From: Candidatus Gastranaerophilales bacterium
GTDB lineage: Bacteria > Cyanobacteriota > Vampirovibrionia > Gastranaerophilales > Gastranaerophilaceae
NCBI GenBank assembly: GCA_944325155.1
Contig: CALUYY010000013.1
Location: 1 to 39,818, forward strand
Direction: 5' to 3'
Length of the DNA: 39,818 nt
Under the pieces are notes generated by a model that did no database searches, was not told the DNA's origin, and worked only from the letters and a program-made list of their open reading frames with translations. The translations under genes and the position numbers were made by a program. Of the stretch, positions 1 through 39,818 are shown piece after piece (within the stretch, counting starts at the first letter, position 1; the number at the start of each line of letters is the position of its first letter).

Positions 1-161
1 GACACAATGGCCAAGTGCCGGATAGGAACGGCAAAATTTTTTACACTTCTATTACTTCTTTATCGCACATAAGCAAAATTTCGGGGTTAATTTTAATTCC
101 TTATTTTTTATGGGTTCTTTTTGCAGCTTACTTAAATTTAGGATTTTTAATTTTAAATTGA
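1..161 (+). pseudogene. C-terminal remnant of a TspO/MBR-like membrane protein, apparently frameshifted
   Basis: The last 31 codons (69-161) read ISKISG..LIPYFLWVLFAAYLNLGFLILN in short pieces, matching the conserved last transmembrane segment of TspO/MBR proteins (PYL-WV-FA--LN pattern). The hydrophobic lead-in expected just before it (T-L-L-L-L-L-Y-R) lies in a different frame, at 43-66, and runs into TAA at 70-72. Dropping the two bases at 67-68 would join both halves into one normal TspO tail. The frame carrying the tail is open to the window edge but is polar and unlike TspO upstream. I infer a decayed or frameshifted gene. A sequencing error, or a different protein fused upstream, is also possible because most of the gene lies outside the window. 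Confidence 0.5.
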
Positions 162-193
162 ATAACTTTTATGCTTAGTTTAGCATAATTTAT

Positions 194-1126
194 ATGAAAA
201 CAGCTTTACTGAAAACCCTTAGGCTTGAAAGATATATTTTCGGAATTCTTCTTGCTTTTGTAATGGTTCTGGTTGCGGAATTAACGGATGAAAAAGAAAT
301 TATTTTTCCTGAAATTTGTGCGCTTACAATCGGCGCCTGGGTTTCGGAATTGCAGCCGTGGGCTGTTAACAAAAGAAGAATTTTTATTTTAATGTCTTTG
401 GCTTCAATTTTCGGCGTTTTTGTCGTAAGGTTTATGCCTTATCCTTTAATAATACAGGTTTGTATTTGCTTTGCTTTTTGCGGTTTTATTTTAACTTTAT
501 TTAAAACAAACTTTGTTCCGATAATTTCAGCCTGCATTCTGCCCGTTTATCTTAAAACGGAAAGTTTGATTTATCCCGTATCCGTTATTATTATGGCTTT
601 AATTATAATTTTTGCCCAATGGTTAATGGAAAAGTTTCATCTTCGCCCGCATATAAATTTCACTCCGAAAGAATTTAAAATTAAAGACGAAATCATAAAG
701 TGGTCAAAATTGCTTCTTGTGTTCGGTATGGTTTCAATTTTCCCTTTTAAAATCCACCAGATTTATTTTCTTGCTCCGCCTTTAATCGTAATGTTTACCG
801 AATTATCAAACCCGAAAAGCCCCGCAAGGAAAAAACCGAATTATATTATTGGTCTTATGACATTCGGAGCACTCACGGGATGTTTAATCAGGCTTATATT
901 TAATGTTTATCTCGGGATTCATTTATACATCTGCACTCTTATTGCCTGCATAATCTTATTTTTTGCACTGAATAAAGTAAAAATAAATTTCCCGCCCGCA
1001 GGCGCCATTCTTTTAATTCCGATGATTTTGGATGAAAGTTTGTTGATTTTTCTTCCGTTTGAAGTTTTTGCGGGAGCGGTTATTTTATGCTATCTTGCAA
1101 TTTTTATGTTCAGGGGAAAAGAATGA
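194..1126 (+). CDS. HPP-like multi-pass inner-membrane protein
   Basis: This 310-residue protein is almost entirely membrane segments, about nine to ten. It seems internally duplicated: each half has a short conserved loop, PEICALTIGAWVSELQPWA near residue 40 and APPLIVMFTELSNPKSPA near residue 195, followed by a basic stretch and further helices. A late PPAGAILLIP motif resembles the PPAGA element of the HPP membrane family. The role is unknown; HPP-family proteins have been tied to anion transport in some lineages. The ATG is preceded by a TAGCATAAT-like box only a few bases away and has no Shine-Dalgarno sequence. Family placement is tentative; a membrane protein is certain. Confidence 0.6.
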   Translation: MKTALLKTLRLERYIFGILLAFVMVLVAELTDEKEIIFPEICALTIGAWVSELQPWAVNKRRIFILMSLASIFGVFVVRFMPYPLIIQVCICFAFCGFILTLFKTNFVPIISACILPVYLKTESLIYPVSVIIMALIIIFAQWLMEKFHLRPHINFTPKEFKIKDEIIKWSKLLLVFGMVSIFPFKIHQIYFLAPPLIVMFTELSNPKSPARKKPNYIIGLMTFGALTGCLIRLIFNVYLGIHLYICTLIACIILFFALNKVKINFPPAGAILLIPMILDESLLIFLPFEVFAGAVILCYLAIFMFRGKE

Positions 1127-1178
1127 TTATGTTTTGTACCGTCAATAAATTTAAAAACAATGTTTAAAGGAGGATATT

Positions 1179-1622
1179 ATGCAAGAGATTATTTTATCCG
1201 GCGTTGATAATAAAAAAGTCGAAAAAGAATATAAGCTATCCGATTTTTCGGGCAAAAAATTTGTCTTATATTTTTATCCCAAAGATAATACTCAGGGATG
1301 CACCCGGGAAGCCTGCGATTTTAGAGATAATATGAACAGAATTTTAAAATTTGCGCCCGTAATCGGCGTCAGTCCCGATTCAATTAAAAGCCACATAAAA
1401 TTTATCGAAAAACAAAATCTGAATTTTCTTTTATTGTCCGATGTTGAACATAAATTAGCGCAAAAATTTAATGTATGGGTTGAAAAATCAATGTACGGAA
1501 GAAAATATATGGGAATTGAGCGCTCAACTTTTATAATCAATGAAAAAGGCGAAATTGAATATGAATGGCGAAAAGTTAAAGTTAAGGGACATGTCGATGA
1601 AGTTATAAACTATTTTTTATGA
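1179..1622 (+). CDS. bcp: Thioredoxin-dependent peroxiredoxin, Bcp/PrxQ type
   Basis: At 147 residues this is the usual Bcp length. It should reduce hydrogen peroxide and organic hydroperoxides in the cytoplasm using thioredoxin. The motif [20 protein letters not shown] around residues 31-50 carries the peroxidatic cysteine (Cys41) and, five residues on, the second cysteine (Cys46) that forms the intramolecular disulfide in atypical 2-Cys PrxQ enzymes. Family members normally have N-T-P-G-C; here the proline is a glutamine, a mild deviation. [13 protein letters not shown] near residue 110 is the conserved strand with the active-site arginine. A strong AAAGGAGG site sits six to seven bases before the ATG. 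Confidence 0.92.
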
Positions 1623-1661
1623 TATTATAAAAACTGTTTTGGTATTAAGTGGAATTATTCC

Positions 1662-2588
1662 ATGGCTATGGAAATATTTTTCGCAAGCGATGAAGGTTAT
1701 GCAAAACATCTTTTGGTTGCAATAAGTTCTATCCTGCTTAATGCGGACAAAGATGACGAATTTAACATTTATATATTAGACGGGGGAATTAAAAAAGAAA
1801 ACAGGGATAAAATCCTAAGCCTTAAAAAATTCAAAAATTTTAACCTTGAATTTATAAGCCCCGACGCTTCGCTTACAGACGGCTTCTTAATTCCAAAAGA
1901 GATTAAACATTTAACAAAACAAACTTATTACAGATATTTAATCCCCGTTTTAAAACCAAATCTTAAAAAAGCATTATATCTTGATTGCGATTTGGCGGTT
2001 AACGGCTCTTTAAAAGAATTATACAATACGGATTTAAAAGATAAATACTGTGCCGCCGTTAAAGAAACCAACCAAATATGTTGTGCAAAAGGTATACAAG
2101 ATACCGGTGTAAAAAATTATTTTAATGCCGGCGTTTTGCTTATAAATGCAGAAAAATGGGTAAAAGAAAATATTTTTGAAACACTGATTAAAAACACCGA
2201 AAGATTATACAAAGAAAACAAGTTGTCTTTTTTTGATCAGGACGTTTTAAATTATACATTCAGAGAAAATGTTATATTTATAGACCATAAATTTAATTTT
2301 ACGTCAAACGGATGCCTTGATATAAGCGATATTAACGCAAAACCCGTTATTGTCCATTTTTGCGGCGGAACAAAACCATGGAAACAAGGATATGACTTTT
2401 TTGCAGACAGTTATCTTAAACCTTTATATCTGGCGGGCTATAAAAATGAATATTACAAAATCAAACTTTATCATTTATTTATAAAATTTCTGCACCGTAT
2501 CTTTTTGGTAAAAAACAAATATAAAAACTATAAAAAATATAAACTTATCCAAATTTTGGGATTCAGATTTTTAATAAAAACAAAATAA
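1662..2588 (+). CDS. Glycosyltransferase family 8 (LgtC/GspA-like)
   Basis: The 308-residue protein starts EIFFASDEGYAKHLLVAISS, the standard GT8 opening that builds the nucleotide-sugar pocket. LDCDLAVNG near residue 107 holds the metal-binding DxD, FNAGVLLIN near residue 163 is the family's acceptor-side motif, and HFCGGTKPWK near residue 240 is the C-terminal metal-binding histidine block. It probably adds galactose or glucose to a lipooligosaccharide or other surface glycan at the inner face of the membrane. The basic C-terminus ends KLIQILGFRF, a tail also seen in the glycosyltransferase at 24933-26138. The ATG at 1668 is an equally good start; neither has a strong ribosome binding site. 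Confidence 0.9.
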   Translation: MAMEIFFASDEGYAKHLLVAISSILLNADKDDEFNIYILDGGIKKENRDKILSLKKFKNFNLEFISPDASLTDGFLIPKEIKHLTKQTYYRYLIPVLKPNLKKALYLDCDLAVNGSLKELYNTDLKDKYCAAVKETNQICCAKGIQDTGVKNYFNAGVLLINAEKWVKENIFETLIKNTERLYKENKLSFFDQDVLNYTFRENVIFIDHKFNFTSNGCLDISDINAKPVIVHFCGGTKPWKQGYDFFADSYLKPLYLAGYKNEYYKIKLYHLFIKFLHRIFLVKNKYKNYKKYKLIQILGFRFLIKTK

Positions 2589-2659
2589 AGAATGATTCGG
2601 CTTTAAGTTTAAATTGTATCCGTTAACTTCTTTTTTACCTTATAAATTCTGCCTTATTT

Positions 2660-3502
2660 TTATTCTGCAATGTCCAAAACCGTAAGCAAATCCGCACTGA
2701 CGGGTTTATTTAATTCATTTAATTTTAAAAGGGGAATATTTTTATTTAACCCGTGATAATCGCTTCCGCCCGAAATCAAAAGATTATTTTTCTTTGCACA
2801 GTCAACCAAAAATTCAATTTCAAAATCGTTATACCTTGAATAATAACATTCTAAACCCTTTATCCCCGCTTTTATCATGGTATCAAGCTTTAAAAGAAAT
2901 TCTTCTTTTTTTGAATGTTTTTCGCCTTCGCCTCCTAAAGGATGCGCCCAAACGGGAATTGCATCCGCATCAAGCAAAACATCAACCGCTTCAAATCCGT
3001 CAAACCTTGTATTTCCTGTTTTACAGCCGTCTAAATATTTTTCCATAGCTTCTAAATTGCTTCCCGCAAGCCCTCTTTTTACAAGAATATTTGCAAGGTG
3101 CGTTTTAACGACGCTTTTTCTTGAATAAAGCCAGGATAATTCTTCATCGGTTAAAATTATGTTATGAATATTTTTTAAATATTCAATTCTTAATTCAAGT
3201 TTTTTTCTTCTTAAAATTTTACCCGTTTCAATTAATTTATTCAGTTTTTCGTTTTTAACGTCAACTCCGTAACCCAAAATATGACATTTTATATCATTCA
3301 ATTTACAGGTTAATTCAACCCCTTTTATAAATCTTATTTCTTTAAAATCATAATTTGATAATTTAATAACACCTTCGATTGTGTCATGGTCGGTCAGGGC
3401 AAAAACGTCAATTTTTGCATTTTTGATTTTTTCAACCAAATCAAAAATATCATCGCTTCCGTCAGAATAAGAGCTATGTATATGTAAATCCGCTTTTTTC
3501 AT
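2660..3502 (-). CDS. PHP-domain phosphoesterase (TrpH/RNase AM-like)
   Basis: The 280-residue protein opens KKADLHIHSSYSDGSDD, the first PHP motif with metal-binding His7, His9 and Asp14. Further metal ligands are in ALTDHDTIEG (residue ~36), HPLGG (~188) and GGSDYHG near the C-terminus. Enzymes with this layout (YciV/TrpH) act on 3',5'-bisphosphonucleotides or trim RNA 5' ends, so a small nucleotide or RNA phosphoesterase is likely; the substrate cannot be told from sequence. A perfect TATAAT (3513-3518 on the minus strand) ends only ten bases before the ATG and there is no Shine-Dalgarno sequence, so the mRNA may be almost leaderless. Confidence 0.85.
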   Translation of the reverse strand: MKKADLHIHSSYSDGSDDIFDLVEKIKNAKIDVFALTDHDTIEGVIKLSNYDFKEIRFIKGVELTCKLNDIKCHILGYGVDVKNEKLNKLIETGKILRRKKLELRIEYLKNIHNIILTDEELSWLYSRKSVVKTHLANILVKRGLAGSNLEAMEKYLDGCKTGNTRFDGFEAVDVLLDADAIPVWAHPLGGEGEKHSKKEEFLLKLDTMIKAGIKGLECYYSRYNDFEIEFLVDCAKKNNLLISGGSDYHGLNKNIPLLKLNELNKPVSADLLTVLDIAE

Positions 3503-3523
3503 AACTTAAAAAATTATACAACA

Positions 3524-3553
3524 AAATAAAAAGCCTCCTTAAAAAGAAGGCTT
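3524..3553 (-). terminator. Rho-independent terminator of the Spy/sigma operon
   Basis: On the minus strand AAGCCTTCTT and AAGGAGGCTT form a ten-position stem with one mismatch and a three-base loop, followed by TTTTTATTTT. It lies about 30 bases after the stop of the Spy-like gene and just before the PHP gene's TATAAT box, so it separates the two transcription units. Confidence 0.8.
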
Positions 3554-3583
3554 GAATTAAAAAAGGGTGCTTAAGGTAATTAA

Positions 3584-4168
3584 TTATTCTTTATCCGCAG
3601 TTTCTGCCGGTTTTTGCGAAGGAAGCGGTTTATCTTTTTTTAGTTCTTTATGTCTTTTTTCAAAGTTTTTTCTTCCTTCTTCTTTCATTTTTTTAAGCTC
3701 TTTTTGCTGTTTTTCCGTTAAGATTGATTCAAAATCTTTCATATTTTTAATTCTTAAATCTCTTATTTGTTTATCAAGTTTGCGGATTTCGTTTTTAAGA
3801 GCCTGAATTTGTTCTTTTTCGGATTGTGTTAAGGATTGCTCCTTAATTGTTTTGATTTCGCCCCGTTTTGCTTTAATTTCTTCAATTATCGGCTTCATTT
3901 GTTCGTGGCTTTTAATCCTTAATTCTTTTGCTTCCTGTTTTTGTTCATCGGTTAATTTTAAGCGGTTTTCAAATTCGGCTTTTTTCTTTTGCATAACTTC
4001 AGGTGAAGGTCCTCTGTGATGGTGTCTCGGTCCTTTAAAATCGGGGGCGGGAGCCGTTTTTTCAACATCGGGTTTTAAAGGAGCTTCATTTTTAGCGGTA
4101 TCCGCCGCATAGCATGATAAGGTTGAAGCAAGCGCAATAAATGCAGCAAGCGCAATTGTTTTTTTCAT
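3584..4168 (-). CDS. Spy/CpxP-like periplasmic protein (LTxxQ), candidate stress sensor
   Basis: 194 residues with a signal peptide (MKKTIALAAFIALASTLS, probable cleavage near A21-A22). It has a His-rich segment GPRHHHRGP at residues 47-55, then long charged helices carrying two LTxxQ motifs, LTDEQ at 72-76 and LTEKQ at 150-154, as in Spy, CpxP and ZraP. These proteins form helical cradles that act as chaperones or metal sensors. The start at 4168 is preferred over the ATG at 4186, because AAAGGAAC lies just before it and the signal peptide begins there. It is the last gene of an operon behind an anti-sigma and an ECF sigma, resembling CnrX in cnrYXH. The histidines suggest metal binding, which is inferred. 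Confidence 0.82.
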   Translation of the reverse strand: MKKTIALAAFIALASTLSCYAADTAKNEAPLKPDVEKTAPAPDFKGPRHHHRGPSPEVMQKKKAEFENRLKLTDEQKQEAKELRIKSHEQMKPIIEEIKAKRGEIKTIKEQSLTQSEKEQIQALKNEIRKLDKQIRDLRIKNMKDFESILTEKQQKELKKMKEEGRKNFEKRHKELKKDKPLPSQKPAETADKE

Positions 4169-4189
4169 AAAAATTGTTCCTTTCATAAA

Positions 4190-4690
4190 TTAAAGTAAGT
4201 CTTTAAGTTTTTGTGCCAGTTCTTTTTTGGCGTTAAATATACGGGATTTAAGCGTACCTGTCGGGCAGTTTAGCTTTGCTGCCGCAAGCTCGTATGAATA
4301 GCCGTATATTTCGGTATAAATTATTGCATCTTTAAGCTTAGGTTTTAATTCGTCAATTGCTTTTAATATACTTTTTTGTCTTTCTTTTTGTATAAGTTTT
4401 AATTCAGGGTCCGGTTTGGAATCTTTAATGTTTATAAAAACGTTATCGTTTTCTTCGTCAGGCAAAATTTCTTTTTGATATTTTGTCGATTTAAGATAGT
4501 CCTTTGAAACATTTTTTGCAATAGTATTTATCCAGCTCTTCAAATTCCCTTTTTCCTCATATTTTTCGGAATTTTTAAGAACCTTTATATAGACTTCCTG
4601 TTCCAAATCCTCGTTTTCTTCCTTTGTAAAAAGTTTTATTATATTTTTTACATTGTGCCTGTTTGAGTTTATTATTTCTTTAAAGTTCAT
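4190..4690 (-). CDS. ECF-type sigma-70 factor
   Basis: The 166-residue protein has only sigma regions 2 and 4. Region 2 spans EENEDLEQEVYIKVLKN to LKSWINTIAKNVSKDYLKS (residues ~24-72) and includes the core-binding D-x-x-Q-E element and the W-I--IA-N segment. Region 4 (residues ~115-160) contains YGYSYELAAAKLNCPTGTLKSRIFNAK, a helix-turn-helix of ECF type. Its ATG overlaps the TGA of the anti-sigma gene by four bases (ATGA), so the two are translationally coupled. It should direct transcription from promoters such as the one at 5055-5080 when the anti-sigma is inactivated. Confidence 0.9.
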   Translation of the reverse strand: MNFKEIINSNRHNVKNIIKLFTKEENEDLEQEVYIKVLKNSEKYEEKGNLKSWINTIAKNVSKDYLKSTKYQKEILPDEENDNVFINIKDSKPDPELKLIQKERQKSILKAIDELKPKLKDAIIYTEIYGYSYELAAAKLNCPTGTLKSRIFNAKKELAQKLKDLL

Positions 4691-5034
4691 TCACCCACCA
4701 TTATTAAGCCGTAAGAATCAACGGGAAAGCCGTAATCCTCGGCGCTTAATGTCTGTCCGTATTTTATTGTATCCAATACGTCGGAATTAAGGCCAAAAAT
4801 ACCGAAAAGCGTACCCGATAAAACGACAAGAAAAATGGCGCAAGCCGCTTTTATTTCTCTTAGTTTTCTTCTTTTTTGAAGATAAAAGGGCTTAACTTCA
4901 CGGATAAGGCTTGAAACTTTATCCATTGTTTCCATTTCTTCCCTGCAGTCTGCGCATTCTTCAAGATGTTTTTTTAATTCTTCATCGTTGGAGAATGTAT
5001 AGAGTGCTTCAAGTTTTGTACATTTTTCTTTCAT
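4687..5034 (-). CDS. Membrane-anchored zinc-finger anti-sigma factor
   Basis: 115 residues. The N-terminal cytoplasmic part has Cys5 and the motif HLEECADC (His23, Cys27, Cys30), the H-x3-C-x2-C signature of zinc-binding anti-sigma domains. One transmembrane helix (AACAIFLVVLSGTLFGIFGL, about residues 64-83) is followed by a short periplasmic tail. It should hold the downstream ECF sigma until a signal arrives, probably from the Spy-like protein. The ATG at 5034 is chosen because AGAGG lies seven bases before it; an ATG at 5049 overlaps that binding site and would give a leaderless message. Unusually for such pairs, the anti-sigma gene precedes the sigma gene, as in cnrYXH. Confidence 0.82.
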   Translation of the reverse strand: MKEKCTKLEALYTFSNDEELKKHLEECADCREEMETMDKVSSLIREVKPFYLQKRRKLREIKAACAIFLVVLSGTLFGIFGLNSDVLDTIKYGQTLSAEDYGFPVDSYGLIMVGE

Positions 5035-5054
5035 TTTTAACCTCTTCATTTATA

Positions 5055-5080
5055 TAACGAGATAAAAAATAAAAAGTTCA
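5055..5080 (-). promoter_or_regulatory. ECF-sigma-type promoter, probably autoregulatory
   Basis: On the minus strand TGAAC (5080-5076) is followed by exactly 16 bases between AAC and CGT, then CGTTA (5059-5055). The spacer is T-rich. AAC-N16-CGT is the core pattern of many ECF-sigma promoters, for example SigW and SigX. The predicted start lies about 15 bases before the anti-sigma ATG at 5034, leaving room for its AGAGG site. Confidence 0.65.
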
Positions 5081-5099
5081 TTTTTTTATTCATAAATTT

Positions 5100-6410
5100 T
5101 TATACCTGAATCAACCCCGTAATTAAAACCCCTATAAATATAAGAGGAATAACAAATTTTAAAAGGAAATAAAAAATATTTCCCAAAATATTTTCCCCGA
5201 ACGCTTCTTTTTTAATTGATTTAACAAACCACCCCGCAATCAAACAAATCAATGCGGTATTTAAGGGAAGAAGAATGTTTGAAGTTATAAAATCAAGAAA
5301 ATCAAAAAATGTTTTCCCGAAAATTTGAAAATCTTTCATAATGCCGAATGAAAAAACGGACGGGATACTCACAACGGATATAAAAAGCGACAAAAGCACG
5401 GTTGCTTTTTTCCTTGATATTTTAAAATTTTCAATCATTGAGGCAATAGCAGTCTCCAGCATGCTTATCCCCGAAGTTATTGCCGCAAAAAGAATTAGAA
5501 TGAAAAATAATGACCCTAAAACCGCAGGAAAAGGAAGTTTTGAAAACATCTCCGGCAATGATATAAAAATTAAAGTCGGTCCTGCCGTCGGCTCAACGTT
5601 AAAAGAAAACACAATCGGAAAAATCATAATCCCCGACAGCAAAGATACCGTTGTATCAAAACCGATTAAAGTATAAGAAGATTTTAAAATTTTTGTGTCT
5701 TGTTTCATGTAGCTTCCGTAAGTTAAAATTGCGCCCATACCGATACTTAAAGTAAATAAGGCCTGACCGAGCGCAGTTAAAACCATTGTTGAATCAAATT
5801 TTGAAAAGTCGGGTTTAAACATAAATTCAAGCCCTTCTTTGGCGCCCGGAAGCGAAAGAGAATAAATTGCAAGAAGAATAAGCATAACGGCTAAAGCAGG
5901 CATCATTATATTGTTTGCTTTTTCAATTCCTTTATTAACGCCTCTGAAAGGAAAAATTGCGCACATAACCAAAAATAAAATCGTTAAAATAACGGGAATT
6001 GTTGTTCCCGAAGCAAATAAAGGGAAATATTGGGAAAAGTTTTCCGGGATATTATTTGTTAAAAAGAGCCACAAATATTGAAGAATCCAGCCCCCGACAA
6101 CAAAATAAAAACAGGAAATTAAAACGACCGTCAAAACACAAAGCCACCCGAACCCTTTAAATTTAGGGTTTATCATATTAAAAGTCGTAACGGTATCTTT
6201 TCTTGAAATCTTCCCCAGTGTAAGTTCAACACACAAAGGAATAATACATATAAATGCTATTAAAAATAAATAAGTAAACAAAAAGACGGCTCCGCCGTAT
6301 TTGCCCATTATATAAGGAAATCTCCAAACGTTCCCGAGCCCGACGGCGCTTCCCACCGTTGCAAGAATAAAACTTATATGATTTGTCCACTCCGCTCTTT
6401 TTTCTTCCAT
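5100..6410 (-). CDS. Neurotransmitter:sodium symporter family transporter
   Basis: The 436-residue protein begins EEKRAEWTNHISFILATVGS followed by AVGLGNVWRFPYIMGKYGG, the unmistakable TM1/TM2 signature of the NSS/SNF family, with the unwound sodium- and substrate-binding stretch. About eleven membrane helices follow, as in most bacterial members (MhsT, TnaT). It should import an amino acid coupled to Na+. The start at 6410 is used because AAGGA precedes it and because the family starts here; an ATG at 6455 would add an atypical Phe-rich leader. No neighbour reveals the substrate. Confidence 0.92.
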   Translation of the reverse strand: MEEKRAEWTNHISFILATVGSAVGLGNVWRFPYIMGKYGGAVFLFTYLFLIAFICIIPLCVELTLGKISRKDTVTTFNMINPKFKGFGWLCVLTVVLISCFYFVVGGWILQYLWLFLTNNIPENFSQYFPLFASGTTIPVILTILFLVMCAIFPFRGVNKGIEKANNIMMPALAVMLILLAIYSLSLPGAKEGLEFMFKPDFSKFDSTMVLTALGQALFTLSIGMGAILTYGSYMKQDTKILKSSYTLIGFDTTVSLLSGIMIFPIVFSFNVEPTAGPTLIFISLPEMFSKLPFPAVLGSLFFILILFAAITSGISMLETAIASMIENFKISRKKATVLLSLFISVVSIPSVFSFGIMKDFQIFGKTFFDFLDFITSNILLPLNTALICLIAGWFVKSIKKEAFGENILGNIFYFLLKFVIPLIFIGVLITGLIQV

Positions 6411-6483
6411 TGGTTTTTCCTTTTGTATCAATTTAAACAAAAAGAAAAATACCATATTTTTTATTATTTGTTAATTTTGTAAA

Positions 6484-6936
6484 TTAATCGTTATAAGCAC
6501 CGTTTAACATATCGGCCGTTATTTTTGCCGCAGTTTGAATAATCTTTAAACAGGGGCGCTTTTTATAATATTCTTCCGTTCTTTTTTCGGGGATATATCC
6601 GTTTGCATCTTCATTTAACAATTCTCTGCATATTATTGTTTGATGTTCATTTTTAAAAGCTTCAGAAAGTTTTTGGATTAATTTATAGTGTTTTGCTTTT
6701 ATGATATCGTTATTTTTTTCAACGTAGCCAAACTTTAAACCAGCAATTAAAAACATTGAGCTGACCGCACCGCAGACTTCTCTTAATCTCCCCATTCCGC
6801 CGCCGAGTGATGATGACATTTTTAAACCCGTTTCAAAATCAATGCCAAAGTCTTCACAAAATGCACAAAATAAAGACTGTGCACAATTATACCCTTCTAA
6901 AAAAAGATCTCCCGCTTTTTTAACTTTATCTTCCAT
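6484..6936 (-). CDS. C_GCAxxG_C_C family protein
   Basis: 150 residues with GYNCAQSLFCAFCEDFG near residue 14 and SSLGGGMGRLREVCGAVS near residue 42, the defining cysteine/glycine pattern of the C_GCAxxG_C_C family. Two more cysteines follow (CRELL, CLKII). The family is common in anaerobes, is often near redox or transport genes and lacks a firmly assigned reaction; a redox or metal role is usually assumed. The gene lies upstream of the sodium symporter on the same strand with a 73-base gap. A TATAAA box ends eight bases before the ATG and no Shine-Dalgarno site is visible. Confidence 0.85.
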   Translation of the reverse strand: MEDKVKKAGDLFLEGYNCAQSLFCAFCEDFGIDFETGLKMSSSLGGGMGRLREVCGAVSSMFLIAGLKFGYVEKNNDIIKAKHYKLIQKLSEAFKNEHQTIICRELLNEDANGYIPEKRTEEYYKKRPCLKIIQTAAKITADMLNGAYND

Positions 6937-6956
6937 AAAAACATTTTATAATTAAA

Positions 6957-6982
6957 AAGCCAAAGCTTAAACACTTTGGCTT
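6957..6982 (-). terminator. Terminator after the small tagged protein gene
   Basis: A perfect nine-base stem, AAGCCAAAG and CTTTGGCTT with an eight-base loop, is followed on the minus strand by TTTTAATTATAA. It lies 20 bases after the stop of the gene at 7003-7338 and overlaps the upstream region of the gene at 6484-6936. Confidence 0.75.
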
Positions 6983-7002
6983 TTATTTGTTAATTTTGTT
7001 AA

Positions 7003-7338
7003 TTAATATGCGCCCCATTCGGCAGTACCGATTTTTCTTTTGTAATAATCTTCATAAGATTCTTCTTTGTCGCCTTTGACTTCTACTTCGCAAACGGTTT
7101 TTGCTCTGTCATCCGAAGAAACCGTACGTACACAATCGGGACAAGGCGCATCGGTATCTTTATCTACAATAACGGGATATACATAATTCCCGCCCCAATT
7201 GCACATTACAACTTTTTTGCCCTCGGGAACATTAAGAACCTGTTCATAAGTTTTTCCCGAAGTTTGTTTTCCTTCTTTTTTCCCGAAATTAACGTTTGAA
7301 CCGTAACCTTTAAACATAGAAACGGGTGAAATTTGCAT
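7003..7338 (-). CDS. Small protein with N-terminal MQISPVS tag, unknown function
   Basis: 111 residues with no signal peptide or membrane helix. It opens MQISPVSMFKGYGSNVNFGK, a tag closely resembling the start of the 557-residue protein at 28919-30592. The middle holds Cys46 and a CPDC pair near residue 71, which could bind metal or form a disulfide. The C-terminal third is acidic and tyrosine-rich (EESYEDYYKR). I do not recognise a family. The ribosome binding site AAGGAGAAAG is strong. It is a single-gene unit closed by the hairpin at 6957-6982. Confidence 0.75.
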   Translation of the reverse strand: MQISPVSMFKGYGSNVNFGKKEGKQTSGKTYEQVLNVPEGKKVVMCNWGGNYVYPVIVDKDTDAPCPDCVRTVSSDDRAKTVCEVEVKGDKEESYEDYYKRKIGTAEWGAY

Positions 7339-7438
7339 TTTACTTTCTCCTTTTAAAATAAAAATTTAACAACAACAATCATATAAAAACCGTAACATCA
7401 ATTTTTTGCCTTGCAATTTTTTATTATTTCTTAAAAAA

Positions 7439-10021
7439 CTATATGCTGAACCTGAGCCCCAATTGAAGATAAGCGCCCTGCCTTCCGCAGTTTCTTATTG
7501 CGGTTTCAAAAAATGCGGTTAACTTTTCGGAGAATCTTTTTTGAAAGCCTATCCCGTATTGAACATACGGTTTAACCGATAAATAGGGAAGATTAATATC
7601 GTTTGCCCTGAATTTTGTTTTATCAAGTATATTCCATGCAAAAGAAGCAAAAATATAGGGCTGAAAATTATTCTCAAAATTTCCGATTAATTTTATCATC
7701 GGTTCAACGTGGATTGCGTTCAGGGGTTTTGTTTTAAAATTGAGATAAGATGTATCATAATCAAAAGTATTTATAAAAGCGTATGAGGTCATTATTGATG
7801 GTTGAATTATAAGGCGGTTATTAAAAGTTTTAAAATTAAAGCCCGTTTTTTGGGAAATGCCCGCATTAAATGTCGTAAATTCTTCTTTCATTTGATACCC
7901 TTTGGCATTTGATGAAAAGGCGCCCGAATCTATTGCAAAAAGAGAAAAGAAGTCTTTTTTATAAAATGCGCCGATAAGCCCGAACATTCCGCCGTTATTA
8001 TAAATATCGTTTCCAAAATATGATTGGTTAGAGCCGTTATATGAAATATACCCGCCAAAAAGCGCATAAATATCATCTTTTATATTTTTTAACCCCGTTT
8101 CATAACCCAGAATTGTTCCGTAGCCGATATTTGAAACATCAAACCCGTTTTTAAAAGGAACTTCTTCAAATAATGAATAAGGTTTAAACCAGAGCCCTTT
8201 ATGAATCTCGGGGATTTTATAATAATTTATGTTTAAAAATCTATCCGAATTTGTTTTATTATCAAAACCAAACGCCGATAATCCATTTTGAGGGTTAATC
8301 CTTACCATATCAAGATTTGAAAAAACATTTTTAAAAGTATCAATCTGTGTTAAATATCCGCCCGTTTGTGCGGCAATTGAAGAAGATAAAATTGAAGGGT
8401 TAAAATTTTTCCTCTCAAATATAAAATTTCCGTTATTTGAATTGTAACTTGCGCTGTATTCAAATATAGGGGTGGAGATTTTTGTTTCGTCATATTTTAT
8501 ATAATCTTTTAAAATTGAATTTGAAAAAGGAATTTCTCTGTATTTTTCATGCGGTGCGCCTTCTATTTTTAAATTTTTAACAAGAATTTCACCAAAACCG
8601 TTTATGCTGTCGGCAGAAATTGTATCCATTAAATTCAAATTCAAGTTGACATCGGGGTATATATTGACAAGTCCTTCAATATTTAAATTATTAAATGAAA
8701 CATTATCTATCGTTGAATTTTGAAGATTAAGGCTTACGTTATTTGAAAAATAGTTATCGGTTGCGCCAAAATACGTAGAATCGGGTAAAAGATTAACAAT
8801 ACCCTCCCTAAAATAAAAATCTCCCTTAAAATCAAGGTTTTCTCCGCCAAGATTAAGGGTTGAAAAATTGTTAATTTCTCCGTAGCCTTTTATTCCGCTT
8901 AAAATTGCCGAAACCTTGCCGTTAAAATTAATTACCGCATTTTGAGCGTTAAAAATATCGTTTTTTATGTTGTCTTTTTCAAAATTGTTTTTAAAAGTCG
9001 AATTTTCAATATTTAAAACCCCCGAATTATAAACTGCTCCGCCTAATGATTCAATTGCATTTGATGTGCGGTTATTTTCAAGAGTTGAATTTATTATTGT
9101 AAGAATTTTCCCCGTATTATTATAAATAGCGCCGCCGACGGAATAAGAATTTGAAGAAGTTGAATTTGAATTCAGAATTGAATTTTCAATTTCAAGATTT
9201 CCGTTGTTAAAAACAGCACCGCCGAAAGCAAAGGCATCGGGCGCTAAAATATAATTATTTTCAATAAGAGAATTAGAAATTTTTATATTATCGTTATTAT
9301 AAATTGCGCCCCCGTATGCAAAAGAACCGCTTTCGCCCGAGACATAATTATCATAGATAAGAGTATTATTAATATCCAAATTTCCTTCGTTATAAATTGC
9401 ACCCCCGTACGGAGTAACGGAGCCCGTTGAATAATTGTTGTAAAAAACGGAATCCGATATTGTCATATCGGCTTTTTGACCTTCTCTGTATCCGTTTGCA
9501 ACGGCGCCGCCGTATGATGATGCGCCTTTTGTATAATTATTTTGAAAAAGCACGGAATTAATTTTCATATCGGCTCCGTTTAAATTGTAAATTGCACCGC
9601 CGACACCGAAATTGAACCCTTTGGCGTCAACAAAATTGTTATTAAAAACGGATGTATCAATTGTTATGTTTCCGCCGCTGTTAAAAATCGCACCCGCAAA
9701 ATAAGAACTTGAATATTCCTGCCCGAGACAATTTCGCATAACCATTGTTTTAAAGCTGCTGTCTTTATTTAAAATAAATCCGCCAAACGTACTTTTCCCG
9801 TCTATATAATAATCGTTTCCGAAAAAATCAATGTTTAAATTTAAAAAATTGTTTCCTATCGTTTGATTTGAATCTAAATTGTTTTCTAAAATGATGGTGT
9901 CGCCCGATTTGGGGTTTGAATTTATAAGAGAATTAAAATTATATACTTCAATATTATCTGCAATTGAAGGGTTTTGAAATAAAAAGAAAATTAAAAATAA
10001 TATTTTTTTATAACGGGGCAT
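7439..10021 (-). CDS. Autotransporter / polymorphic-membrane-protein-like surface protein
   Basis: 860 residues. A signal peptide (RYKKILFLIFFLFQNPSIA) is followed by at least seven beta-helix repeats of about 33-36 residues with the recurring motif GGA[IV][YF]N or GGAVANG and N-N-Y/N-S-T-L/F steps, as in chlamydial Pmp and parallel beta-helix passengers (residues ~75-360). The last ~250 residues, from GLWFKPYSLFEE to AYLQLGLRFSI, look like an autotransporter beta-barrel, with alternating amphipathic strands and an aromatic-rich end (terminal residue Ile, not Phe). It should be displayed on the outer membrane, perhaps as an adhesin. The start at 10021 is chosen for the signal peptide. No Shine-Dalgarno site is visible; a TATAAT lies four bases upstream. 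Confidence 0.85.
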   Translation of the reverse strand: MPRYKKILFLIFFLFQNPSIADNIEVYNFNSLINSNPKSGDTIILENNLDSNQTIGNNFLNLNIDFFGNDYYIDGKSTFGGFILNKDSSFKTMVMRNCLGQEYSSSYFAGAIFNSGGNITIDTSVFNNNFVDAKGFNFGVGGAIYNLNGADMKINSVLFQNNYTKGASSYGGAVANGYREGQKADMTISDSVFYNNYSTGSVTPYGGAIYNEGNLDINNTLIYDNYVSGESGSFAYGGAIYNNDNIKISNSLIENNYILAPDAFAFGGAVFNNGNLEIENSILNSNSTSSNSYSVGGAIYNNTGKILTIINSTLENNRTSNAIESLGGAVYNSGVLNIENSTFKNNFEKDNIKNDIFNAQNAVINFNGKVSAILSGIKGYGEINNFSTLNLGGENLDFKGDFYFREGIVNLLPDSTYFGATDNYFSNNVSLNLQNSTIDNVSFNNLNIEGLVNIYPDVNLNLNLMDTISADSINGFGEILVKNLKIEGAPHEKYREIPFSNSILKDYIKYDETKISTPIFEYSASYNSNNGNFIFERKNFNPSILSSSIAAQTGGYLTQIDTFKNVFSNLDMVRINPQNGLSAFGFDNKTNSDRFLNINYYKIPEIHKGLWFKPYSLFEEVPFKNGFDVSNIGYGTILGYETGLKNIKDDIYALFGGYISYNGSNQSYFGNDIYNNGGMFGLIGAFYKKDFFSLFAIDSGAFSSNAKGYQMKEEFTTFNAGISQKTGFNFKTFNNRLIIQPSIMTSYAFINTFDYDTSYLNFKTKPLNAIHVEPMIKLIGNFENNFQPYIFASFAWNILDKTKFRANDINLPYLSVKPYVQYGIGFQKRFSEKLTAFFETAIRNCGRQGAYLQLGLRFSI

Positions 10022-10053
10022 AAAAATTATATTATTTTTTAAAATATAAATTT

Positions 10054-10075
10054 CTATTACCCGTAAAGGTAATAG
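10054..10075. repeat. Perfect 8-bp inverted repeat upstream of the autotransporter gene
   Basis: CTATTACC and GGTAATAG are separated by six bases. The element sits between the arg-operon terminator and the autotransporter start, about 33-54 bases before the ATG. It could be an operator or an RNA hairpin; it has no U-tract of its own. Confidence 0.45.
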
Positions 10076-10104
10076 CATAAAAAAGGAGTCAAGTGGCTCC
10101 TTTT
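10075..10104 (-). terminator. Rho-independent terminator of the arginine operon
   Basis: On the minus strand AAAAGGAG and CTCCTTTT pair around an eight-base loop and run into TTTTTTATGC. The hairpin begins 11 bases after the argD stop and closes the seven-gene arg operon before the autotransporter gene. Confidence 0.85.
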
Positions 10105-10115
10105 AATTAAAAATT

Positions 10116-11279
10116 TTATTTTAGGATTTCATTTAAGATATTATATGCAATATCCGCTTCTTTTTTTGTAATGATTAACGGCGGAAGAAGCCTTATGGTG
10201 TTTGAACCTGCGCTTAAAATCAAAAGACCTTTATCTTGAGCTTTTTTAATAATATCGGTTGGGGGAAAATCAACTTCAAGCCCTAATATAAGCCCCATAC
10301 CTTTTACTTTTTTAACGTTTTTAATTGTTTTTAATTTATCGGATAAATATTTACCCGTTTCTTTTACGTTTGATAAAAGGTTATTATTTATGATTTCATC
10401 AATAACGCTTATTCCCGCAACGCTTGCGATAAAATTTCCGCCGAATGTTGAAGCGTGGTCCGAGGGTTCAAAACAGGAGCAAAAATCTTTGGCGGCAACG
10501 GCACCGATTGGAATGCCGTTTCCTAAAGCTTTTGCCATGGATATGATATCGGGGAATTCTTCATAATTTTTTGCATAATTTTGATAAGCAAAAAACTCGC
10601 CCGTTCTTCCCATTCCAGTTTGAACTTCATCGACAATAAAAAGAGCGTTATATTGATTGCACGATTTTCTTATTGCGTCGTAAAATTCTTTATCCATTTG
10701 AATTATTCCGCCTTCACCCTGGATACATTCGGTTATAACGGCGCAAACATCGTTATCCATAATGTTTTCAAGAGCATTAATGTCGTTAAATTCAATATAT
10801 TCAACGTTTGGAACAAGGGGCAAAAATTTATTACGGTATTTTTCCTGCCCCGTAAGCGTTAAAGACCCCAGAGTTCTTCCGTGGAAAGAATTTTTCATTG
10901 CAACGATTTTATTTCCTTTTTTATTTAAAAGGGCATATTTTCTTGCAAGTTTAATTGAAGCCTCATTTGCTTCAGCTCCGGAGTTACAAAAGAAGAGTTT
11001 ATCTAACCCCGAAATTTCGGATATTTTTTTTGCAAGAACACCCTGAGGTTCGACATAAAAAAGATTTGATGAATGATTTATTTTATTTAATTGTTTTGTA
11101 ATTGAATCAATAAAATTTTTGTTTTTATACCCGAGCGCATTAACGGCAATTCCCGATACAAAATCAAGATATTTATTTCCTTTATCATCGAAAAGATATG
11201 CCCCTTCGCCGTGTTCAAAAGATATAGGGTATCTTTTATAAGTATTCATTACATATTTATTAAATTCGTTTTCATTCAT
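10116..11279 (-). CDS. argD: Acetylornithine aminotransferase
   Basis: 387-residue class-III PLP aminotransferase that converts N-acetylglutamate-5-semialdehyde to N-acetylornithine with glutamate. Visible landmarks are GEGAYLFDDKGNKYLDFVSG at the N-terminus, FFCNSGAEANEASIKLARKY (phosphate cup), FHGRTLGSL, IVDEVQTGMGRTG (PLP-ring aspartate) and SMAKALGNGIPIGA with the Schiff-base lysine. The start at 11279 is preferred: GAGGAAG lies just upstream and only one base separates it from the argB stop, whereas the ATG at 11294 lies inside argB. It is the last gene of the arg operon and probably also serves lysine synthesis, as many ArgD enzymes do. Confidence 0.93.
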   Translation of the reverse strand: MNENEFNKYVMNTYKRYPISFEHGEGAYLFDDKGNKYLDFVSGIAVNALGYKNKNFIDSITKQLNKINHSSNLFYVEPQGVLAKKISEISGLDKLFFCNSGAEANEASIKLARKYALLNKKGNKIVAMKNSFHGRTLGSLTLTGQEKYRNKFLPLVPNVEYIEFNDINALENIMDNDVCAVITECIQGEGGIIQMDKEFYDAIRKSCNQYNALFIVDEVQTGMGRTGEFFAYQNYAKNYEEFPDIISMAKALGNGIPIGAVAAKDFCSCFEPSDHASTFGGNFIASVAGISVIDEIINNNLLSNVKETGKYLSDKLKTIKNVKKVKGMGLILGLEVDFPPTDIIKKAQDKGLLILSAGSNTIRLLPPLIITKKEADIAYNILNEILK

Positions 11280-11280
11280 C

Positions 11281-12144
11281 TTATTCTTCCTCAATTATTG
11301 TTCCGATACCGTCTTTTGTATAAATTTCAAGAAGGATTGAATGTAAAATTTTGCCGTTTATTATATGCACGGATTCAACCCCCTCTTTTACCGCCTTAAT
11401 GCAGCAGTTGACTTTCGGTATCATTCCGCCTTTAATTGTTCCGTTTTGAATTAAAAGATTTATTTCTTCAGGAATTAATTCCGATATCAGGGAATTCGGG
11501 TCGTATTCTTTAAATAAAACGCCGTCGGTGTCGGTTAAAAATACGAGTTTTTTAGCACTCAGCGCTATTGCAATTTCAACGGCGGCGGAATCTGCGTTTA
11601 TGTTATACGTATTTGCGTCTTTATCGGTGCCGACCGGCGATATGACGGGGATAAAATCCGATTTTATAAGGCTTTCTATGACGCCCGTGTTTACTTTTGT
11701 AATTTCACCAACCAGCCCCAAATCAACATTTTCCGTTATTTTTTTCTTTGCTTCAATTAAAAGCCCGTCTTTACCGGAAATTCCGACCGCTTTTGTATCG
11801 TGTTTTTGAAATTCGGATACGATTGATTTATTGATTTTACCCGACAATACTGATTCAACGATTTTCATTGTTTCAATGTCCGTTACCCTTAAACCGTCCA
11901 CAAATTTGGGTTTAATTCCAGCAAGTTTCAAGCCTTCGTTAATCTCGGGCCCGCCTCCGTGGACAATAACGGGATTAATTCCGACCATTTTCATAAAAGC
12001 AATGTCGCCTATGACGGAATGTTTTAGTTTAGGGTCCGTCATTGCGGCGCCGCCGTATTTTATTACGACCGTTTTACCGTGGAATTGGTTTATATAAGGC
12101 ATTGCCTCAATCAGTATGCTTGCTTTTTCTATATATTTTTGCAT
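11281..12144 (-). CDS. argB: Acetylglutamate kinase
   Basis: 287-residue amino-acid kinase that phosphorylates N-acetylglutamate. VVIKYGGAAMTDPKLKHS (residues ~27-44) is the phosphate-binding loop, PVIVHGGGPEINEGLKLAGI the acetylglutamate site and IKGGMIPKVNCCIKAVKEGV the C-terminal nucleotide lobe. An N-terminal helix of about 20 residues (QKYIEKASILIEAMPYINQF) precedes the catalytic core; such a helix is typical of hexameric, arginine-inhibited enzymes, which fits a cyclic pathway with ArgJ. Feedback control at the enzyme would therefore add to leader control of the operon. GAGGTAGATT supplies the ribosome binding site. Confidence 0.94.
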   Translation of the reverse strand: MQKYIEKASILIEAMPYINQFHGKTVVIKYGGAAMTDPKLKHSVIGDIAFMKMVGINPVIVHGGGPEINEGLKLAGIKPKFVDGLRVTDIETMKIVESVLSGKINKSIVSEFQKHDTKAVGISGKDGLLIEAKKKITENVDLGLVGEITKVNTGVIESLIKSDFIPVISPVGTDKDANTYNINADSAAVEIAIALSAKKLVFLTDTDGVLFKEYDPNSLISELIPEEINLLIQNGTIKGGMIPKVNCCIKAVKEGVESVHIINGKILHSILLEIYTKDGIGTIIEEE

Positions 12145-12156
12145 AATCTACCTCGT

Positions 12157-13404
12157 TTAGCTTCTGTATTCAGCGTTTATTTTTACGTAATCATAACTTA
12201 AATCACAGCCCCAGCCCGTGGCTTCAAAATCGCCTTCGTTTATTTGAATAAGAATTTTTATTTCTTTTTCTTTTAAAATTTTAAGGGCAAAATCTTCATC
12301 GAAAATAACAGGGGTTCCGTTTTCATAGAGCCTTATTATTCCTTTTTCGTTTTTAAAATCTATTGTTACTTTATCCGGGTCAAAATCAATTTCCGTTGCG
12401 CCCATAGCGGAAATTACCCTGCCCCAGTTGGCGTCCTCGCCAAAAAAAGCCGTTTTTACAAGGCTTGAATTTAAAATTGCTTTAACGAGAACTCTTGCGT
12501 CTTTTTTGGTTTTTGCGCCTTTAACGGTGCATTCGATAAATTTGCTTGCGCCTTCGCCGTCTTTTACTATGTCTTTTGCAAGCTCTCTCGTAACAATAAA
12601 AAGGGCTTTTTTAAATTTCTCAAAATCTTCGTCTTTTTTATTTATAATCGGGTTATTCGCCATTCCGTTAGCCAAAATTACCGCCATATCGTTTGTGCTT
12701 GTTTCGCCGTCAACGGTTATCATATTAAAAGAATCATCAATGTTTGATTTAAACGCTTCATCCAAAAGCTCTTTTTCAATATTTACATCGGTTGTAATAA
12801 AATTTAGCATTGTTGCCATATTCGGATGAATCATACCCGAACCTTTTGCAATGCCTGAAATTGTAACTTTTGTATTTTTAATTTCAATTTCAAGAGTGAT
12901 TTCTTTTTTAAAAGTATCCGTTGTTAAAATCCCCCGGGCACAGTTGTCGGCCGATTCATCATCATCATTCAGCAGGGGCACTAAATTTTTAATGCCTTCT
13001 TTTATTTTTTCTATCGGAAGAAAAACCCCTATAACACCCGTGGATGTTACCATAACGGAATTTTGAGGAATCGAGAGCATATCGGCCGCCGTTTTTGCCA
13101 TAACAAGAGCATCTTCATACCCCTTTTGCCCCGTGCAGGCGTTTGCATTTCCGCTGTTTATAACAATTGCCTGAATTTTTTCATTGTTTTTCGTTAATTT
13201 TTCACACCACCATAAAGGAGGAGCTTTAACGACATTTTTTGTATAGACTGCGGAGCATAAGGCAGGGGTTTTAGAATAGATTATTGATAAATCTTTTTTA
13301 TATTTTTTAACGCCCGAATGCAGCCCGCCCGATAAAAAACCTTTAGGTGCGGTAATTTTCGGCGTCAGATATTTTATATCGTTATTTTCTTTTGTATCGT
13401 TCAT
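12157..13404 (-). CDS. argJ: Bifunctional glutamate N-acetyltransferase / acetylornithine transacetylase
   Basis: 415 residues, the normal ArgJ length. The enzyme moves the acetyl group from N-acetylornithine to glutamate, closing the acetyl cycle. The self-cleavage site is visible in KGSGMIHPNMATMLNF (residues ~190-205): cleavage before the threonine of A-T-M-L exposes the catalytic Thr of the beta chain. Other landmarks are AVVINSGNANACTGQKG, VMVTSTGVIG and the C-terminal EATGWGCDLSYDYVKINAEY. No argA or argE is in the cluster, as expected when ArgJ recycles the acetyl group. AAGGAG precedes the ATG. Confidence 0.95.
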   Translation of the reverse strand: MNDTKENNDIKYLTPKITAPKGFLSGGLHSGVKKYKKDLSIIYSKTPALCSAVYTKNVVKAPPLWWCEKLTKNNEKIQAIVINSGNANACTGQKGYEDALVMAKTAADMLSIPQNSVMVTSTGVIGVFLPIEKIKEGIKNLVPLLNDDDESADNCARGILTTDTFKKEITLEIEIKNTKVTISGIAKGSGMIHPNMATMLNFITTDVNIEKELLDEAFKSNIDDSFNMITVDGETSTNDMAVILANGMANNPIINKKDEDFEKFKKALFIVTRELAKDIVKDGEGASKFIECTVKGAKTKKDARVLVKAILNSSLVKTAFFGEDANWGRVISAMGATEIDFDPDKVTIDFKNEKGIIRLYENGTPVIFDEDFALKILKEKEIKILIQINEGDFEATGWGCDLSYDYVKINAEYRS

Positions 13405-13417
13405 TTTTTCTCCTTTT

Positions 13418-14467
13418 TTAAGCAGGGAAAACTCCTGCCGTCATTAATCCTTCGGTTTCATCCAAATTAAATAATAAATTCATATTTTGTACGGCCTGCC
13501 CTGCGGCGCCCTTAACAAGATTATCGATTGAAGCGGATATTATAACATTATTTGTTCTTGAATCGGTAAAAATTCCGATGTCGATAAAATTTGTGCCCTT
13601 TGTCCATTTGGTTTCGGGGTAGATATTTTCTTTTAAAATTCTTACAAATTTTTCATTTTTATATTGTTCGATATAACAATCAAAAATATCTTTTTTGGTA
13701 ACGCCGTTATTTAATTTGGCATACGATGTCGCTAAAATGCCCCTGTTCATCGGAATTAAGTGCGGGGTAAATTGCAGGGTTATTTTTTTATTTAAAGCAA
13801 ATGATAATTCCTGTTCAATTTCGGGGGTGTGTCTGTGGGATGAAATTTTATAGGCTTTTATATTTTCATTTGTTTCACAGTAGTGAACACCTAAATTAAC
13901 GCCCCTGCCCGCTCCCGTTACGCCCGATTTAGCGTCAATTATGATTGAATTTGTATCAATTAAATTGTTTTTTACAAGAGGGTAAATTGATAAAATGGAA
14001 CATGTTGTATAACAGCCCGGGTTTGCAATTAATCTTGCGGTTTTAATTTTTTCCCGATAAATTTCAGGCAGTCCGTATACCGCTTCATTTAACAATTCGG
14101 GCGAAAAATGCTCAACGTTATACCATTTTTCATAAATTTCTTTGTCTTTTAATCTGAAATCGGCGCCCAGATCAATTACTTTTGAATTATATAAAACTTC
14201 TTTCGTTACCTTTTTACTTGCAATGCCATGCGGAAGCGCCAAAAATATAACGTCTGTTTCTTTTGAAATTTTATCCAGATTATCATCGGTGCATATAATA
14301 TCCGTTATTGAATTAAAGTTTTGATAGATATCCGAATATTTTTGGTCAAGATATGTTTTTGAAGTTAAATATTTAACTTCAACCGATTTATGGTTAAATA
14401 GGATTTTTGTTAATTCTTCGCCGGCGTATCCCGTTGAACCTATGATTGCGGCTTTTATTTTCTCCAT
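13418..14467 (-). CDS. argC: N-acetyl-gamma-glutamyl-phosphate reductase
   Basis: 349 residues, long (type 1) form. It reduces N-acetylglutamyl phosphate to the semialdehyde with NADPH. IKAAIIGSTGYAGEELTKIL is the dinucleotide-binding start, LALPHG the following strand, and ANPGCYTTCSILSIYPL (residue ~150) carries the catalytic cysteine. KSGVTGAGRG and HRHTPEIEQEL form the substrate side, the latter with the catalytic histidine. The gene begins two bases after argH and uses GAGGTATAAAA as ribosome binding site, overlapping the argH end. Confidence 0.95.
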   Translation of the reverse strand: MEKIKAAIIGSTGYAGEELTKILFNHKSVEVKYLTSKTYLDQKYSDIYQNFNSITDIICTDDNLDKISKETDVIFLALPHGIASKKVTKEVLYNSKVIDLGADFRLKDKEIYEKWYNVEHFSPELLNEAVYGLPEIYREKIKTARLIANPGCYTTCSILSIYPLVKNNLIDTNSIIIDAKSGVTGAGRGVNLGVHYCETNENIKAYKISSHRHTPEIEQELSFALNKKITLQFTPHLIPMNRGILATSYAKLNNGVTKKDIFDCYIEQYKNEKFVRILKENIYPETKWTKGTNFIDIGIFTDSRTNNVIISASIDNLVKGAAGQAVQNMNLLFNLDETEGLMTAGVFPA

Positions 14468-14469
14468 TT

Positions 14470-15864
14470 TTATACCTCGTTGTCTTTAAGCCAGTTTTTA
14501 TTTATTTCAATTACTTTTTTCATTGCCTCAATTGAAGGAGAGCCTATAACTTTTTTGGCGTTAATTGAATTTTTAAAATCTATTGCTTCATATATATCAT
14601 CTTCAAACAAAGGTGAAAACATTTTAAATTCATCTGTTGTAAGATTTGATATTGTTTTATTTTCTTTTATGCAATATGAAACAATGCTTCCCGAAACCTT
14701 GTGGGCATCTCTGAAGGGAAGATTTTTTTTAACAAGATAATCGGCAATATCCGTTGCGTCTATAAACCCTTGTTTTAGGGCATTAAACATATTGTCTTTA
14801 TTTATTTTCATTGTTTTTATAACAAGGGGAAGAATAAAAAGCGAATTTTTAATTGTGTTAATCGAGTCAAAAAGAGGCTCTTTATCTTCCTGCATATCTT
14901 TATTGTATGCAAGCGGAAGCCCTTTCATAACTGTTAAAATGTTAATTAAGGAACCGTATATTCTTCCCGTTTTTCCCCTTAAAAGTTCCATAATATCGGG
15001 ATTTTTCTTTTGAGGCATAATGGAGCTTCCGGTTGAATAAGAATCATCAAGTTCGACAAATTTAAATTCAAAACTTGACCAAATAATAATTTCTTCCGCC
15101 ATTCTGCTTATATGGGTCATAATAAGAGATATTGAAGATAAGGTTTCAATTATAAAATCTCTGTCGGAAACGGCATCCATTGAATTAAGGCAGATATCAT
15201 CAAAACCGAGATATCCGGCGGTTTTATATCTGTCTATATTATGAGGAGTTCCGCAAAGAGCGCAGGCACCGAGAGGCAGAATATTTACTCTTGAATAAGT
15301 ATCATCAAGCCTTTTTTTATCTCTTTTAAACATCTCAACGTATGCGCCCAGATGATGAGATAATGTTGTTGCCTGTGCTCTTTGAAGATGGGTGTATCCG
15401 GGCATTAAAGTTTCAAGGTTGTCGTCTTGCATTGAAATTAAGGTTTTAATTAAATTAATTAAAAGTTTTTGAATATTTCTGATTTCGTCTTTTAAATAAA
15501 GCCTTATATCAAGCGCCACCTGATCATTTCTGCTCCTTGCGGTATGGACTTTTTTGCCCGTGTCTCCGATTTTATCAACAAGCAGCTTTTCTATGAAGGT
15601 GTGAATGTCTTCATATTCAAAATCAAATTGAATTTTGCCTTCGTTTATTTCATTTAAAATTTGATTTAGAGCGTTTATGATTTTTTCTTTTTCTTCATTG
15701 GATATTATGTTTTGTTCAAATAACATTTTCGTGTGTGCAATTGAACCTAAAATGTCATATTTATATAAGACACAATCAAATGAAAGTGAAGAGTTAAAAT
15801 CGTTTGTTTTTTTATCAAGAGATTTTGAAAATCTTGAACCCCAAAGCTGCTTTGTTGATTCCAT
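14470..15864 (-). CDS. argH: Argininosuccinate lyase
   Basis: 464 residues. It splits argininosuccinate into arginine and fumarate, the last step of the pathway. The fumarase/aspartase signature GSSIMPQKKNPD near residue 280 holds the flexible loop with the catalytic serine. HTARSRNDQVALDIRLYL (residue ~107) and MPGYTHLQRAQATTLSHH (~155), with the general-base histidine, are the other conserved blocks. AAGGAG lies within the 3' end of argG, three bases separate the genes, and they are surely cotranscribed. Length and motifs are ordinary. Confidence 0.96.
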   Translation of the reverse strand: MESTKQLWGSRFSKSLDKKTNDFNSSLSFDCVLYKYDILGSIAHTKMLFEQNIISNEEKEKIINALNQILNEINEGKIQFDFEYEDIHTFIEKLLVDKIGDTGKKVHTARSRNDQVALDIRLYLKDEIRNIQKLLINLIKTLISMQDDNLETLMPGYTHLQRAQATTLSHHLGAYVEMFKRDKKRLDDTYSRVNILPLGACALCGTPHNIDRYKTAGYLGFDDICLNSMDAVSDRDFIIETLSSISLIMTHISRMAEEIIIWSSFEFKFVELDDSYSTGSSIMPQKKNPDIMELLRGKTGRIYGSLINILTVMKGLPLAYNKDMQEDKEPLFDSINTIKNSLFILPLVIKTMKINKDNMFNALKQGFIDATDIADYLVKKNLPFRDAHKVSGSIVSYCIKENKTISNLTTDEFKMFSPLFEDDIYEAIDFKNSINAKKVIGSPSIEAMKKVIEINKNWLKDNEV

Positions 15865-15867
15865 TTG

Positions 15868-17088
15868 TTATACAAGCTCCTTTACGTTGTTTTTCTTATT
15901 AACAAGTGCTCTTACCTTTAAGGGCAGACCGAAAAGATTTATAAAGCCTTCGGCGTCTTTGTGGTTATATAATTCGCCCGTGGTAAAGCTTGCCAATGAC
16001 TCATTATATAATGAATACGGCGATTTTGCGCCTGCGGGAATTATGTTTCCTTTATAGAGTTTCAATTTAACGGTTCCCGTTACGGTTTTTTGCGTTTCGT
16101 CAACAAAAGCAATCAATGCCTCCATTAAAGGAGTAAACCATTCGCCCGAATACGCAAGTTCGGCAAATTTGTTTGATACGATTGATTTAAAAGACTGCGT
16201 TTGTTTATCAAGACATAAATATTCAAGTTCCCTGTGAGCGGCGTATAAAATTGTTCCTCCGGGGGTTTCATAGACACCTCTTGATTTCATCCCGACTACT
16301 CTGTTTTCAACCAGATCTATCGTTCCGATTGCGTTTTTTCCGCCGATTTCATTTAATTTTTTAATCATGCCTGACGGAGAATAAGAATTGCCGTTAATTT
16401 TAACGGGGATTCCTTTTTCAAATTCAATTTCAATGTATTCGGGTTTGTCGGGCGCATTTTCGGGCGTAGTTGACAAGTGAAGAATTTTTTCGTAATCCGG
16501 TTCAATTGAAGGGTCTTCAAGCTCCAATCCTTCATGGGATAAGTGCCAGAGGTTTTTATCTCTTGAATAAGTATCGCCTTTTTTCATCGGGGCTTCAATG
16601 CCTCTTTTTTCAAGATATGCTATTTCGTCTTCTCTTGATTGGATATCCCAAATTCTCCACGGTGCAATGATTTTTAAATCGGGATCAAGAGCTTTGATTC
16701 CGAGTTCAAACCTTACCTGATCGTTTCCTTTGCCCGTTGCACCGTGGCAAATTGCGGTTGCGTTTTCTTTATGCGCAATTTCAACAAGTTTTTTTGCAAT
16801 TAAAGGTCTTGCAATTGAAGTTCCCAAAAGATATTTTCCTTCATAAACGGCATTTGCTTTCACGGTCGGATAAACGTAATCAACTACAAATTCATCTTCA
16901 ACATTTAAAAGATAATATTTAACAGCACCCGTTTTTATCGCTTTTTCTTCAAGACCGTCCGTTTCCGTTCCCTGTCCGACATCAACGCAGACGGCAACAA
17001 CATCGTAATCATAATTTTCTTTTAACCACGGAATGATAACCGTTGTATCCAAGCCGCCCGAGTAAGCTAAAATAACTTTTTCTTTCAT
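15868..17088 (-). CDS. argG: Argininosuccinate synthase
   Basis: 406 residues. It condenses citrulline and aspartate with ATP. The protein starts [20 protein letters not shown], with the N-type ATP pyrophosphatase loop [23 protein letters not shown] near residue 115 and the [16 protein letters not shown] block are further family signatures. The start at 17088 is chosen because AAGGAG lies ten bases before it and family members begin here; an ATG at 17139 would add a non-conserved leader reaching into argF. It follows argF by 11 bases. Confidence 0.96.
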
Positions 17089-17099
17089 CTTTTTCTCCT

Positions 17100-18041
17100 T
17101 TATTTTATAACTGATGCTAAAATTGCCATTTGTGCCCACATTCTGTTTTCCGCCTGATTGAATATTGGAGCTGAATATTTTTCAAAAGTTTCAAAGTCGA
17201 TTTCTTCGCCTTTGTGCGCAGGCAGACAGTGAAGAATAATTGAATTTTTATTTGCATTATTCATTAAATTTTCATTTATTTGATAACTTTTAAAAATTTC
17301 TTTTCTTTTTTCGTATTCGGCTTCCTGCCCCATTGATGTCCAAACGTCCGTATAAATTATATCGGCACCTTTTACACCTTGAAGGGGGTCGTTTACAATT
17401 TCAATGTTTGCGCCCGTTTTTTCGGCTATTTCTTTTGCCTTATTTAATTCATTTGTATCCGGCTCAAATCCTGCGGGACAGGATACCGTTATATCAATTC
17501 CGAATGAAGCACAGCCCGTTAAAAGACTGTTTGTAACGTTATTTCCGTCGCCCACATAATTTAATTTCAGGTTTTTATATGTTTTAAAAGTTTCATAAAT
17601 CGTAAGCAAATCCGCCATAATCTGGCAGGGGTGGGAAAGATCGGTCAGAGCATTTATAACGGGAATTGACGAATATTTTGCAAAAGTTTCAACGTCGCTG
17701 TGGGCAAAGGTTCTGATTGTAATTGCGTCGGCGTATTTTGAAATTACTCTTGATGTATCTTCAATCGATTCTCTTTTCCCGAGAATAATTTCATCCTGTT
17801 TTATGACGTATGAATTTCCGCCCAATTTTGCCATACCGATTTCAAAACTTAATCTTGTTCTTAAAGAGGGTTTTGAAAAATACATAACAAGATTTTTTCC
17901 CTTCAGGATGTCTGCGGGTTTATTATTTTTTATTTTTTTCTTTAATTCAAGCGCTAAATCAATCAGCCCTTTTAATTCATCGGGGGTAAAGTCTTCTAAA
18001 TTGATAAAGTGTTTGTTTTTTAAACTTTTAACCGTTTTCAT
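17100..18041 (-). CDS. argF: Ornithine carbamoyltransferase
   Basis: 313 residues. It joins carbamoyl phosphate and ornithine to give citrulline. [13 protein letters not shown] (residue ~55) is the carbamoyl-phosphate loop in its S-L-R-T-R form, [11 protein letters not shown] (~134) the H-P-C-Q loop, [10 protein letters not shown] and DVWTSMGQE the ornithine-side motifs, and [11 protein letters not shown] (~271) the catalytic H-C-L-P cysteine. It is the first gene of the arg operon, 19-26 bases downstream of the leader terminator's U-tract, and has an AAGGAGAAAAA ribosome binding site. Its transcription would be decided by the attenuator at 18061-18250. Confidence 0.96.
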
Positions 18042-18060
18042 TTTTTCTCCTTAAATTTAA

Positions 18061-18250
18061 TTACAAAAAAGCCTTATATGAATTTTAAGGTCATATAAGG
18101 CTTTATCAGATAAACTTTTTATAAAATAGAATTCTTTTAACTTTAGACAAAAGCGAGTATAAGACCTTAAAAATTGCGGTCTTGACGTCGGATTTGAGCT
18201 GTTGTTAAAGAAGTGTTTTTCAAAAATTTATTCCTTATTCAAAAGATAGG
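18061..18250 (-). promoter_or_regulatory. Arginine operon leader: ribosome-mediated attenuator (candidate)
   Basis: Four elements lie in order on the minus strand. (1) AAGACC (18183-18178), inside the leader-peptide codons, can pair with (2) GGTCTT (18166-18161). Element 2, extended to 18172-18158, can instead pair with (3) 18097-18083 over 14 of 15 positions, with one T-T mismatch. (3) overlaps the loop and the last seven bases of the 5' arm of the terminator: a perfect 14-base stem (18104-18091 with 18081-18068), nine-base loop, then TTTTTT. Pairings 1:2 plus terminator and 2:3 are mutually exclusive, as in classical amino-acid attenuators. Sequence complementarity is seen; the regulatory behaviour is inferred. 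Confidence 0.72.
18167..18223 (-). CDS. Arginine leader peptide, 18 residues, TTG start (candidate)
   Basis: Reading from TTG at 18223 gives MKNTSLTTAQIRRQDRNF and a TAA at 18169-18167. AAGGA (18236-18232) lies eight bases before the start. Arginine fills positions 12, 13 and 16 using CGA, CGT and CGC, codons that are rare here where AGA dominates. A ribosome waiting at codons 12-13 would cover attenuator element 1 and leave element 2 free; one reaching the stop codon would cover element 2. This placement is what an arginine-sensing leader needs. There is no ATG, so the start codon is the weakest part of the call. Confidence 0.6.
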   Translation of the reverse strand: MKNTSLTTAQIRRQDRNF

Positions 18251-18254
18251 TTTT

Positions 18255-18283
18255 ATTCTATATTTAAATTTAAATTTTTGCAA
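18255..18283 (-). promoter_or_regulatory. Promoter of the arginine operon
   Basis: On the minus strand TTGCAA (18283-18278) and TAGAAT (18260-18255) are separated by exactly 17 bases of A/T. Transcription would start near 18248-18250, giving a leader of about 200 bases that holds the peptide and the attenuator. Confidence 0.68.
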
Positions 18284-18344
18284 GTGTTTGTTTTACAATT
18301 TTTAAAATTTGATATTTATATATGATATAAAAAAACGGGTAAAA

Positions 18345-18353
18345 TGGTAGAAT
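18345..18353 (+). promoter_or_regulatory. Extended -10 promoter of the lemA gene
   Basis: TGG-TAGAAT forms a TGn-extended -10 element; transcription would begin near 18360, leaving about 19 bases with ATAAGGAG before the ATG. No good -35 is seen. The same TGG-TA start recurs at gdhA and galE. Confidence 0.5.
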
Positions 18354-18378
18354 TTCTTATAACATAAGGAGTTTTAAA

Positions 18379-18954
18379 ATGAATGAAAACATTTCGGTTG
18401 CAATAGGCGTTTTAGCCGTATCGGTCATATTTTATTACATAGGATATATTAATTTAATTCAAAAAAGAAACAGTGTTCAGGAAGCGTTCTCCGGCATAAA
18501 CATTCAATTAAAAAAAAGATATGATTTAATTCCCAATATTTTAACAATAGCAAAAGCCTTTATGGACCATGAAAGAAATTTAATGGAAGAAATTACAAAA
18601 TTAAGAGCAAGGGCAATTGAATTGTCGGACAACATAAAAAACACCAAAGAAAAAATAAAACTTGACGGCGAAATTGCGTCCAAAATGGGGCAGATTATTG
18701 TTGCTATGGAAAATTATCCCGAATTAAAATCAAACGATGCAATGCTGGAAGCAATAAGGGCATATAAAGATGTTGAAGATAATATATCGGCGTCAAGAAG
18801 ATTTTATAATGCAGGGGTCAGAGAATTAAACAATATGACGGATATTTTCCCCTTAAGCCTTATAGCAAAAATCCATAACGTTGAAAGAGAAGAATATTTT
18901 AATACCGATGAAGATATAGACAAAGGTGTTGATGCGGCAAAATATTTAAAATAG
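18379..18954 (+). CDS. LemA family protein
   Basis: 191 residues. An N-terminal transmembrane helix (about residues 5-25) is followed by YINLIQKRNSVQEAFSGINI and KKRYDLIPNILTIAKAFMDH, the conserved LemA opening, and a mostly helical domain ending in the family's F-P-x-S-L-I-A--H segment (DIFPLSLIAKIHNVEREEYF). LemA proteins are membrane-anchored with the helical part probably outside the cytoplasm; their biochemical role is unsettled. It is followed ten bases later by the DUF3137 gene, a frequent LemA partner, so both likely act together. Confidence 0.9.
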   Translation: MNENISVAIGVLAVSVIFYYIGYINLIQKRNSVQEAFSGINIQLKKRYDLIPNILTIAKAFMDHERNLMEEITKLRARAIELSDNIKNTKEKIKLDGEIASKMGQIIVAMENYPELKSNDAMLEAIRAYKDVEDNISASRRFYNAGVRELNNMTDIFPLSLIAKIHNVEREEYFNTDEDIDKGVDAAKYLK

Positions 18955-18964
18955 GGATTAAAAT

Positions 18965-19903
18965 TTGGCAAAAGAAAACATTTTTAATAATGCGGTTCGT
19001 ACGTTCAAGGAAAGATATGCCGAAGAAATTCTTCCCAAACTTTTAGAGCATGAAAATGAAATAAAAGTGGGAAACATTACGGTTTTAACGGCAAAAATAT
19101 TATCCGTTATCCCATTTTTATGCATAGTTGTTATTTTTATAAAAGAAACATTTATATATCAGCATCAAACAGGCATTTTTCCTTATTTAATCCCTATTTT
19201 GCAATTTTCATTTATTTTTGCGGTTGCACTTTTTTATGAAAATAAATTGAAAAACAAGCTTAATGGAATAATAGCGCCCGTCTTGTTCGCATCTTTCGAT
19301 AATATGATAATTAAAAGGCGTTTCAATAAAAATTCCGAAAAACAATTTTATGATGCGGGATTTATCCACGGCTATAATATCGACGGCAATGTTTTAGAGG
19401 CGAAATACAAAGGAAATGAAATCAGTATCGGAGAAGCAAGAATTATTTATAAATCTAAAGAACCCGCAAATAAATATGATCATGAAATAACAGCGGACGG
19501 GATTTTAATCAGGTTTGAAGTTAAAAGAAAATTCAAGTGCCGCGCAGTAATAAAATCCGATTTCCTTAAATGGAACCACCCCGTATCGTTATGGAGAACA
19601 AAAATGGAATACGGTGTGTTTGAGAAAAAATATGAAGTTTTTTGCGACGATGAAATCGAAGTAAGAAAATTGGTTACGCCCGTTTTTATGGAGAGAATGC
19701 TTGATTTATATGAAAAATTTAATGCAACGATAATTTCATGCGCTTTTTATGAAGACAGCTTTTTAATTGCACTCGGAACAAACAGACAAATCATTGACGT
19801 AAAAAAACTTATGGCAAATATTGATGATTACTCGGTATACGCCGATGCAATAAGACAGATAACATCAATAATAAATCTATATGATTATTTGAAATTGGAG
19901 TAA
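18965..19903 (+). CDS. DUF3137-type membrane protein, partner of LemA
   Basis: 312 residues, starting with TTG (18965), with GGGATTAAAA just upstream. Two membrane segments lie near residues 36-60 and 66-88. The rest is a soluble domain with an N-terminal F-N-x-x-F-x-x-x-Y-x-x-E-I-L-P-K opening, a YDAGFIHGYNIDG segment and a C-terminal region with FDDE/EVRKLVTPVFMERMLDLYEK, which matches what I know of DUF3137 proteins. Function is unknown. Its stop codon directly abuts the stop of the convergent MBOAT gene (no base between), and no terminator hairpin separates them. Confidence 0.75.
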   Translation: MAKENIFNNAVRTFKERYAEEILPKLLEHENEIKVGNITVLTAKILSVIPFLCIVVIFIKETFIYQHQTGIFPYLIPILQFSFIFAVALFYENKLKNKLNGIIAPVLFASFDNMIIKRRFNKNSEKQFYDAGFIHGYNIDGNVLEAKYKGNEISIGEARIIYKSKEPANKYDHEITADGILIRFEVKRKFKCRAVIKSDFLKWNHPVSLWRTKMEYGVFEKKYEVFCDDEIEVRKLVTPVFMERMLDLYEKFNATIISCAFYEDSFLIALGTNRQIIDVKKLMANIDDYSVYADAIRQITSIINLYDYLKLE

Positions 19904-21310
19904 TTAAAATCTGAAATAAATAAAAGGATTATAAGTTGAAGCGGCTATTGTTGCCGTTGATATTATAAAAAGAATCAAAAGCCAGAAATTAATCAGCCCG
20001 TATAAAATTTTATTTTCTTTTTTAATGTTTAAAATATTTTTAAATATCGGCATTGAACATAAAATTGCCGCAACAAAAGCAATAATTTCAAATGTATCTA
20101 TATAATAAGGAAGTGCGTAAGAAACAGAAGGGGGATTAATCTCAACAAGATTAAACATATTTTTTATATATTCAAAAGCATAATTTATATTATCCGCCCT
20201 GAATATTACCCAGCCGATTACAAAAATAAAAATTGCATAAATATGTTTTATAAAATTAAGCGGTTTGGAATTTGTTTCTTTATGCAGGTTTGTAATTTTT
20301 TCCAGTATTATAAAAAATCCGTTCCAAACACCCCAGATAACAAAAGTCCAGTTTGCACCATGCCAGATACCCGTTAAAAGAAAGACAACGCCTAAATTAA
20401 AACAGGTTCTTTTCATTGAACATCTGCTTCCGCCCAGAGGAATATAGAGATATTCTTTAAACCATGTCGATAATGAAATATGCCATCTTCTCCAAAACTC
20501 GGTTATTGATTTTGAGATATAGGGATAATTAAAGTTTTCCATAAATTTAAATCCGAATATCATGCCAAGACCGATTGCCATATCCGAATATCCCGAAAAA
20601 TCAAAAAACAACTGGAAAGTATAACTTATGGCGCCAAGCCAGGCAATAAGAGGGCTGAAAGCATCCGGAGATTGAGCAAAAATTTTGTCGGCAACTGCGC
20701 CTAATGTATTTGCAATAAGCATTTTTTTAGAAAGCCCTATGATAAATCTTTTAACTCCGTATTGGACTTTTTCGAAATCAACGGTTCTTGAATTTATTTG
20801 TTCTTCAACATCGTGATATTTAACAATCGGCCCTGCGATTAATTGCGGGAAAAGACAAATATATAAAGCAAGTTTGTAAATATCTTTTTGAACTTTTACA
20901 TCGCCCCTGAAAACATCTATTGTATATGAAATGGCTTGAAACGTATAAAATGAAATGCCGATAGGCATTATAACGTTAATCGGGTCAACGGATAATTTAA
21001 AAAGAGAATTTATATTGTCGATTATAAAATTGAAATATTTAAAATAAACCAGAAATGAAAGATTTAATATGACGGTTAAAATAAGATAAAGTTTTTTATA
21101 TTTTTGAAATTTATCAATTAAAATTGCGCCGAAATAGTTAATTATGATTGTAATAAACATAATTGCAAGGTATTTAGGCTCTCCCCAGGCATAAAAAAGA
21201 ATGCTTGCAATAAGTAAAATGCCGTTATGAAGTTCCTTTTTGCTAAAAAGATATAAAAGACATACAATCGGCAAAAACAGGTATACAAAGGTCATTGAAC
21301 TGAAAAGCAT
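19904..21310 (-). CDS. MBOAT-family O-acyltransferase (AlgI/DltB-like)
   Basis: 468 residues with about ten to twelve membrane helices. FDFSGYSDMAIGLGMIFG, WRRWHISLSTWFKEYLYIPL and LTGIWHGANWTFVIWGVWNG are the defining AlgI-type motifs; the histidine of GIWHGANW is the catalytic MBOAT histidine. The enzyme should carry an acetyl group across the membrane for O-acetylation of a surface polysaccharide. It begins one base after the DHHW-domain gene, with AAGGAGG as binding site inside that gene's end, and the two form the usual acetylation pair. Its expression is tied to the phase-variable reading frame upstream by cotranscription. Confidence 0.92.
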   Translation of the reverse strand: MLFSSMTFVYLFLPIVCLLYLFSKKELHNGILLIASILFYAWGEPKYLAIMFITIIINYFGAILIDKFQKYKKLYLILTVILNLSFLVYFKYFNFIIDNINSLFKLSVDPINVIMPIGISFYTFQAISYTIDVFRGDVKVQKDIYKLALYICLFPQLIAGPIVKYHDVEEQINSRTVDFEKVQYGVKRFIIGLSKKMLIANTLGAVADKIFAQSPDAFSPLIAWLGAISYTFQLFFDFSGYSDMAIGLGMIFGFKFMENFNYPYISKSITEFWRRWHISLSTWFKEYLYIPLGGSRCSMKRTCFNLGVVFLLTGIWHGANWTFVIWGVWNGFFIILEKITNLHKETNSKPLNFIKHIYAIFIFVIGWVIFRADNINYAFEYIKNMFNLVEINPPSVSYALPYYIDTFEIIAFVAAILCSMPIFKNILNIKKENKILYGLINFWLLILFIISTATIAASTYNPFIYFRF

Positions 21311-21311
21311 T

Positions 21312-22580
21312 TTATTTTTCCTCCTTTGGATACATATTTAAAATCGGCTTAAAATATCTTGCGTCAAAATTTAATATCAGGATATCGGGTTTAAAATCAA
21401 GGATTTCTTTTTCATATCTTTTCATTTTCATTTCATCTTCATATTTAACATGTCCGTCATTAATTCTCCTTTTGTACATTCTTTTAAAATTATAAGGAAG
21501 AAAATGGCTTAAATTTTCTGTCATGCTGTTTCCGATTAAAAACACGGACAAATTGTTACTTGAATTTTTATAATTATAGATTCTTGTTGTACGTATTTTT
21601 TTAATTGTTGTTTCAAGATTTTTATCATCTTTATGCTCAAGATATATATAGTCCTCATCCAAAACTTTTTTATCCTTAAGCCCTAAATCTGAAAGAAGTG
21701 TTTGTCCGAGATATTTTTTATCAAGAGTATTTATTACATATACATATTTATTTTTGACCAATCTGAATTCATCCAAAGACATCGGCTTATAAGAATGAAA
21801 ATCTTTTTTTATTTCCTCCGCCAATTCCAAATATCCAAACCATGCCGCATAATCCGTCCAATGGTGATCCGTTTTAAAGAACATAAATTCATTTTTTGCC
21901 TGTTTTTGGATTTCATCAAAAGGATAAACAATTTTAATGTCCGTATTTTCTTTTATGTAGTCAACAAACCCTTTATAGTTATCCTTATCTTTTATTAAAA
22001 TCGGATAAGTATTACCTTTGTATAAAAATTCTTTTGAAGGTGTAATTAATATATAAAGCTTAATATTATTTTTATTGCAGAAATCGTTATATTTAGATAA
22101 ATTTTCGGCCGCTAAAATAATTTGTTCTTTTTTTATACCGTTTTTTAATACTTCCTGTGCATATTTATCAAGCCTGAAACACCAGTTTGTTTTTTTGTTT
22201 ATAAAAGCTCTCGGGGTTTCATAATAATTAATTGCAGAAGTATATTTTACAAAATTATAAGCTTTTATAACCTCGCCCCTTAAATTAAATCTGTCGTTGA
22301 ACCATTTATCAAAATCTTTTCCGAAATTATAATTTATTTTTCCGTCTTTAATAAAAGGTTTGTAAACTGCAAGTTTTCTGTTTTCGGCTTTTGAAACATT
22401 ATCTTTTTTTATATGGCTCATCGGAATAAAAAGAAGAATAAAAAATATTAAAAGAAAGACAATATCCAGCCTTGAACAATTCTTAACGGATTTAAAATCC
22501 GCAAGATAATTTGAAAGTTTACAGGATAAAAGAATCGATAAAACCAAAATTACAATGAAATTTAAAATATCAAATTTCAT
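21312..22580 (-). CDS. DHHW/AlgX-like acetyltransferase domain protein (downstream part of a split gene)
   Basis: As it stands this frame encodes 422 residues: two membrane helices near residues 5-22 and 40-57, then an SGNH-like domain with KLYILITPSKEFLY, the signature FKTDHHWTDYAAWFGYLELA near residue 235 and IGNSMTENLSHFLP. DHHW/AlgX/AlgJ proteins accept acetyl groups from an MBOAT partner and pass them to the glycan. The ATG at 22580 has no good ribosome binding site. With one G fewer in the run at 22751-22762, the frame continues without any stop back to 23049, giving one protein of about 578 residues. I believe that longer protein is the real product and this is the out-of-frame remainder. 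Confidence 0.85.
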   Translation of the reverse strand: MKFDILNFIVILVLSILLSCKLSNYLADFKSVKNCSRLDIVFLLIFFILLFIPMSHIKKDNVSKAENRKLAVYKPFIKDGKINYNFGKDFDKWFNDRFNLRGEVIKAYNFVKYTSAINYYETPRAFINKKTNWCFRLDKYAQEVLKNGIKKEQIILAAENLSKYNDFCNKNNIKLYILITPSKEFLYKGNTYPILIKDKDNYKGFVDYIKENTDIKIVYPFDEIQKQAKNEFMFFKTDHHWTDYAAWFGYLELAEEIKKDFHSYKPMSLDEFRLVKNKYVYVINTLDKKYLGQTLLSDLGLKDKKVLDEDYIYLEHKDDKNLETTIKKIRTTRIYNYKNSSNNLSVFLIGNSMTENLSHFLPYNFKRMYKRRINDGHVKYEDEMKMKRYEKEILDFKPDILILNFDARYFKPILNMYPKEEK

Positions 22581-22710
22581 TGCGGCTCTCAGCTTAAGAG
22601 GTTTATTATAGTTTATTACAACCTTTTTATTTTTGGGGGTGATTATTAAATTATTTTTATCATAAGAAAGTTTAGCGTCATCCGAAGTAAAATTTTCAAA
22701 ATCTTTTAAT

Positions 22711-23049
22711 TTATATGAACCGAGCCGAAACGAAACGGGGCTTAATTTTACCCCCCCCCCCCGACAGAGTTTTAAGGTTTAATACGATTTGAATTCTTTT
22801 CGGAAAAATCGGTTTTTTAAAAGAGTAAGATAAATATTTTTTATTTTTATTAACCTTTTTTGTTTGGGATTTAAATTTTATAAATTCGTTTGAATTTTCA
22901 TTATTTAATTTAACTTCAACAGATTGAAGATTTTCCCCTTTAATATTAAATCCGACATCAATGGGTTTTTTAACAAGCCAGTAATTCTGCAATAAAAATA
23001 TTGCCAAAATACTGAAAACTCCCGCTGTTATAACTCTCTTTTTTATCAT
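22711..23049 (-). CDS. N-terminal part of the phase-variable DHHW protein (frame closed by poly-G)
   Basis: 112 residues. A signal-anchor helix (VITAGVFSILAIFLLQNYWL) is followed by a beta-rich extracytoplasmic stretch. The frame reaches the G12 run, reads L-S-G-G-G-G, and ends 18 codons after it. With 11 G it would read L-S-G-G-G-V-K-L-S-P and run on through 58 or so further codons into the MKFDILNF start at 22580 in frame. With 13 G a TAA follows at once. So of these lengths only 11 gives a full-length protein, and the state seen is OFF. A TATAAT (minus strand, 23084-23079) lies 29 bases before the ATG. Confidence 0.75.
   Translation of the reverse strand: MIKKRVITAGVFSILAIFLLQNYWLVKKPIDVGFNIKGENLQSVEVKLNNENSNEFIKFKSQTKKVNKNKKYLSYSFKKPIFPKRIQIVLNLKTLSGGGGKIKPRFVSARFI
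22751..22762 (-). repeat. Homopolymeric G12 tract inside a coding region (phase-variation switch)
   Basis: Twelve C on the plus strand are twelve G on the coding strand, extreme in this A+T-rich DNA. It is placed exactly where the reading frame of the acetylation gene breaks. Tracts of 8, 11 or 14 G would keep the frame; 12 does not. Slipped-strand changes of such tracts are the known basis of phase variation in Campylobacter and Helicobacter. Confidence 0.85.
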
Positions 23050-23250
23050 TTATTTATTCTTAAAATTCCGACTTTTTTATTATATTTTAAAAACATTTTA
23101 AGAAAATAATAAAAATAAAAAAGTTTACATTAAAAATTCGGATTTTATATCAAAGATTTGTCCGTTCATTTTGCTTGTCAATTCATTCATAACGGCAGTC
23201 ATCAACGGTTACAAATTTGCAAATTGTTAAAAAGCTAATAAAATATTTTT

Positions 23251-24288
23251 ATGAAAGCTCTTGTATACGATAAAAATTCGGATAAAAAAATTGAATTAAG
23301 GGAAATTAAAGACCCCGAAATCAAAGACTCAAAAGATGCAATTATAAAGGTTGAAGTTTCATCAATCTGCACAAGCGATCTTCATATAATAGAGGGGTTT
23401 GTGCCAAGGGCAGAAAATAACATTGTTTTGGGTCATGAATTTACGGGCACCGTTATTGAAACGGGAAGCGGCGTTAAAAAAATAAAAAACAATGACAGAG
23501 TTGCCGTTAACTGTATAACTTTTTGCGGAGAATGCTATTTTTGCAAAAAAGGTTTTATAAATAACTGCGAAAAAGGCGGCTGGGATTTAGGCTGCACAAT
23601 AAACGGCGGACATGCGGAATATGCAAGAATTCCATACGCCGATTATTCCTTAAATAAAATCCCCGATAACTTAAGTTTTGAAAATGCGCTTTTTGTCGGC
23701 GATATTTTATCAAGCGGATACTTCGGCTCTAAAATGATTGAAATAAAAAATGGTGATAACATTGCAATCATAGGGGCGGGGCCCGTCGGATTATGCTCTA
23801 TGATAACATCAAAAATTTTAGGCGCTAAAAAAATAACCGTTATAGACATTAATCAAAAAAGGCTTGATTTTGCTTATAGTATGGGCTTTTGTGATTATAT
23901 AATAAACCCTTTGATTGATAACGTTGAAGAAAAAGCAAAAGAATTGACCGGCAAAAAAGGTTTTGACGGCGTTATAGAAGCATCGGGCGGAAAAAACACC
24001 TTTGAAATTGCATGGAAAATTGCAAGGGCAAATTCCGTTGTCGGCGTTGTTGCAATGTATGAAGAAAATCAAATTCTTCCGCTTCCTTATATGTACGGCA
24101 AAAATTTAACCTTTAAAACGGGCGGGGTTGACGCAATTTATTGTGATGAACTTTTAGATTTACTTTCAAAAGGAAAAATCTCAACGGATTTTTTAATTAC
24201 AAAAAAATTCAAGCTTGATGATATTGTTGAAGCTTATAAATTGTTTAAAAATAAAAATGATAATGACCTGAAATTTGCAATATATTAA
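23251..24288 (+). CDS. Zinc-dependent medium-chain alcohol/polyol dehydrogenase
   Basis: 345 residues. Catalytic zinc ligands are Cys40 (SSICTSDLHI) and the histidine-glutamate of LGHEFTG (residue ~62). The structural zinc site is complete, CGECYFCKKGFINNC, with four cysteines. NIAIIGAGPVGLCSMITSKILG (residues ~170-190, in two parts) is the NAD-binding Rossmann start. The family oxidises or reduces alcohols and polyols; the substrate cannot be named, and the enzyme may serve fermentation. No Shine-Dalgarno site is visible; a TAAAAT box lies six bases before the ATG. A bidirectional terminator follows directly. Confidence 0.88.
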   Translation: MKALVYDKNSDKKIELREIKDPEIKDSKDAIIKVEVSSICTSDLHIIEGFVPRAENNIVLGHEFTGTVIETGSGVKKIKNNDRVAVNCITFCGECYFCKKGFINNCEKGGWDLGCTINGGHAEYARIPYADYSLNKIPDNLSFENALFVGDILSSGYFGSKMIEIKNGDNIAIIGAGPVGLCSMITSKILGAKKITVIDINQKRLDFAYSMGFCDYIINPLIDNVEEKAKELTGKKGFDGVIEASGGKNTFEIAWKIARANSVVGVVAMYEENQILPLPYMYGKNLTFKTGGVDAIYCDELLDLLSKGKISTDFLITKKFKLDDIVEAYKLFKNKNDNDLKFAIY

Positions 24289-24314
24289 AAAAGACCCTTA
24301 AAAAAGGGTCTTTT
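24289..24314. terminator. Bidirectional terminator between the dehydrogenase and hsp20
   Basis: A perfect 11-base stem (AAAAGACCCTT with AAGGGTCTTTT, four-base loop) ends in U-runs on both strands. It begins right after the dehydrogenase stop codon and lies 21 bases beyond the Hsp20 stop on the other strand, so it can end both convergent transcripts. Confidence 0.85.
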
Positions 24315-24335
24315 AATTCAGATGTAATAATAAAA

Positions 24336-24794
24336 TTATTCAACCGACAATTTTTTGGAATTGCCTTTTTCGGCGGCAATTTTCGGAGCCTCGACGGATA
24401 AGATGCCATGTTCAAGTTTAGCTTTGGTTTTTTCAATGTCAATTTCCTGCGGGAAGTATACCGTTCTTGAAAATTCACCGTATTTAAATTCGGATTTTCT
24501 GAAGCCTTTTGTATCTTCCTTGTGTTCTTCATGACGTTTAGCGTTAATTGTCAGATGATTTTTATCAATATCTATATCAAGGTCTTCTTTTTTAACTCCC
24601 GGGAGTTCGGCCTTTATTGAATATTCATCGTCTTTTTCATGAATTTCAACAGGCATTGCATATTTATCGTCCATCCCTTCATTTAAAATGAATTCGGGAA
24701 AGAAGCTGTCAAAGTTTCTGTTTAAAATTGAACTTATCTCGTCGTTAACTGATTTGATAAAATTGTCAGGTGATTTTTTAATTAAGAATTTCAT
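24336..24794 (-). CDS. Small heat-shock protein Hsp20 (alpha-crystallin)
   Basis: 152 residues, normal for bacterial Hsp20. The alpha-crystallin domain spans roughly residues 45-140: EKDDEYSIKAELPGVKKEDL opens it, DIDKNHLTINAKR is the central strand pair, EFSRTVYFPQEID the family's conserved block, and KAKLEHGILSVEAPK the closing A/G-x-L-x-V/I motif. It should hold unfolding proteins as large oligomers in the cytoplasm. AAAGGAG precedes the ATG. I found no CIRCE element (TTAGCACTC inverted repeat) upstream, so control by HrcA is not indicated. Confidence 0.93.
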   Translation of the reverse strand: MKFLIKKSPDNFIKSVNDEISSILNRNFDSFFPEFILNEGMDDKYAMPVEIHEKDDEYSIKAELPGVKKEDLDIDIDKNHLTINAKRHEEHKEDTKGFRKSEFKYGEFSRTVYFPQEIDIEKTKAKLEHGILSVEAPKIAAEKGNSKKLSVE

Positions 24795-24932
24795 AATTAA
24801 CTCCTTTCAACTATCATATTTCTTTCAACACTATGAATTATTACACCGTTTTTTAAAAAACCTCATAAATTTAATTAAAATTTAAGAATTAAAAAACCAT
24901 ATTCCCCGAAAGGCTTAATTTATATGGAGTTT

Positions 24933-26138
24933 TTAGAGTGTATTATAAAGAAGTTCATTTGAATTTATTGTTTCTTTTTCTTTTGTGGAAAGGGAAATAT
25001 TTTCTTTGTTTAATTCAAGATTGAGATTTTGAACGGTCGTTCCTTTTGAAATTTTAAATTTTTTATTGCTTTTATCCGTCATTTTAATTTTCATATTTTG
25101 AAGATTTGTATTTTCTTCAATTATGATTTCATTTTGCCCTGATAAAATTTCGATTTCGCAGTTTTTAAATTTTGAATTTGATGAAATTCTTATTGTGTTG
25201 CAGTCGCCTTTTATTTTAATTTTGAGCCCTTTTATTTTTCTTTTTCTCAATTTATCCGAAATGCCGTTTTCATTCATTATTGATATAAGATTATAATTTC
25301 CCTTGATATCATAAGCATAACGTCTGACTTTAAACTTCAGTCCCAAAATATTTATTATTTTATGCATTTTTTCATTTTTAATTAAAAAGATTTTTTGTAT
25401 AATTTTTTGAAACCGTCTGAAACTTAAAAAACTTATGCACTCATCCGCACCGTATATTTCATAACCTTCGCTTATAACAACCAGAGCAAAAATTCTTTCC
25501 AACACATGGGCAAATGTGCCGAAACTTTTCATTTTTGATGAAGTTAAAAAATCTTCTTCTTTTATATCCGCCGTTTTAAAAAAGTTCAAAAGCTCCGCAC
25601 GGCATATAAACATTGTTCCAGCTATAAAGTTTATTTTCTTTGGAACGAGATTGAATCTTGCGCAGACTTCTTCATAAAATATCCTGTTTTCGGGACAGTT
25701 CAAATGCATATTGCTCAAACAATTTTTAGCGCCGATTAAACCCGTTTTATTATTTTGTTCAAAAATTTTAATGCAGTTTTTAAATGCTTCTTTTGAACCC
25801 AAAATAGGATTAATTAATGAATTTCTCCAGTGTGCGCCTGCTTTTCTTTTAATATTTTTGGTATGAAGCTTTAAAATATAATCGTAATTATCAAGATTTA
25901 TTTGTTTTAAAAGATAAATAAAAGGCCAGATATCATAGCCCGAATTTGAAACTTGAAAAAACTTTGTATCTTTTTTAAATTTTAAAAACTTTTCTTTTTC
26001 TTTTTCAAAATTTTTGGAAAAAGTTACGTATAAATCAAAATCAAAATCGGCTATATTTTTTAATTTAGAAATTATATAATCAATCTGCCCGTGGTAATAA
26101 ATATGAACCAGAGCGGCAATTTTCGGTTTATTTAACAT
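24933..26138 (-). CDS. RgpF-like glycosyltransferase with C-terminal beta-solenoid-like tail
   Basis: 401 residues. The N-terminal ~230 residues match the rhamnan synthesis protein F (RgpF) family: PKIAALVHIYYHGQIDYIIS, FDLYVTFSK, NSGYDIWPFIYLL and YDYILKLHTKN, then GLIGAKN and FIAGTMFICRAELL. This family extends rhamnose-type surface glycans. A junction IINILGLKFKV near residue 265 resembles the end of the GT8 protein at 1662-2588. The last ~100 residues form short alternating strands (CNTIRISSNSKFKNCEIEIL, NEIIIEENTNLQNMKIKM), which look like rungs of a beta-solenoid and are not part of ordinary RgpF. They could aid oligomerisation or bind the glycan. Confidence 0.78.
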   Translation of the reverse strand: MLNKPKIAALVHIYYHGQIDYIISKLKNIADFDFDLYVTFSKNFEKEKEKFLKFKKDTKFFQVSNSGYDIWPFIYLLKQINLDNYDYILKLHTKNIKRKAGAHWRNSLINPILGSKEAFKNCIKIFEQNNKTGLIGAKNCLSNMHLNCPENRIFYEEVCARFNLVPKKINFIAGTMFICRAELLNFFKTADIKEEDFLTSSKMKSFGTFAHVLERIFALVVISEGYEIYGADECISFLSFRRFQKIIQKIFLIKNEKMHKIINILGLKFKVRRYAYDIKGNYNLISIMNENGISDKLRKRKIKGLKIKIKGDCNTIRISSNSKFKNCEIEILSGQNEIIIEENTNLQNMKIKMTDKSNKKFKISKGTTVQNLNLELNKENISLSTKEKETINSNELLYNTL

Positions 26139-26229
26139 TTTTTCTTAATTCCGGTTTTAATTTTAGCATACTAAATGAGTATTTGCTTTTTATTAAACAA
26201 TTTTCACCCGTCTTTTTTAAAAAATATAG

Positions 26230-26235
26230 TATAAT
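26230..26235 (+). promoter_or_regulatory. -10 box for the DUF4145-like/TPR gene pair
   Basis: TATAAT lies 23 bases before the ATG at 26259. The TTG at 26235, which would extend the frame upstream, begins on its last base, which argues that 26259 is the true start. No convincing -35 is visible. Confidence 0.45.
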
Positions 26236-26258
26236 TGTTATTATTTTTTGGAAATTTT

Positions 26259-27026
26259 ATGGGAAATTTTGAATTTTTAAAAAGCGCCGACAATAACGCA
26301 TATAAAATAATAAATGAGGCGGAAAAATTATACAGGGACGAATATTTTGAACAATGTATTCTTCAGACAAGAAAATTTGCGGAAAATGTCTGTAAAAATG
26401 TTTTGGGGCAAAGAAGAACAACCGAAAATACATTTGATGAAATGTTATCGACCTTAAACGACATTGCGGGCGGAAGCGAAGTTGAAAAAGAATTTATCGA
26501 CGATCTTTATTATCTTAAAAAACAAGGGAATCTTTCCGCTCATTCTTCAACGGTAAAAAATGACGGAAACGAGGCTTTAGAATGTTTAAAAAGGGCGTTT
26601 GAACTTAGTATAAATTATTTTATTAAAAAAAGAGGACAGGATAAAAAAATTTTAAATCTTCATTATGACATTAATTTGCTTATGACGGATAAAAAAGATA
26701 AAAATTTAGCCGAAAAATATCAGGAAATTAAAGATGAAGGGATAAATGAAATTTTAGAGCGCGCAGGCGCCGAAAAAAAAGAAAAGAAGGAAAAGAAAAA
26801 GGCTAACGTTATAAAATTCCCTTCAACAAAAGAAGATGTTAAAAAATTAAAAGAATTAAAAAATAAAAAATCAAAAAAGAAAGAAAAAGCGGATAAAAAA
26901 GAGGAAACCAAAGAACAAAAACCAAAAAACGATTTAGGGGAAAACGTTTTTTCTTTTCTTATGACTTTAATTTTATTTTGTATGATAATCGGCATTTTTC
27001 TTTTTATAATGCCTAAGTGGAGATAA
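26259..27026 (+). CDS. DUF4145-like, tail-anchored membrane protein
   Basis: 255 residues from the ATG at 26259. Residues ~5-120 form a helical domain (AYKIINEAEKLYRDEYFEQC, TRKFAENVCKNVLG, FIDDLYYLKKQGNLSAHSS) of the DUF4145 type, a module found at the N-terminus of type I restriction HsdR and in stand-alone proteins. A long Lys/Glu-rich linker follows (residues ~150-225), and a C-terminal hydrophobic helix (FSFLMTLILFCMIIGIFLFI) puts the domain on the cytoplasmic side of the membrane. No restriction genes are nearby. The TPR gene begins one base after its stop, so a membrane-bound adaptor pair is plausible. Function unknown. Confidence 0.6.
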   Translation: MGNFEFLKSADNNAYKIINEAEKLYRDEYFEQCILQTRKFAENVCKNVLGQRRTTENTFDEMLSTLNDIAGGSEVEKEFIDDLYYLKKQGNLSAHSSTVKNDGNEALECLKRAFELSINYFIKKRGQDKKILNLHYDINLLMTDKKDKNLAEKYQEIKDEGINEILERAGAEKKEKKEKKKANVIKFPSTKEDVKKLKELKNKKSKKKEKADKKEETKEQKPKNDLGENVFSFLMTLILFCMIIGIFLFIMPKWR

Positions 27027-27027
27027 A

Positions 27028-27519
27028 ATGGAAGAAAATTTTCAATATAAATTTTATTTGGATGAAGGCATAAACGCTTTTTATGAAGGCAAATACGATA
27101 ATTCGATAGAATTTTTAAATAAATCAATTCAAATAAAAAACGATTTTGATGTTTCATATTTTTTCAGAGCCGCCTGTCATCAGGCAAAAGAAAATTGGGA
27201 TGAAGCCATGCTTGATTATACAAAAGCAATTCAATTAAACCCGAAAATGACGGATGCTTATTATAACAGAGCAAAAATAATCTTATCAAGAAAAGATATA
27301 ATAAACCCGAAAATTGAAAATGCGATAGAAGATTTAAAAAAAGCAATTGAACTTGACGATAAATTTATTGACGCAATGTATGCAATGGCGGCGGGGTTAA
27401 AAAAACTGGGAAAATACGAGGAAGCGATAGAATATCTTGATAAAATAATAAAAATTGAGCCTGACGCCGTTAACGCCAGAGCTCTTAAAAAACTTATCTT
27501 AACAAAATATATGAATTAA
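27028..27519 (+). CDS. Tetratricopeptide-repeat protein
   Basis: 163 residues containing about four TPR units: YKFYLDEGINAFYEGKYDNS, SYFFRAACHQAKENWDEAML, DAYYNRAKIILS...IEDLKKAIELD and DAMYAMAAGLKKLGKYEEAI. TPRs are helical scaffolds for protein contacts; there is no signal peptide, so it is cytoplasmic. GTGGAGAT at the end of the preceding gene serves as binding site, and the genes are separated by one base. Its stop overlaps the stop of the convergent CoA-transferase gene by four bases. Confidence 0.88.
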   Translation: MEENFQYKFYLDEGINAFYEGKYDNSIEFLNKSIQIKNDFDVSYFFRAACHQAKENWDEAMLDYTKAIQLNPKMTDAYYNRAKIILSRKDIINPKIENAIEDLKKAIELDDKFIDAMYAMAAGLKKLGKYEEAIEYLDKIIKIEPDAVNARALKKLILTKYMN

Positions 27520-28196
27520 ACTTCCATTAATTTTAAATTTGAATCCACGGTAAAACTTGCGCTGATTGAGCGTTTAATGTCATCAATCGAATACATCGGG
27601 TTAATTTCAATTAAAACAAGTTTATGATTAGCCACCTTAAAAACACATCTTTCGGTTACTATCATATCGACTTCTCTGTATGCGGTTAAAGGAAGAGTGC
27701 ATTTTTTAACTATTTTAATTTCGCCTTTTGATAAATGCTCCATCGCAACGATAACTTTTTTTGCGCCGACAACCAAATCCATTGAACCGCCGATACCGGG
27801 AACAAATTTACCCGGAATTTGCCAGCTTGCAATGCTTCCTTCTTCATCAACCTGAAGCGCACCCAAAACGGTTGCGTCAATGTGTCCGCCTCTCATCATC
27901 ATAAATGCCATCTGCGAATCAAAAAAGCTTGCGCCTCTTTTTATATGCGAAGGGGTGCCGCCCGAATTTATTATTCTTGCATCTTCATATTCGCCTTCGG
28001 CTTTTTTTCCTATCCCTAAAACTCCGTTTTCGGAATGAATTATAACGTTCATCTCGGGCGGAATGTATGCTGCGGCAAGGTTCGGAAGCCCGATACCCAA
28101 AGTTACGACATCGCCGTCTTTAAATTCTTTGGCAACTCTTTTTGCAATTATTTCTCTTATTTTTTCTTTTGATAAAACGGTATCACAAACTTGCAT
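27516..28196 (-). CDS. CoA-transferase subunit B (3-oxoacid / acetoacetate type)
   Basis: 226 residues. The class-I CoA-transferase beta chain is recognised by the S-E-N-G-V-L-G motif (IHSENGVLGIGKKAEG, residue ~51), whose glutamate forms the CoA thioester during catalysis. DGDVVTLGIGLPNLAAAYIP precedes it, and KFVPGIGGSMDLVVGAKKVI follows in the position expected for AtoA/ScoB. With the A subunit it moves CoA between short-chain or 3-oxo acids, probably in fermentation or butyrate/acetoacetate use. Three bases separate it from subunit A. The substrate (acetoacetate, succinate or butyrate) cannot be decided here. Confidence 0.92.
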   Translation of the reverse strand: MQVCDTVLSKEKIREIIAKRVAKEFKDGDVVTLGIGLPNLAAAYIPPEMNVIIHSENGVLGIGKKAEGEYEDARIINSGGTPSHIKRGASFFDSQMAFMMMRGGHIDATVLGALQVDEEGSIASWQIPGKFVPGIGGSMDLVVGAKKVIVAMEHLSKGEIKIVKKCTLPLTAYREVDMIVTERCVFKVANHKLVLIEINPMYSIDDIKRSISASFTVDSNLKLMEV

Positions 28197-28199
28197 TTT

Positions 28200-28850
28200 T
28201 TATTCTTCTTTTGCTTTCACTATATAATCAATAAAAATCCCCGGTATTACAACTTCATTGGGATCAAGACAATCAACAATTTCATCCGCCTGAACAATGA
28301 CGGTGTCTGCCGACATTGCCATTGTCGTATTAAAGTTTCTTGTTGTTCCGAAATATGAAACGTTGCCGAATTTATCGACTTTTGTTCCGTATATAAAGGC
28401 AACATCAGCCCCCAAAGGTTCTTCAAAAATATATTTTTTTCCGTTTACTTCAATAATTTTTTTGCCTTCTTCAAGGATTGTACCAATCCCCGTCGGAGTT
28501 AAAATTCCGCCCAAACCTGCGCCGTATGCTCTTATTTTCTCGACAAAAGTTCCCATGGGCAAAATTTCAACTTCAATTTCTTTATTTAACATTTTCTGCC
28601 CCGTTATGGGGTTTGTTCCTATATGGCTTGCAATAACTTTTTTAACTCTTTTTTCATCAATGAGTTTTCCTTTATCAACGTCCGGATAAGTTGTGTCATT
28701 GCAAATTAAAGTCAGGTTTGAAACATTTGTTTCAACAAGCGCATCGACCAGTTTATCGGGAGCGCCGCATGACAAAAACCCGCCAACCATAAGGGTTGAA
28801 TTGTCTTTAACAAACTCTGCGGCTTCTTTTGCTGAAATTATCTTTTTCAA
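28200..28850 (-). CDS. CoA-transferase subunit A (3-oxoacid / acetoacetate type)
   Basis: 216 residues with a TTG start at 28850. GGFLSCGAPDKLVDALVET near residue 23 is the AtoD/ScoA-type opening; AYGAGLGGILTPTGIGTILE (residue ~110) and EEPLGADVAFIYGTKVDKFG are conserved A-subunit blocks. It binds CoA together with the B chain encoded just downstream. A TATAAT on the minus strand (28882-28877) and AAGGG lie upstream, so this is the first gene of the two-gene operon. Length is normal for the family. Confidence 0.92.
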   Translation of the reverse strand: MKKIISAKEAAEFVKDNSTLMVGGFLSCGAPDKLVDALVETNVSNLTLICNDTTYPDVDKGKLIDEKRVKKVIASHIGTNPITGQKMLNKEIEVEILPMGTFVEKIRAYGAGLGGILTPTGIGTILEEGKKIIEVNGKKYIFEEPLGADVAFIYGTKVDKFGNVSYFGTTRNFNTTMAMSADTVIVQADEIVDCLDPNEVVIPGIFIDYIVKAKEE

Positions 28851-28918
28851 AACGGCTAATCCCTTTTATAATAAAAATTATATTATCATAGAAACGTCAA
28901 AATGAGAATTTTTGCTTT

Positions 28919-30592
28919 TTATGAAATCGGATTAAAGTCTTCTTCGTTTAAGAAAATTTCGTCTTCATCGCCAAAAGTCTCAATCGATGTAACTTCTCCC
29001 CGTTCATCATAATACGTTCTTTTTATTGCTCTTTTATTTTCAAAAACCGTTTTTGCCTGAAGGTTATCTGATTTGCCGTAGTATGTATATTCAACAATTC
29101 TGTTTGAAGGGCCGTATACGATTTTTCTTTTAGGGTCAAAAACGGGAGTTATAATTTGAACCGAGGGGCGGTTATCCGAATACGTTGATTCGGCATAGAG
29201 ATTATCGCCTATGTATTTTTCATTTCTTTGAATTGTACCGTCGGGGTTAAAATAAGTTATTGTGCTTACATCGTTTTTCCCGAATCTTACAACTGCCGAT
29301 TTTTTTGAATTTACTTCAATATTATCTTCGGTTTTTGGTTCCCTTCCGTATATATCAAGCTGAACGGGGGTATAATTTCCGTTATTTACACTAAATGCGC
29401 CTCTTGCCCGAATTCTTCCGTTCGGTCTTTTATAATTAAGAAAAAGAATATTTTTGGCGGGGCGGTTAAATTCCAGCGTATCTCTTGTTTCAAGATTTAC
29501 TATTGCGCTTGGAAAACCGGAGTTATCTTTATCGTAAATTTCATAAGCGTACGCTTTTTTTGTATCGCCGTCATAATAAGTAATTATAATTTCGTCCGTT
29601 TCTTTTGAACGCTTTGTTTGTCTTATTGTATTAATGTGTTCAAAAAATGCAAATTCTCTTATCGGATTTATACCTTTTGATTTATCGGCGCCAAAATATC
29701 CGAATTCATCTATAACAATTCCTTCATTTTCTTTCTTTGAAACAACTCTTTTTTTACACATTCCGTAAGGAACGTCAAAATCTCCGTCTAAATACAATCT
29801 GCAATTTGTTTGTTCGATTCTTACGGGCTTTGAATCTTCATAAAATACGGTTTGCGTGTCTGAAGATGTGTTATCTTCTTTATTTTCAATATCTTTATAT
29901 GTCCTTTTTTTGAGATTTCCCGATTCGTCAAGTTCCGTTACTCTTGAAGAATATCCGAATTTTTTTGTATTTAAGGCGTCATAGGCTATTTTTTCTTTTC
30001 TCATAACAAGACCGCCTTTTTCATAATATCTTTCGATTGAAACGGAAGGCTGGTTTGAAACGGGTATATTATACGGTCTTATTTCATGCATGTTTGATTG
30101 TCTGTTTAAATTATCTTTTACGCCCGATTGATAAATATTAAGATAAGTTTCGCTTAAATTGCCGTCTAAATCATAATCTTCAAAATATATTGCATTTTTA
30201 TCTTCATTATACCATTCAACGGTTCTTGAGCCGTTAGGGTGAATAGTTTCAATTTTATCATTAAAAACTACGCTTGAATTTTCGCCTTTTGACCAGGAAA
30301 CTTTTACTTCTTTTTTATCACCGTTATGGTAATAGGATTCAACGCCCGATGCCGATACAATTTTTCCCGTATAAGGAACAATTCCCGTATACGCTTTATC
30401 AAAATTAAATTTTCCGCCTTCAGAAATAAAATCTTTTTGTTTCACGGGTCTTTTTTGAAAGTTATAATTCCCCGAAAATGAAACGGGTGAAATATCGGGG
30501 GTTGAAACCGCATTATTTATTTTATTTTTATATGTTTTATTTGTTTTTACCTGATTAAAAACGGGTGAAAAAGATATTTTTGAAACCTGCAT
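28919..30592 (-). CDS. YwqK/MORN-2-like repeat protein with N-terminal tag, unknown function
   Basis: 557 residues without a signal peptide or membrane helix. It opens MQVSKISFSPVF and, at residues ~35-50, DISPVSFSGNYNF, echoing the tag of the protein at 7003-7338. The rest is built of short beta-hairpin units of the form Y-x-x-x-G-x-h-x-x-x-x-x-Y/F, for example TYFNPDGTIQRNEKYIGDNL, RTYYDERGEVTSIETF and NGSRTVEWYNEDKNAIYFED, similar to YwqK/MORN-2 repeats, which occur in some effector and antitoxin-like proteins. AAGGAT precedes the ATG. I cannot assign a role; cytoplasmic or non-classically exported placement are both possible. Confidence 0.65.
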   Translation of the reverse strand: MQVSKISFSPVFNQVKTNKTYKNKINNAVSTPDISPVSFSGNYNFQKRPVKQKDFISEGGKFNFDKAYTGIVPYTGKIVSASGVESYYHNGDKKEVKVSWSKGENSSVVFNDKIETIHPNGSRTVEWYNEDKNAIYFEDYDLDGNLSETYLNIYQSGVKDNLNRQSNMHEIRPYNIPVSNQPSVSIERYYEKGGLVMRKEKIAYDALNTKKFGYSSRVTELDESGNLKKRTYKDIENKEDNTSSDTQTVFYEDSKPVRIEQTNCRLYLDGDFDVPYGMCKKRVVSKKENEGIVIDEFGYFGADKSKGINPIREFAFFEHINTIRQTKRSKETDEIIITYYDGDTKKAYAYEIYDKDNSGFPSAIVNLETRDTLEFNRPAKNILFLNYKRPNGRIRARGAFSVNNGNYTPVQLDIYGREPKTEDNIEVNSKKSAVVRFGKNDVSTITYFNPDGTIQRNEKYIGDNLYAESTYSDNRPSVQIITPVFDPKRKIVYGPSNRIVEYTYYGKSDNLQAKTVFENKRAIKRTYYDERGEVTSIETFGDEDEIFLNEEDFNPIS

Positions 30593-30759
30593 AAATTTTA
30601 ATCCTTTTTTGACCTTTGATATAAAAACCGTGAAAAAAAATTTTGTTATTTAAATTTTAATAAATTTTTATTCTAGCCTCTATATTGCCCTCGGGCATAA
30701 TGCATTTTGCATTCTATAAGAAAAAAATGAAACAGACAATTATTTTTTAAGGGTTCAGG

Positions 30760-32823
30760 ATGAAAACATTAATCAAAGCAATTGTTGTTTTATTTTTTCT
30801 AAATAACTTTTTTATTCCCTCCTATGCAAATGAAAATATCAAATACCCCGATTGGGCAAATTATTATTTAGGGGAAGATAGGTATGAAAATTTTAACAGA
30901 AAAATGTTCACATTTAACAGAATATTAAACAAATATGCGATTAAACCCGTTGTTGTTATCTGGACATCGGTTATACCGAAATACGGAATAGACAGAATCA
31001 ATTCAATTTATAATAACGTTTTATACCCGAGAAGATTAATTTCAAGCCTTATTCAAAAAGATTTTAAGGGAGCGGGGGTTGAAAGTATCAGATTTTTAAC
31101 AAATTCAACAATCGGTCTTGGAGGAATGTTTGACCCTTCAAAAAGATTTTTTAAATTGGAACAAAATAATGAGAATATGGAGCAGGCTTTGGCTTCTTTG
31201 AACATAAAAAGAGGAAGTTATCTTATTGTTCCTTTTATATCTTCGACAAATCTAAGGGGCCTAATCGGAAAAGGTTTAGACAGCCTGCTTGACCCTACCT
31301 GCTATACGGGAAATTTTATAACGGCGGGAATTAAAGCGGGGTTTATAGTTAACAATATTTCTTTAATTCAGCCTTTGGCAAAAACGATTGAAACAACTTT
31401 TGCAGACCCCTATGAAGTTACAAAAAAATTATACGCAATGCAAAGCTACATTTTAGAAAACAATTTAGATAAAGAAAAAGTCCTTCAAAATAAAGACAAA
31501 AAATTTTTGGAATTTAAAAATAACCTTGCACTTAAAAATAATATTATAGATGTTAATTACGACAAAAAAGAAAATAATAAAGCAATTTTGCCGTCAAATG
31601 AAACCATTAAAGGCGGGGCTTTCAGGGATAATATTTTATATAATGAAGAATTAATTCCCGATATAATTTTAGAAAATTTTAACCCGCAGACACCTGTCAT
31701 TGACGCAATGAGAACGGTGTTATTTGAAATCGGGGATGTTAAAAATTCAATCTGGGCGGAAAGTTCGGTTTGGAACAGAAGTTTTCAAAACAGAATTAAA
31801 ACTTCATCGGTTGAAATAACAAAAGACAGAGATAAATATAAATTCAGATATATTATGCAAAAAGATAAAAATGCTCCCGTTGCGATTATTTATCCTTCAA
31901 TCGGAGAAGGAATTTATTCTCACCACAGCATTATGTTTGCAAAATTATTTTATGATGAAGGATATTCCGTTATAATTCAGGGAAGCGCTTTTAATTTTGA
32001 ATTTGCAAAAAGTATGCCGAAATCCTTTCACCCCGGGATTCCCGATGAAGATATATTTTATTTAAGAAAAACAACCAAAAAAATTGTTGATTTTCTTGAA
32101 GAAAAATATAATTGCAAATTCAAAGACAAAGTGGTTTTGGGAACGTCATACGGCGCTATGAATACCTTGTTTCTTGCAGACAAAGAAAACAAAGATAATT
32201 TAATCAATATTTCAAAATTTATCTCAATAAGCCCGCCGATTGAGCTTTGTTATGCAATGGATGTTGTCGATAAAAATGCCGTTATCGGGGAAAAAGATCT
32301 TGAAAAATTAAAAGAAAAAACGGCAATAACCGCAGCTAAAATATTAAATACGTATGATTTAAAAGAAAACAAAGAAATTAAAATAAACGGACTTCCTTTT
32401 GATAATAATGAAGCAAAAATAATAACAAGTTTTATAATGCGCCAAAAATTATCGGACCTTGTTTTTACGCTTGAAAATGCGCCTTTGAATAAAAAAAGCG
32501 ATATTTATAAAAAAATTAATTCGATGAATTATAAAGATTACGCAAAAAAATATTTATCAAACTATACAAAAGATTATGATTTTTCTTATGACACAAGTTT
32601 GTATAGAATTTCAGACTTTCTTGAAACAAGCAAAAAATACAAAATATATCATTCAATGGACGATTATTTAATAAGCCTTAAACAATTAAAAAGATTGAAA
32701 AGAAATGCAAAAAACAAGCTTATAATAATTGATAAAGGCTCTCATCTGGGGTTTTTATACAGGGATGAATTTATTGAAGATTTAAAAAAAGAAATCGCCC
32801 TGAATAAAAAATCAAATTTATAA
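30760..32823 (+). CDS. MlaA (VacJ)-like domain fused to an alpha/beta hydrolase
   Basis: 687 residues. A signal peptide (residues 1-23) ends S-Y-A with no lipobox cysteine. Residues ~35-225 match MlaA: DRYENFNRKMFTFNRILNKY, SSLIQKDFKGAGVESIRFLT, NSTIGLGGMFD, GSYLIVPFISSTNLRGLIGK and GLDSLLDP. A second domain from ~330 is an alpha/beta hydrolase with nucleophile elbow VLGTSYGAMN (Ser463), Asp634/635 in HSMDDYLIS and His662 in GSHLGFL. MlaA normally removes misplaced phospholipids from the outer leaflet of the outer membrane; a joined hydrolase could cleave or transfer the lipid's acyl chain. No other mla gene is in the window. Confidence 0.8.
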   Translation: MKTLIKAIVVLFFLNNFFIPSYANENIKYPDWANYYLGEDRYENFNRKMFTFNRILNKYAIKPVVVIWTSVIPKYGIDRINSIYNNVLYPRRLISSLIQKDFKGAGVESIRFLTNSTIGLGGMFDPSKRFFKLEQNNENMEQALASLNIKRGSYLIVPFISSTNLRGLIGKGLDSLLDPTCYTGNFITAGIKAGFIVNNISLIQPLAKTIETTFADPYEVTKKLYAMQSYILENNLDKEKVLQNKDKKFLEFKNNLALKNNIIDVNYDKKENNKAILPSNETIKGGAFRDNILYNEELIPDIILENFNPQTPVIDAMRTVLFEIGDVKNSIWAESSVWNRSFQNRIKTSSVEITKDRDKYKFRYIMQKDKNAPVAIIYPSIGEGIYSHHSIMFAKLFYDEGYSVIIQGSAFNFEFAKSMPKSFHPGIPDEDIFYLRKTTKKIVDFLEEKYNCKFKDKVVLGTSYGAMNTLFLADKENKDNLINISKFISISPPIELCYAMDVVDKNAVIGEKDLEKLKEKTAITAAKILNTYDLKENKEIKINGLPFDNNEAKIITSFIMRQKLSDLVFTLENAPLNKKSDIYKKINSMNYKDYAKKYLSNYTKDYDFSYDTSLYRISDFLETSKKYKIYHSMDDYLISLKQLKRLKRNAKNKLIIIDKGSHLGFLYRDEFIEDLKKEIALNKKSNL

Positions 32824-32864
32824 AAACGGTTGATTTTTATAAAACCTAATTTAAAATTATATTC

Positions 32865-33452
32865 ATGGATATTTTTTATTTAAGTTCAAAAAATTTTCTG
32901 CAATTTATTGATGAAGAATTTATAAAACAATTTAAAAAAAAGGAATTAGGTTCAAAAAAAAGAATAATTGAACATTCTATGTCTATGTTTATTCTTGAAT
33001 ATCTTTTAAAAAGGTTTTATAAAATTGAAAATTTTGAAATCGTTTATGAAAATAAAAAGCCCAAATTAAAAAACGATGAAATTTATTTCAATATATCCCA
33101 CTCAAAAGATATAATTTTAATTGCGTTTAATGATTCAAGCGTTGGAGTTGATATTGAACAAAAAAAAGAAAGGGATTTTAAAAAATTATCCGATTATTAT
33201 AATGTTCAATTTAAAAACAAAGAAGATTTTTATGAATTCTGGACAAAACTCGAAGCCGGAATTAAGCTTCAAAAACCCGTTATTGATACAATAACAAGAG
33301 ATTTTATCAAAGGCTGTAAATTAAGCATAGCTTCTGTTGAAATTATTGAAAAATTAAATTTATACCAAATTAAAGCAATCGAAAAAATCGATACGAATGA
33401 CATTATAAAAAACAATAACAATTCAATTATTATAGTAAAAAAGAGTATATAA
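32865..33452 (+). CDS. 4'-phosphopantetheinyl transferase, Sfp type
   Basis: 195 residues. KPKLKNDEIYFNISHS with the substrate-loop histidine, VGVDIEQKKERD with the magnesium-binding D-x-E, and EFWTKLEAGIKL, corresponding to the W-x-x-K-E-A motif, are all present, spaced as in Sfp-type enzymes but in a shortened protein. It should attach the phosphopantetheine arm of CoA to an acyl or peptidyl carrier protein. No carrier protein or synthase is in the window. It lies 41 bases after the MlaA-hydrolase fusion, with a TAAAAT box seven bases before the ATG and no Shine-Dalgarno site. Confidence 0.82.
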   Translation: MDIFYLSSKNFLQFIDEEFIKQFKKKELGSKKRIIEHSMSMFILEYLLKRFYKIENFEIVYENKKPKLKNDEIYFNISHSKDIILIAFNDSSVGVDIEQKKERDFKKLSDYYNVQFKNKEDFYEFWTKLEAGIKLQKPVIDTITRDFIKGCKLSIASVEIIEKLNLYQIKAIEKIDTNDIIKNNNNSIIIVKKSI

Positions 33453-33464
33453 AAAGGAGAAAAG

Positions 33465-34541
33465 ATGGCAAAATTTAAAAAATCACTGGGGGCGTTTTTA
33501 GCTTTAACAATGATAACTGCGGGATTTTTTGCAATTCAAAACAGAGCCGATGCTTTTTTGTGGTTTAAAAAAGAAGCAAAAGAAAAAACCGTAGACAAAA
33601 TAAGCTTTGCACCCGTTAACAACATAGGGAAAAATAAAGTCTGGGTCGGAACCTTCCAGTTGGTCTGGAATGACCTTAAAAATGACATCATAAAAGCGCC
33701 CGTCGAATTTAAAGACGGGAAATCGGATTTAGCAAAAAACTTAAATAAAGAAGGTTTTACGGTTAATGATATATCGGATGATTCTTATTATAAAAATAAA
33801 GGTGTTATGACCCCTGATTTTAAAAAAGAAATTGAAGATGACATAAAAGAAAAATTTAGCGAAACAAGCGATATATTAGACACTCTGGATTGGAATTCAA
33901 AATCATATCTTATTTATGCGATGTTAAAGAAAGATTTTGAATATTTAAAAGAATTTCCCGAATTAAACGGTACATCTTTTAACAATTCAAAAGAAAACGT
34001 TAAATATTTCGGCATTAAAACGGAAGATTCAATCCATGAACTAAAAGATAATTTGGACGTATTATTCTATAATTCAAGCGATGATTATGCGGTTAAATTA
34101 ATTACAAAAGGAAATGACGAAGTTATTTTATACAGAACAAACGACAATAAAACTTTGGAAAAATATGTAATTGATGTCAACAAAAAAGCAAAAAATTATA
34201 AAGAAGATACAACATTTAAAAGAAACGACAGATTAAAAGTTCCATATATTAAAATAGATGAAATGTTTAATTATAACGAACTTTGCAACAGAGAAATCAA
34301 GGGAAGCGATTTTATAATCACCGGCGCAATTCAAACATTAAAATTTAATCTTGATAACAAAGGCGGAAGCTTAAAATCGGAAGCCGCTTTAATTATGAAA
34401 ATGAGCGCAGTGCCGAAAGAAGAGATAAGATATTTTGATTTTTCAAAACCCTTTGTTCTTATATTAAAAGAAAAAGATAAAAAAATTCCCTACTTTATAG
34501 CGGATATTAAAGATGAAACTTTCTTAGAAAAAGCGGAATAA
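33465..34541 (+). CDS. Secreted protein with serpin-like C-terminal features
   Basis: 358 residues. The N-terminus has a signal peptide (KKSLGAFLALTMITAGFFAI, probable cleavage after R-A-D-A near residue 30). NKVWVGTFQLVWNDLKNDI opens the mature domain. Near the end, NKGGSLKSEAALIMKMSAVP followed by YFDFSKPFVLILKEKDKKIP and YFIADI resembles the hinge, reactive loop and final strands of serpins. The N-terminal half does not show the usual serpin motifs, so the match is partial. It may be a periplasmic or surface protease-inhibitor-like fold. A good AAAGGAG precedes the ATG, 12 bases after the PPTase stop; the two are probably cotranscribed. Confidence 0.5.
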   Translation: MAKFKKSLGAFLALTMITAGFFAIQNRADAFLWFKKEAKEKTVDKISFAPVNNIGKNKVWVGTFQLVWNDLKNDIIKAPVEFKDGKSDLAKNLNKEGFTVNDISDDSYYKNKGVMTPDFKKEIEDDIKEKFSETSDILDTLDWNSKSYLIYAMLKKDFEYLKEFPELNGTSFNNSKENVKYFGIKTEDSIHELKDNLDVLFYNSSDDYAVKLITKGNDEVILYRTNDNKTLEKYVIDVNKKAKNYKEDTTFKRNDRLKVPYIKIDEMFNYNELCNREIKGSDFIITGAIQTLKFNLDNKGGSLKSEAALIMKMSAVPKEEIRYFDFSKPFVLILKEKDKKIPYFIADIKDETFLEKAE

Positions 34542-34550
34542 AAGTTAATT

Positions 34551-34585
34551 AAAAAAGCCTCTTTCAATTTGAAAGAGGCTTTTTT
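34551..34585. terminator. Bidirectional terminator between the serpin-like gene and gdhA
   Basis: A 15-base stem (AAAAAAGCCTCTTTC with GAAAGAGGCTTTTTT, five-base loop) has U-runs on both strands. It starts nine bases after the serpin-like stop and lies 13 bases beyond the gdhA stop. Confidence 0.9.
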
Positions 34586-34598
34586 TCAGGGTTTTTAA

Positions 34599-36041
<1,443 letters not shown>

Positions 36042-36419
36042 TCAGGATTTATACAAATCAAGCATACGCACCAATACATTATATGAAATAGCCCATGCCG
36101 CAATAAAAAGCGCAGTGCTGATAACGGCGGAAGCTATTTTATGACCTTGTTTATCTTCAATTTTTACGTTAAAAATTTTATGAATTAAATCAAAATTATT
36201 TTTTTTAGGGTCAAAAAAATCGGAATCGATTGCAAATATTAAAGGAAATGAAAATAAAAACAAAGGAATTATAAAAACGGGAATTATTATATGAATTATA
36301 TTAAAGCCGGATGCCATGGAAGCGCTCAGGTACTGCGGGAAAAAATAAAGAAGAACGTATGAAAAAAACATCAAAGTTAAAAAAGAGATAATAACGGTCA
36401 TTGTTTTAATAAAATCCAT
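36042..36419 (-). CDS. Small three-helix membrane protein of unknown function
   Basis: 125 residues with three hydrophobic segments: TVIISFLTLMFFSYVLLYFF near the N-terminus, IIIPVFIIPLFLFSFPLIF in the middle and IASAVISTALFIAAWAISYN near the end. A hydrophilic stretch (DSDFFDPKKNNFDLIHKIFN) lies between the last two. I recognise no family. It begins 11 bases after the galE stop with AAAGGA as binding site, so it is probably cotranscribed with galE. Confidence 0.65.
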   Translation of the reverse strand: MDFIKTMTVIISFLTLMFFSYVLLYFFPQYLSASMASGFNIIHIIIPVFIIPLFLFSFPLIFAIDSDFFDPKKNNFDLIHKIFNVKIEDKQGHKIASAVISTALFIAAWAISYNVLVRMLDLYKS

Positions 36420-36430
36420 CCGGTTTTCCT

Positions 36431-37423
36431 TTATTTATTCTGTTTTAACTCCCACATATAAGCCGATTTTATACTGTCATATAAAGTTTTTTCAGGATTC
36501 CAGCCCAAAATTTCTTTTGCCTTTTTATTATCCGCAATTAAAATCGCAGGGTCGCCCGCCCTTTTTTGCGCAATTTCAAACGGAATTTCTTTGTTTGTTA
36601 CTTTTGTGCATAAATCAAAAATTTCTTTAACGCTGTTTCCTTCGTTTGTACCCAAATTAAAAAAGTCTGTTTTTCCGCCCGCTGAAAGATAATTAAGCGC
36701 AAGAATATGGGCATTTATTAAATCTTCAACGTTTATATAATCTCTTATGCAGGTTCCGTCTTTGGTGTTATAATCATCTCCGAATATTTTAAATGTTTTT
36801 TTGTTATTAAAAGTTGATTTTAATATATTAGGGATAAGGTGGGTTTCGGGGTTATGGATTTCGCCTATACGGGTTTTATCATCGCACCCGGCAACGTTAA
36901 AATATCTTAAGCGCACGGATTTTATATTATAGGCCTCATCATAATCATCCATAATTTTTTCAACCGTCAGTTTGGAATTGCCGTAAGGATTAATCGGGTT
37001 TTGGGGGTGGGTTTCTTTAATCGGAATTTCTTTCGGTTCGCCGTAGGTTGCAGCGGTTGAAGAAAAAACTATTCTGGAAACATTATACTGCCTCATTTTA
37101 TCAAGAAGGTTAATTGAGCCGATTACATTATTTCTGTAATATTTTTCGGGGTTTTTCATTGATTCTTCGACAAGAGAATATGCGGCAAAATGGATAACCG
37201 CTTCAATATTTCTGTCTTTAAAAAGGGCGTCTAAATCGTTTAAGTTTAAAAGATTGCCTTCAAAAAATTCAAAGTTATCCTTTCCTTCTTTCATTAAGGT
37301 TTCGATTGTTTCGATGTGCCCCGTTGAAAAATTATCAAAAACAATAACTTTTTTGTTTTCTTCAAGCAGTTTCAATGCGCAATGACTGCCTATATATCCC
37401 GCTCCGCCCGTTACAAGAATCAA
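36431..37423 (-). CDS. galE: UDP-glucose 4-epimerase
   Basis: 330 residues with a TTG start at 37423, eight bases after AAGGAG. LVTGGAGYIGSHCALKLLEE is the NAD-binding start, FDNFSTGH follows, HFAAYSLVEESM is the conserved strand, SSTAATYG carries the catalytic Ser/Thr, and NPYGNSKL the Y-x-x-x-K catalytic pair. RYFNVAGCDD and the C-terminal GDPAILIADNKKAKEILGW are typical of GalE. It makes UDP-galactose for surface glycans, in keeping with the glycosyltransferase and ATP-grasp genes just upstream on the same strand. Confidence 0.94.
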   Translation of the reverse strand: MILVTGGAGYIGSHCALKLLEENKKVIVFDNFSTGHIETIETLMKEGKDNFEFFEGNLLNLNDLDALFKDRNIEAVIHFAAYSLVEESMKNPEKYYRNNVIGSINLLDKMRQYNVSRIVFSSTAATYGEPKEIPIKETHPQNPINPYGNSKLTVEKIMDDYDEAYNIKSVRLRYFNVAGCDDKTRIGEIHNPETHLIPNILKSTFNNKKTFKIFGDDYNTKDGTCIRDYINVEDLINAHILALNYLSAGGKTDFFNLGTNEGNSVKEIFDLCTKVTNKEIPFEIAQKRAGDPAILIADNKKAKEILGWNPEKTLYDSIKSAYMWELKQNK

Positions 37424-37450
37424 ATTTTAACTCCTTATTTTTATTTAAAA

Positions 37451-37459
37451 ATTGTACCA
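37451..37459 (-). promoter_or_regulatory. Extended -10 promoter of galE
   Basis: On the minus strand TGG-TACAAT is a TGn-extended -10 box, 27 bases before the TTG start. It shares the TGG-TA core with the gdhA and lemA promoters. No good -35 is seen. Confidence 0.5.
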
Positions 37460-37548
37460 CGGCTTAATAAAATTTAAAATAAAAGACGGAATTTTCCGAA
37501 TTTTGTGCCAAGATTTAACTTTTGAACCGCTTTTTAATATTTTAAAAA

Positions 37549-38517
37549 TTAAAACTTTAAGATTTTATCTTTAAGATAAGGGATTTTTGTTTTTAGCTTT
37601 GAAATTATATATTTCAATTTTAAAATCAAATATGAATCATAATATTTCGGATTAAAAAAGGCGTAGTAATCGTTTTTATAATCGGTTTTCATAATTTTCA
37701 GAATTTTTTCAAATTCAAGACAGTATTCCTTTTTTAAATCGTCCCTCATTTTTGAAATCCAAAATGCGGCTTTAAGAAAATATTTATCCAAAATCATTTT
37801 TTTATTTTCGTCTTCGATTTTTAAAATTTCATAAAAAACATCAACGGGCGAAAATTCGGTTTTTTTCTTAATTGAAGTAACGGAACCTTTGCGCTTTTTT
37901 TGGTAACAATAAATATTTTCATTCAAAACGTTTATTTTATCCGCCAGAAGCATTGATTTTATAAAAAATATCTGGTCTTGTCCGATTTTTATGTTTTGGA
38001 ATTTGATATTATTTTTAATTAAAAATTCCTTTTTATACGCTTTTGTCCAGGCTGTCGGCGGAAATTTAAAAATGTCTTTTTTAAAATCGTTTTTATTAAA
38101 AGTTTTATTCAGATATTTTTTGGGGATTTTATTTACGCTGTAATTTCCTTTTCTTAAAATATCGCCGTCATAAGTAAGGGCGCCGAAGATTAGGACATCG
38201 GGATTGTTTTTAAGGGAGTTATTTATTTTGTTTAAATAATCAATATTTACCCAATCATCGCTGTCTATAAATAAAACGTATTCGCCTTTTGCAATTTTTA
38301 AGCCTTCGTTTCTTGCATATCCGGAGCCTGAATTATTTTGTTTTAAGAGTAAAACGTTATTATACTTTTTTATAATTTCAATTGAATTGTCATTCGAGCC
38401 GTCGTCTATACAGATAACTTCAAATGAAGAAAATTTTTGCTTGAATATGCTGTTCAGGCATTTTTCAAGATATTTTGCCGTATTATATACAGGGATTATA
38501 ATTGAAAATTTAATCAT
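37549..38517 (-). CDS. Glycosyltransferase family 2
   Basis: 322 residues. FSIIIPVYNTAKYLEKCLNS, ICIDDGSNDNS and GYARNEGLKIAKGEYVLFID followed by SDDW form a textbook GT-A/GT2 donor-binding domain; D-S-D is the metal-binding motif. The C-terminal 120 residues are basic and helical (KLKYIISKLKTKIPYLKDKI) and may sit on the membrane. It should transfer a hexose or N-acetylhexosamine onto a lipid-linked or LPS glycan. The ATG overlaps the end of the ATP-grasp gene by eight bases, so they are translationally coupled. Confidence 0.92.
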   Translation of the reverse strand: MIKFSIIIPVYNTAKYLEKCLNSIFKQKFSSFEVICIDDGSNDNSIEIIKKYNNVLLLKQNNSGSGYARNEGLKIAKGEYVLFIDSDDWVNIDYLNKINNSLKNNPDVLIFGALTYDGDILRKGNYSVNKIPKKYLNKTFNKNDFKKDIFKFPPTAWTKAYKKEFLIKNNIKFQNIKIGQDQIFFIKSMLLADKINVLNENIYCYQKKRKGSVTSIKKKTEFSPVDVFYEILKIEDENKKMILDKYFLKAAFWISKMRDDLKKEYCLEFEKILKIMKTDYKNDYYAFFNPKYYDSYLILKLKYIISKLKTKIPYLKDKILKF

Positions 38518-39334
38518 CTAAATTTAACATATCCCCCATAATTCTGTCCCATTTAGGGTTTGAAAATTTCATATAACCGCTGTTGGGGGTGAAGGTCATT
38601 TCGCCGAAATAAATTTTTCCTTCAACATTATGCAAATCAACCCTTACAAATTTAAACCCTTTTGATAAAGTTTTTGCGATTTCAATCATTTTATCAAAGT
38701 TTTTTGGGGGCAAAATTGTTTCATCGTGCAATTTTCCGCCCAGATTAAAATGAAGGTTGTTCCAGTTTATGTCAAACATTGTGGATTTAATTTCTTTATC
38801 TCTTTTGTTTGATGAAAAAAGAACGGTTTTCGGAACGCCGTTAAAACAAAAGAAAAGATATTCAAAAAGCTCGTTTGTATTTTTAATATATTCTTCAACG
38901 AAAACAACGGGTTTTATTTTGTCATATTGCATTTCATAACCGCTTTTATACGCATAATTTGTTTTTAAATATTCAAGGAATTTTTCTTTATGCTTGTTTG
39001 TTAAAATTTTTCCTTCAATTACAAGAAGCTGCATTTTTGAGCCGTGGTTTGTTTTTACGACAAATTCTCTTTTCGGGAAGCCGAAAGATTTAATTTCCAT
39101 AGGGTTTTCATAAATGCCGTAGATTTCTTTTAAATATTCGCTTCCGATTTTTTCTTTTATCCAGTCTCTGACTTTAATTTTATCGGCAAGGGTTGTTTTT
39201 ATGGGGATACAATCATAAACTTTTAACCATTGAATTTTTTCGGAAAAAAATTTGGGGTTTTTAAAATTGATAAACCGCCCTTTTCTAAAAAAATATTTCC
39301 AAAAAATTTTATGCTTTAATTCTTTTAATTCCAT
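38510..39334 (-). CDS. TupA-like ATP-grasp protein (surface glycan synthesis)
   Basis: 274 residues from the ATG at 39334. NFKNPKFFSEKIQWLKVYD and TLADKIKVRDWIKEKIGSEY are the characteristic TupA-type opening; EFVVKTNHGSKMQLLVIEGK is the ATP-grasp ATP-binding strand, and FVRVDLHNVEGKIYFGEMTF the C-terminal metal-binding block. TupA-like enzymes appear in cell-wall and capsule clusters, where they are thought to ligate an amino acid or similar group to a glycan. An ATG at 39355 lies inside the hairpin at 39346-39374 and is disfavoured. No Shine-Dalgarno site is visible. Confidence 0.85.
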   Translation of the reverse strand: MELKELKHKIFWKYFFRKGRFINFKNPKFFSEKIQWLKVYDCIPIKTTLADKIKVRDWIKEKIGSEYLKEIYGIYENPMEIKSFGFPKREFVVKTNHGSKMQLLVIEGKILTNKHKEKFLEYLKTNYAYKSGYEMQYDKIKPVVFVEEYIKNTNELFEYLFFCFNGVPKTVLFSSNKRDKEIKSTMFDINWNNLHFNLGGKLHDETILPPKNFDKMIEIAKTLSKGFKFVRVDLHNVEGKIYFGEMTFTPNSGYMKFSNPKWDRIMGDMLNLDD

Positions 39335-39345
39335 AATTAAAATAC

Positions 39346-39374
39346 ATAAGGGCATTAAATTTTAATGCCCTTAT
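39346..39374 (-). terminator. Hairpin between the small 73-residue gene and the ATP-grasp gene
   Basis: ATAAGGGCATT and AATGCCCTTAT form a perfect 11-base stem with a seven-base A/T loop. It lies 23 bases after the stop at 39398. The following minus-strand bases (GTATTTTAATT) make only a poor U-tract, so termination is likely but not certain. Confidence 0.55.
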
Positions 39375-39397
39375 ATCATATTTGTTTAAAAAATTAA

Positions 39398-39619
39398 TTA
39401 ATCTCTGGGCGAATACCATTGACCGTCGTATTGAAAATAATCATTCGGATCAAAATTGCCTGTCGGGGGATTTACGGGTTCCCAAACGCTGTCGCCATAA
39501 CCCGGGATATTAACCGTAAATGAGCCATCACCGTTAGGAGTTGCCGTTGTGCCTGCGGGAGCGCCGGGGATATTTGATATAACATTTTCATTTGATGTAT
39601 TTTCTCTTGCTGTTGACAT
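39398..39619 (-). CDS. Small Pro/Gly/Asn-rich protein of unknown function
   Basis: 73 residues, no signal peptide and no membrane helix. The composition is rich in Pro, Gly, Asn and Asp, with little helix-forming sequence; the second half reads NGDGSFTVNIPGYGDSVWEP and ends QYDGQWYSPRD, which suggests short beta strands. I know no family. AAGGAG lies ten bases before the ATG. A tandem CCTAT repeat and two candidate promoters lie upstream, and a hairpin follows, so it is a single-gene unit. Confidence 0.7.
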   Translation of the reverse strand: MSTARENTSNENVISNIPGAPAGTTATPNGDGSFTVNIPGYGDSVWEPVNPPTGNFDPNDYFQYDGQWYSPRD

Positions 39620-39678
39620 TGCTCTTTTTCTCCTTCTAAATTAAAACTACCAACTACTCATATAAGCGGAATAAAGTC

Positions 39679-39707
39679 AGTATAAAAAATCCGCATTTAG
39701 AAGTAAA
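39679..39707 (-). promoter_or_regulatory. Proximal promoter of the 73-residue gene
   Basis: On the minus strand TTTACT (39707-39702) and TATACT (39684-39679) are 17 bases apart. The CCTAT repeat ends five bases upstream of this -35, so repeat-number changes could affect it. Confidence 0.5.
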
Positions 39708-39712
39708 GACGC

Positions 39713-39757
39713 CCTATCCTATCCTATCCTATCCTATCCTATCCTATCCTATCCTAT
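39713..39757. repeat. (CCTAT)9 pentanucleotide tandem repeat
   Basis: Nine perfect copies of CCTAT, read as ATAGG on the minus strand, lie outside any visible reading frame, upstream of the small gene at 39398-39619. It is the only long microsatellite of this kind in the window. Depending on which promoter is used, it is either the first part of the 5' leader or sits just upstream of the proximal -35. Confidence 0.95.
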
Positions 39758-39763
39758 AGGCTT

Positions 39764-39792
39764 ATTATAGCTTAATTACAGCCGATTTTAAA
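39764..39792 (-). promoter_or_regulatory. Distal promoter upstream of the CCTAT repeat
   Basis: On the minus strand TTTAAA (39792-39787) and a perfect TATAAT (39769-39764) are 17 bases apart. Transcription would begin near 39757, exactly at the edge of the repeat, placing all nine units in the leader. Confidence 0.5.
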
Positions 39793-39818
39793 CTCGTTTT
39801 TACATTTTGTTACAGAAT

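Follow-up and report, generated by a model that had tools for sequence, protein, structure and literature searches.

The arg operon of a Candidatus Gastranaerophilales genome raises the question of how arginine synthesis is controlled in this gut lineage within the Melainabacteria, which are relatives of the cyanobacteria. Control of arginine synthesis is usually assigned to ArgR/AhrC or to T-boxes, and trp, his, leu, ilv, thr and phe are the textbook cases of leader-peptide attenuation. We analysed a stretch of 39,818 nucleotides (hereafter the window), which constitutes contig 13 of a 1.88-Mb genome. Seven minus-strand genes follow one another in it, with very short gaps or overlaps: argF, which encodes ornithine carbamoyltransferase and would be the first controlled gene (17100–18041, TIGR00658), argG (15868–17088, TIGR00032), argH (14470–15864, TIGR00838), argC (13418–14467, TIGR01850), argJ (12157–13404, TIGR00120), argB (11281–12144, TIGR00761) and argD (10116–11279, TIGR00707), each matching its model above the cut-off. 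Immediately 3′ of argD lies the gene for an 879-aa protein (7439–10078, minus strand) with repeats and a C-terminal part that looks autotransporter-like, as judged from the translation. On the other side, a divergent gene adjoins the arg promoter (18379–18954, plus strand); we read its product as LemA-like, and its NCBIfam match to MamQ is weak (67 bits, with the cut-off at 250).

Neither of the usual arginine controls, which the original prediction had named as such, was detected here. ArgR (PF01316) was found above the cut-off in none of 60 genomes of the family and in none of 33 genomes with an arg operon, in a search that was positive in 9 of 14 control genomes; one genus (g19) gave weak sub-threshold matches. 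Neither the window nor 20 arg loci matched the T-box covariance model at the gathering score, and around the leader upstream of argF there was no match even at E ≤ 10. No other Rfam family was identified in the window and related arg loci; a search around the leader at a relaxed threshold yielded nothing but chance matches below the cut-off. Instead, we consider it highly likely that the whole argFGHCJBD operon is under the control of a ribosome-mediated transcription attenuator. The observations behind this reading are the anatomy of the leader, its recurrence in relatives, its codon choice, the rebuilding of its pairings from clade to clade and a position-dependent folding in modelled RNA. 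From these we infer that the leader is translated, that ribosomes stall on it, that it responds to arginine and that termination is arginine-dependent.

The original prediction had described a promoter, a short Arg-containing frame, two alternative pairings and a terminator, and every one of these elements proved to be in place on the minus strand, within 330 nt 5′ of argF. The −35 hexamer TTGCAA (18278–18283) is separated by 17 nt from the −10 hexamer TAGAAT (18255–18260), and the Shine-Dalgarno sequence AAGGA (18232–18236) precedes a TTG-started leader ORF of 18 codons (18167–18223), which encodes MKNTSLTTAQIRRQDRNF, ends in the stop codon 18169–18167 and has a counterpart in 21 other genomes. 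Arg codons occupy positions 12, 13 and 16 of this frame (CGA at 18190–18188, CGT at 18187–18185 and CGC at 18178–18176), the first two (18185–18190) being the putative regulatory codons. A hairpin overlaps the end of the frame; in it, segment 1 (AAGACC, 18178–18183) pairs with GGTCTT (18166–18161), which belongs to segment 2, the antiterminator strand (TTTTAAGGTCTTATA, 18158–18172). Alternatively, segment 2 can pair at 14 of 15 positions with segment 3 (TATATGACCTTAAAA, 18083–18097), which is common to the antiterminator and the terminator. The duplex between the antiterminator strand, taken from the leader's stop codon onwards, and the 5′ arm of the terminator has an energy of −19.6 kcal/mol (z = −5.2, p = 0.002 by shuffling). 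The intrinsic terminator itself (18068–18104, −16.2 kcal/mol) is a 14-bp hairpin with arms at 18104–18091 and 18081–18068, and its run of six T residues (18065–18070) shares three with the stem. This terminator is absent from the list produced by a generic scan because its loop measures 9 nt and the limit of the scan was 8 nt. When the leader RNA (201 nt) was folded as a whole, it was more stable than dinucleotide shuffles (z = −3.8), none of 200 shuffles being equally stable.

According to the proposed mechanism, RNA polymerase would start from the promoter near 18283–18255 and a ribosome would enter the 18-codon leader. If arginyl-tRNA for CGH codons (tRNA-Arg with anticodon ACG) were scarce, the ribosome would stall on CGA-CGT at codons 12–13 and mask segment 1. 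Segment 2 would then be available to pair with segment 3, no terminator would form and the operon would be transcribed. With ample arginyl-tRNA the ribosome would reach the stop codon at 18169–18167 and mask segment 2; segment 3 would then pair with segment 4, and transcription would stop near 18065–18062. The geometry of the leader is in accordance with this scheme, since the edge of a ribosome on codon 12 would fall at about 18178, where segment 1 stops, and that of a ribosome on the stop codon at about 18157, where segment 2 stops.

Folding of full leaders at equilibrium favours the terminator in most species, and the switch is not visible there. Therefore the switch must be kinetic and operate through co-transcriptional timing, a reliance that is usual for attenuators. 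We modelled this as the probability that the 5′ arm of the terminator is captured before its 3′ arm has been made, with an assumed footprint that sets the edge of the ribosome 13 nt beyond the first Arg codon. Capture amounted to 0.49–1.00 with the ribosome on the Arg codon and to 0.00–0.50 with the ribosome on the stop codon (means of 81% and 16%, respectively); for the leader in the window the values were 98% and 37%. The contrast between a ribosome stalled at codons 12–13 and one at the stop codon, as originally claimed, was thus reproduced by the modelled positions in all 22 leaders. The fraction of shuffled spacers giving capture at least as high as that observed was 0.00–0.01 for the 11 leaders outside genus g19 and 0.10–0.23 within it.

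Among sampled genomes with readable upstream DNA, 22 from two families, that of the window included, carry a short Arg-containing ORF upstream of the arg operon. These are draft genomes, and the sequences of one genus are not independent of each other. Examples are MKNISLKIAELRRQGLR, MKNLTLNKTQYTELRQSRFVFISAEFGV and MKTVTSTTQLRRSIL in the same genus and MNNKIIFTTELRRRNLF in another family, with MKKVANKIQLRRSRSNQVLNRVI, MKTITFTIQARRSIPYIECGIVL and MKTVFDTTEIRRGIH from further relatives. In genus g19, where the leaders are MKKLQQVRFIRRRLIRLESY and variants of it, the gene order is argCJBDGHF and the leader stands before argC, the new first gene. At the loci that we read, the leader occurs only before the arginine operon, which it follows through rearrangement. 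In most of the 22 genomes the ORF comprises 15–28 codons and has an SD-like motif (AGG or GGA) on its 5′ side, G007 having none and G021 only a weak one, and TTGCAA or TTGACA with a spacing of 16–17 nt is found upstream of most relatives' leaders. The leader ATG of G007 (L006, about 1330–1500) lies 7 nt after the −10 box, with no Shine-Dalgarno sequence, and this peptide is possibly translated from a leaderless message.

The Arg codons are adjacent, as RR or RRR, in 21 of the 22 leaders, the remaining one (G007) reading Arg-Gln-Ser-Arg; the pair begins at codon 11 or 12, again in 21 of 22. Outside the pair the peptides diverge between clades, and the residues before and after it vary freely. 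Relatives thus keep Arg codons in the short frame, as the original prediction implied, with one amendment: the pair or triplet is conserved and the third Arg codon, at position 16, is not, so that by comparison of the leaders the putative control element consists of the pair or triplet only. Coding selection as judged by pN/pS is weak (0.88 in frame compared with 1.45 and 1.68 out of frame), as the leaders diverge outside the Arg pair. A scan of 38 terminators near gene starts in arg loci of Gastranaerophilales returned RR 18 times, with KK and QQ next (5). Among 203 terminators taken from arg loci across many phyla, this dipeptide came up 8 times, next to AA (13), SS (9), LL (9) and PP (8); RR frames are not enriched in arg loci elsewhere, where their level is that of other dipeptides.

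After most leader ORFs comes a hairpin with an energy of about −14 to −26 kcal/mol and a T-run, which lie before the argF or argC RBS without overlapping it. The terminator between the leader and the first gene is strong in 19 of the 22 genomes; G003 has one of moderate strength, G379 (genus g35) a poor one and G325 a short one. Those of G003 and G379 were located by hand, the automatic finder having missed or misplaced both. At the two loci of genus g35 (L023 and L030, in G379 and G369) the terminators before argF are weak and the T-run is poor. G379 retains the Arg leader and the antiterminator strand, and the contig of G369 stops too early to show them. Control in this genus may have decayed or shifted to another step.

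For each leader, the region 3′ of the Arg codons was then paired with the 5′ arm of the terminator and compared with shuffled sequences. Every leader tested outside genus g19 gave p values of 0.002–0.026 for the duplex of strands 2 and 3, whereas in g19 they were 0.08–0.39 species by species and the antiterminators are modest. The antiterminator strength of g19 and the terminators of g35 are weak points in the case for attenuation, as are the moderate terminator of G003, the unusual start of the G007 leader and the draft state of the genomes. Since the sequences of both strands differ between clades, we carried out a swap test in which strand 2 of one leader per clade was combined with strand 3 of another. 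The native combinations total −119.5 kcal/mol, as against a mean of −70.7 (sd 11.5) for permutations, only 2 of 5040 of which were as low. This amounts to compensatory change, measured across whole strands: as expected under the original prediction the pairings covary, in that each clade rebuilds them with other sequences and native duplexes far exceed cross-clade swaps.

We also examined which codons specify the conserved arginines. Without exception, the regulatory Arg codons of the 21 leaders counted (54 of 54) are CGA, CGC or CGT, with CGC replacing CGA in several species; other Arg codons in the same leaders are mainly AGA (23 of 27). In the 37 genes of the window, CGH accounts for 31 of 321 Arg codons (9.7%), AGA being the commonest (218) and CGA the rarest (2). 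The CGHCGH hexamer is not rare in the window (108 observed, 71 expected) and is therefore uninformative on its own; it gains meaning in frame and within leaders. CGH codons are decoded by tRNA-Arg(ACG), and the tRNA-Arg set that was found has four members, one with anticodon ACG besides TCT, CCT and CCG. The leaders thus seem to monitor a single minor isoacceptor, tRNA-Arg(ACG). According to the selective-charging theory, an abundant isoacceptor whose codons are seldom used remains charged (PMC1183508). Combined with the exclusive use of rare CGH codons, the theory leads us to predict a low level of tRNA-Arg(ACG), as the choice of CGH would make sense only if this tRNA were also scarce. If the attenuator operates as proposed, it would allow the selective-charging idea (PMC1183508) to be tested in a natural setting.

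The same codons could be read in another way, as a timer. A pair containing CGA might be slow, owing to slow inosine-adenosine decoding or to scarce tRNA-Arg(ACG), and would then report the rate of translation or the state of one isoacceptor rather than the supply of arginine. The regulatory codons are indeed exactly the rare CGH class, and a single tRNA-Arg(ACG) was found. However, the use of CGC in several species means that slowness of CGA itself is not required, and the restriction of the leader to the arginine operon at the loci read, through rearrangement, is at odds with a general timer. Moreover, the upstream regions of hisG and trpE in this genome contain no leader ORF with a terminator and no comparable tandem-codon frame; within what was sampled, attenuators of this type are therefore no general feature of the genome. 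We regard the timer as improbable, although it is the least improbable of the alternatives. Slightly less probable still is an action of the ORF and hairpins on translation of the first gene or on mRNA stability rather than on transcription. The weak terminators of genus g35 would suit such a mode, and there are precedents in Salmonella speF, where Rho and RNase G act after a similar Arg-Arg frame (PMC6386406), and in S. aureus rbfL, which works by RBS occlusion (PMC13009471). The position of hairpin and T-run in most leaders, clear of the RBS, nevertheless speaks for transcription.

Nascent-peptide arrest of the SpeFL or fungal AAP type, in which the leader peptide would bind arginine or ornithine within the exit tunnel and thereby stall the ribosome, seems to us very unlikely. 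SpeFL/ORF34, too, has Arg-Arg as its conserved core (PMC6386406), but no peptide segment except the Arg pair is common to the clades, and stalling on excess arginine would raise expression when arginine is abundant, which is the wrong direction for a biosynthetic operon. A plain terminator that happens to follow a spurious short frame is scarcely credible. Short frames are common in AT-rich DNA, and a loose SD-start-CGHCGH pattern does not discriminate in this genome (63 matches compared with 42 in the control); against this stand 22 genomes with a leader, CGH-only codons, a fixed Arg position and rebuilt pairings, and in practice the comparative data refute chance.

The preferred reading, ribosome-mediated attenuation, follows the trp/his/leu logic that had been claimed for this locus, and it is supported in its canonical form: a leader ORF, tandem cognate codons, a terminator, an antiterminator that shares a strand with it (weak in g19) and the appropriate geometry are all present. 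As in the trp, his, leu, thr and phe attenuators (TrpL, HisL, LeuL), a short translatable leader, in which codons for the end product stand in tandem, is coupled to a mutually exclusive antiterminator and intrinsic terminator, with the position of the ribosome as the switch. Here, in contrast, the amino acid is arginine, the target is the arg operon, the host belongs to the Cyanobacteriota/Melainabacteria and there is no sequence similarity. A list of E. coli leader peptides has no arginine member (quoted in PMC7815308), and a survey of control at the RNA level lists arginine among the pathways under T-boxes (PMC1262725). The original prediction knew of no such arginine leader in this lineage; our search of the open-access literature likewise found no earlier report, nor any arginine biosynthetic operon under leader-peptide attenuation. 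The proposed mechanism is canonical; what is new, judged from the open literature, are the amino acid, the operon and the lineage.

Several known leaders resemble this one in part. The speF leader of Salmonella and E. coli (ORF34, SpeFL) likewise senses arginine through a small upstream ORF, whose codons 12 and 13 both specify Arg (PMC6386406). It differs in its target, ornithine decarboxylase, in acting through Rho, RBS unfolding and RNase G, and in its conserved peptide (DUF2618), whereas the arg leader has an intrinsic terminator and precedes a biosynthetic operon. The arg leaders have only the Arg pair in common, and the SpeFL/ORF34 core (HIRRT...HIMM) beyond that pair is absent from them. 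In S. aureus rbfL, rare Arg codons in a leader ORF make ribosomes pause under arginine limitation (PMC13009471), but the codons are AGA/AGG, RBS occlusion lowers translation of a biofilm regulator and there is no terminator switch. uORFC-8-2, also found by comparison, is the cysS leader of Rhodobacterales, with tandem cognate codons at about 14–15 and an intrinsic terminator (PMC8632094); it differs in concerning cysteine, a tRNA synthetase gene and alphaproteobacteria. If correct, our reading would fill the arginine gap in leader-peptide attenuation.

Finally, we considered how operon and leader are distributed. Within the genus, 7 of 9 genomes contain argF and the other two only a distant carbamoyltransferase, and an argF match was obtained in 23 of 383 sampled genomes of family f1. 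Arginine synthesis therefore looks sporadic, and most sampled members of the family may be arginine auxotrophs; the attenuator, if real, would explain how the pathway is regulated in a gut lineage with few arginine-synthesising members among the genomes sampled. The upstream regions of argF that were read in families f2, f3 and f4 and in Brachyspira contain no leader. On the argF tree, leader-bearing genes form one group (support 85/81) with the leaderless Brachyspira genes inside it, a topology that fits one putative gain and one loss of the leader when the root is placed at the midpoint. G003 and G021, the latter from another family, both carry a leader and do not group with their named relatives; from this one gene tree, it would seem that the attenuator travels with the operon. 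The chances seem to us about even that a portable attenuator has replaced ArgR for the whole group, reads the charging of tRNA-Arg(ACG) through otherwise avoided CGH codons and has moved between species with the operon. In Brachyspira (L088 and L089), argF at 9001–9936 is followed by argG and argH and falls within the Gastranaerophilales argF clade, with no attenuator; this argF was probably acquired by gene transfer between gut bacteria.

Follow-up and report, generated by a model that had tools for sequence, protein, structure and literature searches.

A predicted glycan O-acyltransferase gene in an uncultured Candidatus Gastranaerophilales bacterium of the gut is very probably a phase-variable (contingency) gene that is turned on and off by slippage in a run of G, its on state providing the full SGNH enzyme that would take part in an acyl relay with a neighboring MBOAT protein. 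Because comparable runs, both in-frame and out-of-frame ones, occur in this gene among relatives, a random on/off switch is very likely. The gene lies in a stretch of 39,818 nucleotides (hereafter, the window), which is the whole of contig C13 of a 1.88-Mb genome that is 97.8% complete.

One gene in two pieces

The gene is represented in the assembly by two overlapping pieces that meet at a run of 12 G (G12), and the following features describe them.

22751..22762, minus strand: homopolymer G12, proposed to act as the slippage switch; the gene is in frame with 11 or 14 G and out of frame with 12 G
22711..23049, minus strand: upstream fragment of 112 aa, made up of the N-terminal membrane anchor, the initial beta-domain strands, and a tail read in the shifted frame
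21312..22778, minus strand: downstream open frame, 488 codons to the stop, comprising the rest of the beta domain, TM2, TM3, and the SGNH/DHHW catalytic domain
21312..22580, minus strand: ORF of 422 aa from an internal ATG that is unconserved in homologues

As expected of a contingency gene, the coding sequence holds a long repeat tract that exceeds chance: approximately 0.001 G/C runs of 12 or more are expected in the window under a first-order Markov model, no G/C run other than G12 reaches 8 there, and the A/T runs of the window do not exceed 8. Adding or removing units also shifts a gene that is otherwise intact into or out of frame. When the frames were recomputed, the protein from ATG 23049 ended at 112 aa with the 12 G of the assembly and was truncated at 99–111 aa with 9, 10, or 13 G, while with 11 G (578 aa) or 14 G (579 aa) it reached the stop at 21312. 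The sequence-only reading had proposed that a 12-G run splits a DHHW/AlgX-like gene on the minus strand, with an open frame at 11 G and a stop at 13 G; all of this was confirmed, and 14 G is in frame too. The 112-aa upstream fragment is the expected OFF-state product.

We searched all six frames of the window with a profile built only from intact, tract-free homologues. Profile positions 6–97 matched the ORF at 23049–22714 (E = 1.4e-14), and positions 105–582 matched the ORF at 22778–21315 (E = 6e-140); the two matches are collinear, and the frame changes at the G12 run. Because the tract-free profile matches both with the frame change at the run, the upstream and downstream ORFs are one gene, and part of the conserved beta domain is accordingly encoded between the run and ATG 22580. 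The existence of two separate genes is ruled out by this match across both ORFs and by the unconserved internal ATG. Relatives were also checked for two separate genes without a tract, and none had them; tract-free relatives have a single intact gene instead, built as had been predicted for the full product (a signal anchor, a beta-rich domain, two more helices, and the DHHW domain). The earlier claim that translation can read through the gap at 22581–22710 into the downstream frame proved right as well, since the profile spans both pieces.

When the run is out of frame, translation might start at ATG 22580 and give a shortened protein that retains two helices plus the catalytic domain, so that the run would switch between isoforms. 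A weak GAGAG lies upstream of this ATG, and naturally short forms of ~450 aa that lack the beta domain occur in several relatives. Because the N-terminal 112 residues of PatB are dispensable in vitro (PMC12148441), a product of the internal start might keep some activity. However, the residue at this position is I, A, or others in homologues, with M only in L120 among those inspected, and the natural short forms retain the first membrane helix. Being unconserved, ATG 22580 probably does not mark the natural start of the gene, and we consider an isoform switch unlikely.

A predicted SGNH acyltransferase paired with an MBOAT protein

The catalytic residues of the downstream piece and the neighboring gene are located as follows.

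21861..21869, minus strand: catalytic D-x-H of TDHHW (D238 and H240 in the numbering of the 422-aa ORF)
21525..21527, minus strand: catalytic Ser (S352 in GNS), with no substitution among the 31 aligned homologues
19904..21310, minus strand: MBOAT membrane acyltransferase gene, starting 1 bp past the DHHW stop
19907..19924, minus strand: FIYFRF at the MBOAT C-terminus, which fits the FXYXXF acyl-shuttle motif of bacterial MBOAT-SGNH systems (PMC12148441)

The downstream ORF matched the ALGX (3.7e-10) and DHHW (6.2e-08) domains, and the adjacent gene matched MBOAT (PF03062, E = 2.7e-35), which confirmed the partner that had been proposed for the DHHW gene. The His of TDHHW is invariant in the 31 aligned homologues, and the Asp position is occupied by D in 23 and E in 5 of them (D/E in 28/31). 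Among relatives, FXYXXF is found at the C-terminal end of all complete MBOATs, and an MBOAT gene adjoins the SGNH gene in nearly all homologues with room for one. At four loci (L118, L129, L131, and L132), the MBOAT gene is broken into two frames, and no G/C run of at least 7 is present where it breaks.

We modeled the intact relative L128 with AlphaFold2 (mean pLDDT 82). The model comprises a membrane helix, a beta-sandwich at approximately residues 31–157, helices at 171–193 and 204–221, and an SGNH domain, the membrane assignment being made by eye from the sequence. Its best Foldseek matches were a DHHW protein (4nzk), PatB1 (5v8d/5v8e), AlgJ (4o8v), and AlgX (4knc); the next was a weak match (E = 2e-3) to a carbohydrate-binding module (2xhh), which probably covers the beta domain of the model. 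The run of L128 encodes glycines that are placed in a loop, between a strand ending at 114 and a strand starting at 129, and a longer run should therefore be harmless to the predicted fold.

The locus has the components of an MBOAT-SGNH pair, namely an adjacent MBOAT, a C-terminal FXYXXF, and an SGNH fold with Asp-His-Ser, the fold being that modeled for L128. Judged from its sequence, the split gene is a three-TM AlgX/DHHW (SGNH) acyltransferase paired with an MBOAT protein. The DHHW/AlgX domains, the MBOAT partner, and the acyl-shuttle motif support the glycan O-acylation role put forward earlier; that the group transferred is acetyl is a guess, and so is the identity of the acceptor, presumed to be a surface glycan. 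The ribosome-binding AGGAGG of the MBOAT gene (21320–21325) lies within the DHHW gene, so that translation halted past the run could also lower MBOAT expression.

Recurrent tracts in homologues

A profile search of 84,980 species genomes, one genome per species, yielded 45 loci, and the set used for the tree had 42 rows including the window. A tract was defined as a G or C run of 8–13 in the N-terminal part. It was carried by 12 of the 42 homologues, the window included.

Tract in frame: L105, L108, L123, L128, L120, L130
Tract out of frame: the window, L102, L114, L118, L137, L141

Both frame states, which homologues of a contingency gene should display, thus occur in six cases each, a share in frame (6/12) that is not clearly different from the one-third expected without selection. 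In every out-of-frame case, the sequence is open on both sides of the run, and both sides look homologous to the intact protein. The tracts lie at about 44, 101–106, 117, 130, 142, and 159 in L128 numbering, with the run on either strand. The nearest parallel is L128 itself, from a genome of another genus of the same family (G022), in which an intact 576-aa gene carries G13 in the corresponding part of its N-terminal domain. Comparison of the locus among relatives had been suggested as a check on the sequence-only reading; the lengths found were 8–13, six in frame and five out, with no fixed in-frame tract, and these recurrent tracts in both frame states support phase variability.

On a tree of the catalytic domain, the presence of the tract requires 10 gains or losses, at least seven of which are forced by well-supported (starred) branches, and the tract label is no more clustered than in shuffles; the tract has therefore been gained and lost repeatedly. 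In relatives with usable spans, there were 11 runs of 8 or more in the gene (75 kb) versus 13 in the flanks (273 kb), a 3.1-fold difference (p = 0.007) that is if anything understated because some flank runs sit in DHHW paralogues (L114). All 11 in-gene runs of the relatives are 1256–1543 nt before the stop, and that of the window is ~1450 nt before it. Recurrent gain and loss together with this placement thus indicate that the gene has repeatedly been given a slippage tract in the tolerant part of its first third.

These data also bear on whether the window holds a decayed gene, in which a one-off frameshift marks a gene that is being lost. The assembled copy is out of frame, and the gene is missing from many relatives, being present in 9 of 38 genomes. 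Against decay, 478 downstream codons are open with all catalytic residues retained, the MBOAT gene is intact, and five relatives with the run out of frame also have open sequence to either side of it; we regard it as highly improbable.

Two other arrangements were observed among the homologues. L114:3513-9044 holds four or more DHHW-type genes in tandem, every one with a C9–C10 run in a similar context; one of them is apparently in frame, and at least one is out. In L108 and L123, the N-terminal 90 codons are near-identical, tract included, and the catalytic domains come from different clades; from this pattern, the N-terminal half seems to have been exchanged by recombination.

Runs in the source genome and mismatch repair

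The genome from which the window derives has four G/C runs of 12 or more versus 0.05 expected (~80-fold enriched), the expectation being calculated with the same Markov model on window composition, and 16 A/T runs of 9 or more versus ~1600 expected for its AT-rich sequence (~100-fold depleted). This genome keeps A/T runs short and lets few G/C runs grow. Runs of at least 10 G occur at five loci, the G12 of the window among them; the others are listed below.

C1 (at 145396): 10 G in a hexapeptide transferase gene, in frame
C17 (at 15140): 12 G in a GT56-like glycosyltransferase gene, in frame
C6 (at 5931): 12 G at the very end of an acyltransferase-3 gene
C16 (at 15353): 12 G downstream of an amine-oxidase-like gene

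The window comes from a metagenome assembly, which gives a single consensus length, and the 12 G could be an assembly or sequencing error in the homopolymer of a gene that truly has 11 G and is always on. Even in that case, a run this long is expected by chance far less often (~0.001 in the window) than it is observed, and it could slip. Furthermore, independent assemblies of relatives show lengths of 8–13, in frame and out of frame about equally, and the other within-gene runs of the same genome, with 10 or 12 G, are in frame. An error is accordingly very unlikely as the explanation of the split.

The convergent intergenic regions on C6 and C16 (L011:3909-4000 and L012, minus strand, ~3854–3865) have in common a repeat-like stretch of 91 nt around G12 that is 84% identical, in which the G run could form pairs with a C-run located downstream. 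A 42-nt match to this stretch is present on C13. A mobile repeat was considered as the source of the tract and rejected: in other genera, the tracts that homologues carry in this domain are flanked by unrelated sequence, and for this reason the 42-nt match of C13 is taken to be mostly the G run itself.

MutL (TIGR00585) was absent from the genome of the window, and no sampled member of its genus had a match over the cut-off, one having a trace match only; most of the Gastranaerophilales family keeps MutL. The MutS1 of this genus is divergent, scoring 407–498 bits (one fragment aside) versus more than 900 in most other genomes, of which few were sampled. In Campylobacter jejuni, mismatch repair is non-functional, and the rate of change of tracts of this kind is 1e-4 to 1.6e-3 per division (PMC8355987). 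By analogy, the absence of MutL and the divergent MutS1 should raise slippage in the genus of the window. As a general cause of many tracts, MutL loss was rejected because tract-rich genomes (G063, G017, G045, and G022) have MutL and genomes without it have fewer tracts (median 2.5, versus 7 with MutL, across the family); it may still raise the switching rate in this genus.

A proposed switch and its relation to known systems

Replication slippage in the G run would change its length by one or more bases and thereby shift the second half of the gene into frame or out of it. With 11 or 14 G, the full SGNH/DHHW O-acyltransferase of ~578 aa would be made, consisting in order of a membrane anchor, an extracytoplasmic beta-sandwich, two membrane helices, and the catalytic domain. 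The MBOAT protein would transfer an acyl group, which is probably acetyl, through the membrane to its own C-terminal Tyr, and the SGNH protein would accept it on its Ser and hand it to a surface glycan. With 12 G, translation would end after 112 residues, and the glycan would stay unmodified. We infer both replication slippage as the source of length change and the MBOAT-to-SGNH relay from established knowledge, and the sequences suggest live switching in the population; that its benefit is phage or immune evasion is a guess. Long homopolymers can slip in transcription, and transcriptional or ribosomal slippage on the run might give some full-length protein at any tract length. We consider such leakiness unlikely, and it would be compatible with DNA-level switching.

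The proposed DNA-level switch is like the poly-G/C contingency genes for capsule and lipooligosaccharide in C. jejuni (PMC8355987) in that G/C homopolymers lie in coding regions of surface-glycan genes, several per genome, and the genus of the window lacks MutL as C. jejuni lacks functional mismatch repair (PMC8355987). It differs in its unrelated lineage, in having an MBOAT-SGNH pair as the target, and in that most of the Gastranaerophilales family has MutL. The oafA gene of Haemophilus influenzae encodes an AT3-type enzyme and has a tetranucleotide repeat, unlike the MBOAT and SGNH proteins with a G run found here, which would constitute a different acetyltransferase. The two systems are alike in the phase-variable acetylation of a surface glycan, which is predicted here and for which oafA, acting on lipooligosaccharide, is cited in PMC11868660.

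As a pair, the proteins resemble PatA/PatB, AlgI/AlgJ/AlgX, and DltB/DltD (PMC12148441), with adjacent MBOAT and SGNH genes, Asp-His-Ser, and a C-terminal FXYXXF, the Tyr of which carries the acyl group in PatA (PMC12148441). The modeled fold of the relative L128 likewise matches PatB1, AlgJ, and AlgX. The three membrane helices, the inserted beta-sandwich, and the slippage tract set the present pair apart from these systems.

Poly-G switching as a mechanism is already known from Campylobacter and Neisseria; novelty appears to lie in the lineage, in the MBOAT-SGNH pair as target, and in the scale. Searches of the open-access literature returned nothing on phase variation in Gastranaerophilales, which is weak evidence of novelty, nothing on homopolymeric tracts and phase variation in metagenome-assembled genomes, and only ribosomal-protein trees for Vampirovibrionia and pilin. 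Poly-G phase variation of surface sugars would be extended to a non-photosynthetic cyanobacterial relative of animal guts, and gut metagenome reads that already exist from many hosts allow tract lengths to be counted, which would tell whether a gut commensal hedges its surface against phages or immunity.

Family-wide tracts and prepilin-like genes

G runs of 10 or more were present in 79 of 97 genomes of the family, with a median of 5 and up to 124 per genome; fewer than one is expected for a genome of window composition. In G098, the runs are in glycosyltransferase-like, polytopic membrane-like, epimerase-like, and other glycan or surface genes (named by eye), in both states. G045 (L060–L079) shows another pattern: 29 of the 35 long G/C runs examined precede a type IV prepilin motif (FTLAEVLITLGIIGVVAA) and usually lie 9 codons past an ATG, with 22 being G10 and out of frame and 3 being G11 and in frame. 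One of these prepilin-like genes matched Pfam N_methyl (9.5e-05). The sequences make a default-off, phase-variable pilin-like repertoire possible in this genome.

We consider it fairly likely that Gastranaerophilales is an unrecognised phase-variable lineage, with tens to more than 100 G/C tracts per genome in many genomes of one family, affecting glycan genes and, in at least one genus, default-off sets of prepilin-like genes from which single surface fibres would be switched on. The family-wide counts suggest that public data contain a large and unstudied reservoir of genes subject to phase variation, among them pilin-like genes.

In G022 and G003, many G runs are within ~100 bp of a contig start (e.g., G022:C3:4, C10:5, and C58:10), as if mixed lengths or repeats interrupt the assemblies at these points. 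The nucleotide that precedes the G run is mostly C in G022, G045, and G080 and mostly T in G003.
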